From contig NZ_JBFRXN010000002.1 in assembly GCF_040947875.1 (NCBI RefSeq), positions 124,001 to 188,000 of the forward strand: 64,000 bases of DNA. The letters run 5' to 3'. The DNA is from Pseudomonas sp. MYb118 (GTDB lineage Bacteria; Pseudomonadota; Gammaproteobacteria; Pseudomonadales; Pseudomonadaceae). Position 1 is the stretch's first letter. Every line of letters begins with the position of its first letter. Below the pieces are notes generated by a model that had not been told where the DNA came from, searched no databases, and saw nothing but the letters and a program-made list of their open reading frames with translations. Below are positions 1 through 64,000 of this stretch, in pieces. A program made the translations under genes and the position numbers.

Positions 1-34
1 GGGCGACGATGATAGGAGTCTGGCAGGCGGACAT
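1..34 (-). CDS. pyrF: Orotidine 5'-phosphate decarboxylase, N-terminal fragment
   Basis: Only the first 11 codons are inside the window, read leftward from an ATG at 34 as MSACQTPIIVA. This matches the conserved start of Pseudomonas PyrF, the last enzyme of UMP synthesis (OMP to UMP). A GAGAG-type ribosome site lies just upstream. The call rests on a very short peptide but a distinctive one. The gene is divergent from the response regulator that follows. Confidence 0.7.
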   Translation of the reverse strand, partial: MSACQTPIIVA

Positions 35-315
35 GTGCGGGCTCTCAGGCAGGACGAAATCGGCGCGCATTGTAGCGGAACCTGCGCGGCTGCGGGACCC
101 GATGATCGGTAAAACATCACGCGAGCCCCGCCAAGCTTAGCCCTTTGGCCAATTGTGTCGAGACCGATACACTCACGACACGCCCACAACATCCTTGCCC
201 GCTACCCTCGGCAGCCGCAACACGTCCTTACAGCACTTCCCGCCCTCGGGCCGGACGCCTATGCTGGAACCACAACCTCGCAGCCCATCTTTGTGGTTGG
301 CAGCCTCCCTGGCAG
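35..315. other. Divergent intergenic region, pyrF / response regulator
   Basis: This 281-base gap must hold the promoters of pyrF (leftward) and the two-component operon (rightward). An open frame from a TTG at 145 runs in frame into the regulator, but the extra N-terminus (residues such as TTRPQHPCPL) does not resemble a receiver domain, so I treat it as non-coding. No operator or terminator is obvious. Confidence 0.5.
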
Positions 316-1086
316 ATGAACGCACGCATGCACAGCACCCAAGCCCCCTTGAACGACGATCAAAAAGCGCCCGGCGACGACAGACGCTGGAGCATTCGCG
401 CGCTGATCGTCGACGATGACGTCCCGATCCGTGAACTGATGATCGACTACCTGGCCCGGTTCAACATCCACGCCAGCGGCGTCACCGATGGCGCGGCCAT
501 GCGCCAGGCCTTGCAGGCAGAACATTTCGATGTGGTGGTGCTCGATCTGATGCTGCCCGGCGAAGACGGCCTGTCGTTGTGCCGCTGGCTGCGCGCCGAG
601 TCGGATATCCCGATCCTGATGCTGACCGCCCGTTGCGAACCCACCGACCGGATCATCGGCCTGGAACTGGGCGCCGACGATTACATGGCCAAACCGTTCG
701 AGCCCCGGGAACTGGTGGCACGGATCCAGACCATCCTGCGCCGGGTGCGCGACGACCGCACCGAACAGCGCGCCAATGTGCGCTTCGACAACTGGCGCCT
801 GAACAGCGTGCTGCGCCAGTTGATCGCGGCCGACGGCCTGGTGGTGCCGTTGTCCAACGCCGAGTTTCGCCTGCTTTGGGTGTTCATCGAGCGCCCGCGT
901 CGGGTGCTCAGCCGCGAACAACTGCTGGACGCGGCCCGGGGTCGTTCGATCGAAGCCTTTGACCGCAGCATTGACCTGCTGGTCTCGCGCCTGCGCCAGA
1001 AACTCGGTGACGACCCGAAAGCCCCTCAACTGATCAAGACCGTTCGCGGCGAAGGCTACCTGTTCGACGCCCGGGATATCGGCTGA
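316..1086 (+). CDS. OmpR-family response regulator
   Basis: A 256-residue DNA-binding response regulator. After a short hydrophilic N-terminal extension (about 25 residues) comes a receiver domain with acidic pocket VDDD near residues 32-35, phosphoacceptor D77 in VLDLMLPGEDG and the conserved K in AKPFEP. A C-terminal winged-helix domain ends in RLRQKLGDDP and TVRGEGYLF. ATG 316 is chosen over ATG 328 and an upstream TTG because it is closest to the family length, but the ribosome site is weak and 328 is possible. The stop overlaps the kinase start (TGATG), so the pair is translationally coupled. Target genes are unknown. Confidence 0.88.
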   Translation: MNARMHSTQAPLNDDQKAPGDDRRWSIRALIVDDDVPIRELMIDYLARFNIHASGVTDGAAMRQALQAEHFDVVVLDLMLPGEDGLSLCRWLRAESDIPILMLTARCEPTDRIIGLELGADDYMAKPFEPRELVARIQTILRRVRDDRTEQRANVRFDNWRLNSVLRQLIAADGLVVPLSNAEFRLLWVFIERPRRVLSREQLLDAARGRSIEAFDRSIDLLVSRLRQKLGDDPKAPQLIKTVRGEGYLFDARDIG

Positions 1087-2126
1087 TGCGAGCGCGCTTC
1101 GATACGCTGTTCGGCCGCCTGTTTGGCGTGCTGCTGGTAGCGATCATCCTGGCGCACCTGCTGGCATTTGCCTGGTTCCATCATTACGGTCCGCCGCCCC
1201 CACCGCCGCCGCCCGAATTCACCCAAGGCCCGGATGGCAGGCCGGACCCGCGCTTCGAACACCGCCCGCCACGCCCCTGGTTCGGCGGGCCGCTGGTGCC
1301 GCTGACGTTCCAGTTGGTCACGCTGATCATTGCCGCCTGGTACGGCGCCAAACTGCTCAGCCGGCCGATCCAGCGCCTGAGCGACGCCGCCGAGCGCCTG
1401 AGCGAAGACCTCGACAGCCCGCCGCTGGACGAGTCCGGTCCACGGGAGGCCAGGCAAGCGGCGTCCACGTTCAACCTGATGCAAAAACGCATCATCGAAC
1501 AGGTGCAGCAACGCTCGCGCATGCTCGGCGCGGTCTCCCACGACCTGCGCACACCGCTGTCACGGCTCAAGTTGCGCCTGGAACAGATCGACGACGACAA
1601 ACTGCAAGGCCAGATGCGCCAGGATCTGGACGACATGATCAGCATGCTCGACGCCACCCTCACCTATCTGCACGAGCAGCGCACCAGCGAAGCCCCGCAA
1701 TGGATGGACGTGCAGGCGCTGGTCGAGTCCCTGAGTGAAAACGCCCAGGATCAGGGTGCCGATGTCCAGGCCAGCGGACATTGCGCACCGTTGCAAGTGC
1801 AACCGATGGCCCTGCGCTCGTGCATCAATAACCTGATGGACAACGCCCTGCGCTATGCCGGTCAGGCGCGGATCGAGCTTGAGGACAGCCGCGAACGGCT
1901 GATGATCCGGGTCATCGACCACGGGCCGGGGATCGCCGAAGACAAACGCGAAGCGGTGTTCGAACCGTTCTTCCGCCTGGAAGGCTCGCGCAACCGCAAC
2001 TCCGGGGGTGTCGGCCTGGGCATGACCATCGCCCGCGAGGCCGCCGAACGGATGGGCGGGCACTTGACCCTGCATGAGACACCGGGTGGTGGTTTGACCG
2101 CGGTGATTCGCTTGCCGAGATCTTGA
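1086..2126 (+). CDS. Sensor histidine kinase with proline-rich periplasmic loop
   Basis: A 346-residue inner-membrane sensor kinase, partner of the upstream regulator. TM1 is about residues 12-33 and TM2 about 71-88. Between them is a periplasmic loop of only ~37 residues with eight consecutive prolines (36-43) and several His, Asp and Glu residues. A HAMP domain follows (about 88-140), then the H-box with phosphoacceptor H152 (AVSHDLRTPLSRLK), N-box INNLMDNALRY, and ATP-lid motifs DHGPGIAE and GGVGLGM. The short charged loop would suit a small ligand such as a metal ion, but that is inference. The loop is too small for a PAS or Cache sensor. Confidence 0.88.
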   Translation: MRARFDTLFGRLFGVLLVAIILAHLLAFAWFHHYGPPPPPPPPEFTQGPDGRPDPRFEHRPPRPWFGGPLVPLTFQLVTLIIAAWYGAKLLSRPIQRLSDAAERLSEDLDSPPLDESGPREARQAASTFNLMQKRIIEQVQQRSRMLGAVSHDLRTPLSRLKLRLEQIDDDKLQGQMRQDLDDMISMLDATLTYLHEQRTSEAPQWMDVQALVESLSENAQDQGADVQASGHCAPLQVQPMALRSCINNLMDNALRYAGQARIELEDSRERLMIRVIDHGPGIAEDKREAVFEPFFRLEGSRNRNSGGVGLGMTIAREAAERMGGHLTLHETPGGGLTAVIRLPRS

Positions 2127-2141
2127 GCCTTACGGCGCACC

Positions 2142-2233
2142 CTGTGGGAGCGGGCTTGCTCGCGAATGCGGTGTGTCAGCCTGCGAATAAGTTGACTGAT
2201 GCACCGCCTTCGCGAGCAAGCCCGCTCCCACAA
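2142..2233. repeat. REPIN (two inverted REP sequences)
   Basis: Two REP palindromes in inverted orientation (GTGGGAGCGGGCTTGCTCGC at about 2145 and its complement at 2211-2231) flank ~45 bases. The pair can form a long hairpin after the kinase gene and may act as a weak terminator or mRNA stabiliser. Confidence 0.9.
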
Positions 2234-2345
2234 TTGTCCGTGTGTGTGAGCATCGGTACAAATCTCATATACCCACGACAAACGGCTCCCCGAGGCTGCA
2301 CAAGCCGGTGCACCCGCCGGTTTTCCATTCCAGGGAGTGAGCCCG

Positions 2346-3017
2346 ATGATCGGTAGCGTGAGCAACTACACGAGCTATACCAGCAGCGTCAGCAGTATCA
2401 GTAACACCCGCAGCCAGCAGTTCCAGAAAGATCTGTTTAGCAAACTCGACAGCAACAGCGACGGCACCGTGGATCAGGACGAGCTGCAAAGCGCCCTGTC
2501 GCAGAAGTCCGATGACGGCTTGCTGGTCAGCCTGAGCAAAAACTTTGCCGATCTGGACAGTGATGAAAGTGGCAGCCTGAGCAGTGAAGAAATGGCGGCG
2601 ATGGCGCCACCACCGCCACCTCCCCGTGATCAGGCAGCGGATACCGAACTGGCCGATGCGCTGATCAGCGCGCTGGACACCGACGGTGACGGCGCCATCA
2701 GCAGCGACGAGCTGAGCAGCGGCCTGACCAGCGCCGGCAGCAGTGCCGACAGCAGCGAGATCTTTTCCGCCCTGGACAAGAACGAGGACGGGGTCGTCAG
2801 CAACGACGAACTGGCCGCCAGCCTTGCCCCGCCACCGCCGCCACCGCAGCAGGCCTCCAGCGAAGCGCTGTTCAGCCAGCTCGATACCGACAGCGACAGC
2901 TCGACCAACCAGGCGAACGTGGCCCAGGCCCTGGAAAAAATGATCGCCAACCTGAGCAAGCAGTATTCGCTCGACAACGTCGCCACCGTGGGCAAATACC
3001 TCGACGTGGCGACGTAA
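2346..3017 (+). CDS. EF-hand calcium-binding protein (XopAW-like)
   Basis: A 223-residue acidic, Ser-rich protein with four good EF-hand loops: residues 35-46 (DSNSDGTVDQDE), 71-82, 111-122 (DTDGDGAISSDE) and 144-155 (DKNEDGVVSNDE). A fifth, degenerate loop lies near 180-191. The two EF-hand pairs are each followed by APPPPPP (about 87-93 and 161-167), so the protein looks like an internal duplication. No Sec signal or membrane segment is visible. ATG 2346 is chosen because GGAG sits 9 bases upstream; an in-frame GTG at 2337 is an alternative. Such proteins are often labelled XopAW-type calcium-binding effectors, but secretion is not shown here. Confidence 0.85.
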   Translation: MIGSVSNYTSYTSSVSSISNTRSQQFQKDLFSKLDSNSDGTVDQDELQSALSQKSDDGLLVSLSKNFADLDSDESGSLSSEEMAAMAPPPPPPRDQAADTELADALISALDTDGDGAISSDELSSGLTSAGSSADSSEIFSALDKNEDGVVSNDELAASLAPPPPPPQQASSEALFSQLDTDSDSSTNQANVAQALEKMIANLSKQYSLDNVATVGKYLDVAT

Positions 3018-3036
3018 TCTGCGGCGCCCTTGAGGC

Positions 3037-3182
3037 CATCGCGAGCAAGCTCGCTCCTACAGGGGGTCGCGTTCTCCTGTGGGAGCGAGCCTGCTCGCGA
3101 TGGTCGTTAACGATGACGCGGGGTGCCTGACATGCCGCGATGCCTGATCTTCCATCGCGAGCAAGCTCGCTCCTACAGGGGG
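3037..3182. repeat. REP cluster (three copies)
   Basis: Three REP palindromes in alternating orientation (about 3037-3062, 3079-3103 and 3153-3180). They lie between the convergent EF-hand gene and AI-2E permease gene. The spacer of the second pair (TGGTCGTTAACGATGACG) recurs in the REPINs at 52.3-52.5 kb, so these copies are close relatives. Confidence 0.9.
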
Positions 3183-3193
3183 TGGGGGTGTTT

Positions 3194-4234
3194 TCAGGGT
3201 TTTGCCTGGCTTTTGCTCCAGTCGTTCAGCAGGCTGTACGCCACGGCCAGCAAGGTCGGGCCGATGAACAGGCCGATGAAGCCGAATGCGATCAGGCCGC
3301 CAAACACGCCGAGCAGGACGATCACCAGCGGCAGGTTGCCGCCCCGGCTGATCAGGTAGGGCTTGAGGACGTTGTCGACGCCGCTGATGATGAACGTCCC
3401 CCAGATGCCGAGGAACACCGCCATCCCGTACTCGCCTTTCCAGGCCAGCCAGGCGGTGGCCGGGATCCATACCAGCGGCGGTCCCATGGGGATCAGGCTG
3501 AGCAGGAAGGTGACGATACCCAGCACCAGCGCGCCGGGTACGCCGGCAATCAGGAAGCCGATCAGCGCCAGGATCGCCTGGGCCGCCGCCGTGCCGATCA
3601 CCCCGTTCACCACCCGTTGCACCGTGCCCGCCACCAATTCGATGTAATAACCGGCGCGGTCACCGATCAAGCGCTGCAACAGCGTGTGGACGAAGGCCGC
3701 CAGGCGCGGGCCGTCGCGGTAGAAGAAGAACACGAAGACGATGCTCAGCGTCAGCTCCAGAATGCCCCCGCCAATCTGTGCGCTGCGCGCCAGCAGCCAG
3801 TTGCCGACCTGCCCCAGGTAAGGCTTGAGCGACACCATCAGCGCCGCGCCCTGCTGGTCGATGCTGTTCCAGATCACCACCAGCCGTTCGCCCACCAGCG
3901 GAATGCCGCCCAGCCAGCTTGGCGCCTCGGGCAGGCCGTCCATCTGCACATCCTTGATGAACGCCGTGGCATCGCGCACATGGTCGGCCAGGTTGAACCC
4001 CAGCCACACCAGCGGCAACGCCACCAGCAATATCCAGCCCAGGGTCAGCACCGAGGCCGCCAGGGTTTCACGGCCCCTGAGCCAGCGGGTCAGCAGCACC
4101 ATCAACGGCCAGCTGGCAAAGGCCAGCACCGCGCCCCAGAACAACGCCGACCAGAACGGCGCCATCACCCAGACGCTCGCACCAAACAACACCAGGAGCA
4201 GGATCTGCACCAACAGCCGATCGTTATTGATCAT
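3194..4234 (-). CDS. AI-2E family transporter (PerM/YdiK type)
   Basis: A 346-residue polytopic inner-membrane protein. Hydrophobic segments cluster at about residues 5-45, 55-85, 145-180 and 200-330, the usual pattern of the UPF0118/AI-2E family. Typical motifs include the GPPLVWIP region and a C-terminal FGFIGLFIGPTLLAV block. Family members export diverse small molecules or act as antiporters; AI-2 itself is not implied in Pseudomonas. The start MINNDRL is chosen over an upstream in-frame ATG at 4264 because it begins just before the first membrane segment. The gene stands alone, downstream of the DUF4892 operon on the same strand. Confidence 0.85.
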   Translation of the reverse strand: MINNDRLLVQILLLVLFGASVWVMAPFWSALFWGAVLAFASWPLMVLLTRWLRGRETLAASVLTLGWILLVALPLVWLGFNLADHVRDATAFIKDVQMDGLPEAPSWLGGIPLVGERLVVIWNSIDQQGAALMVSLKPYLGQVGNWLLARSAQIGGGILELTLSIVFVFFFYRDGPRLAAFVHTLLQRLIGDRAGYYIELVAGTVQRVVNGVIGTAAAQAILALIGFLIAGVPGALVLGIVTFLLSLIPMGPPLVWIPATAWLAWKGEYGMAVFLGIWGTFIISGVDNVLKPYLISRGGNLPLVIVLLGVFGGLIAFGFIGLFIGPTLLAVAYSLLNDWSKSQAKP

Positions 4235-4303
4235 CCGAATCTCGAGAAAAGTCCATCTGCACAAGAGTAGGCGAACGCGGCCAGCGCGCTCGCCCGGTAC
4301 AGC

Positions 4304-5122
4304 TTATCGCAACAGTTCGATGCGCAGGTTAGAGCCTTCGACGCTACCGGTCTCCAGACGCGCGGCGCGTACGCCCTGGCCAATCAGCGCCTGGCGCCAG
4401 GCTTCGGCATTCGGCCCGGACACGCTCACCCGCAGGCCCGTGTCCAGGTTCAGGCCACGGGACAGCAGGCGCAGCCAGGTCTCGTCGGGGGCATCGGTGA
4501 GTGTCGGGAAGTCGAGCTCACCAGTGCTCCTGAGCTCACGCAACAAGGTCGCGGAGGTCGGCAGCAACTCCCCCAGTGGCGCGCCTGCGGTGAACTGCTC
4601 GACATGCAGGTAGGCTTTGCGATTGCCGCGGGTGATGCCGTACAGCGCCACCAGCGTGTTGTCGTTCGGTGCCGCCAGACGCAGCAACAGGTACGCCTGC
4701 TGGTCATCGGAACCATAGAGCTTGGCGTTGCCGAAGACTTCATTGGCCCACAGGCTGCTTTCCCCGCAATCACGGGCCTGGCACCAGAACAGCAACTGCG
4801 CGTCCTGCTTTTGCAAGGCCTCGCGGGCGCCAGTGAAGGCCGCGTTAGAGGTCTGCTCCGCGGGCAGCTCGTAGGTCACCGAGGTGGTTTGCCCGCGGGC
4901 GTTGACCTGGCCGTCAAAGCGCAACTGGCCGCTGATCTTGCGAATCGAGCCCATCGGGTAGATGCGCTCCATTTCGGTCGCCGGGCGATAGTCGACGATC
5001 TGCGAGTCGATCATGCGCGGCACGATCGGCAGGTCCTGACTGCCCGGCACATCGGCGGAAAATGACAGAGGACTGAAACAGCACAGCGCCAGCAGACTGA
5101 GTGAACGTATGGACAGGCTCAT
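4304..5122 (-). CDS. DUF4892 domain-containing exported protein
   Basis: A 272-residue protein with a Sec signal peptide (residues 1-23, cleavage near SFSA|DVPG). The mature start has the typical DUF4892 pattern PRMIDSQIVDYR, and the C-terminal part (about 195-272) resembles a small periplasmic domain. The function of the family is unknown. The ATG at 5122 has no convincing ribosome site but overlaps the stop (ATGA) of a 15-codon ORF that does have one, so expression probably depends on coupling. It is the last gene of the leftward acyl-CoA/hydrolase operon. Confidence 0.82.
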   Translation of the reverse strand: MSLSIRSLSLLALCCFSPLSFSADVPGSQDLPIVPRMIDSQIVDYRPATEMERIYPMGSIRKISGQLRFDGQVNARGQTTSVTYELPAEQTSNAAFTGAREALQKQDAQLLFWCQARDCGESSLWANEVFGNAKLYGSDDQQAYLLLRLAAPNDNTLVALYGITRGNRKAYLHVEQFTAGAPLGELLPTSATLLRELRSTGELDFPTLTDAPDETWLRLLSRGLNLDTGLRVSVSGPNAEAWRQALIGQGVRAARLETGSVEGSNLRIELLR

Positions 5123-5166
5123 CGGATCAGCATCGCCCGGGCACCCTCGGTGTAGAGATCTTTCAT
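5119..5166 (-). CDS. 15-residue leader-type ORF coupled to the DUF4892 gene
   Basis: A tiny frame encoding MKDLYTEGARAMLIR. Its ATG is preceded at good spacing by the purine-rich site GGGGAGACAACC, stronger than any other site nearby. Its TGA overlaps the DUF4892 ATG as ATGA, the classical coupling arrangement. The downstream start lacks its own ribosome site. This could be a real short peptide or simply a ribosome-loading device. It is not a fragment of either neighbouring protein as far as I can see. Confidence 0.55.
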   Translation of the reverse strand: MKDLYTEGARAMLIR

Positions 5167-5216
5167 GGTTGTCTCCCCATTCAACCCGACCAGCCTCGAC
5201 AGTTGCCCGACGCAAG

Positions 5217-6071
5217 TCAAGGAATGGCGAAGAACCGATTGAAACAGTCTGCTACAAGAGCGGCCCCGGACTCGTCGTTCAGGTGCAGATGATGACCGCC
5301 CGGCAACTGCTCATGGCTGAAGGGTAGACGCTCCAGCAGCTCCGGGTGTTTGGCCAGCATGCCATCGGCAGCGACGATCAGCCGCGCCGGGCAACTGACC
5401 CGCTGGACGAAAGCCATCGCCTGTTCCGTGGTCAGGCGCAAGGGCGATGGCAGCGTCAGGCGGCTGTCGGTGCGCCAGGTGTAACCGCCCTGCACCGGCA
5501 CCAGGCCGCGCTGGGCCAGCAGTTCGGCGGCTTCGCGACTGACCGCCACCAGGCCTTTCATGCGGGCTTCAACGGCGCGGTCGAGGGTGGCATACACCGG
5601 TTTGCGTTTCTCGCGCAGGTCCAGTTGCGCCTGCAGGGCCATGCCCATGCGCTCGGCGGCGTTCTCGCCTTTGTCGGTCGGCGGGATGATGCCGTCGATC
5701 AGGGCCAGATGGGTCACGCGCTCCGGCATCGACCCGGCGATGATCAGCGAGGTGATCGCCCCCATGGAGTGTCCGAGCAGGGCAAAGCGCTTCAACCCCA
5801 GTTGTTCGGCCACTTGCAAGACGTCATGGGCGTAGTCCCACAAAGCATAACCGGCACCGACCGGACGATGTCCGGAATGGCCATGGCCGGCCATGTCCAG
5901 GGCAATCACGCGCAACCCGTCGAGCTTCGGCGCCAGGCGGGCAAAGCTGTTGGCGTTGTCCAGCCAGCCATGCAGGGCGATCACCGGCAAGCCGTCCTCG
6001 GGGCCGAACAGATGCGCGGCCAGCTCGATGTGCGGCAGGCTCAGGCGGACTTCCTCAACCACCGGGCTCAT
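5217..6071 (-). CDS. Alpha/beta-fold hydrolase
   Basis: A 284-residue cytoplasmic alpha/beta hydrolase. The oxyanion-loop motif ALHGWLDNA (near residue 32) is followed by the nucleophile elbow GHSMGA (Ser near residue 103) and a C-terminal His in PGGHHLHL. The substrate is unknown; the family includes esterases and epoxide or haloalkane hydrolases. ATG 6071 is chosen because it overlaps the stop of the upstream hydrolase as ATGA; the open frame extends two codons further to a TTG. Position in an operon with an AMP-binding synthetase and a thioesterase suggests an ester or thioester substrate, by inference. Confidence 0.85.
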   Translation of the reverse strand: MSPVVEEVRLSLPHIELAAHLFGPEDGLPVIALHGWLDNANSFARLAPKLDGLRVIALDMAGHGHSGHRPVGAGYALWDYAHDVLQVAEQLGLKRFALLGHSMGAITSLIIAGSMPERVTHLALIDGIIPPTDKGENAAERMGMALQAQLDLREKRKPVYATLDRAVEARMKGLVAVSREAAELLAQRGLVPVQGGYTWRTDSRLTLPSPLRLTTEQAMAFVQRVSCPARLIVAADGMLAKHPELLERLPFSHEQLPGGHHLHLNDESGAALVADCFNRFFAIP

Positions 6072-6874
6072 GCGCAATCCTGCTGGCGACGACCATCCCA
6101 GCGACTGAACAGGTCCTTGAGCAGGATGGCGGTATCCTGCGGGCGTTCGAGGGGGAACATGTGCCCGCCGGGCATGCTCAGGGATTCACCCAGCGGCAGG
6201 CGCCCGACGGAACTGGCGTGATGACGCATGACCACGCGGCTGTCGTGCCCGCGCACCACCGCCAGTGGCACTTTCAAGTGTCGTGCGCGACCTGGGCTGG
6301 TGTGGGGCACGCCACGGTAGATGCTGATTTCCGTGGCCGGGTCGAAACGCAGGCGCAACTTGTCGCCGACCTGCTCCAGGCCGTGTTGCAGGTAAGCATC
6401 GAAGCAGTCCGGGTCAAAACCACGGAACAGGGTTTTGCCGGCGAAATAACGGCGGGCGCTGTCGAGGTCGGCGAATTCTTCCTTGCGCCCCAGCGTACGC
6501 CCCGCCGGCGTCAGGCGGTCGATGAAACCAAAACGCTTGGCCGCGCGGATGACCCACTGATCAGCAAGGGTCAGCACCGGCGAGTCGAGCATCACCACGC
6601 CGCGATACAGCTTCGGGCAACGCAATGCGGCGTGCAGGTGCAGCACGCCACCGAAGGAATGCCCCACGCCCCACACCGGCTGCGCCTGTTGTTCGAGGTG
6701 GTGAATCAGCTCATCGACCAGGTTGTTCCAGTTGTCGTCCGCCGGGAAACGCGGGTCATGGGCATGCTGCTGCAAATGCGCGACCTGATACTCGGGCGCC
6801 AACGCCGCGAACAACTTGCCGTAGGTCCCCGACGGGAATCCATTGGCGTGGGCGAAAAATATCTGCTGCGACAT
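6068..6874 (-). CDS. Alpha/beta-fold hydrolase
   Basis: A 268-residue alpha/beta hydrolase beginning FFAHANGFPSGTYGKL. The nucleophile elbow is GVGHSFGGV (Ser near residue 73), and a late His lies in MPGGHMFPLERP. It is distinct from its operon neighbour and closer to the HANGFP-starting esterase-like subgroup. The gene lies between the thioesterase gene (122-base gap) and the second hydrolase (ATGA overlap). The substrate cannot be told from sequence. Confidence 0.84.
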   Translation of the reverse strand: MSQQIFFAHANGFPSGTYGKLFAALAPEYQVAHLQQHAHDPRFPADDNWNNLVDELIHHLEQQAQPVWGVGHSFGGVLHLHAALRCPKLYRGVVMLDSPVLTLADQWVIRAAKRFGFIDRLTPAGRTLGRKEEFADLDSARRYFAGKTLFRGFDPDCFDAYLQHGLEQVGDKLRLRFDPATEISIYRGVPHTSPGRARHLKVPLAVVRGHDSRVVMRHHASSVGRLPLGESLSMPGGHMFPLERPQDTAILLKDLFSRWDGRRQQDCA

Positions 6875-6995
6875 ACCGGCAAATCCATAGGCAAAGACAG
6901 GTGTCGATTGTCCGCAAGACAGCGGCCAGCAGCAATGACCGTAACTGCCAGGAATGATGACAGTCCGGTCAGGCTGATAGCGGGGCCGCCTGCAA

Positions 6996-7439
6996 TCAGC
7001 GTCCGGGCGGGTTCTCGCCCAGGGGCACCACCGCCATGGTCAGGCGCGACACGCAACTGGCCTTGCCTTCATCGCTGGTCAGGCGAATGTCCCAGACGTG
7101 GGTGGTACGCCCGAGGTGAATGGCCTTGGCCACTGCGGTCACCCGCCCGCTGCGCAGGCCGCGCAAATGGTTGGCGTTGATTTCCAGGCCCACGCAATAG
7201 AACTTGCTGGCGTCGATGCACAGGTAACTGGCCATGGAACCGACGGACTCGGCCAGCACCACGGAAGCGCCACCGTGCAGCAGGCCATAAGGCTGGTGAG
7301 TGCGGTGGTCGATGACCATGCTGGCGGTCAGGGACTCGTCATCGAAGGATTCGAAGCGGATGTCCAGCACCTCGCCAATGGTGTTTTTCTGAATTGCGTT
7401 CAACTGTTCGATGTTCGGAGTGGTACGCCACAAACTCAT
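6996..7439 (-). CDS. Hotdog-fold acyl-CoA thioesterase (PaaI/YdiI type)
   Basis: A 147-residue single-hotdog protein. The signature LLHGGASVVLAESVGS holds the HGG turn and the catalytic Glu seen in YdiI/EntH-type 4HBT-II thioesterases, which hydrolyse aryl- and acyl-CoA thioesters. The start MSLWRTTPN is preferred to an ATG three codons upstream. It follows the AMP-binding synthetase gene by about 30 bases and is surely in its operon, so the two could make and hydrolyse the same CoA thioester. Confidence 0.85.
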   Translation of the reverse strand: MSLWRTTPNIEQLNAIQKNTIGEVLDIRFESFDDESLTASMVIDHRTHQPYGLLHGGASVVLAESVGSMASYLCIDASKFYCVGLEINANHLRGLRSGRVTAVAKAIHLGRTTHVWDIRLTSDEGKASCVSRLTMAVVPLGENPPGR

Positions 7440-7471
7440 CGCAGGCATCCTTTATTGGTTTTGTTCGTGCC

Positions 7472-9139
7472 TCAATCCTGCCACAGCACCGCGTCGCTGT
7501 GCTCGCTCCATTCTTCGAACCGCGCCCCGTACGCCGCTTCGATCACGTTGCGCTTGATCTTCAGGGTCGGCGTGAGGAAACCGTTTTCCACCGCCCAGCT
7601 GTCCTTGACCACCACCAGCCGGCGCAGACGCTCGTGTTTGTCGAGCACACCGTTGACCTCCTCCAGCAGTTTTTCCAGGCTCGAATGCAGGCCCGCCCGT
7701 GCGGCGCCATCGGCGTCCTGCTGGCCGACCGCCGAGAGCACGCACAAGCCCAGCGGCGCGATCAGGCCGTCACCGACCACGCAGACCTGCTCGATCCGCG
7801 AATGCACCGCCAGGCGGTTTTCGATCGGGGCCGGTGCCACGTACTTGCCTTTGCTGGTCTTGAAGATTTCCTTGAGACGCCCGGTCAGGCGCAGGTTGCC
7901 GTCGGCGTCCTGTTCGCCCTTGTCACCGGTGCGCAGGAAGCCGTCCTCGGTGATGGTCTCGGCGGTTTTCTGCGGCTCCTTGAAATAGCCGAGCATGGTC
8001 GCGCCGCTGCGTACCAGCACCTCGCCGGATTCGTCGATCTTCACTTCCACTTCCGGGCACGGCCTGCCGATCCAGCCGCTCTTGTATTCGCCGGGCCGAC
8101 CGATGTGCGAATACCCGCAGCTTTCGGTCATGCCGTACACCTCCAGCACGTCCAGACCGAGCTTGCGATACCACAGCAGCAGGGTCTGCGGCACCGGGGC
8201 CGCGCCGGACAGGGCCACCCGCAACTCATCCAGCCCGAGGCCGGCGAGCACCTTGTGCCCGACCCGCTTGCCGATGAAGGGCAGGCCCAGGAGGAAATCC
8301 AGGCGTTTGGCCGGGATCTTGCCGTAGACGCCCATCTGGAACTTGGTCCAGATGCGCGGCACGCCGAACAGCGCCGTGGGCCGCGCGCGCTGCATGTCGG
8401 TGAGGAAGGTGTCGAGGCTCTCGGCAAAGAACACGGTCTGCCCGGTATAGATCGACGCCAGTTCGACGAACATGCGCTCGGCGACATGGCATAGCGGCAG
8501 GTACGACAGCAGCCGGTCGCCCTCGTTGAGACCGAACAACTGCGTACCGCGACTGGTGGCGAACCCCAGGTTGCCAAAGGTGTGCATCACCCCCTTGGGC
8601 AGGCCGGTGGTGCCGGAGGTGTAGATGATGGTCGCCAGTTGATCGACGGTGGGGGTCGGGTTGTCCTGGATCGGCGAGCAGGTTTGCAGGTCGGCCCAGC
8701 TGAAAGCGAAATCGCCCGGCGGATGCAGCGGCAGGCTGATGGTGGGCAGGTCGGGGCTGACCCCACGGGACATGGCGGGCCAGTCATCGAGCTTGCCGAT
8801 GAACGCCAGCGCCGCTTCGGAGTGCTGCAGCACTTGCCCGACGGACTCGGCAGTAAGGTTGGGGTAAAGCGGCACCGACACATGCCCGGCCATCCAGATC
8901 GCGAGGTCGGCGATGATCCAGTGGGCGCAGTTTTTCGAGATCAGGGCGATGTGGCTGCCCGGCGGCAATTCGCGTGCCCGCAGCCAGTGCGCGGCGCAAC
9001 GGGCCTGGTGACCGACGTCTTCCCAGGTCAGCGTCTCGACCTTGCCGCCGCCCACTGGCTGAACCAGATAGCGCTGACGGGGATGACGGGCTTCACGCTC
9101 GTAGAAGACGTCCAGCGGCAAACGAAAAGCAGCAGGCAT
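7472..9139 (-). CDS. AMP-binding long-chain acyl-CoA synthetase-like protein
   Basis: A 555-residue ANL-superfamily adenylate-forming enzyme. The P-loop motif IIYTSGTTGLPKGV lies near residues 171-184, with the YGMTES motif, the hinge/A8 region GFLRTGDKG (about 410) and A10-type KIKRNVIE near the C-terminus. These fit ATP-dependent activation of a fatty or related acid to its CoA thioester. The start MPAAFRLPL is supported by AAGGAG at suitable spacing. It heads the leftward operon with the thioesterase and two hydrolases. A 10-base inverted repeat lies 44-67 bases upstream (operator candidate). Confidence 0.86.
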   Translation of the reverse strand: MPAAFRLPLDVFYEREARHPRQRYLVQPVGGGKVETLTWEDVGHQARCAAHWLRARELPPGSHIALISKNCAHWIIADLAIWMAGHVSVPLYPNLTAESVGQVLQHSEAALAFIGKLDDWPAMSRGVSPDLPTISLPLHPPGDFAFSWADLQTCSPIQDNPTPTVDQLATIIYTSGTTGLPKGVMHTFGNLGFATSRGTQLFGLNEGDRLLSYLPLCHVAERMFVELASIYTGQTVFFAESLDTFLTDMQRARPTALFGVPRIWTKFQMGVYGKIPAKRLDFLLGLPFIGKRVGHKVLAGLGLDELRVALSGAAPVPQTLLLWYRKLGLDVLEVYGMTESCGYSHIGRPGEYKSGWIGRPCPEVEVKIDESGEVLVRSGATMLGYFKEPQKTAETITEDGFLRTGDKGEQDADGNLRLTGRLKEIFKTSKGKYVAPAPIENRLAVHSRIEQVCVVGDGLIAPLGLCVLSAVGQQDADGAARAGLHSSLEKLLEEVNGVLDKHERLRRLVVVKDSWAVENGFLTPTLKIKRNVIEAAYGARFEEWSEHSDAVLWQD

Positions 9140-9182
9140 GCGACTCGCTCCTTTGTTGTTTTTTGTCTGGGAGCAAGCGTAG

Positions 9183-9206
9183 CCAACCAAGCGGTTGCTT
9201 GGTTGG
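9183..9206. promoter_or_regulatory. Perfect inverted repeat, operator candidate
   Basis: CCAACCAAGC-ggtt-GCTTGGTTGG is a perfect 10-base inverted repeat 44-67 bases upstream of the acyl-CoA synthetase start. Size and position suit a dimeric repressor such as a TetR-family acyl-CoA-responsive regulator. The identity of the regulator is inference. Confidence 0.55.
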
Positions 9207-9256
9207 TTGTTTCACAAAAAGATACATAACTGCCTGAAACAGCCACCGCCGAAAAA

Positions 9257-9350
9257 CTGTGGGAGCGAGCCTGCTCGCGATGGCGGTGCTCCAGTCGGCA
9301 TTGCAGGTGCCTGACACGCCGCAATCGCGAGCAGGCTCGCTCCCACAGGG
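9257..9350. repeat. REPIN
   Basis: Inverted pair of REPs: GTGGGAGCGAGCCTGCTCGC near 9260 and its complement near 9326-9347. It lies between the acyl-CoA synthetase promoter and the end of sixA. Confidence 0.9.
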
Positions 9351-9373
9351 GGTGGGGAACAGTGCACCCAGGT

Positions 9374-9826
9374 TTAAGGGTGCTTGATCCCGTTCAGCTT
9401 CATGCTCCCCGGCACCGGCAAGTCACCTTCCAGCTCGGCCAGGCCAGCGGTCTTCACGGTTTCCGGCTCCTGCACATGACCGTGCTGCAAGAAGCCCAGC
9501 AGGTTCCCCACCAGCGGGTTGTGGCTGACCAGCAGCACGTTGTCCACCGACACCAGCTGCTCGGCCACCCTTTGCGGGCGATTGTCCGGGGTCAGCCATT
9601 CGACGGTGCGGATGTCCGGCGCGAAACCCAGGGCGGTGCGCACGATCTCGGCGGTTTGCTGCGCACGCAGGTAGGGGCTGGCATAGATGGCTGTAATCGG
9701 CTTGCCCATCAATTCGGCCGCCGCGCGCAGCACTTCTTCGCGACCGTGGTCGGTCAGTGCTCGCTCGGAGTCCGGACGTTTGCCGTAAGGCTCGGCCTCA
9801 CCATGACGCAATACCCAGAGTTTCAT
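9374..9826 (-). CDS. sixA: Phosphohistidine phosphatase SixA
   Basis: A 150-residue histidine-phosphatase superfamily protein. The RHG motif sits at the N-terminus (LWVLRHGEAEP, phospho-accepting H8) and the second catalytic His is in LVSHNPLVG. SixA removes phosphate from phosphohistidine, notably on Hpt domains or the nitrogen PTS. Its start overlaps the stop of the DUF4389 gene (ATGA), so it is the last gene of gpsA-DUF4389-sixA. Confidence 0.9.
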   Translation of the reverse strand: MKLWVLRHGEAEPYGKRPDSERALTDHGREEVLRAAAELMGKPITAIYASPYLRAQQTAEIVRTALGFAPDIRTVEWLTPDNRPQRVAEQLVSVDNVLLVSHNPLVGNLLGFLQHGHVQEPETVKTAGLAELEGDLPVPGSMKLNGIKHP

Positions 9827-10170
9827 AGCTTGGGTTCCTCATCTCGGGCCGGATGCGGCGCAGGCGGCACGGTGTGTGGCGCTTCGCCTTCCGGCGCACG
9901 CGGCGCCGGCCAGTCGGCGAACGGCCAGGGTTTCTGGTCGCTGTGGAAGGTGCCGAAACGACCGATCTGGGCCAGGAACTGGCTCAGGCTGTCGCCGAAA
10001 TTCATCAGGCTGGCGTTCGGGGCGCCATAAAACAAACGATAGACCAGTTGCACCAGCACCACGGCGCCAAGGATGAACTGCGCCACCTGCCAGACCAGCA
10101 GGAAGACGATCATCCACAACACCCGCAGCAGGATGGACTCGTATTTGGCTTCTGTTTTCGGATCGTTCAT
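9823..10170 (-). CDS. DUF4389 membrane protein
   Basis: A 115-residue protein with two adjacent hydrophobic stretches at about residues 12-48 (VLWMIVFLLVWQVAQFILGAV) and a Pro-rich C-terminal tail. It fits the DUF4389 family, found beside gpsA in pseudomonads. The role is unknown. The start MNDPKTEAKY is taken in preference to an in-frame ATG at 10254, which would reach back into gpsA. Confidence 0.82.
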   Translation of the reverse strand: MNDPKTEAKYESILLRVLWMIVFLLVWQVAQFILGAVVLVQLVYRLFYGAPNASLMNFGDSLSQFLAQIGRFGTFHSDQKPWPFADWPAPRAPEGEAPHTVPPAPHPARDEEPKL

Positions 10171-10201
10171 GCGCAATGCCCTGCCCTTGTCTAAAGCGTG
10201 A

Positions 10202-11227
10202 TCAGTTGAAACCGCTGGTGGAAATGAAATCGACGTCGGTCTTGGGTTCGCCACGCATCAGCAGTTCAATCACCTGATTGAGCGTGCGCCCTTCGAACAG
10301 GATGGCGTGCAGCCCGGCGACCAGCGGCATGTACACCCCCACTTCCTGGGCCTTCGCCTTGAGCACTTTGAGGGTGTTCACGCCTTCGGCGACTTCGCCC
10401 AGGCGCGTCACGGCTTCATCCAGGCTCAAGCCCTGACCGAGGGCGAACCCGACCTGATAGTTGCGACTCTTGGGCGAGGAACAGGTGACGATCAGGTCAC
10501 CGACGCCAGCCAGCCCGAGGAAGGTCATCGGGTTGGCCCCCTGATTCACGGCAAAACGGGTCATTTCCGCGAGGGCCCGGGTGATCAGCATGCTCTTGGT
10601 GTTTTCGCCCATGCCCAAAGCCACCGCCATGCCGGCGATGATCGCGTAGACGTTTTTCAGTGCCCCGCCCAGTTCCACGCCAAAACGGTCGGCGCTGGCG
10701 TACACACGGAAAGTACGGCCATGCAGAGCGGCCTGGACCTTCTGGCAGAGTTCTTCGTCTTCGCTGGCGACCACGGTGGCGGTCAACGCATGCTCGGCGA
10801 CTTCACGGGCCAGGTTGGGCCCGGACAGCACGCCGATGCGCGCCTGCGGAGCGATCTCTTCGAGGATCTCGCTCATCAGTTTGAAGGTGTGGGCTTCGAT
10901 ACCTTTGGTCAGGCTCACCAGCATCTTGCCGCTCAGCAGCTGCGCGTGGGGGGCGAGCACCGAACGCAACGCGCTGGACGGCAGCGCGACGAAGCACAGC
11001 TCACTGCCCTGCAGCGTGGCCAGAAGGTCGGTGGTCGGCTCCACGGCCGCCAGCACCTTGATGCCCTTGAGGTAGCGCGGGTTCTCGCGATTGACCGCAA
11101 TGGCCTTGGCCTGCTCGGGGTCACGCATCCACAGACGGACCTGATGTCCGTTCTCGGCCAGCAGGTTAGCCACGGCGGTACCAAAACTTCCGCCTCCCAG
11201 GACCGCAATCGGGCGCTGTTCAGTCAT
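10202..11227 (-). CDS. gpsA: Glycerol-3-phosphate dehydrogenase [NAD(P)+]
   Basis: A 341-residue GpsA, which reduces dihydroxyacetone phosphate to sn-glycerol 3-phosphate for phospholipid synthesis. It has the N-terminal Rossmann signature [15 protein letters not shown], the conserved LTKGIE and GPNLAREV segments, the catalytic-lysine region [16 protein letters not shown], and the C-terminal [13 protein letters not shown] block. ATG 11227 is chosen two codons inside the open frame. It is divergent from the TonB receptor operon. Confidence 0.95.
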
Positions 11228-11424
11228 ATGCAATCCGTTAATCCATACCAGTGGCGATGCCCGGCATTATACGGAGCGGCCCAGTGACGGACAGCCCCCG
11301 CGTCAATTACCGGCACTTGTCAGAAGAAGACCAATAATTGCGAGGAAAATGCGGTCATCGTGACTGGAAAAGTCGATCGTCTCGGTTAACATGCGCGCCA
11401 GTGATTCGCTATCAAGGATGTGTC

Positions 11425-13548
11425 GTGTCGTTTGGCCCTGTTTCATCTCGTTCGCCCCTGGTCCTGGCCTTGCTCTTCAGCCCGCCGCTGCTGGCCGAAG
11501 ACCTGTTCGCAGACAGCGAACCGCTGCCCCAGGTGTTGACCGCCACCCGCCTGAAACAGTCGCCGGCCGCTGTGCCCGGCAGCATGACGGTGATCGACAG
11601 CGAACTGATCAACAGCAGTGGCGCCCGCGACATCAGCGAATTGTTACGTCTGGTGCCGGGCATGATGGTCGGCAACATCACCGGCAATCAGCCCACGGTG
11701 AATTACCACGGCACCAACGCCAGCGACGCGCGGCGCCTGCAAGTGCTGATTGACGGCCGCTCGGTGTACCGCGCCGGCCTGGCCACGGTGGACTGGAGCG
11801 ATATCCCGGTGGCCATGGAAGACATCGAGCGCATCGAGGTGTTCCGCGGCCCGAATACCGTCAGCTATGGCGCCAATGCGCTGATGGCGGTGGTCAACAT
11901 CATCACCCGCAACCCGGCTGACAGCCTCGGCACGCGCCTGAAAGTCACCCGCGGCCAGCGCGGTATCGACGACTTCTACGCCAGCCAGGGCGTGGGCTGG
12001 GACAGCGGCGACCTGCGCCTGTCGGTGTCCGGCCAGCAGGATGATGGCTTCGATTCCGACCGTCGCGGTGCCGATTACCGCGACAGTCGCCGGCTGAACC
12101 GGATCAATCTGGCGATCAGCCAGGTACTCGACGAGTGGCAAAGCCTGGATTGGCAATTCAACGCCAAGGAAGGCAGTAATCAGCGGCCTTACACCTACCG
12201 CCCGGTGTTTTCGGGAATTACTGCTGCCGGTAACAACTCTGACGTCAATGCCAAGGATTACGCCGGCTCCCTGCGCTGGAACCTCGACATCAGTCCCGAG
12301 CACAGCCTTTATATCCAGGGTTCGGCCCAGCATTGGGACCGCCAGCAGACGTGGCGCGCCTGCGACGCCGAGGTTTCGTTCAGTCCCGAACTGGCCGAAC
12401 TCTGGCAGCTCAACCCGAACTACACCGAACGCCTGGCACGCAACATGCCGCGCTACCTGGGTGCCGGCGCACCGGCCGGAACCGCGGCGGAACAGGCCCT
12501 GGCCAACAATGTGCTGGACCAGTGGCGCGCCGGTGCCGGGCAAACCCTGTGCGGGGATATCGACCAGAGCATCCGCGAGTCGCGCTACGACCTCGAACTG
12601 CAGGACACCCTCAGCCTGTCCGACAGCCTGCGGCTGGTCAGTGGCGTGAACTATCGTTACGACCGGGCCGATTCCGAGACGTATTTCAATGGCAAGTTCG
12701 ATGACACCACCTGGCGCACTTTCGGCCAGCTCGAGTGGCGCGCCACCGAGCACTGGCTGTTACAGGGCGGCGCCATGTTCGAGGACACCCGGCTGACAGG
12801 CAGTTCGCTGACGCCGCGAATGGCGGTCAACTACCTGATCAACCCGCGTCACGGCCTGCGCGCGGTGTATTCGGAAGCGATCCGTTCGCCGGACATGTTC
12901 GAGAACAACGTCAACTGGAGCTACCGGGTGACCAACCTGCAGCCCGCGGCCTACGGCCAAGGCAGCGCCCGCTATTTCGTCAGGACCCGCGGCCCCGGCG
13001 ACCTCGACAAGGAACGCATGCGCTCGCGGGAACTGGGTTACAACGGCTTTTTCGTCGATTGGGGACTGGCGGTGGACGTGAAGGTGTTCCACGACGAGAT
13101 CACCGGCATGATCAGCGAGCCTCTGCGCAACAATCAGTACATCGCCAGCAACGCCAACAGCTCGCGCTTCTCCGGCGCGGAAACCCAGATCGACTGGCGC
13201 CTGAGCAGTGCCGATCGGTTGCGCCTGACCTACGCCTACGTCGATGCCCAGGCGAGCAACCCGCTCGATGCCTGGCAGACGGCGCGCAACAGTGGCTCTG
13301 CCGGCTGGCTGCGCAACTGGGGCCAGGGCTGGAACAGCGCGCTCTTCTATTATGGTGACGACGCGCTCAACGGCTATCGTTTCGAACGGGTCGACACACG
13401 CATCGCCAAACGCATCCGGCTGGGCAAGGCCAGCCTGGAACTGGCCGGCGTGCTCCAGCAACGCCTCGATCACCAGCCCACCACCTTCGTCGACAACCGC
13501 TATGACCAGCGCCGGGTGATGTACTTCAGCGCTGAGCTGGTGTTCTGA
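11425..13548 (+). CDS. TonB-dependent outer-membrane receptor
   Basis: A 707-residue receptor. The signal peptide covers residues 1-24 (PPLLA|ED), with a TonB-box-like VLTATR at about 37-42. The plug domain spans about 45-160 (RVEVFRGP-type motif at IERIEVFRGPNTVSYGANA). A long beta-barrel ends in aromatic F (YFSAELVF), as outer-membrane barrels do. GTG 11425 is chosen because AAGGA lies about 8 bases upstream and the signal peptide begins there. No N-terminal signalling domain is seen. The next gene starts at the base after the stop codon, so receptor, binding protein and kinase are one operon. The ligand is unknown, and I see no Fur box upstream. Confidence 0.88.
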   Translation: MSFGPVSSRSPLVLALLFSPPLLAEDLFADSEPLPQVLTATRLKQSPAAVPGSMTVIDSELINSSGARDISELLRLVPGMMVGNITGNQPTVNYHGTNASDARRLQVLIDGRSVYRAGLATVDWSDIPVAMEDIERIEVFRGPNTVSYGANALMAVVNIITRNPADSLGTRLKVTRGQRGIDDFYASQGVGWDSGDLRLSVSGQQDDGFDSDRRGADYRDSRRLNRINLAISQVLDEWQSLDWQFNAKEGSNQRPYTYRPVFSGITAAGNNSDVNAKDYAGSLRWNLDISPEHSLYIQGSAQHWDRQQTWRACDAEVSFSPELAELWQLNPNYTERLARNMPRYLGAGAPAGTAAEQALANNVLDQWRAGAGQTLCGDIDQSIRESRYDLELQDTLSLSDSLRLVSGVNYRYDRADSETYFNGKFDDTTWRTFGQLEWRATEHWLLQGGAMFEDTRLTGSSLTPRMAVNYLINPRHGLRAVYSEAIRSPDMFENNVNWSYRVTNLQPAAYGQGSARYFVRTRGPGDLDKERMRSRELGYNGFFVDWGLAVDVKVFHDEITGMISEPLRNNQYIASNANSSRFSGAETQIDWRLSSADRLRLTYAYVDAQASNPLDAWQTARNSGSAGWLRNWGQGWNSALFYYGDDALNGYRFERVDTRIAKRIRLGKASLELAGVLQQRLDHQPTTFVDNRYDQRRVMYFSAELVF

Positions 13549-14481
13549 ATGAACTCGCGCCTGTCCCGCAAGACCTCACCCCCTCGCCGCCTGCTCGCCG
13601 GATTGTACCTGGTGCTGGTCGGCTGGCTGGCGAGCCTGTCGGCCGGTGCCGAAGACATTGTGCTCACCGGCGCCGACGACAGCCCCGGCGTTCACGCGTT
13701 TGCCACGGCCCTTGGTGAACTGCGCCCCGGCGACACCGTACGTTTTCAACCGCTGGCCAGTCTGCCGGCACCGAGCCAGTTACCCGCCAGGACCCGCCTG
13801 ATCCTGCTGGACCTGCCGAGTCTCGACTGGCGCCTGCAGGACACCCAGGGCCCGGCGACGTTGGTGCTGCGCATCAGCCGCCTGCAAGCCCGGCAGCGCC
13901 TGGGCACTACGTTGCCCGCACGCTTGAGCCTGCTGTGGAGCGATCCGCCGCCGCAACGGCAATTGCAGCTGACCCGCGCCCTGCTGCCTCAAGCCCGACG
14001 GGTGGGCGTGCTGTATGACCAGCACAGCGAATTTCTCCTCGGCGAGTTGCGTCAAACCGCGGATGCGCTCGGCCTGCAAATCATCAGCGAGCGCTGGGAC
14101 AACATCCATGACAGCCGCCCGCTACAGAGCCTGCTGAAAAAAAGCGACGTGTTGTTGGGTCTTGATGACCCGGACCTGTACAACCCCAAGACCGCGAAAA
14201 ACCTGCTGCTCAGCAGCTACGCGCGACAAACTGCACTGATCGGCCCCAACGCGGCATTCGTCAAGGCCGGCAGCCTCGCCACCAGTTACTCCGACCAGAA
14301 CGATTGGCTGGCCATACTCGATGAACTGCTCGACCGCCCCCCGGCCACCTGGCCACGCGCGCATTACGCCGAACACTTCAAAGTCCTGAGCAACCCGCAA
14401 GTGGCTCGTTCATTGGGGATTGAACAGATCGACGAAGCGCTGGTCGCAACACAGTTGGCCGCAGGAGAAAGCCGCCCATGA
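13549..14481 (+). CDS. Orphan ABC-type periplasmic substrate-binding protein
   Basis: A 310-residue exported protein with a signal peptide (cleavage near SAGA|ED, residue 34). Two lobes follow: one includes ARLSLLWSDPPPQRQ (about 125-140) and the other VLLGLDDPDLYNPKTAKNLL (about 203-222) with IGPNAAFVKAGSLATSYS. This is the COG2984-like binding-protein pattern. No ABC permease or ATPase is nearby. Its position between a receptor and a hybrid kinase suggests it presents a ligand to the kinase rather than to a transporter; that is inference. The stop overlaps the kinase start (ATGA). Confidence 0.78.
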   Translation: MNSRLSRKTSPPRRLLAGLYLVLVGWLASLSAGAEDIVLTGADDSPGVHAFATALGELRPGDTVRFQPLASLPAPSQLPARTRLILLDLPSLDWRLQDTQGPATLVLRISRLQARQRLGTTLPARLSLLWSDPPPQRQLQLTRALLPQARRVGVLYDQHSEFLLGELRQTADALGLQIISERWDNIHDSRPLQSLLKKSDVLLGLDDPDLYNPKTAKNLLLSSYARQTALIGPNAAFVKAGSLATSYSDQNDWLAILDELLDRPPATWPRAHYAEHFKVLSNPQVARSLGIEQIDEALVATQLAAGESRP

Positions 14482-16379
14482 CTTTCCGTCGTCGTTGGGA
14501 CATCAACACCCGCACGCAAATCATCAGCCTCGGCCCGGCCCTGCTGCTGACCTTGCTGTTGATCAGTTTCTTCACCTTCGTGCGGATCCAGGATTTGCGC
14601 CAGGAGCTCAACCACACCGGCCAACTGATTGCCAACCAACTGGCACCGGCGGCGGAATACGGGGTGATTTCCGGCAACAACGAAGTGCTCGACAGCTTGC
14701 TCAAGGCCACCCTGGCCACGCCGAACGTGCGTTTTCTGGAAATCCAGGACAGTGCCAACCGGATTCTGGTGTACGTCGAACACCCGGCGGAAAGCCATAA
14801 CCGCTCGCAACAGGTCGAAGTGTTCCAGGCACCGGTGCGGCTGCAACGGATCGCGCTGCAAAGCGATTTTTTCCAGGGCAGCAAAGTCGCCAGTACCCTA
14901 CCCGGCGAGGATTACCTGGGCCGGGTGATCGTAGGCCTGTCCAGCGACGCCTTCAGCAAGCGCCAGCAGGAAATCCTGTTCAAGGCCGGCATCCTTGCGC
15001 TGTTTGCCCTGTTGTTCACCTACCTGATCGCCCGGCGCCTGGCCGGCAGCCTGTCACAGCCGATCCGCGATATCGGCAATGCGGTCAAGGCGATCCAGAG
15101 CGGCGACTACACCACCCCGCTGCCGATTGTCGACGACGCCGAACTCGGCGCCCTGTCGCAGCACATCAATAACCTGGCCGCCGGCCTCGAACAGGCCAGT
15201 CGCGAACAGCATCAGGCCATGGCGCAACTGATCCAGACCCGCGAAGAGGCGGAAAAGGCCAACAACGCCAAATCCGATTTCCTGGCGATGATGAGCCACG
15301 AGTTGCGCACACCGATGAATGGCGTGCTCGGCATGTTGCAGTTGCTGGAAACCACCGAGATGACCGAAGAGCAGGTCGATTACGCGGCGCTGGCCTCGGA
15401 GTCCACCGAGCACCTGCTCAAAGTCATCAACGACATTCTCGACTTCTCGCGCATCGAACGCTCGGAACTGGAACTGGAGCACATTGCGTTCAACCTGGCG
15501 GACCTGATCGGCAGTTGCGCCCAGTCGTTCCAGCACAGCGCGGCGCAACGCGGGCTGCACCTGGCGTTGCAGATTCCGCAAGACATGCAGGCTTTGCAGG
15601 TTCAGGGCGATCCGACGCGCATCCGCCAGATCCTGGTGAACCTGGTCGGCAACGCGCTGAAGTTCACCGAGCAGGGCCGCGTCAGCATCGAAGCGCAATG
15701 GCAATCGCTGGATCACGAACTGCTGTGGTTCACCTGCACCGTGCGCGACAGCGGCATCGGCATTCCGGCCGAAAGCCTGGAGTCGATGTTCAACGCCTTC
15801 CAGCAGGCCGACAGTTCGATTTCCCGCCGCTACGGTGGCACCGGCCTGGGCCTGCCGATCGCCCGCACACTGGCCGAACGCATGGGCGGCACGTTGCGCG
15901 CCCAGAGTGAAGAAGGTCGCGGCTCGGCGTTCACCCTGGAAATCCCGCTGGCGCGCTACAAACAGACGCTACCGGTGCTGACGCCCCGCGCCCCCGCCGG
16001 CGCGGGTGACGGCGCCGGTCACAATGTGCTGCTGGTGGAGGACAACCCGGTCAACCAGACCGTCATCGAAGCCATGCTGCGCAGCCTGGGGTTCACCGTG
16101 AGCGTCGCCACGGACGGCGCCCAGGCGATACGCAGCGCCGAAAGCCTGATTTTCGATGCGATCCTGATGGACTGCCGGTTGCCGATCATCGACGGCTACG
16201 AGGCCACCCGACAAATTCGCCAACTGCCCGGCTGCAGTGATCTGCCGATCATCGCGCTGACGGCCAACGCCTTGCAGGGCGACCGGGAAACCTGCCTGTC
16301 GGCGGGAATGAACGATTACCTGGCCAAGCCGTTCAAACGTACGGATTTGCAGCAGATTCTCCAACGATGGGTGCAGTAG
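14478..16379 (+). CDS. Hybrid sensor histidine kinase (PA1611-like)
   Basis: A 633-residue inner-membrane hybrid kinase. TM1 is about 16-38, a periplasmic domain about 39-163, TM2 about 165-187, then HAMP to about 240. The H-box has H274 (FLAMMSHELRTPMNG) and the N-box is NLVGNALKF (about 388-396). Motifs DSGIGIP and GGTGLGLPIA follow, then a receiver with D565 (ILMDCRLPIIDG). There is no Hpt domain, so phosphate must go to a separate Hpt protein. Domain order and its place immediately upstream of fabA match P. aeruginosa PA1611, a reported RetS-interacting kinase that signals towards HptB. Orthology is inferred from context and architecture. Confidence 0.88.
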   Translation: MTFRRRWDINTRTQIISLGPALLLTLLLISFFTFVRIQDLRQELNHTGQLIANQLAPAAEYGVISGNNEVLDSLLKATLATPNVRFLEIQDSANRILVYVEHPAESHNRSQQVEVFQAPVRLQRIALQSDFFQGSKVASTLPGEDYLGRVIVGLSSDAFSKRQQEILFKAGILALFALLFTYLIARRLAGSLSQPIRDIGNAVKAIQSGDYTTPLPIVDDAELGALSQHINNLAAGLEQASREQHQAMAQLIQTREEAEKANNAKSDFLAMMSHELRTPMNGVLGMLQLLETTEMTEEQVDYAALASESTEHLLKVINDILDFSRIERSELELEHIAFNLADLIGSCAQSFQHSAAQRGLHLALQIPQDMQALQVQGDPTRIRQILVNLVGNALKFTEQGRVSIEAQWQSLDHELLWFTCTVRDSGIGIPAESLESMFNAFQQADSSISRRYGGTGLGLPIARTLAERMGGTLRAQSEEGRGSAFTLEIPLARYKQTLPVLTPRAPAGAGDGAGHNVLLVEDNPVNQTVIEAMLRSLGFTVSVATDGAQAIRSAESLIFDAILMDCRLPIIDGYEATRQIRQLPGCSDLPIIALTANALQGDRETCLSAGMNDYLAKPFKRTDLQQILQRWVQ

Positions 16380-16626
16380 TACAGGCCTTTCGAGCATCTG
16401 CGACTGGCGTGTAAGGCGAAATTGCGGCAGTCTTAGGCACCCGAATAGCCTCGAAAAGGGGCTTGAATAATAATTTCAGTGCACAAGTGTACATTCATGT
16501 CCTTGGTGCTGTGACTTTCACTACAACGCAATAGTCTATGAGTAGGCTGCCGACTCGAGGCATGAACGCTTCGATCGGCCGGGAAGATTTGCCCCACCTG
16601 CCGCATGGGATTATTGAGGAGCTCGC
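16380..16626 (+). promoter_or_regulatory. fabA upstream region with FabR/DesT-like inverted repeat
   Basis: A 247-base gap. At 16478-16495 lies AGTGCACAAGTGTACATT, an imperfect inverted repeat that I count as matching 12 of 16 defined positions of the FabR-type consensus AGCGTACA-NN-TGTACGCT, used by TetR repressors of unsaturated fatty acid genes. It is about 130 bases upstream of fabA. A good ribosome site (GAGGAG) precedes the fabA ATG. Confidence 0.45.
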
Positions 16627-17142
16627 ATGACCAAACAAAACGCCTTTACCCGGGAAGACCTGCTGCGCTGCAGTCGCGGTGAGCTGTTCGGCCCAGGTAA
16701 CGCGCAACTGCCCGCCCCGAACATGCTGATGGTTGATCGCATCACCCTGATCAGCGAGGAAGGCGGCAAGTACGGCAAAGGTGAATTGGTCGCCGAGCTG
16801 GATATCAATCCGGACCTGTGGTTCTTCGCCTGTCACTTCGAAGGTGACCCGGTGATGCCAGGTTGCCTGGGCCTCGACGCCATGTGGCAGCTGGTCGGTT
16901 TCTTCCTCGGCTGGCAAGGTTTGCCGGGCCGCGGCCGCGCCCTCGGTTCGGGCGAAGTGAAGTTCTTCGGTCAGGTCCTGCCGACCGCCAAGAAAGTCAC
17001 CTATAACATTCATATCAAACGCGTCCTCAAGGGCAAGCTGAACCTGGCCATCGCCGATGGTTCGGTGACTGTCGACGGTCGCGAGATCTACACCGCCGAA
17101 GGCCTCCGGGTCGGCGTTTTCACCTCCACTGACAACTTCTAA
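16627..17142 (+). CDS. fabA: 3-hydroxydecanoyl-ACP dehydratase/isomerase
   Basis: A 171-residue FabA, which dehydrates 3-hydroxydecanoyl-ACP and isomerises trans-2- to cis-3-decenoyl-ACP, the entry step to unsaturated fatty acids. The catalytic His is in [19 protein letters not shown], and the Asp helix in the same motif is intact. The length matches the family exactly. It is in an operon with fabB, 11 bases downstream. Confidence 0.97.
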
Positions 17143-17153
17143 GGGTTATCCGC

Positions 17154-18374
17154 ATGCGCCGCGTCGTTATCACTGGTCTGGGCATCGTTTCGTGCCTGGG
17201 CAATGACAAAGAGACCGTCTCCGCTAACCTGCGTGCAAGCCGCCCGGGCATCCGGTTCAACCCGGAATATGCCGAAATGGGTCTGCGTAGCCAGGTTTCC
17301 GGCTCCATCGACCTCAACCTTGAAGAACTGATCGATCGCAAGATCTATCGTTTCGTCGGCCATGCAGCGGCTTACGCCTACCTGGCCATGAAAGACGCCA
17401 TCACCGATTCCGGCCTGACCGAAGAGCAAGTGTCCAATCCGCGTACCGGCCTGATCGCCGGTTCCGGTGGCGCGTCCACGCTCAACCAGATGGAAGCGCT
17501 GGACATCCTGCGCGAGAAAGGCGTGAAGCGCGTCGGCCCATACCGCGTAACGCGGACCATGAGCAGCACCGTTTCCGCGTGCCTGGCCACCCCGTTCAAG
17601 ATCAAGGGCCTGAACTACTCCATCGCTTCTGCCTGCGCCACCAGTGCTCACTGCATCGGTACCGCCATGGAACAGATCCAGATGGGCAAGCAGGACATCG
17701 TGTTCGCCGGCGGCGGTGAAGAAGAGCACTGGAGCCAGTCGTTCCTGTTCGACGCCATGGGCGCCCTGTCCAGCAAGCGCAACGACACTCCGGAAAAAGC
17801 CTCCCGCGCCTACGATGCCGACCGTGACGGTTTTGTCATCGCCGGCGGTGGCGGCATGGTCGTGGTCGAAGAGCTGGAACACGCTCTGGCCCGCGGCGCG
17901 AAGATCTACGCGGAAATCGTTGGCTACGGCGCGACTTCCGACGGCTACGACATGGTTGCCCCAAGTGGCGAAGGCGCGATCCGCTGCATGCAGCAGGCGC
18001 TGTCCACCGTCGACACCCCGATCGACTACCTGAACACCCACGGCACCTCGACCCCGGTCGGCGACGTCGCGGAAATGAAAGGTGTGCGTGAAGTGTTCGG
18101 CGACAAGGCTCCGGCCATCAGCTCCACCAAGAGCCTGTCGGGTCACTCCCTGGGCGCCGCCGGCGTTCACGAAGCGATCTACTGCATGCTGATGATGGAA
18201 GGCAACTTCATTGCCGGCTCCGCCAACATCGACGAACTGGACCCTGAAGTGGCTGACCTGCCAGTCCTGACCAAGACCCAGGAAAACGCCAAGATCGACA
18301 CCGTGATGAGCAACAGCTTCGGTTTCGGTGGCACCAACGCAACGCTGGTACTCAAGCGCTGGGCTGGCAAGTAA
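17154..18374 (+). CDS. fabB: Beta-ketoacyl-ACP synthase I
   Basis: A 406-residue KAS I that elongates the cis-3-decenoyl-ACP made by FabA. The active-site Cys lies in [14 protein letters not shown] (about residue 162). The two catalytic His are in [11 protein letters not shown] and SGHSLGAAG. The C-terminal [16 protein letters not shown] block is complete. A strong terminator follows. Confidence 0.97.
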
Positions 18375-18399
18375 TTCGCCGCTGAGCCGTACCTGAAAA

Positions 18400-18428
18400 C
18401 GCCCCGACTGGTTCGGGGCGTTTTTTTT
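18400..18428 (+). terminator. Rho-independent terminator of fabAB
   Basis: Stem CGCCCCGA / TCGGGGCG with loop CTGGT, followed by eight T residues, 26 bases after the fabB stop. Confidence 0.95.
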
Positions 18429-18459
18429 GCCTGAAGAAAATACGATGCGGCCTCTCCAC

Positions 18460-18532
18460 TGTGGGAGCGAGCCTGCTCGCGATAGCGGTTTTACAGACAC
18501 AGATCGCATCGCGAGCAGGCTCGCTCCCACAG
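18460..18532. repeat. REPIN
   Basis: Inverted REP pair (GTGGGAGCGAGCCTGCTCGC at 18461 and its complement at about 18509-18531), between the fabAB terminator and the small gene downstream. Confidence 0.9.
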
Positions 18533-18638
18533 GAATGGGTGTGCGCTGATGAAAATCCTGCGCAAAAACATGAAGCTTTTGTCATGCAACCAATCGCCCT
18601 GCGACCGAATGTCGCGGATTTCGCGGGCTGCAGCACTG

Positions 18639-18653
18639 TTGCGAATTTCGCAA
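18639..18653. promoter_or_regulatory. Palindrome upstream of the 62-residue gene
   Basis: TTGCGAATTTCGCAA is a perfect 7-base inverted repeat with one central base, about 100 bases upstream of the ATG at 18756. A -10-like TATCAAAT/TATAAC stretch lies between. It is an operator candidate only. Confidence 0.4.
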
Positions 18654-18755
18654 TGAATCTTTACCAGTTTCGCGCGTTTACTTAGCTGGCTATCAAATTC
18701 TATAACAGAGTCCTGCACACGCCTTGCTGCAGATAACAGAGATTGGAGCTAGCAG

Positions 18756-18944
18756 ATGACTGTAAAAGTAACTGAACGCGACGATTCACACATGTCCCAT
18801 GAAGGCGTAGCCGCCGGTATCCGGATCTGGGACGTGCATCAACAAGACTTGCTGGTCGGGATGTTCCACAACGAGATGGATGCCCACAACTACAAGGCCG
18901 AACTGGAACTGCAGGAGCGCCAACGCGAGCTGCGCTCCGCCTGA
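18756..18944 (+). CDS. Conserved small hypothetical protein
   Basis: A 62-residue soluble protein beginning MTVKVTERDD and ending in a charged helix rich in Glu and Arg (ELELQERQRELRSA). GGAG lies 7 bases before the ATG and a clear terminator follows, so it is a well-formed single-gene unit. No domain is recognised. The central IRIWDVHQQDLLVGMFHNE region looks like a small beta fold. No function is proposed. Confidence 0.75.
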   Translation: MTVKVTERDDSHMSHEGVAAGIRIWDVHQQDLLVGMFHNEMDAHNYKAELELQERQRELRSA

Positions 18945-18968
18945 TCCATGCACAGCATTGAAAACGAC

Positions 18969-18991
18969 AAACCCCGCCATGAGCGGGGTTT
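18969..18991. terminator. Bidirectional terminator
   Basis: AAACCCCGC / GCGGGGTTT hairpin with a five-base loop (CATGA) between the convergent 62-residue gene and the DUF2058 gene, with T-rich sequence on the plus-strand side. Confidence 0.88.
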
Positions 18992-19009
18992 GTTGTTATA
19001 CCGGCAGGC

Positions 19010-19552
19010 TTACCACATCAGATCGTCAGGGATCTGGAAGGCTGCGTACGGATCGTCCTCAGCCGCCGCCTCTTCGGTCTGCACGTTCATCTGCACGATG
19101 CGCTGCGGGTCGCGTTCCTGGATCTTCAGGGCCGCTTCACGGGGGATCACTTCGTAACCGCCGGCATGGTGGACGATCGCCAGCGAGCCGTTGCTGAGCT
19201 TGTTGCGCATCAGCGCGTTGACGGACAGGCGCTTGACCTTCTTGTCGTCAACGAAGTTGTAGTAGTCCTCGGTGGTCAGCTTCGGCAGGCGCGTGGCTTC
19301 GATCAGTTGCTTGATCTGCGCGACACGGGCCTTGGCCTCAGCCTTCTCCTGCTGCTGGCGGTTCAGCTCCTGGTCGCGCTTGACCTTCTCGGCCTTGGCT
19401 TCCTGGGCGGCACGCTGCTGCGAGTCATCGAGTTCGATCTGCCCCTTGTGGGCCAGGCGCTGCTGCTTCTGCTTCTCTTTGCCGACCTGCTTGGCCTGCT
19501 TCTGGTTGACCAGCCCTGCTTTGAGCAACTGGTCGCGAAGGGAAATGCTCAT
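19010..19552 (-). CDS. DUF2058 protein (YaiL-like)
   Basis: A 180-residue, highly charged protein. The N-terminal MSISLRDQLLKAGLVNQKQA motif and long Lys/Gln/Glu-rich helical middle (about 20-95) are typical of DUF2058/YaiL. The C-terminal domain contains YYNFVDDKKVKRL. YaiL has been linked to the nucleoid, but the function is not settled. It lies 28 bases after mazG on the same strand, so it is probably cotranscribed. Confidence 0.85.
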   Translation of the reverse strand: MSISLRDQLLKAGLVNQKQAKQVGKEKQKQQRLAHKGQIELDDSQQRAAQEAKAEKVKRDQELNRQQQEKAEAKARVAQIKQLIEATRLPKLTTEDYYNFVDDKKVKRLSVNALMRNKLSNGSLAIVHHAGGYEVIPREAALKIQERDPQRIVQMNVQTEEAAAEDDPYAAFQIPDDLMW

Positions 19553-19580
19553 GGTGCTTGTTTCTCACTTGGGCCGCTGC

Positions 19581-20417
19581 TCAACCGCAGCTGGGCAAAT
19601 TCTTTTCCTGACGTTTGGCTTCGCCCCACAGGGCGTCCAACTCTTCGAGGGTGCAATCTTCCATGGGTCGGTGGGTGTCGCGCAATGCCTGTTCGATAAA
19701 ACGGAAGCGTCTTTCGAACTTGCCATTGGCGCCGCGCAGCGCGGTTTCCGGGTCGACTTTCAAATGACGCGCCAGGTTGACCACCGAAAACAGCAGGTCA
19801 CCGACTTCATCGGCCACCGCCGCCGGATCGTTATCGGCCATCGCTTCGAGGATTTCGTCGAGCTCTTCGCGCACCTTGTCCAGCACCGGCAACGCGTCGG
19901 GCCAATCGAACCCGACCTGCCCTGCGCGCTTTTGCAGCTTGGCCGCGCGGGACAACGCCGGCAGTGCAGCGGGCACGTCGTCGAGCAAGGACAGTTGCTG
20001 CGGCGCCGCAGACTTTTCGGCGCGCTCCTCGGCCTTGATCTCTTCCCAGCGCTGCTTGACCTGCTCTTCGCTCAGGCGTGGCACATCCAGCGGCGCATAC
20101 AGGTCGCCGGTGGGGAACACGTGCGGGTGACGACGGATCAGCTTGCGGGTGATGCTGTCGATGACGCCGGCGAACTCGAAACGCCCTTCTTCCCGGGCCA
20201 GCTGGCTGTAATAAACCACCTGGAACAGCAGGTCGCCCAACTCGCCCTGCAAGTGATCGAAGTCGCCACGCTCGATGGCGTCAGCGACCTCGTAGGCTTC
20301 CTCGAGGGTGTGCGGGACGATGGTGGCGTAGGTTTGCTTGATGTCCCAGGGGCAACCGAACTGCGGGTCGCGCAGACGGCTCATCAGGTGCAGCAGGTCT
20401 TCAAGGCTGTACATCAT
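19581..20417 (-). CDS. mazG: Nucleoside triphosphate pyrophosphohydrolase MazG
   Basis: A 278-residue all-alpha NTP pyrophosphohydrolase with two MazG repeats. The first has CPWDIKQTYATIVPHTLEEA and metal ligands in EEAYEVADAIE, with EDxx-type GELGDLLFQVVYYS. The second, catalytic repeat has ELDEILEAM and ADEVGDLLFSVVNLARHL. In E. coli MazG modulates ppGpp levels, which fits its position downstream of relA. The start could equally be the second of two adjacent ATGs (20414). Confidence 0.93.
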   Translation of the reverse strand: MMYSLEDLLHLMSRLRDPQFGCPWDIKQTYATIVPHTLEEAYEVADAIERGDFDHLQGELGDLLFQVVYYSQLAREEGRFEFAGVIDSITRKLIRRHPHVFPTGDLYAPLDVPRLSEEQVKQRWEEIKAEERAEKSAAPQQLSLLDDVPAALPALSRAAKLQKRAGQVGFDWPDALPVLDKVREELDEILEAMADNDPAAVADEVGDLLFSVVNLARHLKVDPETALRGANGKFERRFRFIEQALRDTHRPMEDCTLEELDALWGEAKRQEKNLPSCG

Positions 20418-20440
20418 TCATTCTCACCACAAATCCAAAT

Positions 20441-20530
20441 CGTGGGAGCGAGCCTGCTCGCGAGGCGGTGCATCAGTCGCCATTGAAGTTGACTGATACG
20501 CCCTCATCGCGAGCAGGCTCGCTCCCACAT
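20441..20530. repeat. REPIN between relA and mazG
   Basis: Inverted REP pair (GTGGGAGCGAGCCTGCTCGC at about 20442 and complement at 20506-20529). It may separate relA and mazG expression by mRNA processing; that is inference. Confidence 0.9.
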
Positions 20531-20559
20531 TGAGTCACAGTTGGTGCCGATCAGCCTCA

Positions 20560-22803
20560 TCAAGGGGTTCGGTTACGCCGCGTCTCGATGATGTTGGGCA
20601 GCTGGGAAATCCTGCCCAGCAACCGCCCCAGTGCGTCCAGCCCCGGGATCTCGATGGTCAGGGACATCAGCGCGGTGTTGTCCTCCTTGTTCGAGCGGGT
20701 GTTGACCGCGAGCACGTTGATGCGCTCGTTGAGCAGCACCTGGGAGACGTCCCGCAGCAGGCCCGAGCGATCGTAGGCACGGATGACGATGTCCACAGGA
20801 TAGGTGAGCACCGGCACCGGGCCCCAGCTGACCTGGATGATCCGCTCCGGCTCGCGCCCGGCCAGTTGCAGCACCGAGGCGCAGTCCTGACGGTGGATGC
20901 TGACGCCACGGCCCTGGGTGATGTAGCCGACGATCGCGTCCCCCGGCAGCGGCTGGCAGCAGCCGGCCATTTGCGTCATCAGGTTGCCGACGCCCTGGAT
21001 CTGGATGTCGCCGCGCTTGCCCGGCTTGTAGCCGCTGGCCTTGCGCGGGATCAGCTCCAACTGCTCGTTGCCGCGCTCCGGCTCGACCAGTTGCTGCGCC
21101 AGGTTCACCAGTTGCGCCAGGCGCAGGTCGCCGGCACCGAGGGCGGCGAACAGGTCCTCGGCGGTTTTCATGTTGGCCTTGTCGGCCAGCTTCTCGAAAT
21201 CCACCGCCGGCAGGCCGAGGCGATTGAGTTCGCGTTCGAGCAGGGTCTTGCCGGCCGCGACGTTCTGGTCACGGGCCTGCAACTTGAACCAGTGGACGAT
21301 CTTCGCCCGCGCCCGGGACGTGGTGATGTAGCCCAGGTTCGGGTTCAACCAGTCGCGGCTCGGCGTACCGTGCTTGCTGGTGATGATCTCCACCTGCTCG
21401 CCGGTTTGCAGGCTGTAGTTGAGCGGCACGATGCGCCCGTTGATCTTCGCGCCACGGCAGTTGTGGCCGATCTCGGTGTGCACGCGATAGGCGAAGTCCA
21501 GCGGCGTGGCGCCCTTGGGCAGGTCGATGGCGTGGCCGTCGGGGGTGAAGATGTAGACCCGGTCCGGCTCGATATCGACGCGCAGCTGTTCGGCCAGGCC
21601 GCCGATGTCGCCCAACTCTTCGTGCCACTCGAGCACCTGACGCAGCCAGGAGATTTTCTCTTCGTAGTGGTTGGAGCTGGATTTGACGTCGGTGCCCTTG
21701 TAGCGCCAGTGCGCGCAAACGCCCAGCTCGGCTTCCTCGTGCATGGAGTGGGTGCGGATCTGCACTTCCAGCACCTTGCCCTCGGGCCCGATCACGGCGG
21801 TGTGCAGCGAACGGTAGCCGTTCTCTTTCGGGTTGGCGATGTAGTCGTCGAATTCTTTCGGGATGTGTCGCCACAGGGTGTGGACGATGCCGAGCGCGGT
21901 GTAGCAGTCGCGCATCTCCGGCACCAGCACACGCACCGCGCGCACGTCGTAGATCTGGCTGAACTCCAGACCCTTGCGCTGCATTTTGCGCCAGATCGAA
22001 TAGATGTGTTTGGCCCGGCCGCTGATGTCGGCCTCGACGCCGGTGGCCTGCAACTCGTTTTTCAGCTGGCTCATCACGTCGCTGATGAAACGTTCGCGAT
22101 CCAGGCGCCGCTCATGCAGCAGCTTGGCGATCTGTTTGTACTGATCGGGTTCGAGGTAGCGGAAGGACAGATCCTCCAGCTCCCACTTGATGTGACCGAT
22201 ACCCAGGCGATGCGCCAGGGGCGCATAAATGTCGAAGACCTCGCGGGCAACGCGGTTGCGTTTCTCGTCGTCGGCGGTTTTCACCGCGCGGATCGCGCAG
22301 GTGCGTTCGGCCAGCTTGATCAGCGCGACGCGCACGTCGTCGACCATGGCCACGAGCATCTTGCGCAGGTTTTCCACCTGGCCCTGGGTGCCCATTACCA
22401 TGGATTTGCGCGGACTCAGGCTGTCGCTGATCGCCGCCATGCGCTGCACGCCGTCGATCAGCTTGGCCACCACCGGACCGAAACGCTGGCTCACGGCGGG
22501 CAATGCGATCTGCCCTTCGCGCACGCCACGGTACAGGACGGCTGCGACCAGGGAGTCCTGATCGAGTTTGAGGTCGGCGAGAATCTCCGCGATCTCAAGG
22601 CCCGTGCTGAAACTCGAGGTCCCTTCGGACCACAGGTTCTTTGCCGCATTGGCCTGTTGTTCGGATTCGCGGGCGAACTCGCACGCGTCTTTCAAGGCTT
22701 CGCGATCCAGTGCCATGTCGACACTGACCGCATGATCGAGCCAAGCCTCGAGATTGATACTGCCGTCGGTGTTGATCGGCTGGTGTGCTCTCACCTGTAC
22801 CAT
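20560..22803 (-). CDS. relA: (p)ppGpp synthetase RelA
   Basis: A 747-residue ribosome-associated GTP/ATP pyrophosphotransferase that makes (p)ppGpp under amino acid starvation. Order: HD-like region (about 40-190); synthetase domain (about 245-370, with IYSIWRKMQRK, YDVRAVRVLV and NGYRSLHTAV); TGS domain (about 410-470, VYIFTPDGHAIDLPKGATPL); a Cys-containing zinc-finger-like segment (AGCCQPLPGDAIVGY); and a C-terminal ACT domain (about 665-740). Length and order are those of RelA rather than SpoT. It is in line with rlmD and cysM on the same strand. Confidence 0.95.
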   Translation of the reverse strand: MVQVRAHQPINTDGSINLEAWLDHAVSVDMALDREALKDACEFARESEQQANAAKNLWSEGTSSFSTGLEIAEILADLKLDQDSLVAAVLYRGVREGQIALPAVSQRFGPVVAKLIDGVQRMAAISDSLSPRKSMVMGTQGQVENLRKMLVAMVDDVRVALIKLAERTCAIRAVKTADDEKRNRVAREVFDIYAPLAHRLGIGHIKWELEDLSFRYLEPDQYKQIAKLLHERRLDRERFISDVMSQLKNELQATGVEADISGRAKHIYSIWRKMQRKGLEFSQIYDVRAVRVLVPEMRDCYTALGIVHTLWRHIPKEFDDYIANPKENGYRSLHTAVIGPEGKVLEVQIRTHSMHEEAELGVCAHWRYKGTDVKSSSNHYEEKISWLRQVLEWHEELGDIGGLAEQLRVDIEPDRVYIFTPDGHAIDLPKGATPLDFAYRVHTEIGHNCRGAKINGRIVPLNYSLQTGEQVEIITSKHGTPSRDWLNPNLGYITTSRARAKIVHWFKLQARDQNVAAGKTLLERELNRLGLPAVDFEKLADKANMKTAEDLFAALGAGDLRLAQLVNLAQQLVEPERGNEQLELIPRKASGYKPGKRGDIQIQGVGNLMTQMAGCCQPLPGDAIVGYITQGRGVSIHRQDCASVLQLAGREPERIIQVSWGPVPVLTYPVDIVIRAYDRSGLLRDVSQVLLNERINVLAVNTRSNKEDNTALMSLTIEIPGLDALGRLLGRISQLPNIIETRRNRTP

Positions 22804-22923
22804 CTTGCTTTACCTTCCCTACGACGCAGATTCAATGCGTCAAATCGCTGACCTTCGTTGCCGCGGCACGCGCGGGGCAAGACGCGTGCTGCGCGGGCGG
22901 GTCAGCGGACCAGACGAGCCTTC

Positions 22924-24276
22924 CTAGCTCGCTTCAAATAACGCCATGGCCTCGACATGTGCCGTCTGAGGAAACATATCGAGAATCCCGGCACGTTTTA
23001 ACCGGTAGCCCTGCTTGATCAATTCGACCGTATCGCGCGCCAGAGTTGCAGGGTTGCACGACACGTACACCAACCGTTCGGCGCCTAGCGTCCTGAGCTT
23101 GCGCACCACCTCGATAGCGCCGTCACGCGGTGGGTCCAAGAGTACCGCACAAAAGCCTTCGCGCGCCCATTCGGCATTGGTCAAAGGCTGGGATAAATCG
23201 GCCTGAAAAAACGTCGCATTATGCAGATTGTTACTCGCGGCGTTCGCGGCAGCCCGATCGACCATCGCCTGTACACCCTCGACCGCCACCACTTCACGAA
23301 CGGCCTGGGCCAGCGGCAAGGCGAAGTTGCCCAAACCACAGAATAGATCCAGAACACGTTCATCCGCTGTCGGCTGCAACCACTCCAGCGCCTGGGCAAC
23401 CATCGCCTCGTTGACCGCCGCGTTGACCTGGACGAAGTCACCTGGCCGGTAGGCCAGTTCCAGGTCCCATTGTTCCAGGCGATAGCCCAACGACTGATCG
23501 GCGTCTACCGGTTGCGGCTCGCCCTCGCCATGCAGCCACAATTGCGCTTCATGGAAGGTGCAGAAATCCTTGAGGATGGTCATGTCAGCGTCGGACAACG
23601 GCGCCATGTGCCGCAGCAACACCGCCAGTTTCGAACCGCTGAACAGTTCCACGTGACCCAAGGCCTGCGGCTTGCTCAAGCGTCGCAACATTTCCGGCAG
23701 GCGCGTCATGATCGGCTGCAAGGGCTGTACCAGCACCGGGCATTCGTCGATGGCGACGATGTCCTGGCTGCCGGCCGCACGAAAACCGACTTCGAGGTTT
23801 TTCGCCTTGGCGTCCCAGCGCACCGCCACGCGGGCGCGACGACGGTAGGCGAACTCGGCACCGGTCAACGGCGCCGCCCACTCTTCAGGCTCGACGCCTG
23901 CGACCCTGGACAATTGCTCGGCGAGCATGCGCTGTTTCAGGGCAAGCTGTTCGTCGTGGGGCAGATGCTGGACACTGCAACCACCGCAACGCCCGGCATG
24001 CTTGCACGGTGCCGGACGACGCAGGTCGCTTGCGCTGAACACCCGCTCAGTGCGCGCCTCGACCACTTTGCCGTGGGCACCCAGCACCCGCGCCTCGACT
24101 TCCTCGCCAGCCAGGGCGCCGAGGACGAACCAGGTACGGCCTTCGAAAAACGCTATGCCACGACCGTCATTGGACAGGCGCTCGATGGTCAAGCGCTGCT
24201 TTTTGCCGGTCGGGATTTGCGCGGCCTTGCTACCGCCGGTGGGCTGGAAGCGCAGGCCTCTCTCATGTTTGGCCAT
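22924..24276 (-). CDS. rlmD: 23S rRNA (uracil-1939-C5)-methyltransferase RlmD
   Basis: A 450-residue RlmD (RumA) that methylates U1939 of 23S rRNA using SAM. It has an N-terminal TRAM domain (about 22-80), iron-sulfur ligands in [10 protein letters not shown] plus a later Cys in AIDECPV, a SAM-binding region [15 protein letters not shown], and a catalytic Cys in [13 protein letters not shown]. The start overlaps the cysM stop by one base (TGATG). Length is normal. Confidence 0.94.
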
Positions 24277-25178
24277 CAGTTGGGCGCGTCGAATATGCCG
24301 GTCGACAGGTAACGGTCGCCACGGTCGCAGATGATCGCGACGATCACCGCGTTCTCAACTTCTTTGGACAGGCGCAGCATGCCGGCCACGGCACCGCCCG
24401 AGGACACGCCACAGAAGATGCCTTCTTCGCGAGCCAGGCGACGGGTCACGTCTTCGGCTTCGCTTTGTGCCATGTCGATGATGCGATCCACGCGATCGGC
24501 CTGGTAGATCTTCGGCAGGTATTCCTGCGGCCAGCGGCGGATGCCCGGGATCGACGCGCCTTCCATTGGCTGCAAGCCGAGGATCTGGATGTTTTCGTTC
24601 TGTTCTTTCAGGTAACGCGACGTGCCCATGATGGTACCGGTGGTGCCCATCGAGCTGACGAAGTGGGTGATGGTGCCCTGGGTCTGGCGCCAGATTTCCG
24701 GGCCGGTGGTGGTGTAGTGCGCCTCGGGGTTGTCGCCGTTGGCGAACTGGTCCAGCACCTTGCCATGGCCTTCGGCTTCCATACGCTGGGCGAGATCGCG
24801 GGCACCTTCCATGCCTTCTTCCTGGGTGACCAGGATCAGCTCGGCACCATAGGCGGTCATGGCCGCCTTGCGTTCGGCGCTGGAGTTGTCCGGCATGATC
24901 AGGATCATCTTGTAGCCCTTGATCGCGGCGGCCATCGCCAGGGCGATCCCGGTGTTGCCCGAGGTCGCTTCGATCAACGTATCGCCGGCGTGGATCTGCC
25001 CGCGCAACTCGGCACGGGTGATCATCGACAGCGCCGGACGGTCCTTGACCGAACCTGCCGGGTTGTTCCCTTCAAGCTTGAGCAATAGGGTGTTGCTGGT
25101 GGCGCCAGGCAGGCGCTGCAAACGGACCAGCGGAGTGTTGCCGACGCAATCGGCGATGGTTGGGTACTGCAAGGTCAT
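24276..25178 (-). CDS. cysM: Cysteine synthase B (O-acetylserine sulfhydrylase)
   Basis: A 300-residue PLP enzyme making cysteine from O-acetylserine and sulfide or thiosulfate. The PLP lysine is in [11 protein letters not shown]. The phosphate-binding SGNTGIALA, substrate-loop and [14 protein letters not shown] motifs are present, as is the C-terminal [12 protein letters not shown]. The start [14 protein letters not shown] is chosen over an upstream in-frame ATG at 25244. It is the first gene of cysM-rlmD-relA. Confidence 0.94.
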
Positions 25179-25290
25179 GGCGTATTCGCAATCCAGACTG
25201 CGGGGGCGCCTATCATACCGGCAAACGTGGGCAGGCCATATCACGCAAAGTGTGGTGCTTATGGCTTATGGGAATAAGCGATTGTAAAAC

Positions 25291-25422
25291 CTGTGGGAGC
25301 GAGCCTGCTCGCGAGGGGTGTCAGGAAAACGGTGGCGCTTTCAGGCTCATCGCGAGCAAGCTCGCTCCTACAGCGGGTGGGTGGCGTTCACGAAATTTGT
25401 GGGAGCGGGCTTGCTCGCGATG
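25291..25422. repeat. REP cluster overlapping the end of a kinase gene
   Basis: Three REPs: about 25292-25314, 25349-25372 (inverted) and 25399-25422. The last two overlap the 3' end of the sensor kinase gene, encoding its final residues (VIASKPAPT) and its TAG stop (from CTGTAGGAGCGAGC read leftward). Confidence 0.9.
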
Positions 25423-26792
25423 ACGCCATCAGCAGCAACCTCGCCCTCGGCTAAAAGGCGCATGTTCAGGCGCAACCCGCTGCCGGTGTTCTCGGCCCAC
25501 AGTTGCCCGCCCTGGCGTTGTACCGCGTTGCGGGCAATGCTCAGGCCCAGGCCGAAGCCGCCGTTGCCCGGGCGCGAGCCGTCGAGGCGGATGAAGGGGG
25601 AGAAGATGCGTTCCAGGTCCTGTTCGGCCACCCCGCCGCCCTCGTCTTCCAGCCACAGATGCCAGAAGTTACCGTCGCGCCGGCCATCCAGGCGCACGAT
25701 GCCGCCCGTCGGCGAGTGGCGGATGGCGTTGCGCAGGATGTTTTCCAGGGCCTGGGCCAGGGTGTTGAGGTTGCCACGCACCCAGCAGGAAGAGTCCACC
25801 AGGCACTGCAGGCGACCGGGTGGGCAAGCACTTTCATAGCAGGCGTTTTCCGTGAGCATTTCCCACAGCGCCTGGACCTGGATCGCTTCGTCAGGCAACG
25901 GCGCGCGCTCGGTGTCGAGCCAGGCCAGTTGCAGGGTGTCTTCGACCAGGCGCTGCATGCCGTCGACTTCGCGGCCGATGCGCTCGCGCAGTTGCGCAAG
26001 GTTCTGCTCGCCTTCACTGGCCACGCGCAGGCGGCTCAAGGGCGTGCGCAGTTCATGGGACAGGTCGCGCAGCAGTTGCTGTTGCAGGGCCACGGTACTT
26101 TGCAGGCGTTCGGACATGTGATCGAAGGCACGCCCCAACTCGCCCAGTTCATCGCTGCGGTTGGTGGTACGACGCGACAGACGCACGCCCAATTGATCGG
26201 CACGCCAGGCGTTGGCCTGCTCGCGCAATTGATTAAGCGGCACCACCAGCAGCCGATACAGGCCCACGCACAACAGCAGCGTGAACAAGCCGGGGATGAC
26301 GCCATTGGTGATCACGCGCCAGAACATCTGGTAGCGCCCGGGCTGGAAGCGCTTGGGCAGTTCGATCACCAGGCTGCCGGCCGAAGGATCGCCGGGGAAC
26401 GGCACGCGCATCCAGGGCAGGTTGTTCTTGTGGATCGGCCAGTCGAGGCCGCGCAGGAAGGTCAGGCGTTCGATCTGTCGATCGGTCAGCGGCTGGTTGC
26501 TCAACGACTGCAAATCACCGCTGATCACGCCGGACCATCCGCGTTCGCGCTTGCGCATGCCCTCAAGCCAGGCATCGACGCCATCGCTCTGGCCTTGCAG
26601 CCACGCCTGCTCGGCTTCGGCGGCGTAACGCGTCAGGGTGCCGCGGGCTTCGTCCGAAAGAAACTGGTTGCGCTGCTCCATGTAGCGGCCCCAGGACCAG
26701 CTCAGCCAGATCATCAGCAGACAGAACGCCACCAGCAGGCAGGCCAGTTTCCAGAACAATGAATGGCGCCCCGGCAGATCAGCCCACTTCAT
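25368..26792 (-). CDS. Sensor histidine kinase, PirS-like, with REP-encoded tail
   Basis: A 474-residue inner-membrane kinase. TM1 is about 13-35, a periplasmic domain about 36-163, TM2 about 164-185, then HAMP. The H-box has H246 (LRDLSHELRTPLSRLRV), followed by ALENILRNAIRHS and EDEGGGV, then GFGLGLSIA. Next to gacS in pseudomonads this position holds a PirS-type kinase (enterobactin uptake in P. aeruginosa); the assignment is by context. The last ~20 residues (after LRLNMRLL) are encoded by REP sequence and are unlikely to be ancestral. Start and regulator stop overlap by 14 bases. Confidence 0.85.
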   Translation of the reverse strand: MKWADLPGRHSLFWKLACLLVAFCLLMIWLSWSWGRYMEQRNQFLSDEARGTLTRYAAEAEQAWLQGQSDGVDAWLEGMRKRERGWSGVISGDLQSLSNQPLTDRQIERLTFLRGLDWPIHKNNLPWMRVPFPGDPSAGSLVIELPKRFQPGRYQMFWRVITNGVIPGLFTLLLCVGLYRLLVVPLNQLREQANAWRADQLGVRLSRRTTNRSDELGELGRAFDHMSERLQSTVALQQQLLRDLSHELRTPLSRLRVASEGEQNLAQLRERIGREVDGMQRLVEDTLQLAWLDTERAPLPDEAIQVQALWEMLTENACYESACPPGRLQCLVDSSCWVRGNLNTLAQALENILRNAIRHSPTGGIVRLDGRRDGNFWHLWLEDEGGGVAEQDLERIFSPFIRLDGSRPGNGGFGLGLSIARNAVQRQGGQLWAENTGSGLRLNMRLLAEGEVAADGVIASKPAPTNFVNATHPL

Positions 26793-27504
26793 GGTCGGCA
26801 CTCAACACGTAGCCCTTGCCCCAGACCGTGCGCACTTCACGCTCGGTGTAGCCGATGGCCTTGAGCTTGCGGCGGATCTGGCTGATGTGCATGTCCAGGC
26901 TGCGGTCGTGAGCCGCATAACCGCGCTGCAATACATGCTGATAAAGGAAGGCCTTGCTCAACACTTCATCGCCGTTGCGATTGAGGGTGTCGAGCAGGCG
27001 ATATTCACTGCGGGTCAGGCCGGCCGCCTGCTCGCCGAAGAACACTTCGAAGCATTCCTCGTCGAACCGCAGACTGTCCACCGCCGCCTGCACCACCGGG
27101 GCGACCGCCGGCCGCCGGTCCAGCGCGACACGGCGCAGGATCGCTTCGATGCGTACGTGCAATTCGGCCATGCTGAAAGGCTTGGGCAGATAATCGTCGG
27201 CGCCGAGGCGAAAGCCACTGATGCGATCCGCCTCGGCGCCCAGGGCCGACATCAGCAGCACCGGCGTGGAATGGCTCTGGCGCAATTCGGTCAGCACCGA
27301 CAGGCCATTGAGGCCTGGCAAGAGAATGTCCATCAACACCACGTCGAAGGTGTTCTGGCGGGCCATCGCCAGGCCTTCCTGGCCGTTCTGGCACCAGGTG
27401 ACCTGAAAGCCGCTGCGGCCCAGTTGCTCATGCACATAGGCACCGAGCACCAGGTCGTCTTCGATGGAGAGGATTCGGGGATGGCCAACAGTGCTGGGAG
27501 TCAT
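26779..27504 (-). CDS. OmpR-family response regulator, PirR-like
   Basis: A 241-residue response regulator. The receiver domain has SIEDD near the N-terminus, phosphoacceptor D59 (VVLMDILLPGLNG) and K in LPKPFSM. The C-terminal winged helix ends RRKLKAIGYTEREVRTVWGKGYVLS. ATG 27504 fits the family length. It is divergent from gacS, with an iron-box-like sequence just upstream. It is the regulator for the overlapping kinase gene. Confidence 0.87.
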   Translation of the reverse strand: MTPSTVGHPRILSIEDDLVLGAYVHEQLGRSGFQVTWCQNGQEGLAMARQNTFDVVLMDILLPGLNGLSVLTELRQSHSTPVLLMSALGAEADRISGFRLGADDYLPKPFSMAELHVRIEAILRRVALDRRPAVAPVVQAAVDSLRFDEECFEVFFGEQAAGLTRSEYRLLDTLNRNGDEVLSKAFLYQHVLQRGYAAHDRSLDMHISQIRRKLKAIGYTEREVRTVWGKGYVLSADHEVG

Positions 27505-27512
27505 GACTATCT

Positions 27513-27531
27513 GCAAATAATTCTCAGTTGG
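27513..27531 (-). promoter_or_regulatory. Weak Fur-box-like sequence
   Basis: Read leftward, CCAACTGAGAATTATTTGC matches the 19-base Fur consensus at about 11 positions, with a good GAGAATTATT core. It lies 9-27 bases upstream of the PirR-like regulator. It supports iron control, but the match is borderline. Confidence 0.35.
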
Positions 27532-27719
27532 CAATTATTAAAGATTGCCTCGCCAGGGGCAAGCCAAGGTTGGATCGTGGCACTCGTGTGTCGAGCGGCC
27601 CGACGAATGGCGACATCAATTTTACGAAGATTGCCCGCAAGCAAATCGCTACACTGCGCAGGTGGCGCGTACCGGATGTGCGCGCAGGTTCCTCAAATGG
27701 CTGGATGCAGGAGAGTTGC

Positions 27720-30473
27720 GTGCTCAAGAAACTGGGAATTAAAGGCCGCGTGCTGCTGTTGACCTTGCTTCCGACCAGCCTGATGGCCCTGGTGCTGGGC
27801 GGCTATTTCACCTGGATGCAGCAGTCGGACCTGCAAACCCAACTCATGCAGCGCGGCGAAATGATCGCCGAACAGCTCGCTCCCCTCGTCGCCCCGGCCA
27901 TGGGCAACAAGGACACCGACCTGCTGGAACGCATCGCCACCCAGTCCCTGGAAACCACCGACGTGCGCGCGGTGACCTTCCTCGCCCCCGACCGCACGCC
28001 GCTGGCCCATGCCGGCCCGACCATGCTCAATCAGGCGCCCTTTGGCAGTGGCTCGCAAATGTTGCGACGCAGCGGCAACGATGCCACCCGCTATCTGCTG
28101 CCGGTGTTCGGCAAACACCGCAACCTGGCCGGTGAAGTGATTCCCGAGGAATCCGAGCGCATGCTCGGCTGGGTCGAACTCGAACTGTCACACAACGGCA
28201 TGCTGTTGCGCGGCTATCGCAGCCTGTTCGCCAGCCTGCTGCTGATCGGCGCCGGGCTGGCCGGTGCGGCGTTGCTGGCCTTGCGCATGGGCCGCACGAT
28301 CAACCGTCCGCTGAGCCAGATCCAGCAGGCAGTAGCGCAACTCAAGGACGGTCATCTGGAAACCCGCCTGCCGCCGCTGGGCAGTCAGGAGCTGGATGAA
28401 CTGGCGTCCGGCATCAATCGTATGGCCGGCACCCTGCAGAATGCTCAGGAAGAATTGCAGCACAGCATCGACCAGGCCACCGAAGACGTGCGGCAGAATC
28501 TGGAAACCATCGAAATCCAGAACATCGAGCTGGACCTGGCGCGCAAGGAGGCCCTGGAGGCGAGCCGGATCAAATCCGAGTTCCTGGCCAACATGAGCCA
28601 TGAAATCCGCACACCGCTCAACGGCATCCTCGGCTTCACCCACCTGTTGCAGAAAAGCGAGCTGACCCCGCGCCAGCTCGATTACCTGGGCACCATCGAA
28701 AAGTCTGCCGACAGCCTGCTGGGGATCATCAACGAGATCCTCGACTTCTCGAAAATCGAGGCCGGCAAGCTGGTGCTCGACCATATTCCGTTCAATCTGC
28801 GCGACCTGCTCCAGGACACCCTGACCATCCTCGCCCCCGCCGCCCACGCCAAGCAACTGGAACTGGTGAGCCTGGTGTATCGCGATACGCCGCTGTCGCT
28901 GGTGGGCGACCCGCTGCGACTCAAGCAGATCCTCACCAACCTGGTGAGCAACGCGATCAAGTTCACCCGCGAAGGCACCATCGTCGCCCGCGCCATGCTC
29001 GAAGACGAACACGAAGACAGCGTGCAACTGCGTATCAGCATTCAGGACACCGGCATCGGCCTGTCCAACGAAGACGTGCGTGCGTTGTTCCAGGCGTTCA
29101 GCCAGGCTGACAATTCGCTTTCTCGCCAGCCCGGCGGCACCGGCCTGGGCCTGGTGATTTCCAAGCGCCTGATCGAACAGATGGGCGGCGAGATCGGCGT
29201 CGACAGCACGCCGGGGGAAGGTTCGGAATTCTGGATCAGCCTGAGCCTGCCGAAAACCCGTGACGACGCCGAAGACCTGCCTGCCGCGCCACTGCTCGGA
29301 CGTCGGGTCGCCGTCCTGGAAAACCACGAGCTGGCGCGCCAGGCACTGCAACATCAACTGGAGGATTGTGGCTTGGAGGTCACGCCGTTCAACACCCTGG
29401 AACGGTTGACCAACGGCGTGATGGGCGCACACCAGACCGATCAGGCCATCGACCTTGCCGTGCTCGGGATCACCAGCAACGACCTGCCGCCCGAGCGCCT
29501 CAACCAACACATCTGGGACCTCGAACACCTGGGCTGCAAGGTCCTGGTGCTGTGCCCGACCACCGAACAGACGCTGTTTCACCTGTCGGTCCCCAACCCC
29601 CACAGCCAGCTTCAGGCCAAACCGGCCTGCACCCGCAAGCTGCGCCGGTCCCTGTCCGACCTTGTCAACCCGCGCCAGCAGCGCAGCGAGCCAGGCGAGC
29701 CGGTGAGTAGCCGTGCGCCGAAAGTGCTGTGCGTGGACGATAACCCGGCCAACCTGCTGCTGGTGCAAACCCTGCTCGAAGACCTGGGCGCCAAGGTGCT
29801 CGCGGTGGAAAGCGGCTACGCGGCGGTGAAGGCCGTGCAGAGCGAAACCTTCGACCTGGTATTGATGGACGTGCAGATGCCCGGCATGGACGGGCGCCAG
29901 AGCACTGAGAGTATCCGCCAGTGGGAAAGTGAACGGCATAGCACGCCGCTGCCGATCGTGGCGCTCACGGCCCACGCCATGGCCAACGAAAAGCGCGCAC
30001 TGCTGCAAAGCGGCATGGACGATTACCTGACCAAGCCGATCAGTGAGCGGCAACTGGCCCAGGTGGTCTTGAAGTGGACCGGCCTGGCCTTGCGTAATCA
30101 AGGGCCGGAACGTACCCACGACAGCCACGGCAACGGCCAGGAGCTGCAGGTGCTGGACGCTGAAGAAGGCCTGCGCCTGGCCGCCGGCAAGGAAGATCTG
30201 GCGGCGGACATGCTGGCCATGCTGCTGGCGTCGCTGGAAGCCGACCGTGAAGCCATCCGCATCGCCCGGGAAACCCATGATCACACCGCGTTGATCGAAC
30301 GGGTGCATCGCCTGCATGGCGCGACCCGCTACTGCGGCGTGCCGCAACTGCGCGCCGCCTGCCAACGCAGCGAAACCCTGCTCAAGCAGCAGGACCCGAA
30401 AGCCTCCGTCGCGCTGGAAGACCTCGACCGGGCGATCAATCGGCTGGCGGCCCATGCGCGGATCAATGCGTGA
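27720..30473 (+). CDS. gacS: Global sensor kinase GacS
   Basis: A 917-residue tripartite hybrid kinase that phosphorylates GacA and so controls RsmY/RsmZ small RNAs, secondary metabolism, biofilm and exoproducts. It has TM1 (about 8-30), a periplasmic sensor region, TM2 (about 165-188) and HAMP. Transmitter H294 lies in [15 protein letters not shown], with ATP motifs NLVSNAIKF and [10 protein letters not shown]. Receiver D717 lies in [13 protein letters not shown] and Hpt H866 in [15 protein letters not shown] 27720 is preceded by AGGAGAG. The open frame extends upstream to 27528 but that part is not GacS-like. All three phosphorelay residues are intact. Confidence 0.96.
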
Positions 30474-30485
30474 TCAAACCGAAAC

Positions 30486-30592
30486 CTGTAGGAGCAGCCG
30501 GTCGACGCTCGATTGCTCGCGATGCGTTGTGTCAGGCACCACAGATGCTGAATGTGATGTCCTCATCGCGAGCAAGCTCGCTCCTACAGGTC
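30486..30592. repeat. REPIN with one variant arm
   Basis: The right arm (about 30564-30590) is a normal REP. The left arm reads GTAGGAGC, then a 19-base insert-like stretch containing CCGGTCGACGCTCG, then GCTCGCGATG. The outer bases are conserved but the core hairpin is longer. Confidence 0.8.
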
Positions 30593-30617
30593 TGCCGTTT
30601 TCCCCTAAGGAGTTCTC

Positions 30618-31616
30618 ATGCGTACGATTCTTTTCAGCAGCCAGAACTACGACCGCGACAGTTTTCTGGGCGTCGACCTTCCCGCCGGTATCGAGCTGCA
30701 TTTCCAGTCGGCGCGGCTGAGCCTGGACACCGTGGCGCTGGCCGACCAGTTCGAGGTGGTCTGCGCGTTCATCAACGATGACCTCAGCGCTCCGGTGCTC
30801 GAACACCTGGCCGCTGGCGGCACGCGCCTGATCGCCCTGCGCTCGGCCGGTTACAACCATGTCGACCTGGCCGTGGCCAGGCGCCTGGGGCTGACGATCG
30901 TACGGGTCCCGGCCTACTCGCCCCATGCCGTGGCCGAGCATGCGGTGGCGCTGATCCTGGCCCTCAACCGGCGCTTGCACCGTGCCTACAACCGCACCCG
31001 CGAAGGTGATTTCACCCTTCACGGGCTGACCGGTTTCGATCTGGTGGGCAAGACCGTCGGGGTGGTCGGCACCGGGCAGATCGGCGCGACCTTCGCGAAA
31101 ATCATGCACGGTTTCGGCTGCCAGCTGCTGGCCTACGACCCCTACCCCAATCCCGAGGTCCAGGCCCTCGGCGCGCGGTACATGGACCTGCCGCAGTTGC
31201 TCGCCGAGTCGCAGATCATCAGCCTGCATTGCCCGCTGAACGCGCAAAGCAAGCACTTGATCAACAGTGAGTCATTGGCGCACATGCAACCCGGCGCCAT
31301 GCTGATCAACACCGGGCGCGGCGGCCTGGTGGACACGCCAGCGCTGATCGACGCCCTGAAGGACGGGCTGCTGGGTTACCTGGGGCTGGATGTCTATGAA
31401 GAAGAAGCCCAACTGTTCTTCGAAGACCGCTCCGATCTGCCGTTGCAGGACGATGTGCTGGCACGGCTGCTGACCTTCCCCAACGTGATCGTCACGGCGC
31501 ACCAGGCCTTCCTGACCCGCGAGGCGCTGGCGGCAATTGCCATGACTACTTTGCAAAATATTGCCGCATGGGCCGAAGGCAACCCGCAAAATCAGGTGGA
31601 TGTAGCCTCAACCTGA
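30618..31616 (+). CDS. ldhA: D-lactate dehydrogenase (2-hydroxyacid dehydrogenase family)
   Basis: A 332-residue NAD-dependent D-2-hydroxyacid dehydrogenase. It has an N-terminal substrate domain, an NAD-binding Rossmann motif VGVVGTGQIGATFAKI (about 148-163), catalytic Arg in NTGRGGLVDT, Glu in GLDVYEEEAQ and His in VTAHQAFLTREA. The order matches LdhA, which lies beside gacS in Pseudomonas (PA0927 in P. aeruginosa). AAGGAG lies 6 bases before the ATG. It probably reduces pyruvate to D-lactate under low oxygen. Confidence 0.9.
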   Translation: MRTILFSSQNYDRDSFLGVDLPAGIELHFQSARLSLDTVALADQFEVVCAFINDDLSAPVLEHLAAGGTRLIALRSAGYNHVDLAVARRLGLTIVRVPAYSPHAVAEHAVALILALNRRLHRAYNRTREGDFTLHGLTGFDLVGKTVGVVGTGQIGATFAKIMHGFGCQLLAYDPYPNPEVQALGARYMDLPQLLAESQIISLHCPLNAQSKHLINSESLAHMQPGAMLINTGRGGLVDTPALIDALKDGLLGYLGLDVYEEEAQLFFEDRSDLPLQDDVLARLLTFPNVIVTAHQAFLTREALAAIAMTTLQNIAAWAEGNPQNQVDVAST

Positions 31617-31687
31617 TCGAAGGTCGCTTCTGCGCGCAGTGCTGCAATGATGTCCGTGCTAGCATTCCGCGCAGATTTGGAGGACCC

Positions 31688-32122
31688 ATGGTCGAACACG
31701 ATTTCCGCTATAACCTGATGAACCCGCAACACACCCTCACCGAATGCCGCGCCCTGGTGCCGGGGCGTTATCAAGTCACCGGCAACGGTGGCTCGATTCG
31801 CAACAATGACGTGCTGGTCGTGACCCTCAAGGGCGCCAAGGACCTGTCCATGCGCCTGACCGTCGAAACCGTTCGCCACCTGATCAACCCGCCCGGCCAA
31901 TGGGTCGCGGTGGCCAGTGGCCCGGTGTTCGGCGAATTGGCGATCCACACCTGGAAGGTCAACTGCGACAGCTGCGCCAAAGAGCTGAGCTTCGAGTTCG
32001 CGGTCGACGCCAAGCTGGGCAACAAGGCTGAAAGGCCAGCCGCCACCGCGCGGATTGCCGAGCTGGGCTGGAAAAGCGTTGGCGACAAGCACCTGTGCCC
32101 GAAATGCCAGGAGCCTGCGTGA
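31688..32122 (+). CDS. Putative zinc-ribbon protein
   Basis: A 144-residue soluble protein with two CxxC pairs, C93/C96 (NCDSCAKE) and C137/C140 (CPKCQEPA), likely holding one zinc ion. The rest is a beta-rich region containing RLTVETVRHLINPPGQW. The family is not recognised beyond conserved Pseudomonas hypothetical. TTGGAGG precedes the ATG. The stop overlaps the META-domain gene start (TGATG), so the two are coupled. Confidence 0.75.
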   Translation: MVEHDFRYNLMNPQHTLTECRALVPGRYQVTGNGGSIRNNDVLVVTLKGAKDLSMRLTVETVRHLINPPGQWVAVASGPVFGELAIHTWKVNCDSCAKELSFEFAVDAKLGNKAERPAATARIAELGWKSVGDKHLCPKCQEPA

Positions 32123-32526
32123 TGAAACGCCTTGCCCTGACCGTGATGGTCGGTGCCAGCCTGCTGGGCTGCGCCGCCGAGCCGGTGCAACTGCAACAGA
32201 ACCGCAGCTACATCCTGGAATGGATCGGTGAGCGGCCGTTGATGGACTACAGCCACCTGACCATCACCCTCGGCGAAGACGGCCGGGCCTATGGCAGCGG
32301 TGGCTGCAACCATTGGTTCGCACCCTACACGCTCGACGGTGACAAGCTGAGTTTCGGCAAGATCGGCAGCACCCGCAAACTGTGCGCACCCGCGCTCATG
32401 GAGCAGGAAAAGCGCTTCCTCCAGGCACTGGAGGGTGTGCAGCGCTGGGATGTGTCGGCCATCGACCAGATGCGCTTCTGGCCGGCCGAAGGCAAGCCGC
32501 TGCGCTGGTGGCTCGAAGAGGGTTGA
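32122..32526 (+). CDS. META-domain (HslJ-like) lipoprotein
   Basis: A 134-residue protein with a lipoprotein signal (LLGC, lipidated C17). A META domain follows, with GGCNHWFAPY (about 64-73) and two conserved Cys (second in RKLCAPALMEQE). META/HslJ proteins are outer-membrane or periplasmic lipoproteins linked to stress and antibiotic tolerance, with no defined activity. An open frame begins 27 bases earlier, but the signal peptide starts at MKRLAL. Confidence 0.83.
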   Translation: MKRLALTVMVGASLLGCAAEPVQLQQNRSYILEWIGERPLMDYSHLTITLGEDGRAYGSGGCNHWFAPYTLDGDKLSFGKIGSTRKLCAPALMEQEKRFLQALEGVQRWDVSAIDQMRFWPAEGKPLRWWLEEG

Positions 32527-32540
32527 ACCCTTTTCCCAAA

Positions 32541-32562
32541 GGCCCACTTGTTCAAGTGGGCC
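32541..32562. terminator. Hairpin between convergent genes
   Basis: GGCCCACTTG-TT-CAAGTGGGCC, a perfect 10-base stem between the META lipoprotein and TlpA-like genes. T-runs are weak on both sides, so it is a probable rather than textbook terminator. Confidence 0.65.
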
Positions 32563-32571
32563 CTCCCCCTG

Positions 32572-33039
32572 TCAGTTGGTGGCTTGCAGCGCTTCCAGCT
32601 TGGCCATGACGCCCGCTGCGGTCTGTTCACCCATCAACTGTTCGCGCACCTTGCCCTTGTTATCAATGATGTAGGTCACCGGTAGCGCCTCACTGCGCGG
32701 CAAGTCGAAAATCTCGCTGGGGTCCTGGGCCAGCACGGTGAATTTGATACCGAGTTTTTCACTGGCGCCCTTGAGCTCTTCACCCTGCACGTTGTCGAAG
32801 TTGACCCCGAACACGCCGATTTTCTTGCCTTTCAATTGCTCGGCCAGGGTATTGAGTTCCGGTATCTCGGTGCGGCATGGACCACACCACTCGGCCCAGT
32901 AATTGAGCACCAGCCACTGTTTGTCCAGGCGCTCGGCCGCGACTTTCTGGCCGTTCTGGTCGATCCCGTAATCGTTGCCGCAGCCCCCCAGCATCAGCGC
33001 TGCGAAAATCGCGAATGCCGCTGCCAATCGCCTTGTCAT
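32572..33039 (-). CDS. TlpA-like thioredoxin-fold lipoprotein
   Basis: A 155-residue thiol-disulfide oxidoreductase. It has a lipoprotein signal (LMLGGC, C20) and a thioredoxin fold with active site WCGPC (C52/C55), plus the conserved cis-Pro region ALPVTYIIDNKGKV. It probably acts in the periplasm as a reductant, as TlpA/ResA proteins do. The start MTRRLAAAF is chosen over an in-frame ATG 17 codons upstream because the signal begins there. It is divergent from arsC. Confidence 0.87.
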   Translation of the reverse strand: MTRRLAAAFAIFAALMLGGCGNDYGIDQNGQKVAAERLDKQWLVLNYWAEWCGPCRTEIPELNTLAEQLKGKKIGVFGVNFDNVQGEELKGASEKLGIKFTVLAQDPSEIFDLPRSEALPVTYIIDNKGKVREQLMGEQTAAGVMAKLEALQATN

Positions 33040-33153
33040 GTCGTAATCCTTGTTCAAAATGGAATGCGCCTGCGACCCATCGCCTCCCAAGGTTCAGGAT
33101 TGCGCGCTGCACAGTTAGAATAGCCGCCACCATACGCCAAATGCGACCCGCAC

Positions 33154-34100
<947 letters not shown>

Positions 34101-34102
34101 GG

Positions 34103-34528
34103 ATGGCCAGAAAGCCCAAGGTCCTGCCCGCCCTCGAATGGCTCGAACCCCGCGTGCGAGCCATGCGCATCATCGCCCTGCTGTGCTTTTTCGGCCTGGT
34201 GGGATTGCTGTGCGTCTACTACCTGCTGGTGGCCAACCTGCACGGCGCCCGGCCGTGGGTGATCCTGCTGATCGAGCTGGTGCCGTTACTGGTGCTGGCA
34301 CCCGGCATGCTCATGGGCAGCCCGCGTGGGCATTCATGGATGTGCTTTGCGGTGAACCTGTATTTCATCAAGGGCGCACTGGCGGCCTACGACCCCAACC
34401 GGCAACTGTTCGGCCTGCTGGAGATGGGCGCGAGCCTGGCGGTGTTCTGCTCGGCGCTGCTGTATGTGCGGTGGCGGCATCAGTTGAACCGCAAGCTGGC
34501 GGGTGAAGGGCAGGTCTCTGTCGCCTGA
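34103..34528 (+). CDS. DUF2069 membrane protein
   Basis: A 141-residue protein with four predicted membrane helices (about 22-45, 52-72, 78-98 and 104-124) and positively charged ends. This is the DUF2069 pattern found downstream of wrbA in pseudomonads. The function is unknown. It is the third gene of the arsC-wrbA operon. Confidence 0.83.
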   Translation: MARKPKVLPALEWLEPRVRAMRIIALLCFFGLVGLLCVYYLLVANLHGARPWVILLIELVPLLVLAPGMLMGSPRGHSWMCFAVNLYFIKGALAAYDPNRQLFGLLEMGASLAVFCSALLYVRWRHQLNRKLAGEGQVSVA

Positions 34529-34537
34529 CAGCCACCC

Positions 34538-34628
34538 TGTAGGAGCGAGCTTGCTCGCGATGGCGGCGGCACATCCAGCATCAATGTGTCAGACATACCG
34601 CCATCGCGGGCAAGCCCGCTCCTACAGG
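34538..34628. repeat. REPIN
   Basis: Inverted REP pair (TAGGAGCGAGCTTGCTCGCG near 34539 and a CGCGGGCAAGCCCGCTCCTA arm near 34605), between convergent DUF2069 and glycosylase genes. The two arms belong to slightly different REP variants. Confidence 0.88.
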
Positions 34629-34630
34629 GA

Positions 34631-35305
34631 TCAGTGATTGGCGGTATAAGCCAACATCATCGAAATCTGGCTCATCGCCCGCCCGCCGCTTTCTTCGTGC
34701 CACTGGTTGAAGACGTCCTGCACCAGGGCCAGGTCGCGCAGGCTGGTGGGGACTTTGTCGATGATCTTCTGCGCATTGAGCGCCGCGACCACGTCGTAGC
34801 TCGGGACGAAGGTGTCCTTGCCGACCATGCGCAGGAAGCGCGGTGCCGACAACCCGCCCAACTGGCTGCCGCGTTTTTTCAGCAGGGTCCACAGGCCGAC
34901 GATGTCGGTCACCGGCCAGTCGGCGATCAAGTTACCGAAGCTGCCCTGCTCATGGGCCACGTCCAGCACGAACTGCGCATTGCGCGGCACGCTCTTGAGT
35001 TTGCCCAGGTGGCGGATGATCCGCGCGTCCTGCATCAGGCGCTCCAGGTGTTCGGCGCTCATCAGCACGACCTTTTCCGGGTCGAAACGGAAAAACACTT
35101 CCTCGAAGGCCGGCCACTTGGCATCCACCAGGCTGTGCTTGAGCCCTGCGCGAAACACCCGCAGGGCCATGGTCGAGAGGTAGCGATCGTCAGTGATGTC
35201 GCGCAATTGCGCCGGGGTATTGGGAACAGGCAGATGGGCTTGCAGTTCAGCCGCCGAACCGAAGCGGTTCAGGCAGTATTCGTTCAGCCACTTGTAATCG
35301 CGCAT
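34631..35305 (-). CDS. DNA-3-methyladenine glycosylase I family protein
   Basis: A 224-residue helical protein of the Tag-like base-excision family. Supporting stretches are YKWLNEYCLNRFG near the start, LSTMALRVFRAGLKHSLVDAKWPAF (split across about 45-69), and NQWHEESGGRAMSQISMM at the end. It would excise alkylated adenine. The subgroup differs from classical Tag, so substrate range is uncertain. It is 21 bases downstream of ttcA on the same strand. Confidence 0.75.
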   Translation of the reverse strand: MRDYKWLNEYCLNRFGSAAELQAHLPVPNTPAQLRDITDDRYLSTMALRVFRAGLKHSLVDAKWPAFEEVFFRFDPEKVVLMSAEHLERLMQDARIIRHLGKLKSVPRNAQFVLDVAHEQGSFGNLIADWPVTDIVGLWTLLKKRGSQLGGLSAPRFLRMVGKDTFVPSYDVVAALNAQKIIDKVPTSLRDLALVQDVFNQWHEESGGRAMSQISMMLAYTANH

Positions 35306-35326
35306 GCCCTCTCCTGGGGTGTTTGA

Positions 35327-36151
35327 TCAGAGATTCACAACGTTGACGAAGCGCGAAGCCGCGGTTTCGTCGATCTTCAGGCTGGTGAAGTCGAACAGGT
35401 TGCGGTCGGCCAGTTGCGACGGGATCACGTTCTGCAGGCTGCGGAAAATGCTCTCGGTGCGGCCCGGCGTCTTGCGCTCCCAGTCCACGAGCATTTCCTT
35501 GACCACCTGACGCTGCAGGTTTTCCTGGGAACCACAGAGGTTGCACGGGATGATCGGGAATTGCTTGAAGTCCGAGTAGGCCTGGATGTCTTTCTCGTTG
35601 CAGTAGGCCAGCGGGCGGATCACCACGTTGCGGCCGTCGTCGGCGCGCAATTTGGGCGGCATGGCCTTGAGCGAGCCGTTGAAGAACATATTGAGGAAGA
35701 ACGTCTCGACGATGTCATCGCGATGATGCCCCAAGGCCATCTTGGTCGCGCCGATTTCGTCGGCGAAGGTGTAGAGCGTGCCGCGACGCAGGCGCGAGCA
35801 CAGCGAGCAAGTGGTCTTGCCCTCCGGGATCAGTTCCTTGACCACCGAGTAGGTGTCCTTCTCGACGATGTGGTATTCGATACCCAGGGTCTTCAGGTAG
35901 GCCGGCAGCACGTCCTCGGGAAAGCCCGGCTGCTTCTGGTCCATGTTCACGGCGACGATCTCGAACTTGATCGGCGCAACCTTCTGCAAGTGCATCAGCA
36001 CATCAAGCATGGTGTAGCTGTCCTTGCCACCGGACAGGCAGACCATGACCTTGTCGCCGTCTTCGATCATGTTGAAATCGGTGACGGCCTCACCGGCCAG
36101 CCGGCGAAGGCGCTTTTGCAGTTTGTTCTGGTTGACCGAGAGAGTGCCCAT
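35327..36151 (-). CDS. ttcA: tRNA 2-thiocytidine(32) synthetase TtcA
   Basis: A 274-residue PP-loop ATPase that thiolates C32 of certain tRNAs. It has the PP-loop [10 protein letters not shown], iron-sulfur ligands in [11 protein letters not shown] and a third Cys in [10 protein letters not shown], and the family motif [14 protein letters not shown]. The start MGTLSVNQ is chosen because the 45 upstream in-frame codons lack family similarity. Length is normal. Confidence 0.94.
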
Positions 36152-36449
36152 GACGCGAAATCCGTGAGGTGTGACGAAAGGCCGGCATTTTACGCATAAA
36201 CGCCGGGCTGGCGAAGCGCTCTCTGTCTGCTGTGTGAGTTGCCATAAAAATGTCTTGTGACAGATCCGACGGCGATTAACAGTCATGTTTACAGCGCGAT
36301 TTGCTCTAACCCCCCTGCACCATCACGGGTAAGTCCTTTCTATACTGCGACATAAGGTCGCATAGATATCCAGACCTTTCTTACCTGGCCGCCTTGGCCT
36401 GTAAGCGCTCCACTGGGGGGCGACGGTAAAAACAAGAGGAGTGACTGGC
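36152..36449 (+). promoter_or_regulatory. Divergent ttcA / Yip1 intergenic region
   Basis: A 298-base gap. It contains TATACT (36341-36346), a -10-like element towards the Yip1 gene. It overlaps a short inverted repeat TGCGAC-ataag-GTCGCA (36345-36361) that could be an operator. AGAGGAG precedes the Yip1 start. Confidence 0.4.
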
Positions 36450-37052
36450 ATGATCCATCACGTAGTGGGGCTCTTCACCCACCCCGACCAGGAATGGAAA
36501 GAAATCCGTGGCGACCAGGAGGAAAGCATCAGCCACATGTACCTGACCCACACGCTGATTCTCGCGGCGATCCCCGCCGTGTCGGCGTTTATCGGCACCA
36601 CGCAGGTCGGCTGGGTCATCGGTAACCGGCCACCGGTGATGCTGACGATGGAAAGCGCGCTATGGATGACGATCATGTCGTACCTGGCGATGCTCGCTGG
36701 CGTTGCCGTCATGGGCGCATTCATCCACTGGATGGCGCGCACCTATGATGCCAATCCGAGCCTGGCCCGCTGCGTTGCCTTTGCGACCTATACCGCGACC
36801 CCGCTGTTCATCGGCGGCCTCGCGGCACTGTACCCGCACATGTGGCTGGGGATGATCGTCGGGACGGCGGCCATCTGCTACACGGTGTACCTGCTGTATG
36901 TGGGGCTGCCTACCTTCATGAACATTCCATCGGACGAGGGTTTCCTGTTTTCAAGCTCGGTACTCGCCGTCGGCCTGGTCGTACTCGTGGCCATCATGGC
37001 GTTCACGGTCATCGTCTGGGGGCTCGGCGTGGGGCCGGTCTATACCAATTAG
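36450..37052 (+). CDS. Yip1 family inner-membrane protein
   Basis: A 200-residue protein with a soluble N-terminus (HHVVGLFTHPDQEWKEIRG) and about five hydrophobic helices (about 33-55, 68-92, 108-130, 134-155 and 168-195). This matches bacterial Yip1 (PF04893). The role is unknown. ATG 36450 is chosen for its ribosome site (AGAGGAG, 8 bases); a GTG at 36441 is in frame. It is a single-gene unit followed by a hairpin. Confidence 0.85.
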   Translation: MIHHVVGLFTHPDQEWKEIRGDQEESISHMYLTHTLILAAIPAVSAFIGTTQVGWVIGNRPPVMLTMESALWMTIMSYLAMLAGVAVMGAFIHWMARTYDANPSLARCVAFATYTATPLFIGGLAALYPHMWLGMIVGTAAICYTVYLLYVGLPTFMNIPSDEGFLFSSSVLAVGLVVLVAIMAFTVIVWGLGVGPVYTN

Positions 37053-37086
37053 CGACACGTCACCCAATAAGAAGATCTGCCAATAC

Positions 37087-37106
37087 AGGCCGCCGCAAGG
37101 CGGCCT
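37087..37106 (+). terminator. Terminator-like hairpin after Yip1
   Basis: AGGCCGCC-GCAA-GGCGGCCT followed by TCTACTG. It has a stable stem with only a short T stretch. Confidence 0.65.
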
Positions 37107-37211
37107 TCTACTGTCTGCAATACCCTGTGGCGTCATGACCATTCGGCGCCTTGGCGATTCGCAAGACCCAACGCTTGCGGCATACTCGACGTCTCTGGAG
37201 ATCCATCAAGC

Positions 37212-37706
37212 ATGCCCGAGCAACTCAACACCCGCGTCGAAGACTGTTTCCTGCAAGCCGAATCCTTTTTCAAACGAACATTCAAACGCCCGGTGGTCAG
37301 CCTCAAGCTGCGCGGGCAAAAAGCCGGTGTCGCGCATCTGCACGAGAACCTGCTGCGCTTCAATCCGCAGTTGTACCGGGAAAACACCGAAGACTTTCTC
37401 AAGCAGACCGTGGCCCATGAGGTGGCGCACCTGATCGCCCATCAGCTGTTCGGTGATCGCATCCAGCCCCACGGCGAGGAGTGGCAACTGATCATGCGCG
37501 GCGTGTACGAACTGCCGCCCAACCGTTGCCACACCTATGACGTCAAGCGTCGCAGCGTGACCCGCTACATCTACAAGTGCCCGTGCGCCGACAGCGACTT
37601 CCCCTTTTCGGCCCAGCGCCACAGCCTGGTGCGCCAGGGGCGGCGGTATCTGTGCCGGCGGTGCCGCAATACACTGGTGTTCAGTGGGGAGATGCGGGTG
37701 GAGTAA
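37212..37706 (+). CDS. sprT: SprT family zinc metalloprotease-like protein
   Basis: A 164-residue SprT. It has the zinc-protease motif HEVAHLIAH (about residue 67) and a C-terminal zinc-ribbon with Cys pairs in KCPCADSD and LCRRCRNT. It resembles the protease core of eukaryotic Spartan; the bacterial role is unproven. GGAG lies about 10 bases before the ATG. Length fits the family. Confidence 0.92.
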   Translation: MPEQLNTRVEDCFLQAESFFKRTFKRPVVSLKLRGQKAGVAHLHENLLRFNPQLYRENTEDFLKQTVAHEVAHLIAHQLFGDRIQPHGEEWQLIMRGVYELPPNRCHTYDVKRRSVTRYIYKCPCADSDFPFSAQRHSLVRQGRRYLCRRCRNTLVFSGEMRVE

Positions 37707-37732
37707 CTGGTTTTTGTGGTGGCTGGACTGGC

Positions 37733-37813
37733 CCCATCGCGGGCAAGCCCGCTCCTACAGGGGTTTTGTGAACGCCATAGATCCCTGTAGGAGCGGGCTT
37801 GCCCGCGATGGGG
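37733..37813. repeat. REPIN
   Basis: Inverted REP pair of the CGCGGGCAAGCCCGCTCCTA variant (about 37736-37760 and 37785-37809), between convergent sprT and the CoA-transferase gene. Confidence 0.9.
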
Positions 37814-37825
37814 CCGGTGCAGTCT

Positions 37826-39007
37826 CTAAAGAATTACTTTGGCCCCCCGCAGCTGCGCAATCCGCTGCTCACTGAACCCCAGTTCCCCCAACACCTGAGC
37901 CGTGTGCTCCCCCAGACCCGCCCCGATATGCCGAGGCTCAGGCAACCCACCTGAGAACTTCAGCGGGCACGCCATCTGCGCCTGGCTCGAACCATCCCCC
38001 CGCGGCACCTGGGTCACCACCTGCCGGGCCTGCAATTGCGGATGCTGCACCGCCTCCCCCAGGCTGAGTACCGGTTCGACACAGGCATCCAGCTCGGCAA
38101 ACAACGCGCACAATTCGGCAAAGTCGTGCTTCTCGAACTCGGTCTTCAATGCCTCCTTGAGCTGCCTTTGCCGCGCCGGCTGTGGCGACAGGCCCAGGGC
38201 CGCCAGTTCCTCCAGCCCCAGCGCCGTGCAAAGTTGCTTCATGAAGGCCGGCTCCAGGCTGCCCACCGACAGCCAGCGCCCGTCCCGGGAGCGGTAATAG
38301 TCATAGAAGCTGCCGCCATTGAGCACCTGGGTTTCCCGGCCCGGCTCCTCGCCGCACGCCAGGTACCCGGCCCCGGCCATGGCGTTGAGGCTGAAGGCGC
38401 AGTCGGTCATGCTCACGTCCAGGTATTGCCCCTGCCCGCTGTGCTGACGGGAAATCACCGCCGCCAGCAGGCCCGCGACCGCATGCAATGAACCACCGGC
38501 GACATCCGCCACCTGCATGCCCAGCGGCAACGGCCCGGCGTCGGCGCGGCCGGTGTAGCTCGCCTGACCGGCCAGTGCGAGGTAATTGATGTCATGGCCG
38601 GCGCGATCCCGGTAGGGTCCGGTCTGCCCGTAGCCGGTGATCGACACATAGATCAGCTTCGGGTTGATTGCCTTCAGCGCTTCATAACCCAGCCCCAGGC
38701 GTTCCATCACGCCGGGGCGGAACTGCTCCAGAACAATGTCGTAGTCCTGCAACAGGGCCTGGATGATTTCCACGGCCTCGGGTTGCTTGAGGTCCAGCGC
38801 CAGGCTGCGTTTGTTGCGGTTGAGGTAGGCATGGCTCGCCGACACGCCCTGATCGTGAGGTGGCAGCACGCGCAGCAGATCGGTGCGGGTGGGCGACTCG
38901 ATGCGCAACACCTCAGCGCCCATGTCGGCCAGTAACAGCGAGGCGAAGGGCCCCGGCAGCAGTGTCGAGAAATCCAGAATTTTCAGCGATGCCAGTGGAC
39001 CGAGCAT
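37826..39007 (-). CDS. CaiB/BaiF family III CoA-transferase (racemase-like)
   Basis: A 393-residue class III CoA-transferase. It has the N-terminal LKILDFSTLLPGPFASLLLADMGAEVLRIE block (split here across about 8-37), NKRSLALDLK, and ITGYGQTGPYRDRAGHDINY with H138. VADVAGGSLHA carries the second catalytic Asp. The His/Asp pair resembles alpha-methylacyl-CoA racemase, so racemisation of 2-methylacyl-CoA is as likely as CoA transfer. ATG 39007 is chosen; the open frame extends 18 codons upstream without similarity. It stands alone. Confidence 0.87.
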   Translation of the reverse strand: MLGPLASLKILDFSTLLPGPFASLLLADMGAEVLRIESPTRTDLLRVLPPHDQGVSASHAYLNRNKRSLALDLKQPEAVEIIQALLQDYDIVLEQFRPGVMERLGLGYEALKAINPKLIYVSITGYGQTGPYRDRAGHDINYLALAGQASYTGRADAGPLPLGMQVADVAGGSLHAVAGLLAAVISRQHSGQGQYLDVSMTDCAFSLNAMAGAGYLACGEEPGRETQVLNGGSFYDYYRSRDGRWLSVGSLEPAFMKQLCTALGLEELAALGLSPQPARQRQLKEALKTEFEKHDFAELCALFAELDACVEPVLSLGEAVQHPQLQARQVVTQVPRGDGSSQAQMACPLKFSGGLPEPRHIGAGLGEHTAQVLGELGFSEQRIAQLRGAKVIL

Positions 39008-39111
39008 GAGCGACCTCCATTGCGATAGCTCAAGCCTAGGCAGCCGAGGGCATTGCAGCAATCACCCGAAGTGTCAGCAACTGTGACCGTTGCGCTCAAA
39101 TCGCAGGCATG

Positions 39112-39135
39112 AAAAAACCCGCCGAAGCGGGTTTT
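39112..39135 (-). terminator. Rho-independent terminator of dctA
   Basis: AAAAAACCCGC-CGAA-GCGGGTTTTT just beyond the dctA stop. It gives a T-run when read leftward. Confidence 0.92.
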
Positions 39136-39151
39136 TCCTGACCATCAGCGC

Positions 39152-40486
39152 TTACTTGACGCTGCTTGGGGTTGGGCCTTCGGCCACGCCCAGGTCGTCT
39201 TCAGCACGTTCTTCAGCGATACCGCGACCGCCGGAAGCCAGTTCGGCCTGCAGTACGTCGGTGTCCAGTTCCTTGACCCACTTGGCCACAACAACGGTAG
39301 CAACGGCGTTACCAACCAGGTTGGTCAGGGCACGGGCTTCGGACATGAAGCGGTCGATACCGAGGATCAGCGCCAGGCCGGCAACCGGCAGGTGACCTAC
39401 CGCGGACAGGGTAGCGGCCAGCACGATGAAGCCACTACCGGTCACGCCAGCAGCACCTTTGGAGGACAGCAGCAGCACGACCAGCAGGGTGATCTGGTGA
39501 GTGATGTCCATGTGGGTGTCGGTCGCCTGGGCGATGAACACGGCCGCCATGGTCAGGTAGATCGCGGTACCGTCGAGGTTGAACGAGTAACCGGTCGGGA
39601 TCACCAGACCCACGACGGATTTCTTCGCGCCCAGACGCTCCATTTTGATCAGCATGCGTGGCAGTACCGATTCCGAAGAGGAAGTACCCAGCACGATCAG
39701 CAGTTCTTCACGGATGTAGCGGATCAGTTTCAGGACGCTGAAACCGTGAGCGCGAGCGATACCGCCCAGCACGATCAGGATGAACAGCAGGCAAGTGATG
39801 TAGAAGCAGGCCATCAGTTGACCCAGTTGCACCAGCGAGCCGACACCGTAGGCACCGATGGTGAACGCCATCGCACCGAAGGCACCGATTGGCGCGAGCT
39901 TCATGATCATGTTGATGATGTTGAACATCACGTGGGCGAAGCGATCAATGAAGTCCAGCACTGGCTTGCCGTAGGCACCCAGGCGATGCAGGGCGAAACC
40001 GAAGATCACCGAGAACATCAGCACTTGCAGGATGTCGCCGGTGGCGAAGGCGCCAACGATGGTCGACGGGATCACGTTCAGGATGAAGCCGACAACGCTC
40101 TGGTCAGCACCGGCCGAGACGTACTGGGCCACTTTCGAGGCATCCAGGGTGGTCACGTCGATGTGCATGCCGTTACCCGGCTGGACGATGTTGACCACGA
40201 CCAGGCCGACGATCAGGGCGATGGTCGAAACGATTTCGAAGTACAGCAGCGCGTAGCCGCCGGTCTTGCCGACCGACTTCATGTTCTGCATGCCAGCGAT
40301 ACCGCTGACGACGGTGCAGAAGATGATCGGGGCGATGACCATTTTGATCAGTTTGATGAACCCGTCACCCAGTGGCTTTACCGCCACACCGAGCTGAGGA
40401 TAGTAGTGACCGAGCAGAATGCCGATAACGATGGCAACGATCACCTGGGCATACAGGGATTTGTACAGTGGCTGACGAGTCGTCAT
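39152..40486 (-). CDS. dctA: C4-dicarboxylate:cation symporter DctA
   Basis: A 444-residue DAACS-family transporter that takes up succinate, fumarate and malate. It has about eight membrane helices plus re-entrant loops. The serine-rich loop is [12 protein letters not shown], and [15 protein letters not shown] (with the substrate-site NLDGT) and [11 protein letters not shown] are present. ATG 40486 is chosen; the preceding 49 in-frame codons cover the sigma-54 leader. A sigma-54 promoter and paired upstream palindromes indicate DctB/DctD control. Confidence 0.95.
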
Positions 40487-40617
40487 TGCAAAGTTCCTCA
40501 GGAGCGTCCCGCGACAACATCCACCTGTTGTCGACGACACCTCATTTGCGAACCCTCCTGCACTGGAGGGATTTGTTTTTTCGAGCTGCACCAAGGCAGG
40601 CATCTGCCGGTTGTATC

Positions 40618-40632
40618 GCAAGTGGCGTGCCA
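40618..40632 (-). promoter_or_regulatory. Sigma-54 promoter of dctA
   Basis: Read leftward, TGGCACG-ccac-TTGC is a perfect -24/-12 element. The predicted transcription start is near 40606, giving a leader of about 120 bases before the dctA ATG. Confidence 0.9.
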
Positions 40633-40710
40633 CTTTTGTAAAAACGCCTGTAAGCCTTTTGCCATCAGGGGTTACCCATTAAGCGTGGCACAGGTTCCTT
40701 ACAAAACAGT

Positions 40711-40765
40711 GGCGGATTTCCGCCCATCTCTCATATCGCGTCCTACAATTTGGCGGATATCCGCC
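40711..40765. promoter_or_regulatory. Paired palindromes, probable DctD activator sites
   Basis: GGCGGATTTCCGCC (40711-40724) and GGCGGATATCCGCC (40752-40765), with centres 41 bases apart (about four helical turns) and 80-135 bases upstream of the sigma-54 promoter. This is the expected geometry for an NtrC-type activator; DctD is the natural candidate. Confidence 0.75.
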
Positions 40766-40805
40766 TTGTCCCCCGGCAAACGGTGTCATTACCATTCGTC
40801 GATCA

Positions 40806-41822
40806 ATGACGGATCTGCCTGTTATGCGCGAACGCACCATCGCCAGCCATTTCGCCCGCGCCGCCCTCGGAGGCGCGCGTCGCCTGGGTCATGACTGCTC
40901 GGATTTGCTGCACTCACTGGGCATCAGCCCCGAGCTGCTGGATGAGCCCCGTGCCCGGATTGCGCCGGAACAATTCACCCGCCTGATTCAGGGGTTGTGG
41001 CTGGCGCTCGATGACGAGTACCTCGGCTTCGGACCGGTCCCGAGCAAGACCGGCAGCTTCGCGATGATGTGCCATGCGGTGATTCACTGCCGCAACCTCG
41101 ATCGGGCACTGCACCGTGGCTTATTGTTTTATAGCCTATTCCCCACCGGTCCGCGCCTGACCCTGACCCGCGAAGACGAATGGGTGCGCCTGAGCCTCGA
41201 CGATTCGCAGTTCCACGACCCGGACCACTTTCTCACCGAGAGCCAACTGGTGGTATGGCATCGACTGGGCAGTTGGCTGATCGGCCAACGCATCCGCCTG
41301 GAGCAGGCGACGTTCAGCTACCCGAAGCCCGCCCACGGCGCCGAGTACGACCTGATGTTTCCCTGCCCCATGGTGTTTGGCGCGCCGCAGAGCAGCCTGC
41401 TGTTCCACAGTCGCTACCTGAACATGCCACTGTTGCAGGATGAACGAACCCTCAAGCATTTCCTCGAGCGCTCCCCCGCCGACCTGCTGTCGCGCCCGGA
41501 TGACGGCGACAGCCTGAGCAGTCGCCTGCGCCGCCTGCTCAGCCGCGACAGCGCCCGCTGGCCGGACCTGGAAGCGGTGGCCGCGCACCTGCACATCAGC
41601 CCGCAGACCCTGCGCCGGCACCTGCGCGAAGAGGGTTCGAGTTTTCAGGAGTTGAAGGATCAGTTGCGCCGGGACATCGCGATTTATCACCTGGGGCGTG
41701 CCGATCTGTCATTGCAGCAGATCGCCGAGCAACTGGGGTTTTCCGAGCCTTCGGCGTTTCATCGGGCGTTCAAGAAGTGGACGGGGCTGACGCCGGGGGC
41801 TTATCGGGCGCAGGAATTTTGA
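40806..41822 (+). CDS. AraC-family transcriptional regulator
   Basis: A 338-residue regulator. The N-terminal AraC-binding-like domain (PF12625 type) spans about 20-215, with SFAMMCHAVIHCRNLDRAL. A C-terminal double helix-turn-helix spans about 245-335, with AAHLHISPQTLRRHLREEG and AEQLGFSEPSAFHRAFKKWTG. The start could be 40806 or the ATG at 40824. It is divergent from dctA across the activator sites, so readout by the same region is possible. No target is evident. Confidence 0.88.
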   Translation: MTDLPVMRERTIASHFARAALGGARRLGHDCSDLLHSLGISPELLDEPRARIAPEQFTRLIQGLWLALDDEYLGFGPVPSKTGSFAMMCHAVIHCRNLDRALHRGLLFYSLFPTGPRLTLTREDEWVRLSLDDSQFHDPDHFLTESQLVVWHRLGSWLIGQRIRLEQATFSYPKPAHGAEYDLMFPCPMVFGAPQSSLLFHSRYLNMPLLQDERTLKHFLERSPADLLSRPDDGDSLSSRLRRLLSRDSARWPDLEAVAAHLHISPQTLRRHLREEGSSFQELKDQLRRDIAIYHLGRADLSLQQIAEQLGFSEPSAFHRAFKKWTGLTPGAYRAQEF

Positions 41823-41841
41823 ATGTGGTGAAGTGAAAAAT

Positions 41842-41870
41842 GCCATCGCGGGCAAGCCCGCTCCTACACC
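41842..41870. repeat. Single REP overlapping the end of phoQ
   Basis: CGCGGGCAAGCCCGCTCCTA at about 41847-41866. Read leftward, its GTAGGAG provides the TAG stop codon of phoQ. Confidence 0.88.
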
Positions 41871-43210
41871 ACCGGGAAATGAATTCTGAACGCCGCCCCG
41901 CCCATCGGCGAATCTCCCAGGGTCAACCGTGCGCTGTAGCTTTCGATGATGTCCTTGACCACCGCCAACCCGATGCCCTGCCCAGGATGCTGGCGATCCA
42001 GTCGTTCGCCCCGTTGCAGAATCCGTGCACGCTGGTCCGGCGGCACGCCCGGCCCGTCGTCCTCCACACACAGCTCGATGCCACTGAGGCTCTCGCGCAC
42101 GCTGATGCGCACTTCGCCCAGGCACAGGCGATAGGCGTTTTCCAGCAGGTTGCCGAGCATTTCCAGCAAGGCGCCCTGCTCGATCGGCACGTAACACGGC
42201 TGTGGCAGGTCGAAGGCGACCCGCACACGCTTGTCGCGGTAGACCTTGTCGAGCGTGTCGCACAGGCTCTGCAACACCGGTTGCAAGCGCACCTGATGGC
42301 GCACCAGGCCGCTTTTGCGCAGGCTGGCGCGCTGCAATTGGTAGCTGATCTGCTGGCTCATGCGCTCGATCTGGGTTTGCAGCACCCAGGCCTGGTCACG
42401 ATCGGCCGGCCGCTGCGCCATGTCTTCGCTGACCCCTTGCAGCACGGTCAACGGGGTTTTCAGGCTGTGGGCCAGGTCGTCGAGGGAGTCGCGGTAGCGA
42501 CTGCGCTGTTCACGCTCGCTGTGCAGCAAACGGTTGAGCGAGCCGGTCAGGCGCAACAGCTCGCGCGGGTGCTGTTCGCTGAGGCTTTCGCGCGCGCCGC
42601 TTTCGATTTCATCCAGCTCCTGACTCAATCGGCGCAACGCCTGCAAGCCCCAGGTCAGGCCGATCCACAGCAGCGCCAGCAGCACCAGCAGCGCGGCGCC
42701 GAAGCCCAGGTAGAGATTTTCCCGCAGGCCTTCGAGGGTGACTTCGTACTCGCGCACCGGTTGCAGGGTGACGATGCTGAACGCCGCGCTCTTGCCACCC
42801 AGCAGTTTGACCTCGACGTCGTAGACGAAGTAATCCTGGCCGTCGACCTCGCTGATCCTGGCGAATTCATTGCCGCGCCCGTCGTAGCGCGGCTTGTAGT
42901 TGATGTGCTCTTCGCGGGTGCCCTTGGAGCGCCAGACCAGATGGCCTTCGCGGTCATAGATGTAGCCGAGCAGGCGACTGTCGGTGAGGTTGAAGCGCTC
43001 GTCGGGCAATTGCGCCGGCATTTGCAGGCGGTTGCCTTCCACCCGTGCGGCGGAAATCAGCGTGGTGACGTCCGAGGCCAGGCGTTGCTCGATGGAGTCC
43101 TGCAACGCCAGGCTGAACGCGCCCTGCATCGCCGGCAACAGCGCCAACATGAACAACACCGCCAACAGGGTGGCGGCGAGCATCAAACGGACACGAAGCG
43201 AGCGGATCAA
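41864..43210 (-). CDS. phoQ: Sensor histidine kinase PhoQ
   Basis: A 448-residue sensor of low Mg2+ and cationic peptides. TM1 is about 9-30, the periplasmic sensor domain about 31-165 (including the acidic stretch EVDGQDYFVYDVEVK), and TM2 about 166-188. HAMP, H-box H248 (DDLAHSLKTPLTVLQG), N-box LGNLLENAYRLC and lid motifs EDDGPGVPPD and GQGIGLAVVKD follow. The start overlaps the phoP stop by four bases. The stop codon lies in a REP, but the C-terminus (RIHFPVV) looks close to normal. Confidence 0.92.
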   Translation of the reverse strand: MIRSLRVRLMLAATLLAVLFMLALLPAMQGAFSLALQDSIEQRLASDVTTLISAARVEGNRLQMPAQLPDERFNLTDSRLLGYIYDREGHLVWRSKGTREEHINYKPRYDGRGNEFARISEVDGQDYFVYDVEVKLLGGKSAAFSIVTLQPVREYEVTLEGLRENLYLGFGAALLVLLALLWIGLTWGLQALRRLSQELDEIESGARESLSEQHPRELLRLTGSLNRLLHSEREQRSRYRDSLDDLAHSLKTPLTVLQGVSEDMAQRPADRDQAWVLQTQIERMSQQISYQLQRASLRKSGLVRHQVRLQPVLQSLCDTLDKVYRDKRVRVAFDLPQPCYVPIEQGALLEMLGNLLENAYRLCLGEVRISVRESLSGIELCVEDDGPGVPPDQRARILQRGERLDRQHPGQGIGLAVVKDIIESYSARLTLGDSPMGGAAFRIHFPVV

Positions 43211-43884
43211 GTGCAGCGCTCATTGAACAGGTAGCCGAGGCCGCGCACGGTGTCGATCGGCTTGAACCCCGCCGGGCCTTCGAGTTTGCGCCGCAGACGG
43301 CCGACCAGCACTTCGATCACGTTCGGATCGCGCTCGTCGTCATCCGGGTAGAGCTGCTCCATCAGGCGGTCCTTGGCCACGACCTGCTGATGGTGGCGCA
43401 TCAGGTACTCGAGGATGCGGTATTCATAGGCCGTCAGCGCCAGCGGCTGATCGTCGAGGGACGCCTGCTTGCGGTTGAGGTCGAGCAACAGCGGGCCGGC
43501 GACGATGGTCGACTGGGTGAAACCGCTGGAACGACGCAGCAAGGCATTCAGACGCGCATCCAGCTCTTCGAACTGGAACGGCTTGACCACGTAGTCGTCG
43601 GCACCGGCCGCCAGTCCCTCGACCTTGTCCTGCCAGTTGCCGCGGGCGGTGAGGATCAGGATCGGGAAGGTCTTGCCACGCGAACGCAACTGCCGGATCA
43701 GGTCGAGCCCGCCCATGCCCGGCAACCCCAGGTCGATCACGGCCAGGTCATGGTTGAACTGCTCGGTCTGGTACAGCGCCTCCTCGGCATTGGGCACCGA
43801 CTCGACCACATGACCGCTGTCCGTCAGGCGGGTTTGCAGGTGATGGCGCAACAGCGCCTCATCTTCGACGACCAGCAGTTTCAT
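43207..43884 (-). CDS. phoP: Response regulator PhoP
   Basis: A 225-residue OmpR-family regulator. The receiver has VVEDEALLRHHL, phosphoacceptor D51 (LAVIDLGLPGMGG) and K in VVKPFQFEE. The winged helix ends VLVGRLRRKLEGPAGFKPIDTVRGLGYLF (split across about 190-218). Gene order (PhoP-box promoter, oprH remnant, phoP, phoQ) is that of the P. aeruginosa oprH-phoP-phoQ operon. GGGAGA precedes the ATG, 18 bases after the oprH remnant. Confidence 0.94.
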   Translation of the reverse strand: MKLLVVEDEALLRHHLQTRLTDSGHVVESVPNAEEALYQTEQFNHDLAVIDLGLPGMGGLDLIRQLRSRGKTFPILILTARGNWQDKVEGLAAGADDYVVKPFQFEELDARLNALLRRSSGFTQSTIVAGPLLLDLNRKQASLDDQPLALTAYEYRILEYLMRHHQQVVAKDRLMEQLYPDDDERDPNVIEVLVGRLRRKLEGPAGFKPIDTVRGLGYLFNERCT

Positions 43885-43902
43885 AACGCTCTCCCGGGCA
43901 AA

Positions 43903-44253
43903 TCAACATCTCCAGAGGTTTACCACATGGGTGCTGCCGCCCACCGGGTCAGACAGATCGTAAACGCCAAGCAGGTTTTCCTGACGCAGTTTAATGCCAT
44001 TGTAGGTGCCCGACACATTGTCATAAGTGGCGTAGTAATGCCCCCGGCTGTTTTGCTGTGCCAGGTGCACGCCCCAGGCGCTGTCCTTGACCGCGCCCCC
44101 GGCATCGGGATAGTTGAAGTTGAACGCGTTGGCCTTCTTCAGCTTGTTGTTCTGTCCGAACGTCAGGCTGGAAAAGTTATCGTCGCTTGCATGAGCAGCT
44201 ACGCTTGCGCCCATCACCGTGAAAGCCAGAAGCAGTTTCTTCAACGTAGTCAT
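43903..44253 (-). pseudogene. oprH: Truncated outer-membrane protein OprH
   Basis: 116 codons remain. The signal peptide (about 1-22, VAAHA|SDDN) and the first barrel strands match OprH closely, e.g. NFSSLTFGQNNK, WGVHLAQQNSRGHYYATYDN and KLRQENLLGVYDLSDPVGG. Full-length OprH is about 200 residues. Here similarity stops after PVGG, and the frame ends NLWRC eighteen bases before phoP. The missing ~85 codons are not found in another frame, so this looks like an internal deletion, not a frameshift. Half a barrel cannot fold as an eight-stranded porin-like protein. The start and promoter are intact. Confidence 0.8.
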
Positions 44254-44314
44254 TGACGAGTTTCCTCAGGTGCAATGTGCTTTTCGGGTATGGCGCAAGG
44301 TTACCCACCTGGCC

Positions 44315-44353
44315 CTGAACTGCCCCTGAACATACGCTGAACCTGAGCTGAAC
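44315..44353 (-). promoter_or_regulatory. Four phased PhoP half-sites
   Basis: CTGAAC occurs at 44315, 44326, 44337 and 44348, exactly 11 bases apart; read leftward this is GTTCAG-N5 four times. This is the Pseudomonas PhoP direct-repeat box in duplicate. It lies about 60-100 bases upstream of the oprH remnant and 39-77 bases upstream of the divergent hydrolase gene. Confidence 0.88.
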
Positions 44354-44391
44354 CAGATCGACGACCAGACTTTGTTACAGGAGATTCGAGC

Positions 44392-45183
44392 ATGCGCGTA
44401 TTCCTCGCTGTCCTTTTACTGACCTTGAGCGGGCTTGGCCACGCCGCGATCAAGACCCAGGAGATTCCCTACAAAAGCGCCGACGGCACGCAACTGATCG
44501 GTTACTACGCCTACGATGATGCCATCTCGGGAAAACGCCCGGGCGTGGTGGTGGTCCACGAATGGTGGGGACTCAACGACTACACCAAGCGCCGCGCCCG
44601 TGACCTCGCGGCCCTGGGCTACAGCGCGCTGGCCATCGACATGTATGGCGACGGCAAGAACACCGAGCATCCCAAGGACGCCATGGCCTTCATGCAGGCC
44701 GCGTTGAAGGACGCCGACGCCTCCAGCGCGCGCTTCCAGGCCGGGCTCGACCTGTTGAAGAAACAGGCACAAACCGACCCGACCAAGGTGGCAGCGATCG
44801 GTTACTGCTTCGGCGGTGCCGTGGTGCTGAATGCGGCGCGCCAGGGCGTGCCTCTGGCGGGCGTGGTCAGCTTCCACGGCGCACTGGCGACCAAGACCCC
44901 GGCCGAGCCGGGCAAGGTGAAGGCGAAAATCCTGGTCGAGCATGGCGCACTGGACAGCATGGTCACGGCGGAAAATGTCACGGCGTTCAAGAGCGAGATG
45001 GACAAGGCCGGGGCCGACTACACCTTTGTCAGCCTGGACGGCGCCAAGCATGGTTTCAGCAACCCGGATGCGGATCGCCTGAGCCACGGCGACCATGGTG
45101 GGCCGGATATCGGTTACAACAAGGCGGCGGATGACAAGTCGTGGGCGGATATGCAGGCGTTCTTCAAGAAGCTTTTCGGTTGA
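44392..45183 (+). CDS. Exported dienelactone hydrolase family protein
   Basis: A 263-residue protein with a Sec signal (1-18, GLGHA|A) and an alpha/beta-hydrolase DLH domain. It has VVVHEWWGLNDY, nucleophile Cys in IGYCFGGAVVL, Asp near HGALDSMV and His in DGAKHGFSNPDAD. DLH proteins usually act on dienelactones or similar esters; the exported form's substrate is unknown. GGAG lies about 8 bases before the ATG. Divergent from oprH-phoPQ, it could share the PhoP box. Confidence 0.87.
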   Translation: MRVFLAVLLLTLSGLGHAAIKTQEIPYKSADGTQLIGYYAYDDAISGKRPGVVVVHEWWGLNDYTKRRARDLAALGYSALAIDMYGDGKNTEHPKDAMAFMQAALKDADASSARFQAGLDLLKKQAQTDPTKVAAIGYCFGGAVVLNAARQGVPLAGVVSFHGALATKTPAEPGKVKAKILVEHGALDSMVTAENVTAFKSEMDKAGADYTFVSLDGAKHGFSNPDADRLSHGDHGGPDIGYNKAADDKSWADMQAFFKKLFG

Positions 45184-45201
45184 TTCCTTAGACCGAGTTG
45201 C

Positions 45202-45282
45202 ACCAATCGCGGGCAAGCCCGCTCCCACAGGTTTTGTGAACACCGCCGATCACTGTGGGAGCGGGCTTGCCCGCGATTGGGG
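45202..45282. repeat. REPIN
   Basis: Inverted REP pair (CGCGGGCAAGCCCGCTCCCA near 45208 and its complement near 45255-45276), between the hydrolase and phosphopantetheinyl transferase genes. Confidence 0.9.
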
Positions 45283-45331
45283 TCACCTCGGTCCCGAATG
45301 AGACTACCCAGCCCCCAACCAACCCGGCAAA

Positions 45332-46066
45332 ATGCCCTGCATGAATCCCCTCCCCGCTCTACCCGCCTGCTGCACCCCGCTCGATGCCGATTGGCCGCTG
45401 CCCTTCGTGCTGCCCGATACCGTGCTGCTCAGCACCCATTTCGACAGTACGCGACTGGCCGGCGATGACTTCCAGCGCAGCGCCATCGAGCCACCGGCCA
45501 CCATCCAGCGTTCCGTCGCCAAGCGTCAGGCCGAGTTCCTCGCCGGGCGGATCTGCGCAAGGGCCGCCCTGCAACAACTGGAAGGGCTGAATGTGGTCCC
45601 GGCCATTGGCGAGGACCGGGCACCGGTGTGGCCGGCGCACATCACCGGTTCCATTACCCACAGCACCGGCCGGGCCGCGGCGATTGTCGCGCGCAAAAGC
45701 GCCTGGCGCGGCCTGGGCATGGACCTGGAAAACCTGCTCAACCCGGAACGGGCACAGCGCCTGGCCGGGGAGATCCTCACCCCCGCCGAATTGCAGCGCA
45801 TGGCGGCCGGCCGCCACGATCAATTGGCGCTGCTGGTGACCCTGACGTTTTCCGTCAAAGAGAGCCTGTTCAAGGCGCTGTACCCGATTGTGCAGCAGCG
45901 CTTTTATTTCGAGCATGCCGAGGTGCTGGAGTGGAGCGAGGCCGGGCAGGTGCGGTTGCGGTTGCTCACGGACTTGTCCGCAGAGTGGCGGCATGGCACT
46001 GAGCTGGAGGCGCAGTTTGGGGTTAAGGATGGGCAGTTGTTGAGTTTGGTCAGCATTAAAGGCTGA
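45332..46066 (+). CDS. pcpS: 4'-phosphopantetheinyl transferase (PcpS/EntD type)
   Basis: A 244-residue PPTase that converts apo-carrier proteins to holo form by adding phosphopantetheine from CoA. It has KRQAEFLAGRICARAAL, EDRAPVWPAHITGSITHS, a Mg-binding LGMDLENLL motif, and the signature FSVKESLFKALYP. It resembles P. aeruginosa PcpS, the broad-range PPTase serving fatty acid synthase, siderophore and secondary-metabolite synthases. The start may be the ATG at 45332 or 45341; neither has a strong ribosome site. Confidence 0.9.
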   Translation: MPCMNPLPALPACCTPLDADWPLPFVLPDTVLLSTHFDSTRLAGDDFQRSAIEPPATIQRSVAKRQAEFLAGRICARAALQQLEGLNVVPAIGEDRAPVWPAHITGSITHSTGRAAAIVARKSAWRGLGMDLENLLNPERAQRLAGEILTPAELQRMAAGRHDQLALLVTLTFSVKESLFKALYPIVQQRFYFEHAEVLEWSEAGQVRLRLLTDLSAEWRHGTELEAQFGVKDGQLLSLVSIKG

Positions 46067-46090
46067 AGAGGTTTGTTGTATTGGCCGGCC

Positions 46091-46161
46091 CCATCGCGAG
46101 CAAGCTCGCTCCTACAGGGGGACGCATTCCAAACTGTAGGAGCGAGCTTGCTCGCGATGAG
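46091..46161. repeat. REPIN
   Basis: Inverted REP pair (CGCGAGCAAGCTCGCTCCTA near 46094 and its complement near 46136-46157), between convergent pcpS and the RstB-like kinase gene. Confidence 0.9.
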
Positions 46162-46183
46162 GCCCGACCAGACAGCAAAGCAC

Positions 46184-47794
46184 TCAGCGCTTCTCCTGGT
46201 TCCTCGGCCAACTCAAGCTGAAACACGCCCCGCCCAGGCTCTTGCTCTTGCTGATCAACGCCCGCCCATCGTGCCAATGGATGATCCGCCGCACGATCGA
46301 CAGGCCCAGGCCGTGCCCGCCCGAGGCGCGGGTGCGGCTGTCGTCGAGGCGCAGGAAGGGGGTGAAGATCTTTTCCCAGGCCGACTCGGGCACGCCGGGC
46401 CCGTCGTCTTCGATGTCCACCCGGCATCGCTGCTGCCCCACCTGGTAGCTGACGGTGACCCGCGACTGCGCGTGGCGCATGGCGTTGCTCACCAGGTTCT
46501 GGATGGCCCGGTGCAGGTAACGCGGCTCCGCCTCGACCCAGGCATCGTCACACTCGGCCGCCGACAGGCACAGGCCACGCTGCACCGTGACGTCGGCACG
46601 CAACGGCGCCAGTTCCTCGATCACCTGGTTGACCAAGGCATCCAGGTCGATGCGCTGGAAGTTCAGCGCCGGCGAGCCCTGCTCCATCCGCGCATAGGTG
46701 AGCATCTCGTCCACCAGCCGGTCGAGGTCTTCGATGTCGTGGTCCATGCCTTCGCAGTACTTTTCCAGGGCCTGCGGCGTGGTGGCCGAGCCGATCATCT
46801 CCAGGCCGAAACGCAGGCGCGCCACCGGGGTGCGCAATTCATGGGACACGGCGCGCACCAGTTCGCGCTGCACCGCCAGCAACTGCTGCAAGTGCTCGGC
46901 CATGCCGTTGAAAGCTGCGGCCAGGCGCCCCACCGAATCCGCGCCACGCGCCGGCACCCGGGTTTCCAGGCTGCCTTTGGCAATGCGCGTGGCGGCAGCT
47001 TCGAGGCCGCGCAGGCGCCGCTCCAGTTGCCGCACCAATAAATAGACGATCAAGCCGATCAGGCTCAAACCCAGGGCGGCAATCAGCACCAGCCATTCCG
47101 GCGGGTAAGGATTCATCTGGTACAACGGGCCGATTTCCAGCACCCATGGCGTTCCGACCATGCCGGCAAACACACGGATCGAATCACCCTCCTTGCCCAG
47201 CGCCATCACCGTGTCGCCTTCCGACACGCGACGGCTCTGGTCTTCGTCCATGTCGGCCTCTTCGACCGTCACCAGCCGCAGGTCAAAACCGAAGCCCTTC
47301 TCTTCCTTTATCTGCGCCAGGCGTTTGGCCTGTTCCGACACGGGGACGCGGACCAGCTCGTCGGTCAGCAGGTAGATCGTCGCCCGGGCCAGTTGCTCGC
47401 TGATCTGCTGGACCTCACCGGCGAGCATCAACTGTTCCTTTTCGCTGACCAGTCGATAGACCTTGGCCGCGTGCGGGCCGGTCTGCTCGACCAGTGCCTG
47501 GCCATGCAGCACGCGGGTGCGCTGGGTCAGGTCGAGATCCGTCTGGGCGAACGTCTTCAGTGACAGCGGAATACCCAGCAAGCGCTCCCACACCAGCAAG
47601 GCGCGATGGCGCTGGGTTTCGTTCATCGGCTGCAGGTTGTCGGCCATCAGCGAGAACGTGCCGTGAGCCAGGCGTTCGCGGTACTGCTCGCTGCGCACCT
47701 GGTTGAGCATGTGCAACGCCAGCACGCCGAGCACCGCCACCAGGATCAGCGCCGCGCACATGCCGCCATAGATGCGCAGGAAGATCGAATTCAC
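46184..47794 (-). CDS. Sensor histidine kinase, RstB-like
   Basis: A 536-residue kinase. TM1 is about 11-31, a large periplasmic domain about 32-232, TM2 about 233-254, then HAMP. H-box H318 lies in RAVSHELRTPVARLRFGLEM, with N-box NLVSNAMRHA, EDDGPGVPES and GGHGLGLSIV. RHRALLVWERLLGIPLSL is typical of this RstB-type group. The GTG start overlaps the regulator stop (GTGA). The tail continues hydrophilic to ...RNQEKR. The signal is unknown. Confidence 0.87.
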   Translation of the reverse strand: MNSIFLRIYGGMCAALILVAVLGVLALHMLNQVRSEQYRERLAHGTFSLMADNLQPMNETQRHRALLVWERLLGIPLSLKTFAQTDLDLTQRTRVLHGQALVEQTGPHAAKVYRLVSEKEQLMLAGEVQQISEQLARATIYLLTDELVRVPVSEQAKRLAQIKEEKGFGFDLRLVTVEEADMDEDQSRRVSEGDTVMALGKEGDSIRVFAGMVGTPWVLEIGPLYQMNPYPPEWLVLIAALGLSLIGLIVYLLVRQLERRLRGLEAAATRIAKGSLETRVPARGADSVGRLAAAFNGMAEHLQQLLAVQRELVRAVSHELRTPVARLRFGLEMIGSATTPQALEKYCEGMDHDIEDLDRLVDEMLTYARMEQGSPALNFQRIDLDALVNQVIEELAPLRADVTVQRGLCLSAAECDDAWVEAEPRYLHRAIQNLVSNAMRHAQSRVTVSYQVGQQRCRVDIEDDGPGVPESAWEKIFTPFLRLDDSRTRASGGHGLGLSIVRRIIHWHDGRALISKSKSLGGACFSLSWPRNQEKR

Positions 47795-48513
47795 AGCGGC
47801 GAATCTACACAGGCTTCAGGTACGAACAGATAACCCTTGCTGCGGATGGTCTTGATCAGGCGCGGATGGTCGGGGTCGTCGCCGATTTTCGGGCGGATGC
47901 GCGAGATGCGCACGTCAATGGAGCGGTCCTGGCCGTCATAACCGATGCCACGCAGCGCGGTGAAGATTTCCTCGCGCGACAGGATTCGCCCGGCATTGGC
48001 CACCAGCAGCCACAGCAGGTCGAACTCGGCACTGGTCAACTCGATGCCGTTGTCATGCAGCCAGGCTTCACGCAAGGCGTTGTCCACCACCAACGGGCCG
48101 AATTGCAGGCGCCGGGTTTTCTCTGCCACCGGCTCCGCTGGCTCGCTGCGGCGCAACAACGCCTGGATGCGCGCCAGCAGCAGGCGCGGGCGCACCGGTT
48201 TGCACACGTAGTCATCGGCGCCCAGGTCCAGGCCAAGGATCTGATCGGTGTCGTCGGTACGCGCGGTCAGCATCAGGATCGGGCCATCGTACTTGTCGCG
48301 GACCTTGCGGCAGATGCTCAGGCCGTCTTCGCCGGGCAGCATGAGGTCGAGGATCACCAGGTCCGGCTTCTCCTTGATGATGCGCGCGGCCGCCAGGGCA
48401 CCGTTGCCCTCGATCGACACGCGCAGGCCATTGGCTTGCAGGTATTCGCGGGTCAATTCGGCCAGACGCTGGTCGTCTTCGACAATCAATACCTGCCAGG
48501 CTTCTTGCTCCAC
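47791..48513 (-). CDS. Response regulator, RstA-like
   Basis: A 240-residue OmpR-family regulator: receiver LIVEDDQRLAELTREYL, phosphoacceptor D56 (LVILDLMLPGEDG), K in VCKPVRPRLL, and a winged helix ending RPKIGDDPDHPRLIKTIRSKGYLF. GTG 48513 is chosen because AGAGG lies about 7 bases upstream; the frame stays open for 92 more codons without similarity. It pairs with the overlapping RstB-like kinase and is divergent from nrdA. Confidence 0.87.
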   Translation of the reverse strand: MEQEAWQVLIVEDDQRLAELTREYLQANGLRVSIEGNGALAAARIIKEKPDLVILDLMLPGEDGLSICRKVRDKYDGPILMLTARTDDTDQILGLDLGADDYVCKPVRPRLLLARIQALLRRSEPAEPVAEKTRRLQFGPLVVDNALREAWLHDNGIELTSAEFDLLWLLVANAGRILSREEIFTALRGIGYDGQDRSIDVRISRIRPKIGDDPDHPRLIKTIRSKGYLFVPEACVDSPL

Positions 48514-48804
48514 GGTGACCTCTGCTTGCCAACGACACTGAAAAAGGAAGGATCCGCCCGTCTTTTTGTAATGATTGGGGAGGATAAGAATGCGTACGCA
48601 CCGGCCGATTGTATAAACGCCACTCGTCCAGAACACAAGCCGGCAAATGCGTTCGGACCGCCCGGTTTTTTGTGATACGGTTCGCGCCCTTCGAAATCCG
48701 GACAGCCGTTTTCGCTCATTGAAAATCAGTGAAAAATCGCTCGATCCAGCAGGCTCGCGGCCTACACGCGCATTCGACCCTTCACACACAATTTACGCAC
48801 AGGG

Positions 48805-48813
48805 TTATCCACA
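48805..48813 (+). promoter_or_regulatory. DnaA box upstream of nrdA
   Basis: TTATCCACA is a perfect match to the DnaA consensus TTATNCACA. DnaA control of nrdAB is established in E. coli, so the site is likely functional. A single perfect copy was seen. Confidence 0.7.
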
Positions 48814-48839
48814 GGCAGCACGTTGCAACACCCCCCAAA

Positions 48840-48886
48840 ACGCATTATCTTGTAGCACGGCGCAAAAAAAACCCTACATGTAGGGT
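48840..48886 (+). promoter_or_regulatory. Tandem NrdR boxes
   Basis: The NrdR consensus is acaCwAtATaTwGtgt. Box 1 (48840-48855) has core CATTATCTTG, 8 of 10. Box 2 (48871-48886) is the palindrome ACCCTACATGTAGGGT, matching 12 of 16. The boxes are 31 bases apart, an integral number of helix turns as is usual for NrdR pairs. They mark the nrdA promoter. Confidence 0.8.
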
Positions 48887-49196
48887 TTTCCCTGATAAGG
48901 GCCAACCACATTTCAGAGCGGAAACTCAAGCGCTTTATTGCCTGTTTCCGGTTGAACCCAGCGTGATTTTACAAGCCCAAACCGCTCCCGCGGATGGCAC
49001 CGTTTTTTCAGGTCAGCAGGGCCACAACGGTACGGGTGTTGCAGTCATGACTGTCACCCGGAATGGAATCCGGCGACGAGCCCAGGCTCATCGTCAAAGA
49101 CTTCGGCAAGGACGCGGCATCATTAGCCTTTTTCCTACTGTCCCGAAGTTGTTATGCCCGACGCGTGTCGGTTGTAGTGCTTCAGGACAGAACGGT

Positions 49197-49215
49197 GGGC
49201 ACCGTGATGGTGCCC
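49197..49215 (+). other. Hairpin in the nrdA leader
   Basis: GGGCACC-gtgat-GGTGCCC, a perfect 7-base stem 35 bases upstream of the nrdA ATG, just before the ribosome site GTGGAG. No T-run follows, so it is not a terminator; it may affect translation. Confidence 0.5.
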
Positions 49216-49249
49216 AAACAAAACATAGAGAATGTGGAGACAACCCCCC

Positions 49250-52144
49250 ATGCAAACCGACACAACTCGCGAGAACCCGCAAGGCACCTTGCCGCAGGCC
49301 GTGGATTCGAATTCGGATCTGTCCGCCACCGCGCCTGGCCAGTTGCGCGTGATCAAGCGTAACGGCACTGTCGTTGCTTACACCGATGACAAAATCACCG
49401 TCGCCATCACCAAGGCGTTCCTCGCAGTTGAAGGCGGCACCGCTGCCGCTTCGTCGCGAATCCATGACACCGTGGCGCGCCTGACCGAGCAGGTCACCGC
49501 GACCTTCAAGCGTCGCATGCCATCGGGCGGCACCATCCACATCGAAGAAATCCAGGACCAGGTCGAACTGGCCCTGATGCGTGCCGGCGAGCAGAAAGTC
49601 GCCCGCGACTACGTGATCTACCGTGATTCGCGCGCCAAGGAGCGTGCTGCGCACACTCCGGTCGAAGCCACCGTCAACGCTCACCCGTCGATCCGCATCA
49701 CCCGTGCCGACGGCAGCCTGGCGCCGCTGGACATGGGCCGCCTGAACACCATCGTCAGCGAAGCGTGCGAAGGCCTGGAAGAAGTCGACGGCGACCTGAT
49801 CCAGCGCGAAACCCTGAAGAACCTGTACGACGGCGTTGCCCTGAACGACGTCAACACCGCCCTGGTGATGACCGCCCGTACCCTGGTAGAGCGCGAGCCG
49901 AACTACTCGTTCGTGACCGCCCGCCTGCTGATGGACACCCTGCGTGCCGAAGGCCTGGGCTTCCTCGGTGTGGCCGAAAGCGCTACCCACCACGAAATGG
50001 CCGACCTGTACGCCAAGGCTCTGCCTGCCTACATCGCCAAGGGTGTCGAGTACGAACTGGTCAACCCTGAGCTGGCCAACTTCGATCTGGAAAAACTGGG
50101 CAAGGCAATCAACCACGAGCGCGACCAGCAGTTCACCTACCTGGGCCTGCAAACCCTGTACGACCGTTACTTCATCCACAAGGATGGCGTGCGTTTCGAA
50201 CTGCCGCAGATCTTCTTCATGCGCGTGGCCATGGGCCTGGCCATCGAAGAGAAAGACCGCGAAGCCCGTGCGATCGAGTTCTACAACCTGCTGTCGTCCT
50301 TCGACTACATGGCGTCCACGCCGACCCTGTTCAACGCCGGTACCCTGCGTCCACAGCTGTCGAGCTGCTACCTGACCACCGTGCCGGATGACCTGTCGGG
50401 CATCTATCACGCGATCCACGACAACGCCATGCTGTCCAAATTCGCTGGCGGCCTGGGCAACGACTGGACGCCGGTTCGTGCGCTGGGTTCGTACATCAAG
50501 GGCACCAACGGCAAATCCCAGGGCGTGGTTCCGTTCCTCAAGGTAGTGAACGACACCGCCGTCGCCGTTAACCAGGGTGGCAAGCGCAAAGGCGCTGTGT
50601 GTGCCTACCTGGAAACCTGGCACATGGACATCGAAGAGTTCATCGAGCTGCGCAAGAACACCGGTGACGATCGTCGTCGTACCCACGACATGAACACCGC
50701 CAACTGGATCCCTGACCTGTTCATGAAGCGTGTCTTCGATGACGGCAAGTGGACCCTGTTCTCGCCATCCGAAGTACCGGACCTGCACGACCTGACCGGC
50801 AAGGCCTTCGAAGAGCGCTACGAGTACTACGAAGCCCTGACCGAGTACCCAGGCAAGGTCAAGCTGTTCAAGACCATCCAGGCCAAAGACCTGTGGCGCA
50901 AGATGCTGTCCATGCTGTTCGAAACCGGCCACCCATGGCTGACCTTCAAGGACCCATGCAACCTGCGCAGCCCGCAGCAGCACGTGGGCGTGGTCCACAG
51001 CTCGAACCTGTGCACCGAGATCACCTTGAACACCAACAAGGACGAGATCGCCGTTTGCAACCTGGGCTCGATCAACCTGCCGAACCACATCGTGGACGGC
51101 AAGCTCGACACCGCCAAGCTGCAACGCACCGTGAACACCGCCGTGCGCATGCTCGATAACGTGATAGACATCAACTACTACTCGGTGCCGCAAGCGAAGA
51201 ACTCCAACTTCAAGCACCGTCCGGTTGGCCTGGGCATCATGGGCTTCCAGGATGCGCTGTACCTGCAGCACATTCCTTACGGTTCCGATGCGGCCGTGCA
51301 GTTCGCCGACACTTCCATGGAAGCGGTCAGCTACTACGCGATCCAGGCTTCCTGCGACCTGGCGGACGAGCGTGGCGCCTACGAGACGTTCCAGGGCTCG
51401 CTGTGGTCCAAAGGCATCCTGCCGCTGGATTCGCAACAGATCCTGATCGAGGCCCGTGGCCAGAAGTACATTGATGTCGACCTCAAGGAAACCCTGGACT
51501 GGGCACCGGTTCGCGCCCGTGTACAGAAAGGCATCCGTAACTCGAACATCATGGCCATCGCACCGACCGCGACCATCGCCAACATCACTGGCGTTTCGCA
51601 GTCGATCGAACCGACCTACCAGAACCTGTATGTGAAATCGAACCTGTCGGGCGAATTCACCGTGATCAACCCGTACCTGGTTCGCGACCTCAAGGCCCGC
51701 GGCCTGTGGGACTCGGTCATGATCAACGACCTGAAGTACTACGACGGTTCGGTGCAGCAGATCGAGCGCATTCCGGCAGAGCTCAAGGCCCTGTACGCGA
51801 CCGCGTTCGAAGTGGACACCAAGTGGATCGTCGACGCCGCCAGCCGTCGTCAGAAGTGGATCGACCAGGCTCAGTCGCTGAACCTGTACATCGCCGGCGC
51901 TTCGGGCAAGAAACTGGACGTGACCTACCGCATGGCCTGGTACCGTGGCCTGAAAACCACCTACTACCTCCGTGCCCTGGCCGCGACCAGCACCGAGAAG
52001 TCGACCATCAACACCGGCAAGCTGAACGCTGTTTCCAGCGGCGGCAACCACGGTGACGACTCGGTCCTGGCCGCGCCAGCCGGTCCTGCTCCAGTGCCGA
52101 AGGCTTGCGCCATCGACGAGCCGGATTGCGAAGCTTGCCAATAA
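49250..52144 (+). CDS. nrdA: Class Ia ribonucleotide reductase, large subunit
   Basis: A 964-residue NrdA, which reduces ribonucleoside diphosphates to deoxy forms with NrdB. Two ATP-cone regions lie at the N-terminus (RVIKRNGTVVAYTDDKI, about 38-54, and IRITRADGSLAPLDMGRL, about 148-165). The catalytic barrel has SSCYLTTVPDDLSGI and SSNLCTEITLNTN. A C-terminal redox tail ends CAIDEPDCEACQ, with the Cys pair that relays electrons from thioredoxin. ATG 49250 is chosen over an in-frame ATG at 49232. The partner nrdB is not found downstream in this window. Confidence 0.96.
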   Translation: MQTDTTRENPQGTLPQAVDSNSDLSATAPGQLRVIKRNGTVVAYTDDKITVAITKAFLAVEGGTAAASSRIHDTVARLTEQVTATFKRRMPSGGTIHIEEIQDQVELALMRAGEQKVARDYVIYRDSRAKERAAHTPVEATVNAHPSIRITRADGSLAPLDMGRLNTIVSEACEGLEEVDGDLIQRETLKNLYDGVALNDVNTALVMTARTLVEREPNYSFVTARLLMDTLRAEGLGFLGVAESATHHEMADLYAKALPAYIAKGVEYELVNPELANFDLEKLGKAINHERDQQFTYLGLQTLYDRYFIHKDGVRFELPQIFFMRVAMGLAIEEKDREARAIEFYNLLSSFDYMASTPTLFNAGTLRPQLSSCYLTTVPDDLSGIYHAIHDNAMLSKFAGGLGNDWTPVRALGSYIKGTNGKSQGVVPFLKVVNDTAVAVNQGGKRKGAVCAYLETWHMDIEEFIELRKNTGDDRRRTHDMNTANWIPDLFMKRVFDDGKWTLFSPSEVPDLHDLTGKAFEERYEYYEALTEYPGKVKLFKTIQAKDLWRKMLSMLFETGHPWLTFKDPCNLRSPQQHVGVVHSSNLCTEITLNTNKDEIAVCNLGSINLPNHIVDGKLDTAKLQRTVNTAVRMLDNVIDINYYSVPQAKNSNFKHRPVGLGIMGFQDALYLQHIPYGSDAAVQFADTSMEAVSYYAIQASCDLADERGAYETFQGSLWSKGILPLDSQQILIEARGQKYIDVDLKETLDWAPVRARVQKGIRNSNIMAIAPTATIANITGVSQSIEPTYQNLYVKSNLSGEFTVINPYLVRDLKARGLWDSVMINDLKYYDGSVQQIERIPAELKALYATAFEVDTKWIVDAASRRQKWIDQAQSLNLYIAGASGKKLDVTYRMAWYRGLKTTYYLRALAATSTEKSTINTGKLNAVSSGGNHGDDSVLAAPAGPAPVPKACAIDEPDCEACQ

Positions 52145-52152
52145 GCTGAGCA

Positions 52153-52222
52153 GGCCGGCGCCCTCCCGGCGCCGGCCCCGACAACCCCCGACCAATCCTC
52201 TGGATTGTCGGGGGTTTTCTTT
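52153..52222 (+). terminator. nrdA terminator region (two hairpins)
   Basis: First GGCCGGCGCC / GGCGCCGGCC at 52153-52177. Then an ACCCCCGA / TCGGGGGT stem with an inner CAATCC/GGATTG helix, ending in TTTTCTTTT (about 52184-52222). Confidence 0.85.
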
Positions 52223-52251
52223 TGCCCGTCCCTGCAGATTCACCACCGCCT

Positions 52252-52496
52252 CTGTGGGAGCGAGCCTGCTCGCGATGGTCGTTAACGATAACGCAGGCGG
52301 CCTGATGCCCCGCGGTGTCTGACCCACCATCGCGAGCAAGCTCGCTCCTACAGGGGTTGCGGTATGCCAAGATTTTGCGGTGTGCGCCAAACCCTGTGGG
52401 AGGGGGCTTGCTCGCGATGGTCGTTAACGATGACGTGGGCTGCCTGATGCCCCGCGGTGCCTGATCCACCATCGCGAGCAAGCTCGCTCCTACAGG
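52252..52496. repeat. Two tandem REPINs
   Basis: Two REPINs (52252-52354 and 52392-52496) with nearly the same spacer (TGGTCGTTAACGAT... to ...GCCTGATGCCCCGCGGTG). They are a tandem duplication or repeated insertion of one lineage, filling the gap between nrdA and flgE. Confidence 0.92.
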
Positions 52497-52528
52497 TTCG
52501 CGGTCAGGCAAGACAAAACGCCGGTCAT

Positions 52529-52557
52529 AAAAAAACCCCTCTTGCGAGGGGTTTTTT
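52529..52557 (-). terminator. flgE terminator
   Basis: AAAAAACCCCTC-TTGC-GAGGGGTTTTTT, a strong hairpin with T-runs on both strands, 18 bases past the flgE stop. It ends the flgBCDE operon here. Confidence 0.93.
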
Positions 52558-52575
52558 ATGCAGCGCCAGGCAGCA

Positions 52576-53889
52576 TCAGGTCATCTGGATGATGGTCTGC
52601 ATGATGGTGCTCTGGGTCGAGATGGTCTTGGCGTTCGCCTGGTAGTTGCTCTGCGCCTTGATCAGGTCGACCAGTTCGCTGGTCAGGTTGACGTTGGACT
52701 CTTCCAGCGAGTTGGAGTTGATCGAGCCCAGGGTGCCGGTTTGCGGAGCATCGTAACCCGGGATACCCGACGCGTAGGTCTCTTTCCAGCTGGTGCCGCC
52801 CACTGGCTGCAAGCCTTGCTCGTTGGTGAAGCTGGCCAGGGAGATCTGGCCAATGGCCTTGGTCTGGTTGTTGCTGAAGTTGGCCAGCAACACACCGCTG
52901 CCGTCGATGGTCAGGTTGGTGATCTGGCCAGTGGCGTAACCGTTCTGGACCGGAATCGAACGGGCAGTATCGGCGTTGAACTGAGTGGTGTTGGACATGG
53001 ACACGGTGATGCCGGCCGGATCGGCGGCTGCGCCGTTCGGGCTCCAAGTGCCATTGGTCACCTTGCCCGGCACCCAGCCGGTGATTTTCAGGTCAGGGCT
53101 GACCACTGGCGGAGTACCAGGGGTGGTCACCGACACCAGCTTGCCAGACGTGTCGAACGCCATGGTCGAAGCCACCGGAGGTGTCGCCGGATCGGTAGGA
53201 TCGGTGCCATTCGGGTTGCGCCCGTCGATCAGCGTGTACACATTCCAGGTGTTATCGCCCGTCTTGACCATGTACTGGTCCATGGAGTGCTGGTTGCCCT
53301 GGGCGTCATAGACCGGGGTGGTGAACTGCTTGGTGAAGGATTCCTGCTTGGCCGGATCGAACGGGAAGGTCGTCTGGTTGATCGCGGTGGCCGTGGAGTT
53401 CAGGTTGATCGTCGACGAAATGGTGGTCGTGGTCTTCGGCGCCAGGTTCGAGGTGTCGATACGCAGGTCGGTCAGGATGCCGTTGATGATCTTGCCATTG
53501 GCGTCCACACCATAGCCTTGCAGGCGCGCGGTGCCGTCGGAGTTGGTGACGTAACCGTCCTTGTCGACCTTGAAGGTACCGGCACGGGTGTACGACATCG
53601 AACCGTTTTCGTTCAGCACGAAGAAGCCGGAACCGTTGATACCCATGTCCAGCACGTTGCCGGTGTTGTTGATGTCGCCCTGGGTGAACTGCTGCGAAAC
53701 GTTGGCCAGGCGCACACCGTTACCGATGGTTTTGCTGCCGCTGCCCAGACGAGTCGCCGAGTACACGTCTTCGAATTCCGCACGGGACGATTTGAAACCG
53801 ACGGTCGCCACGTTGGCGATGTTGTTGCCGGTCACGTCCAGTTGCTTGTTGGCTGCATAGAGACCGCTAAGGCCGATGTTAAAAGACAT
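52576..53889 (-). CDS. flgE: Flagellar hook protein FlgE
   Basis: A 437-residue hook subunit. The N-terminal SFNIGLSGLYAANKQLDVTGNNIANV region (about 2-28) is the rod/hook helix. The variable centre is rich in Thr, Asn and Gly. The C-terminal helix includes NLTSELVDLIKAQSNYQANAKTI. AAGGAG lies before the ATG. It is the last gene of flgBCDE; flgF does not follow. Confidence 0.95.
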   Translation of the reverse strand: MSFNIGLSGLYAANKQLDVTGNNIANVATVGFKSSRAEFEDVYSATRLGSGSKTIGNGVRLANVSQQFTQGDINNTGNVLDMGINGSGFFVLNENGSMSYTRAGTFKVDKDGYVTNSDGTARLQGYGVDANGKIINGILTDLRIDTSNLAPKTTTTISSTINLNSTATAINQTTFPFDPAKQESFTKQFTTPVYDAQGNQHSMDQYMVKTGDNTWNVYTLIDGRNPNGTDPTDPATPPVASTMAFDTSGKLVSVTTPGTPPVVSPDLKITGWVPGKVTNGTWSPNGAAADPAGITVSMSNTTQFNADTARSIPVQNGYATGQITNLTIDGSGVLLANFSNNQTKAIGQISLASFTNEQGLQPVGGTSWKETYASGIPGYDAPQTGTLGSINSNSLEESNVNLTSELVDLIKAQSNYQANAKTISTQSTIMQTIIQMT

Positions 53890-53921
53890 TTTCCACTCCT
53901 TTGTGCCGGGTTAGTCGGCTC

Positions 53922-54647
53922 TTACATACCAATGGTTTGCACTTTGGACAGGGCGATGCTGCCCAACCCGGCCAGATTGAGCATCAACTCACCGCCGGTC
54001 TGGCTGATGGTCACGCTGTTGACGGTGGCAGGCAGGTAGGTCACCAACGATGTTGCCTTGCCGTCGTAAGTCGCGGTGGCATCGAAGGTGTACGTGCCCG
54101 CTGCGGCCACTTCGCCCGCATCGTTCTTGCCGTCCCAGATGAAGCTGGCTTCGCCGGCCTTCTGGCTGCCCAGGTCGAGGGTGCGGACGACTTTGCCGTC
54201 GGCATCTGTGATCTTGACCTTGACCGGGTCGACCGACGCCGGAACGGCGATGGTGCCGGTAAAGCTCTTGGAGGTATCGACCACGGCCTTGCTGCCCGGC
54301 GCGATGACCGAACGGCCCACCAGCGACGAAGCCTGCAACGCCTGCGACGAGCTGTAGTTGGCCGCCAGGCCGGCTACGGTGTCGTTGAGCGTGGTGATGC
54401 CTTCCAGGCTGCTGAACTGCGCCAACTGGGCAACGAACTCGCCGTTGTCCTGAGGCTCCAGCGGGTTCTGGTTCTTCAACTGCGTTACCAGCAACTGCAG
54501 GAACGCGTCCTTGCCCAGGGCCTTTTTGCCGGTCGCGGCACCCGCCGCACCTGCCAGGCCATCGTTGTTGGTGGTGTTGGTCCTGACCGAAGAGTTGGCC
54601 AGGATGTCATTCATGCTGAGGCCGCCGGTGGAATCGCTAACACTCAT
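53922..54647 (-). CDS. flgD: Flagellar hook cap/assembly protein FlgD
   Basis: A 241-residue FlgD, the cap needed to polymerise the hook. The conserved N-terminal block contains LGKDAFLQLLVTQLKNQNPLEPQDN and EFVAQLAQFSSLEGI (about 44-86). A FlgD Ig-like domain follows with SFIWDGKNDAGEVAAAGTY. It lies between flgC and flgE, 32 bases before flgE. Confidence 0.94.
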   Translation of the reverse strand: MSVSDSTGGLSMNDILANSSVRTNTTNNDGLAGAAGAATGKKALGKDAFLQLLVTQLKNQNPLEPQDNGEFVAQLAQFSSLEGITTLNDTVAGLAANYSSSQALQASSLVGRSVIAPGSKAVVDTSKSFTGTIAVPASVDPVKVKITDADGKVVRTLDLGSQKAGEASFIWDGKNDAGEVAAAGTYTFDATATYDGKATSLVTYLPATVNSVTISQTGGELMLNLAGLGSIALSKVQTIGM

Positions 54648-54662
54648 CTGAGTCGCCCCTTA

Positions 54663-55106
54663 TCACTGACCGAGGGTCAGGACTTTCTGCATCATGGCTT
54701 TGGCGGTATTCATCATTTCCGCGTTGGTCTGGAACGAACGGCTCGCAGAAATCATGTCGGCCATTTCTTCCACCACGTTGACGTTCGGGTAGTAGACGTA
54801 GCCCTTGGCGTCGGCCGCCGGATGATTCGGTTGGTAGCGCGCTTCCAGGTTGCTCTGGTCTTCGACCACGCCCAGTACCTGCACGCCCTGGCCTGCCGCG
54901 TCCTGGTTCTGGAACAGCGAATCGCTGCCGCCGCTCTGGCCGCCCTGGAACATGGTGGCAAACACCGGGTGACGTGCGCGGTAGGTCTGGTCGATGCTCG
55001 ACGAGACGGTTTCGGCGTTGGCGATGTTCGAGGCCACGGTGTTCAGACGGGTGGTCTGGGCGCTCATGCCGCTACCGGCAATGTTGAAAACGCTGGCTAG
55101 CGACAT
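54663..55106 (-). CDS. flgC: Flagellar basal-body rod protein FlgC
   Basis: A 147-residue proximal-rod protein. The N-terminal FNIAGSGMSAQTTRLNTVASNIANAET and the Pro/Tyr loop ARYQPNHPAADAKGYVYYPNVNVVEEMADM are characteristic. The C-terminal helix SFQTNAEMMNTAKAMMQKVL completes the protein. The gene is 3 bases after flgB. Confidence 0.95.
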   Translation of the reverse strand: MSLASVFNIAGSGMSAQTTRLNTVASNIANAETVSSSIDQTYRARHPVFATMFQGGQSGGSDSLFQNQDAAGQGVQVLGVVEDQSNLEARYQPNHPAADAKGYVYYPNVNVVEEMADMISASRSFQTNAEMMNTAKAMMQKVLTLGQ

Positions 55107-55109
55107 GAC

Positions 55110-55517
55110 TTATTCTCCACGCAGGGCCGATACCAGCCCTTTGAATTTGCTGTTGAGCAGAGTGAAACTGGCCTGGAAGTTGACCGAGTTTTCCGCGTAG
55201 TTCGACTGTTCCAGTTGAGCGTCCACGGTGTTCTGGTCGATCGACGGCTGCATCGGCGTGCGGTACATCAGCGACTCGTCGCCGTTGCCCAGACCTTGCG
55301 CTTCGATATGACGGCTGTTGGTCATGTTCAAGGCGAACGTGCCGTTCTTGGTCTTCTCGCTCTGCTCGGCGAGCACTTTCGAGAAGTCCAGATCCCGGGC
55401 CTTGTAGTTCGGGGTGTCGGCGTTGGCGATGTTGTTGGCCAGAACTTCGGCACGCTGGGCGCGGAAGCCCAGAGCCTGTTCGTGGATACCGAGCGCTTTA
55501 TCGAAGCTGATGCTCAT
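55110..55517 (-). CDS. flgB: Flagellar basal-body rod protein FlgB
   Basis: A 135-residue rod protein: FDKALGIHEQALGFRAQRAEVLANNIANADTPNYKARD region at about 5-43 and a C-terminal amphipathic helix. The first gene of flgBCDE. ATG 55517 has GAAGG at 8 bases; the in-frame extension to 55628 runs over the sigma-54 promoter and is rejected. Confidence 0.95.
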   Translation of the reverse strand: MSISFDKALGIHEQALGFRAQRAEVLANNIANADTPNYKARDLDFSKVLAEQSEKTKNGTFALNMTNSRHIEAQGLGNGDESLMYRTPMQPSIDQNTVDAQLEQSNYAENSVNFQASFTLLNSKFKGLVSALRGE

Positions 55518-55561
55518 GTCGGAAACCTTCGGGTGACCTGATTTTTCGTACGATGGATTTA

Positions 55562-55576
55562 GCAAGCCGCGTGCCA
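55562..55576 (-). promoter_or_regulatory. Sigma-54 promoter of flgBCDE
   Basis: Read leftward, TGGCACG-cggc-TTGC is a perfect -24/-12 element. The predicted start near 55551 gives a ~33-base leader. FleR/FleQ-type activation is expected from known Pseudomonas flagellar hierarchy. Confidence 0.92.
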
Positions 55577-55610
55577 ACTCGGCAAAGCCCCGGATTGCGG
55601 GGCCTTGCCA

Positions 55611-55677
55611 GCGGCAACCGGGCGGCAATGCCAGAAAAGCGGCAACGGGTTTCCGCCGTCTGCCGCTTTTCTGCCGC
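55611..55677. promoter_or_regulatory. Array of five GCGGCA half-sites, probable activator site
   Basis: GCGGCAA occurs at 55611, 55622 and 55639, and the inverse TGCCGC at 55661 and 55672. Within it, CAGAAAAGCGGCA (55632-55644) and TGCCGCTTTTCTG (55661-55673) form a perfect 13-base inverted repeat. The array is about 60-125 bases upstream of the predicted flgB start, the normal place for a sigma-54 activator. Confidence 0.6.
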
Positions 55678-55709
55678 TTTGTGCCGATTTCGAATCCGCC
55701 ACCGCCCCC

Positions 55710-55805
55710 CCTGTAGGAGCGAGCTTGCTCGCGATGGCGGCGTGTCAGTCAATACATGCGTCGTCTGACACACCGCATCGCGAGCAAGCTCGCTCCTACA
55801 GGGGG
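55710..55805. repeat. REPIN
   Basis: Inverted REP pair (TAGGAGCGAGCTTGCTCGCG near 55713 and its complement near 55778-55799), between the flgB regulatory region and the cheR terminator. Confidence 0.9.
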
Positions 55806-55833
55806 ATGCGGTGATGGTGTAAATTACGGGCAT

Positions 55834-55868
55834 AAAAAAACGGGAGCCCTCTCGGACCCCCGTTTTTT
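55834..55868 (-). terminator. cheR terminator
   Basis: AAAAAAACGGG ... CCCGTTTTTT hairpin 12 bases past the cheR stop. The inner part is imperfect but it has A/T runs on both sides. Confidence 0.85.
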
Positions 55869-55879
55869 GTCACAAGCAA

Positions 55880-56707
55880 TCACTTCGCCTGGTAAATGAT
55901 CCCCGGGCTGCACTGGACCATCTGGTAATGATCCGGCAGACCGTTCAGCGCTTCGGAAGCGCCGAGGAACAGATAGCCGCCCGGCTTGAGCGTGCTGTGG
56001 ATGCGCAACAGGATGTCTTTCTTCACCTCGGCGGAGAAGTAGATCAGCACGTTGCGGCAGAACACGATGTCGAATTTGCCGAGGCTCGCGTAGCTGTCCA
56101 GCAGGTTGAAGGCGCGGAACTCCACGCGGCTCTTGATCGGTGCCTTGACGGCCCAGCGCCCCGGTCCCTTGGGGTCGAAGTAGCGTTGCAGGCGCTCCGG
56201 CGACAAACCGCGGCCGATGGCCAGGCTGTCGTATTCGCCGGTCTTGCAGTTGATCAGCATGGAGCCGGACAGGTCGGTGGCAACGATCTGCACACCGGCT
56301 TTCAACTGACCGATATTGGTCCGCTCGAACTCGTCGATGGCCATCGACAGCGAATACGGTTCCTGCCCCGACGAACAGGCCGCCGACCAGATCCGCAGCC
56401 GTTGGCCGGGAGCGGCCTTGATGGCCTCGGGCAGCACCTTGCTCTTCAACACTTCAAACGGATAGGTGTCACGAAACCACAGGGTTTCGTTGGTCGTCAT
56501 GGCATCGACCACCATCTCGCGCAACCCGCTGCGCGGCTGGGTCTGGATGCGCTGGACCAGCTCACCCAGGGATTTGATGCCTTGCTGCTCCATCAGTTTG
56601 TTGAGACGGCTCGAGACCAGGTACTGCTTGTTTTCACCCAGCAAAATGCCACAGGCTTTTTCCAGGAAGACCCGGAACTGTTCGAAATCCAAATTACCCG
56701 TAGACAA
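55880..56707 (-). CDS. cheR: Chemotaxis methyltransferase CheR
   Basis: A 275-residue SAM-dependent enzyme that methylates receptor glutamates. It has an N-terminal helical domain (about 1-80), then a SAM fold with RIWSAACSSGQEPYSLSMAI (about 103-122) and FDIVFCRNVLIYF. The C-terminal YLFLGASEALNGLPDHYQMV is complete. The start is TTG 56707, with AGAGGCGG before it; no ATG is available at the family start. It lies 46 bases after cheV. Confidence 0.94.
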   Translation of the reverse strand: MSTGNLDFEQFRVFLEKACGILLGENKQYLVSSRLNKLMEQQGIKSLGELVQRIQTQPRSGLREMVVDAMTTNETLWFRDTYPFEVLKSKVLPEAIKAAPGQRLRIWSAACSSGQEPYSLSMAIDEFERTNIGQLKAGVQIVATDLSGSMLINCKTGEYDSLAIGRGLSPERLQRYFDPKGPGRWAVKAPIKSRVEFRAFNLLDSYASLGKFDIVFCRNVLIYFSAEVKKDILLRIHSTLKPGGYLFLGASEALNGLPDHYQMVQCSPGIIYQAK

Positions 56708-56753
56708 TGATGCCGCCTCTTAAATCGTGTTAACCGCCAGGGGCAGGAGGCCC

Positions 56754-57686
56754 CTAGCTGATGTCTGCTGCTTTGATCCGGTCAACCACCCGGGATGCCA
56801 GGTCATCAGGACGGAATTTGGCCAGGAAGTCATCGGCACCGACCTTCTTGACCATCGCCTGATTGAATACACCCGACAACGAAGTATGCAGGATGATATG
56901 AAGCTTTTGCATGCGCGGGTCGTTGCGGATTTCGGCCGTGAGGGTGTACCCGTCCATTTCCGGCATCTCGATGTCGGAAATCATCATCAGGAACTCTTCT
57001 TCCGGCTTCTTGCCCTCGTCGACCAGCTTGCGCAGGTAGTCCAGCGCTTGCCGCCCGTCGTTCAACGCCACCACTTCCACACCGACCGTCTGCAGGCAAC
57101 GTGTGACCTGTTTGCGCGCCACCGACGAATCATCGACCGTCAGGACTCGCAACGACAAGGCCTTGTGCTGGGTCTGTTCATCGACCACACCGACCGAAAT
57201 CGCTTCCGGTGTCGGCGCCACTTCTGCCAGCACCTTCTCGACGTCGATGATTTCGACTAACTGATTGTCGACCCGGGTCACAGCGGTCAGGTAGTGATCG
57301 CGCCCCGTCCCCTTGGGTGGCGGATGGATCTCTTCCCAGTTCATGTTGACGATGCGTTCCACCGAGCGCACCAGGAAACCCTGGGTCTTGGTGTTGTACT
57401 CCGTGATGATCACGAACGGACTGCTTTGATCTTTCAACGCACCGGCACCGGTCGCCATCGCCAGATCCAGGATCGGAATGGTCGCCCCGCGAATATTTGC
57501 CACACCGCACACGACAGGACTGGACTTGGGCATCACGGTCAGCGCGGGGCATTGCAGCACCTCGCGAACCTTGAATACGTTGATCCCGTAGAGCTGCTGG
57601 CCGTCAAGACGGAACAACAACAGCTCCAGGCGATTCTGCCCTACCAGTTGCGTGCGCTGGTTTACCGAATCCATTACACCAGCCAT
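56754..57686 (-). CDS. cheV: Chemotaxis coupling/receiver protein CheV
   Basis: A 310-residue CheW-receiver fusion. The CheW-like domain spans about 15-160, with LLLFRLDGQQLYGINVFKVREVL and ANIRGATIPILDL. The receiver spans about 175-300, with LRVLTVDDSSVARKQ, phosphoacceptor Asp in MMISDIEMPEMDG and K near DDFLAKFRPDDL. It couples receptors to CheA and may act as a phosphate sink. GGGAG lies before the ATG. It is divergent from flgA, whose sigma-54 element lies 55-70 bases upstream. Confidence 0.94.
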   Translation of the reverse strand: MAGVMDSVNQRTQLVGQNRLELLLFRLDGQQLYGINVFKVREVLQCPALTVMPKSSPVVCGVANIRGATIPILDLAMATGAGALKDQSSPFVIITEYNTKTQGFLVRSVERIVNMNWEEIHPPPKGTGRDHYLTAVTRVDNQLVEIIDVEKVLAEVAPTPEAISVGVVDEQTQHKALSLRVLTVDDSSVARKQVTRCLQTVGVEVVALNDGRQALDYLRKLVDEGKKPEEEFLMMISDIEMPEMDGYTLTAEIRNDPRMQKLHIILHTSLSGVFNQAMVKKVGADDFLAKFRPDDLASRVVDRIKAADIS

Positions 57687-57741
57687 GCCCAGACTCCCAC
57701 ACCAACGCTAGTTGTGTTGCGACGCACATTCATCACTAAAC

Positions 57742-57755
57742 GGCACGGCGCTTGC
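57742..57755 (+). promoter_or_regulatory. Sigma-54 promoter of flgA
   Basis: GGCACG-gcgc-TTGC matches the -24/-12 consensus with the invariant GG and GC at the correct 12-base step. The predicted start (about 57766-57768) coincides with the flgA ATG. Confidence 0.82.
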
Positions 57756-57767
57756 TTTTTAACTTTT

Positions 57768-58529
57768 ATGAACACAGAACCGACATTTTTCCGACGCCTG
57801 ACATCCGCCTTCCGCAGAACGCTCTGCGCGGTGTCGGCCGTCTGCCTGTTCAACGCTGGCAGCCCTGCCCTTGCTGACGCAGTTACCTTGCCTGACATGC
57901 TTATCGGCGTCACCCAGGGCTTTCTTGAATTCACCGTAGAGGACTACCTGGCCACCAGTCAAACGGAAGGTCGCTACGAAATCGAAGTCAAGCAGCTCGA
58001 TCCACGCCTGCGCATGCCCATGTGCGACAAGGAATTGACAGCCAGCCTTGAGAGCCCGGCCAAGCCGCTGGGCCGCGTCACGGTCAAGGTCCGCTGCGAA
58101 GGCAGCTCCCCGTGGACGGTCTTCGTGCCCGCTCAAGTGCGCCTGTTTCGCGATGTCGTGACCACCAGCCGGCCCCTGCGCCGCGCCGACATTGTCGAAC
58201 CCGCCGACGTCCTGCTGCGCGAGCGTGATATCAGCCTGATCACCCAGGGCTACCTGACCACCCTGGACCAGGCGATCGGACAACGACTTACCCGACCAAT
58301 GGTCGCCGATCAGGTGGTGACCCTGGTCAACCTTGAACAGACCGAAGTCATTCGCAAGGGCGATCAGGTGGTCATCACCGCCCGCAGCGGCACGCTGAGC
58401 GTGCGAATGCCGGGCGAAGCCCTGTCCAACGGCGGGATGAGCGAACAGATACGGGTGAAAAACCTCAATTCCAAAAGGGTCATCAAGGCGCAAGTGATCG
58501 CGCCGGGCCAGGTGGAAGTGTCCATGTAA
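57768..58529 (+). CDS. flgA: Flagellar P-ring chaperone FlgA
   Basis: A 253-residue periplasmic protein needed for P-ring assembly. The signal peptide (1-36, ALA|DAVT) is followed by the N-terminal FlgA domain and a C-terminal SAF domain (RPLRRADIVEPADVLLRERD, about 135-155, to the end NLNSKRVIKAQV). ATG 57768 is the only start that gives a normal signal peptide, yet no ribosome site precedes it and the sigma-54 promoter sits just upstream. Alternatives inside the signal peptide are poor. Confidence 0.92.
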   Translation: MNTEPTFFRRLTSAFRRTLCAVSAVCLFNAGSPALADAVTLPDMLIGVTQGFLEFTVEDYLATSQTEGRYEIEVKQLDPRLRMPMCDKELTASLESPAKPLGRVTVKVRCEGSSPWTVFVPAQVRLFRDVVTTSRPLRRADIVEPADVLLRERDISLITQGYLTTLDQAIGQRLTRPMVADQVVTLVNLEQTEVIRKGDQVVITARSGTLSVRMPGEALSNGGMSEQIRVKNLNSKRVIKAQVIAPGQVEVSM

Positions 58530-58631
58530 AACTCTATTCGTGAAGAAGTGGCGCAGGCCGAGGCGGTTCCCTAAACTGTGGCGCATGCAGCAGACGTGCT
58601 GGCGCTTGCAGGCTCATTGATAAAATGAGTC

Positions 58632-58658
58632 TAAAGTTTTCACAGGGATGGCCGAGAA
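58632..58658 (+). promoter_or_regulatory. Sigma-28 (FliA) promoter of flgMN
   Basis: TAAAGTTT-N11-GCCGAGAA: perfect -35, 7 of 8 at -10, correct 11-base spacer. Transcription would start near 58665, about 30 bases before flgM. Confidence 0.92.
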
Positions 58659-58694
58659 CATGGCAAGCGTCCAAATATTCAGAGGTTTTTTACC

Positions 58695-59021
58695 ATGGTC
58701 ATCGATTTCAGCCGTTTGAACAGCACCTCGTCACTGACGGGCAATACACGTACCAGCGCCGCCAAGGATCCAGCCGAAACCGGCAAATCCGCAGCGCTGA
58801 ATACTCCGGCCGAGCAGGCCAGCACCGTAAAGAGCGGGGAATCGGTACACCTCAGCAATGAGGCTCAACAGTTGCAACAGGTCACTGACAAGCTGCGTGA
58901 TCAGCCTGCCGTCGATAAAGCCCGCGTGGCCGAGTTGAAAGCAGCGATTGCCGATGGCAGCTACAAAGTCGACAGCAACCGTGTAGCCAGCAAACTGCTC
59001 AACTTCGAAGCCCAGCGCTAG
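58695..59021 (+). CDS. flgM: Anti-sigma-28 factor FlgM
   Basis: A 108-residue protein that binds FliA and is exported when the hook is complete. A disordered, Ser/Thr/Ala-rich N-terminus begins [10 protein letters not shown]. The conserved C-terminal FliA-binding helices span about 50-105 ([42 protein letters not shown]). Its FliA promoter gives feedback on late flagellar genes. AGAGG precedes the ATG. flgN follows after 48 bases. Confidence 0.95.
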
Positions 59022-59069
59022 GGCACGCCCCGCGCCAGGCTTTTGGACGCTTAAAAACCAAGGCCAGCC

Positions 59070-59537
59070 ATGCACGACACTAATTTATTGCAACTGATCA
59101 CCGACGACTTTGCTCCAGCTCAACACCTGCTGGAGTTACTGCAAACCGAGTCCCTCGCCTTGCACGGTCGCGACATGCCGCTGCTCGAAGACATTCTGGC
59201 GCAGAAGCAGGCAATGATCATTCTGCTCGAACAGCATGGCCGCAAGCGCAGTGAAATCCTCGCCAGCCTGAACCTGCCGCTCAACCGCAGCGGCCTGGAA
59301 CAACTGGCCAGCCAATCCAGCGTGGGCGAACAATTGTTGGCACAAAGTGACGTGCTGACAGACCTTCTGGCTCAGTGCCAGGCGGCCAACGCCAACAATG
59401 GCCAGTCGATTCTGGTGCAGCAGGCCGCCACGGCCAACCAGCTGAAAATCCTCACCGGCGGTGAACCGCCAGCACTTTATGATGCACGCGGATCAACCGC
59501 GAAGCTTGCGAAGCCGCGTCCGCTCAGTCAGGCTTGA
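59070..59537 (+). CDS. flgN: Flagellar export chaperone FlgN
   Basis: A 155-residue helical coiled-coil chaperone for hook-filament junction proteins FlgK and FlgL. Two long helices span about 5-60 (LLELLQTESLALHGRDMPLLEDILAQKQAMI region) and 75-130. The C-terminus is unstructured and charged. It is in an operon with flgM. Confidence 0.9.
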   Translation: MHDTNLLQLITDDFAPAQHLLELLQTESLALHGRDMPLLEDILAQKQAMIILLEQHGRKRSEILASLNLPLNRSGLEQLASQSSVGEQLLAQSDVLTDLLAQCQAANANNGQSILVQQAATANQLKILTGGEPPALYDARGSTAKLAKPRPLSQA

Positions 59538-59575
59538 GCCTGTAAATGATCACGCCCTATGAAGACTCGCAACAT

Positions 59576-59596
59576 GCTGGCACTATAGTGGCCAGC
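59576..59596. promoter_or_regulatory. Inverted repeat over a TATAGT element upstream of flgZ
   Basis: GCTGGC-ACTATAGTG-GCCAGC, nearly palindromic with one unpaired base, centred on a -10-like TATAGT 39 bases before the flgZ start. It could be an operator for a promoter internal to the flgMN-flgZ unit. Confidence 0.35.
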
Positions 59597-59624
59597 CGAA
59601 GTCATATTTTGCCTGGAGATTGAT

Positions 59625-60371
59625 GTGTCCAATGCCTTAAATGCGGAAGATTCCCCGCAGCCACCCAAGGTGCTTACCACGCCTCTGGAGATCTCCGGCA
59701 ACCTGCGCCAATTGCAAGACAGCCATGATCCGCTGATTATCACCTTCCACGAACGCACCCAGCGCTTCCAGAGCTACCTGGTGGACGTTGACCGCGACAG
59801 TGGCACCATCAAGCTCGATGAAATGATCCCGCGCGACGGCGAACGCTTCATGCTGGCCGGCGAGCCATACAAGGTCGAAGGTTTTCATGAAGGCGTGCGT
59901 ATCGCCTGGGAAAGCAACGGCACACCGACCCTCAGCGACTCGGGTGACGAGCGCTGCTACATCGCCCCGCTGCCCGACGAAGTGGTTTACCACCAGCGCC
60001 GCAATGCCTTCCGCGCGGCCCTGAAGCTGGCACAACTGGTCGACATCGACCTGGACGGGGAAAAGCTCAAGTCCCCGATCCGTGGCAAGCTGCTGGACAT
60101 TTCCGCCACCGGCTGCAAGCTGCGCTTCGATGGTGACATCACCGAAAGCCTGCAACTGGGCCAGGTCTACGATCGCTTTGCCGCCGCCCTGCCCTTCGGC
60201 AAGATGACCGCACCGGTCGAACTGCGCTACCTGCACTTCGAAGAAAAAATCTCCACCACCTTCGCCGGCATCCGCTTTCACAACATGAGCGGGCTGGTGC
60301 AGCGTCAGGTCGAGCGCTTCGTCTACCAGTTGCAACGTGAAGCACGCCGCTTCGACAAAGACGACATGTAA
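59625..60371 (+). CDS. flgZ: Flagellar brake protein FlgZ (YcgR-type PilZ)
   Basis: A 248-residue c-di-GMP receptor that slows the flagellar motor. The N-terminal YcgR domain spans about 20-118. The PilZ domain spans about 122-235, with RRNAFR (R125, R126, R130) and DISATG (158-163), the two c-di-GMP contact motifs, both intact. GTG 59625 is chosen for GGAG at about 7 bases. It follows flgMN by 87 bases, as in other fluorescent pseudomonads. Confidence 0.93.
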
Positions 60372-60385
60372 GATCAGGCGTCAAT

Positions 60386-60424
60386 AAAAACGGGCAGCTC
60401 CTTGTGGAGACTGCCCGTTTTTTT
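60386..60424. terminator. Bidirectional terminator, flgZ / MFS gene
   Basis: AAAAACGGGCAG-CTCC ... GGAG-CTGCCCGTTTTTTT hairpin with A and T runs, between the convergent flgZ and MFS genes. Confidence 0.93.
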
Positions 60425-60447
60425 ATGGCCGCTGTTCAAGCCGGGCG

Positions 60448-61860
60448 TCAGGGAATGGCATCCGGGACCTTGGGCTCATCACCCTTTTGCGAATCTTGCG
60501 CGGGCACGGACGCGGGCTTTTGCACCTCAGGCTCAGCCTCGGGCTTGGCCTCCTCCGCCGGTGTCGGCTCGGGCTCGGGTTCAGGCTCTGGCGTGACTGG
60601 AACCTGCATCCGATCCTGCACCGACTGTTCATCCACCCGCGGGTCAAGGGCTGCGGCCAGTGGCGAGCTCGCCATGCTGTCCGGCATTGCGACGTGATGC
60701 AGCGGCGCATCGTCCACCTGGTGCAGGTTGGTGACCGCTTTCGGGCGGATCCGCCACACCAGCACCAGAGCAAAGAAACTGAAGAAGGCGTACAGCATGT
60801 GGCTGCCGAACATCTTCATCAGCACCCCGGCCACCAGCGGCCCGATACTCGCGCCAACGCCGTAGGTGACCAGCAGCATGGCCGTCAGTGACACCCGGCG
60901 ATCCGCCTCGACGTGGTCGTTGGAGAAAGCCACCGCCAGCGGGTACAGGCAGAACTTCACCAGCGAGCAAATGAAGCCGGTGATGAACAGCACTTCCAGC
61001 GGCACCTGCTGCATGATCGCCAGGGGCAACGCCGCCACCGCGAGCAACAAGGCAAAAGAACGGATCAGTACGGCCCGATCATAACGGTCGGACAACCAGC
61101 CCAACGGCCACTGCACCAGCAGGCCGGCAAAAATGCAGGTACCCATGAACAGACCGACCTGCTCGGTGGACAAGCCCTGCTGCGCCGCATACAGCGGTGC
61201 CAGGCCGTAGAACGAGCCGATGATCAGCCCGGCGCCGAGCACCGTACTCAGCGACTGCGGCACACGCTTGATGAAGAACCGTGGCTCCATCGGCGCCGGC
61301 CGCAGGGGCGCCGGGTGAATGCGTCGGGTCAGGGCCACCGGCACCAGGCACAGGGCAAAGCACAGGGCGACCAGCATCAGCAACTCCGGACCGAGCGCCG
61401 GGTGCATGACCAGAATCAGTTGGCCGAGCACCAGCCCCAGGTAGGAGGCGATCATGTAGCCGCTGAACACCGTACCGCGCTGCGGCGCGTCGGCCTGCTC
61501 GTTGAGCCAGCTCTCGATCACCATGTACTGGCACATCATGCCGAGGCCGACGATGACCCGCAGGAAGATCCACGCCGGCAGCCAATCCACCAGGCCATGC
61601 CCGAGCACCGCCGCGCCGACGATCCCGGCACAGGCCGAATAAGCCCGGATGTGCCCGACCCGGGCAATCAGCCGGTGGCCGATCTTGCCGCCCAGCACCA
61701 GGCCGAAATAGTTGGCCGCCATCAAGGCACCCACCCACAGGCTGTTGACGTGGTCGGCTGCCAGGCGCAAGCCCAGGTAAGTGCTCAACAGGCCGGAGCC
61801 GATCAGCATCATCAGCGAAGCGAAGTACAGCGCTCGAAAAGCTTTCCAGATCTGGCGCAT
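60448..61860 (-). CDS. MFS transporter (YcaD-like) with acidic proline-rich tail
   Basis: A 470-residue permease with about 12 membrane helices in residues 10-395. The MFS loop motif is GGKIGHRLIARVGHIR (about 57-72) with its counterpart WLSDRYDRAV (about 260). After the last helix, about 70 residues form a cytoplasmic tail rich in Pro and Glu, with alternating PEPEPEPEPTPAEEAKPEAE. YcaD-type proteins have no firmly assigned substrate. It stands alone on the minus strand. Confidence 0.86.
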   Translation of the reverse strand: MRQIWKAFRALYFASLMMLIGSGLLSTYLGLRLAADHVNSLWVGALMAANYFGLVLGGKIGHRLIARVGHIRAYSACAGIVGAAVLGHGLVDWLPAWIFLRVIVGLGMMCQYMVIESWLNEQADAPQRGTVFSGYMIASYLGLVLGQLILVMHPALGPELLMLVALCFALCLVPVALTRRIHPAPLRPAPMEPRFFIKRVPQSLSTVLGAGLIIGSFYGLAPLYAAQQGLSTEQVGLFMGTCIFAGLLVQWPLGWLSDRYDRAVLIRSFALLLAVAALPLAIMQQVPLEVLFITGFICSLVKFCLYPLAVAFSNDHVEADRRVSLTAMLLVTYGVGASIGPLVAGVLMKMFGSHMLYAFFSFFALVLVWRIRPKAVTNLHQVDDAPLHHVAMPDSMASSPLAAALDPRVDEQSVQDRMQVPVTPEPEPEPEPTPAEEAKPEAEPEVQKPASVPAQDSQKGDEPKVPDAIP

Positions 61861-61929
61861 CGGCGTTCCGAGCGGCTCCTTGCGGTGAGAAACGGGCTTC
61901 CCGAAAGATAGCCCGAAGACAAAGGTTCG

Positions 61930-63273
61930 TCAGGCCTGGGCAGCCAGGACACGGCGCTCCCAGGGGGTAATTTCATCAAAGAAGCTGGTCAATTCCAGGG
62001 TCTTCGTAGCCACGTAGCCTTCGATGAACTCCTTGCCGAACAGTTCCTTCGCCAACCGGCTACGGCTCAGACGTTCAAGGGCGGCATGCAAGGTACAGGG
62101 CAGTGAAAGATGATCCGGCACCTCGAACTCGCCCTGGATCACGGCACTCGGCTCCAGTTGCTGTTCAATGCCATGCAACCCCCCGGCCAGGCTGGCGGCA
62201 ATCGCCAGGTAGGGGTTGGCGTCGGCCCCCGGCAAGCGATTCTCGACCCGACGGGCAACCGGCGCGCTCGCGGGAATGCGCAAGCCCGCCGCACGGTTGT
62301 CGTGGGACCAGCAGGCATTGTTGGGCGAGGCGAACGGGTGGCACAGGCGCTGATAGGAATTCACGTTCGGCGCGAACAGCGCGGTGAAGTCGGCCATCGC
62401 CGCCTGCTGCCCGCCGATGAAATGCCGGAAGGTCGCGGTCGGCTCCCCCGCGTCGTCGCTGAACACGTTCCTGCCACTGGCGATCTCGACGAGGCTCTGG
62501 TGGATGTGCATCGAACTGCCCGGCGTGTGCGCCAGCGGCTTGGCCATGCAGACCACGGTCAGGCCGTGCTTGAGCGCGACTTCCTTGAGCAGGTGCTTGA
62601 ACAGGAATGTCTGGTCGGCGAGCAACAGCGGATCGCCGTGCAGCAGATTGATTTCGAACTGGCTGACGCCCATCTCGTGCATGAACGTATCGCGGGGCAG
62701 CCCCAGTGCCGCCATGCCTTCATAGACTTCCTGGAAGAATGGACGCAGGCCGTTGTTGGAACTGACACTGAATGCCGAATGCCCGTCCTCGCGCCGACCG
62801 TCCAGGCCCAGCGGCGGCTGGAACGGTTGCGTCGGGTCGGGGTTGGGGGCGAAGACGAAGAACTCCAGCTCCGTGGCCACCACCGGCGCCAGGCCCAGCG
62901 CGGCATAACGGGCGATCACGCTTTTGAGCTGGCCTCGGGTGGACAGCCGCGAACTTTCGCCCGTCAGCTCATCGGCATCGCAAATGGCGAAGGCCCGCGG
63001 CGGCTGGCTCCAGGGCAAGCGGTGAATCTGCGCAGGATCGGCCACCAGCGCCAGGTCGCCATCATCGCTGCCATAAAATTGTGCGGCCGGATAACCGCCC
63101 ATGATGCATTGCAGCAGCACACCCCGCGCCATCTGCAAACGCCGTCCTTCGAGAAACCCTTCGGTCGTCATGACCTTGCCGCGCGGCACACCGTTAAGGT
63201 CCGGGGTGACACATTCAATCTCATCAATGCCGGTCAATCGCTGTGCGAGTGAACCCTGGCCATCGGTCATCAT
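61930..63273 (-). CDS. Glutamine synthetase family protein (gamma-glutamylpolyamine synthetase-like)
   Basis: A 447-residue GS-fold ligase. Metal-site motifs ATELEFFVFAP and HEMGVSQFEINL, the nucleotide/substrate motif PGSSMHIHQSL and the Arg site RVENRLPGADANPYLAIAASLAGG are present. The adenylylation Tyr loop of GlnA is absent. The length and motifs suit PauA-type enzymes that glutamylate putrescine or other polyamines. The start may be ATG 63273 or 63270; AAGGGA precedes them. The exact amine substrate is not known. Confidence 0.87.
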   Translation of the reverse strand: MMTDGQGSLAQRLTGIDEIECVTPDLNGVPRGKVMTTEGFLEGRRLQMARGVLLQCIMGGYPAAQFYGSDDGDLALVADPAQIHRLPWSQPPRAFAICDADELTGESSRLSTRGQLKSVIARYAALGLAPVVATELEFFVFAPNPDPTQPFQPPLGLDGRREDGHSAFSVSSNNGLRPFFQEVYEGMAALGLPRDTFMHEMGVSQFEINLLHGDPLLLADQTFLFKHLLKEVALKHGLTVVCMAKPLAHTPGSSMHIHQSLVEIASGRNVFSDDAGEPTATFRHFIGGQQAAMADFTALFAPNVNSYQRLCHPFASPNNACWSHDNRAAGLRIPASAPVARRVENRLPGADANPYLAIAASLAGGLHGIEQQLEPSAVIQGEFEVPDHLSLPCTLHAALERLSRSRLAKELFGKEFIEGYVATKTLELTSFFDEITPWERRVLAAQA

Positions 63274-63367
63274 GACGCAATCCCTTGTAGTGCGAGCCGC
63301 GAACGGCGACCGTACAAAATAGGCTGCGCCTGTTCGCAATTTCAAGCAGCGGCAAACAAAATCATCG

Positions 63368-64000
63368 TTACGGCAGATAGAGGCTGAAAACGCCGCCGCC
63401 CAACGGCCCGCCATTGCTGATCCGCGTATGCCCGCCCACGCCATTGCGCTGGTGCAGCGCGGCGATCCGCCCGGCGAAGTACAGGCCCAGGCCCGTGCTG
63501 CCGCTGCTGTGGTTGATGCCCTGCACGTAATCGGCCTGGCGCTCGATCATGTCGGCCGGATAGCCGTCGCCATCGTCATTGATGGTCAGCACCAGTTGCC
63601 CGGCTTCATCGCTGACCGTGATCAGCACCGCGTGACGGGCGTAACGCACGGCGTTATTGATGCAGTTGGCCAGCACCGACGCAATCAACTCGCGATCGAA
63701 GAAGCCCAGCGGGCTCAGCGGGTCGACTTCATAGGTGGCCATGATGCCGCGACTGGCGAACACATCCTGATGGCAGGCCAGTTGCGCTTCGATGAAATCA
63801 TCCAGTTCGTGATAAGCCGGTTGCAACGGCATCTGGTTGACGCCGAGTTTGTACAACCCCAGCAACTGCACGAGCATGCCGTTGAGGTGGGCGAACTCGA
63901 ACTCGATCACGCCCTGCTCCGGCGTCTGCCGGGCGGGGTCGGGCAGGCGCTCCAGCCACTGGCTGTGAGCCTGCATCAGCAGGGTCAGTGAGTTCTTCAT
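63368..64000 (-). CDS. Sensor histidine kinase, C-terminal part (gene cut by window edge)
   Basis: 211 codons up to the window end. MKNSLTLLMQ at the edge looks like the residues just after an H-box His (H-x-M-K-N-S-L), so the visible Met is probably internal and the phosphoacceptor lies outside. The N-box ANCINNAVRYAR, ATP-lid DDGDGYPAD and GSTGLGLYFAGRIAALH are intact. The domain organisation upstream is unknown. It could instead be a short kinase core starting at 64000. Confidence 0.7.
   Translation of the reverse strand: MKNSLTLLMQAHSQWLERLPDPARQTPEQGVIEFEFAHLNGMLVQLLGLYKLGVNQMPLQPAYHELDDFIEAQLACHQDVFASRGIMATYEVDPLSPLGFFDRELIASVLANCINNAVRYARHAVLITVSDEAGQLVLTINDDGDGYPADMIERQADYVQGINHSSGSTGLGLYFAGRIAALHQRNGVGGHTRISNGGPLGGGVFSLYLP

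Follow-up and report, generated by a model that had tools for sequence, protein, structure and literature searches.

Three closely packed genes between gpsA and fabA raise the question of whether a TonB-dependent receptor (TBDR), a periplasmic substrate-binding protein (SBP) and a hybrid kinase form one sensing unit, and how such a unit might be connected to the Gac network. In the window analysed here (the whole 64-kb stretch of DNA), open reading frame calls and Pfam searches gave the order gpsA (10202..11233, minus strand), TBDR, SBP, hybrid kinase and fabA (16627..17142, plus strand). The TBDR gene (11425..13548, plus strand; GTG start, 707 aa) encodes a Plug domain and a TonB_dep_Rec barrel, the ATG of the SBP gene (13549..14481, plus strand) is the first base past the TBDR stop with a spacing of zero, and the kinase gene (14478..16379, plus strand; ATG start) overlaps the SBP stop by the four bases ATGA, as the initial annotation had described. 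The longest TBDR frame begins at TTG 11338, and the GTG at 11425 was preferred because a conserved element, TCGGTTAACATG (11382..11393, plus strand), sits upstream of it. With at most two mismatches, this element lies between gpsA and the first gene at 53 of 60 genus loci; it is kept whichever gene comes first (TBDR, SBP or kinase) and may have a promoter-like role 5' of the operon. A consensus promoter scan found none (1.0 expected), and Rfam gave no hits on the 64-kb window. The immediate neighbours of the SBP gene are the TBDR and kinase genes, then gpsA and fabA, with no permease or ATPase gene among them, and gacS (27720..30473, plus strand) begins 11.3 kb downstream of the kinase gene; the annotation was correct on both points, having placed gacS 11 kb away.

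By Pfam, the kinase has the domain order sCache_4-HAMP-HisKA-HATPase_c-REC and ends with this single receiver (REC), which matches PA1611REC of Pseudomonas aeruginosa (PDB 7c1j) at 188 bits (5.2e-55); the 7c1j/7cfw sequence is the sole PDB sequence matching it at E ≤ 1e-30. Together with the domain order and the site between gpsA and fabA, this match supports the proposed PA1611-type kinase. A genome with a REC 96% identical to PA1611REC carries the TBDR, SBP and kinase genes between gpsA and fabA, and from gene order and number PA1613 is very likely the TBDR and PA1612 the SBP. Identity with GacS was ruled out, the kinase being without Hpt and gacS being a separate gene. Hydrophobic 19-residue windows begin at residues 13-22 and 165-172 and delimit a periplasmic domain of ~130 residues, close to the ~125 claimed earlier. 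The Cache domain within it (residues 36-165; 14583..14972, plus strand; predicted model pLDDT 87.3) is the proposed docking domain for the SBP, and the Cache-fold matches of its model include a LapD orthologue (4u64), CitA and the LuxQ periplasmic domain.

The SBP scores 15.6 bits against PF04392 (ABC_sub_bind), below the curated cut-off of 25.9, and is regarded as a sub-threshold ABC_sub_bind/TrpX relative. All 69 members of a wider SBP alignment match ABC_sub_bind at E ≤ 0.01, and the wider family profile retrieves 3lkv, 3lft and 6hni (E 5.5e-24 to 1.5e-17), of which 3lft is presumably a tryptophan-binding protein; from this fold family, the SBP would be expected to bind a ligand. Its own genome holds one match to the window SBP, and a PF04392 search of that genome returned none at E ≤ 0.001. 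Judged by eye, the SBP N-terminus is of Sec type without a lipobox cysteine, and that of the TBDR is TonB-box-like. Pfam at E ≤ 0.1 found Plug and barrel only on the TBDR, with no STN signalling domain. The NCBIfam models closest to the window TBDR are TOL_0244 and a B12-receptor type, neither anywhere near its cut-off. Against the TOL_0244 model (NCBIfam NF053590), the window TBDR reaches 158.7 bits (equivalog cut-off 645) and eight module TBDRs from elsewhere 185.8-247.1 bits, NF053590 being the sole model at E ≤ 1e-50 for each of the eight. TOL_0244 is described as an alkane-induced receptor, and the likeness is too weak for naming the cargo. A B12 receptor was ruled out (TIGR01779, 124 bits against a cut-off of 599.7).

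Among 149 sampled genus genomes, all 112 SBP matches abut a kinase match and 101 of 102 TBDR matches abut an SBP, an adjacency that is beyond chance. The SBP is present wherever a genome has a TBDR hit at E ≤ 1e-90; of the 148 kinase-bearing genomes, 38 are without the SBP and 49 without the TBDR at that threshold. The unit is nested, not indivisible: separability in most genomes, named in the initial annotation as a refuting outcome, is not seen, but the kinase occurs alone in the 38. Three genus loci carry TBDR remnants next to SBP and kinase genes that are both intact, and purifying selection on the SBP persists where the TBDR has been lost. The suggestion that the receptor provides the first step is weakly supported, given the 49 genomes without it, and the remnants together with the selection on the SBP argue against its being an obligatory part.

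The TBDR-SBP-sensor order recurs across Beta- and Gammaproteobacteria. A sensor protein comes next at 66 of 71 class SBP loci and a TBDR precedes the SBP at 53; in a named genome scan, which overlaps the class set in some contigs, the figures are 79 and 69 of 80 SBP loci. The sensor half (sCache_4-HAMP) is constant and the output half varies among hybrid kinase, GGDEF and GGDEF-EAL, a swap also seen by Pfam in ten chosen proteins; across the swapped outputs, sCache_4 is present in 61/62 sensors and ABC_sub_bind in 69/69 SBPs, and the module kinases L135, L138 and L144 carry Hpt. Markers were sought at the first 40 of the 69 class loci and in 20 of the 69 family genomes that gave a match; cysM/rlmD/acpS-era markers turned up at 23 of those 40, and gpsA and fabA flanks at 20/20 fetched family loci. 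The module is not confined to the PA1611 position and elsewhere sits directly on GacS/BarA orthologues and GGDEF proteins. For the named scan, a first alignment gave no conserved stretch, and AlphaFold alignments comprised 68/80 SBPs and 61/79 sensors. No natural SBP-kinase fusion was recognised among the open frames searched; the long frames of L143, L149 and L166 are apparently extended reading frames, and the 1064-aa frame of L171 could be a TBDR-SBP fusion.

Sensor sequence and length vary with the presence of the SBP. The motif APAxEYGVxSGN (residues 56-67; 14643..14678, plus strand) lies at the end of the long N-terminal helix, and on new sequences E60-[YF]61-G66 occurred in 21/27 SBP-linked versus 2/18 SBP-less proteins. 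In the genus alignment, L127, D130 and F131 of the sensor major loop (14856..14870, plus strand) are found in 35, 34 and 35 of 35 SBP-bearing kinases versus 11, 11 and 5 of 39 SBP-less kinases, and a sensor length of 129-131 in 35/35 versus 13/39; in these counts L010 was left out (same genome as L058, both having entered a related tally), and G060, with an SBP remnant, was scored as SBP-less. The loop pattern is not general outside the genus. A strict [DE][FY] loop motif (38/65 with SBP, 2/31 without, yet 2/21 Pseudomonadaceae) was picked after alignment inspection and is unused as general evidence. At the 52 of 76 loci kept for divergence correlations, the divergence of the SBP correlates with that of the sensor (partial r 0.37, p 0.0005) and not with that of HAMP (partial r 0.02) once core and TBDR are controlled for; TBDR divergence, too, correlates with that of the sensor (partial r 0.35). 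At the sequence level, the proposed tie between binding protein and kinase sensor is well supported, by adjacency, by the output-domain swap, by a sensor motif and length that accompany the SBP, and by correlated divergence.

We consider it fairly probable that the three genes form one sensing unit running from receptor to SBP to the kinase sCache_4 domain and on to HptB and RetS outputs, with the input unit reused elsewhere; on this reading the SBP, probably loaded by the receptor, would be the input of such sCache_4 sensors, and E. coli BarA and Pseudomonas GacS would stem from ancestors that possessed it. Most likely, the TBDR would import into the periplasm a ligand that is scarce or large, and there the soluble SBP, with no transporter beside it, would bind it. 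Covariation suggests that the SBP could then dock on the sCache_4 domain at the EYGVxSGN tip of the long N-terminal helix and at the major loop, and docking would set kinase activity through HAMP. The phosphoryl group would exit via the receiver to HptB, and RetS binding would be a second output; phosphotransfer to HptB and RetS binding are published for PA1611, and by extension from that work the window kinase may signal to Gac/Rsm. Overall, the chain proposed in the initial annotation is partly supported. The accessible parts of the PA1611 literature treat the kinase without SBP or receptor and mention PA1612 in the context of fabAB transcription, with no function given. Gene order and domain architecture show the same input unit ahead of GacS/BarA-type kinases and c-di-GMP enzymes in other proteobacteria.

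Alternatively, receptor and SBP could be an uptake or scavenging route, with the kinase sensing the cargo directly and the operon merely coupling supply and sensing. For the GacS and BarA sensors, signalling is reported to work through pockets of their own. The Cache-domain model matches direct-binding Cache sensors well and the kinase persists in the 38 genomes without SBP, but permease and ATPase are absent among the immediate neighbours, the SBP is kept under selection after receptor loss, the sensor's motif and length vary with SBP presence, and SBP divergence follows the sensor rather than HAMP, so direct sensing seems unlikely. In YfiB-YfiR-YfiN, an outer-membrane anchor, an inhibitor and a sensor are laid out over three compartments, and the SBP could likewise bind no ligand and act as a negative regulator or envelope monitor keeping the sensor inactive, with the TBDR as its outer-membrane anchor. 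The alike layout, the occurrence of GGDEF outputs and the correlation of TBDR with sensor divergence agree with such a role; we judge it more unlikely still, as most of the length of the SBP family can be aligned with TrpX-type binding proteins, and the TBDR keeps its TonB-box-like N-terminus and has been lost from loci that retain the SBP. That common descent alone keeps the genes side by side, with a shared promoter before fabAB and no functional link, is highly improbable: the published co-transcription of PA1612-PA1611 into fabA and the single conserved element ahead of the whole unit fit it, but the gene order recurs at unrelated loci (cysM/rlmD/acpS-era; gpsA/fabA) with differing outputs.

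The preferred reading, receptor and SBP as input of an sCache_4 sensor, bears on GacS, whose signal in pseudomonads is described in the review PMC7695008 as long sought and unknown. With the window genome left out, 76 sampled class genomes have a GacS/BarA match (E ≤ 1e-110), and 44 of them carry an SBP family member; in 36 of the 42 among these that one SBP search retrieved, the SBP lies directly before that match. Among 62 class genomes that have an SBP as well as a GacS match, the best-scoring GacS gene immediately follows the SBP gene in 46. SBP-adjacent GacS is often at the cysM/rlmD locus, where the window gacS also lies; rlmD and cysM (22924..25244, minus strand; NCBIfam and marker search) flank the module in other genera. 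The window gacS, an SBP-less homologue of the kinase, has BarA as its best NCBIfam model (837 bits, below the cut-off of 890), and no SBP or TBDR was found beside it or E. coli BarA. In the tree, SBP-less GacS/BarA proteins branch from within SBP-linked ones, and they are mostly without the sensor motif common to the latter. SBP-less GacS as one clade was rejected (p-AU 0.0019; five changes on the best tree) in a test run without four module kinases on long branches and the six unrelated kinases; SBP-less stretches numbered 22, of which L221, L222, L225 and L232 are shortened by contig ends. Tentatively, with slightly less than even confidence, we suggest that TBDR-SBP was the ancestral GacS/BarA input and the Gac/Csr regulator at first a three-component system, sensing a receptor-imported ligand through a binding protein, that E. 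coli BarA and Pseudomonas GacS were orphaned and turned to direct sensing, and that in Pseudomonadaceae the original input survives on the paralogue PA1611, which still feeds Gac via RetS. The soluble SBP could be purified and screened for ligand, making the GacS signal question directly testable, and organisms with an SBP adjacent to GacS are the best place to start.

The module would represent a route from outer membrane to cytoplasm that is modular, has interchangeable outputs and does without a sigma/anti-sigma pair, and in it PA1612 and PA1613 gain a likely role. LuxP-LuxQ and TorT-TorS are pairs of binding protein and sensor kinase. As in these and BctC-BctE, a binding protein gene stands beside a sensor kinase gene, and as in the LuxPQ kind the kinase has a periplasmic sensor; the window unit differs by adding an outer-membrane receptor, an ABC_sub_bind-like SBP and an exchangeable kinase/GGDEF/EAL output. 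In NspS-MbaA, an orphan binding protein acts on a GGDEF-EAL protein, but the SBP family is another and there is no receptor gene. FecA-FecR-FecI signalling likewise starts from a TonB-dependent receptor, but no STN domain was found on the window receptor, and a soluble binding protein would relay the signal to a kinase. GacS/BarA is likewise an sCache_4-HAMP-kinase homologue, and the module sits on its orthologues in many genera; it carries a C-terminal Hpt after the receiver, unlike the window kinase with one REC and no Hpt. The Caulobacter Hmr pathway was judged a different system. A stand-alone 127-aa Hpt frame is present at C1:12407-12616.

The local finding of the initial annotation is real and conserved. 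ORF coordinates confirmed all three genes at the positions assigned to them: a TonB-dependent receptor (TBDR; 11425–13548) with Plug and barrel domains, a substrate-binding protein (SBP; 13549–14481), whose sole Pfam match, ABC_sub_bind, is below threshold, and a hybrid kinase (14478–16379) of sCache_4-HAMP-HisKA-HATPase_c-REC architecture. The tight spacing described for them also holds, with a TBDR/SBP gap of 0 bases and an ATGA shared by the SBP and the kinase. The unit lies between the divergent gpsA and fabA. The proposed likeness of the kinase to PA1611 is supported by its receiver, for which PA1611REC of P. aeruginosa (188 bits) is the sole PDB sequence at E ≤ 1e-30, and gacS indeed lies 11.3 kb from the module, with cysM and rlmD. 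The minus-strand interval 25368–27534, between cysM and gacS, encodes a kinase (best models CpxA) and a response regulator of the OmpR type (best model CreB), divergent from gacS. In genome G000, a 127-aa stand-alone Hpt frame (C1:12407–12616) is a candidate HptB, and a 605-aa frame with a receiver at C1:10625–10948 lies near it.

Among 149 genomes of the genus, the kinase N-terminus was present in 148, the SBP in 110 (E ≤ 1e-10), and the TBDR in 99 (E ≤ 1e-90), and their occurrence is nested: the TBDR implies the SBP, which implies the kinase. The conservation of the unit expected across Pseudomonas holds for adjacency, with the SBP immediately 5' of the kinase match in 112/112 SBP matches (73 in the same register as the window's junction) and the TBDR immediately 5' of the SBP match in 101/102 TBDR matches (the remaining one on a different contig), but the unit is not indivisible, as the kinase occurs without an SBP match in 38 genomes. 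The gpsA match lies 137–352 nt from the kinase in 37 of these 38, and the remaining genome (G093) has 532 nt there, with an 81-aa frame resembling an SBP remnant. Another genome, G060, has an SBP-like frame of 137 aa and no more, and was scored as SBP-less in the sensor-length, residue, and distance comparisons. TBDR remnants were found next to an intact SBP and kinase at three loci (L058, L067, and L071). The SBP dN/dS was 0.23 and 0.25 in two pairs of TBDR-less genomes, 0.21 and 0.22 in two mixed pairs (TBDR-less vs TBDR-bearing), and 0.11–0.14 in three TBDR-bearing pairs; the SBP without a TBDR is still under selection, though relaxed, on few pairs whose genomes may not share one loss. On the genus kinase tree, the SBP state switches 7 times, with 5 of the switches forced. 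The element TCGGTTAACATG stands 5' of whichever gene leads the unit in 53/60 loci; therefore, the unit may be served by a single promoter region, whether or not its first two genes are present.

The wider context of the module is more interesting than the version in the initial annotation. The SBP profile matched 69/148 family genomes (10/19 genera) and 70/369 class genomes (57/272 genera). After a first reading of 60 loci, the analysis was extended to the 29 remaining class genomes matched by the profile and to 22 gacS loci lacking a match, and a wider profile recovered the SBP at 2 of these 22 loci thought to be SBP-less, giving 71 class loci. A sensor protein directly follows the SBP at 66/71 loci and a TBDR precedes it at 53/71, with some loci cut by contig ends. 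Of these 66 sensors, 61 match the kinase profile only, and five also have a GGDEF motif behind, which at L263 may belong to a different gene. At the other five loci, the kinase lies in front (L161 and L268), the locus is cut (L257), or no sensor was seen in the loci read (L255 and L262). Named genomes (Methylotenera, Undibacterium, Sulfuricella, Rhodoferax, Curvibacter, Limnohabitans, Rhodocyclus, and others) were also scanned and gave 80 loci, with the TBDR 5' in 69 and the same sensor half 3' in 79. This set is not independent of the class sample: its query was built from class loci, and at least five of its contigs are identical in length to class contigs (e.g., L299/L135 and L306/L242). 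The 79 sensors comprise 48 full kinases, 27 with a GGDEF motif, and four short proteins. Pfam identified sCache_4 in 61/62 sensor halves and ABC_sub_bind in 69/69 SBPs, and ten chosen downstream proteins all carry sCache_4, with outputs ranging over GacS-type kinases with Hpt, single-receiver kinases, GGDEF, and GGDEF-EAL. Thus, the SBP travels with the sensor, not with the output. The TBDR-SBP pairs at L307, L255, and L262 have no sensor gene behind; judged by eye, the genes that follow resemble those for PurL and a protein of the TrmO type. In the family genus g5 (L182–L187), an extra frame of ~370–590 aa separates the kinase from fabA.

The sensor itself differs with the presence of the SBP. 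Kinase residues 36–165, the periplasmic Cache domain, span 129–131 positions in 35/35 SBP-bearing and 13/39 SBP-less genus kinases; the Fisher test of this contrast disregards kinship, and an independent-pairs test on sensor length, with five pairs only, was not significant. The SBP-bearing genus kinases retain L127 (35/35 vs 11/39), D130 (34/35 vs 11/39), and F131 (35/35 vs 5/39) of the major loop. The E60-[YF]61-G66 motif occurred in 29/38 SBP-bearing vs 2/13 SBP-less sequences of the first class set, and in 21/27 vs 2/18 new sequences (Fisher p = 1.3e-5, uncorrected for kinship); L219, an SBP-less exception carrying the motif, shares its family (f136) with an SBP-bearing genome. Within the genus, the median periplasm/core distance ratio was 1.68 in SBP-bearing and 2.32 in SBP-less pairs, though HAMP was likewise faster. 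With core, HAMP, and TBDR controlled for, SBP distances track sensor distances (partial r = 0.37, p = 0.0005, n = 52); with core, sensor, and TBDR controlled for, they do not track HAMP distances (0.02, p = 0.42); TBDR distances also track the sensor (partial r = 0.35). The SBP may therefore dock on the sensor, with the receptor presumably delivering the ligand, and regulation would run from receptor through SBP to kinase, as first proposed. Sensors driven by SBPs are an established principle, with about ten reported kinase cases.

The module is also linked to GacS/BarA. With the window GacS as query, 62 of 69 other SBP-bearing class genomes gave a match at 1e-70 (7 gave none), and the best match lies immediately 3' of the SBP in 46/62. 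In the remaining 16, the match is in the gene behind the SBP with a late start in three (G512, G305, and G352, i.e., L252, L160, and L260), the kinase is ahead of the SBP in two (G346 and G343), and the best match is elsewhere in 11. The inverted order of these two, at L161 (G346) and on contig C9 of G343, is a GacS-like kinase followed by the SBP. Conversely, 76 class genomes (the window's own excluded) have a GacS match at 1e-110, and 42 of them have the SBP, or 44 with the wider profile. The genes cysM, rlmD, or acpS-pdxJ-recO-era lie near the module at 23 of the first 40 class loci, and gpsA and fabA at 20/20 fetched Pseudomonadaceae loci (the last four flank markers of the survey were named by eye); rlmD adjoins E. 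coli barA, as the window gacS lies near cysM/rlmD. The stretches scanned around 14 SBP-less GacS/BarA genes and 20 further ones yielded no SBP-like frame.

In a 75-row tree, the 13 SBP-less rows (window GacS, E. coli BarA, and other GacS) lie among SBP-linked kinases, which takes 5 changes of SBP state; starred branches force 3 of these. The PA1611 type forms one clade (support 99). A single clade of SBP-less GacS/BarA was rejected (p-AU = 0.0019). Because the gene order hardly varies among SBP-bearing loci, the SBP was more probably lost repeatedly than gained repeatedly, on a tree whose root is not firm and many of whose branches are weak; an SBP-linked ancestor of GacS/BarA may be postulated. 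In published accounts, GacS and BarA are portrayed as direct sensors, BarA reportedly answering to protonated acetic/formic acid and GacS having a basic pocket with an unknown ligand. Such accounts also report that PA1611 lifts the inhibition of GacS by RetS and hands phosphate to HptB, and that the PA1612-PA1611 operon runs on into fabA, whose regulation is unaltered by PA1611 deletion. In a search of open-licence full text, no paper was found on an SBP or receptor gene beside gacS/barA or on PA1612/PA1613 function. One genome, G591, has two GacS-like kinases of near-equal score (C19:79687–82347 and C24:48632–51268), one behind an SBP and the other not, resembling the GacS/PA1611 pair of Pseudomonadaceae.
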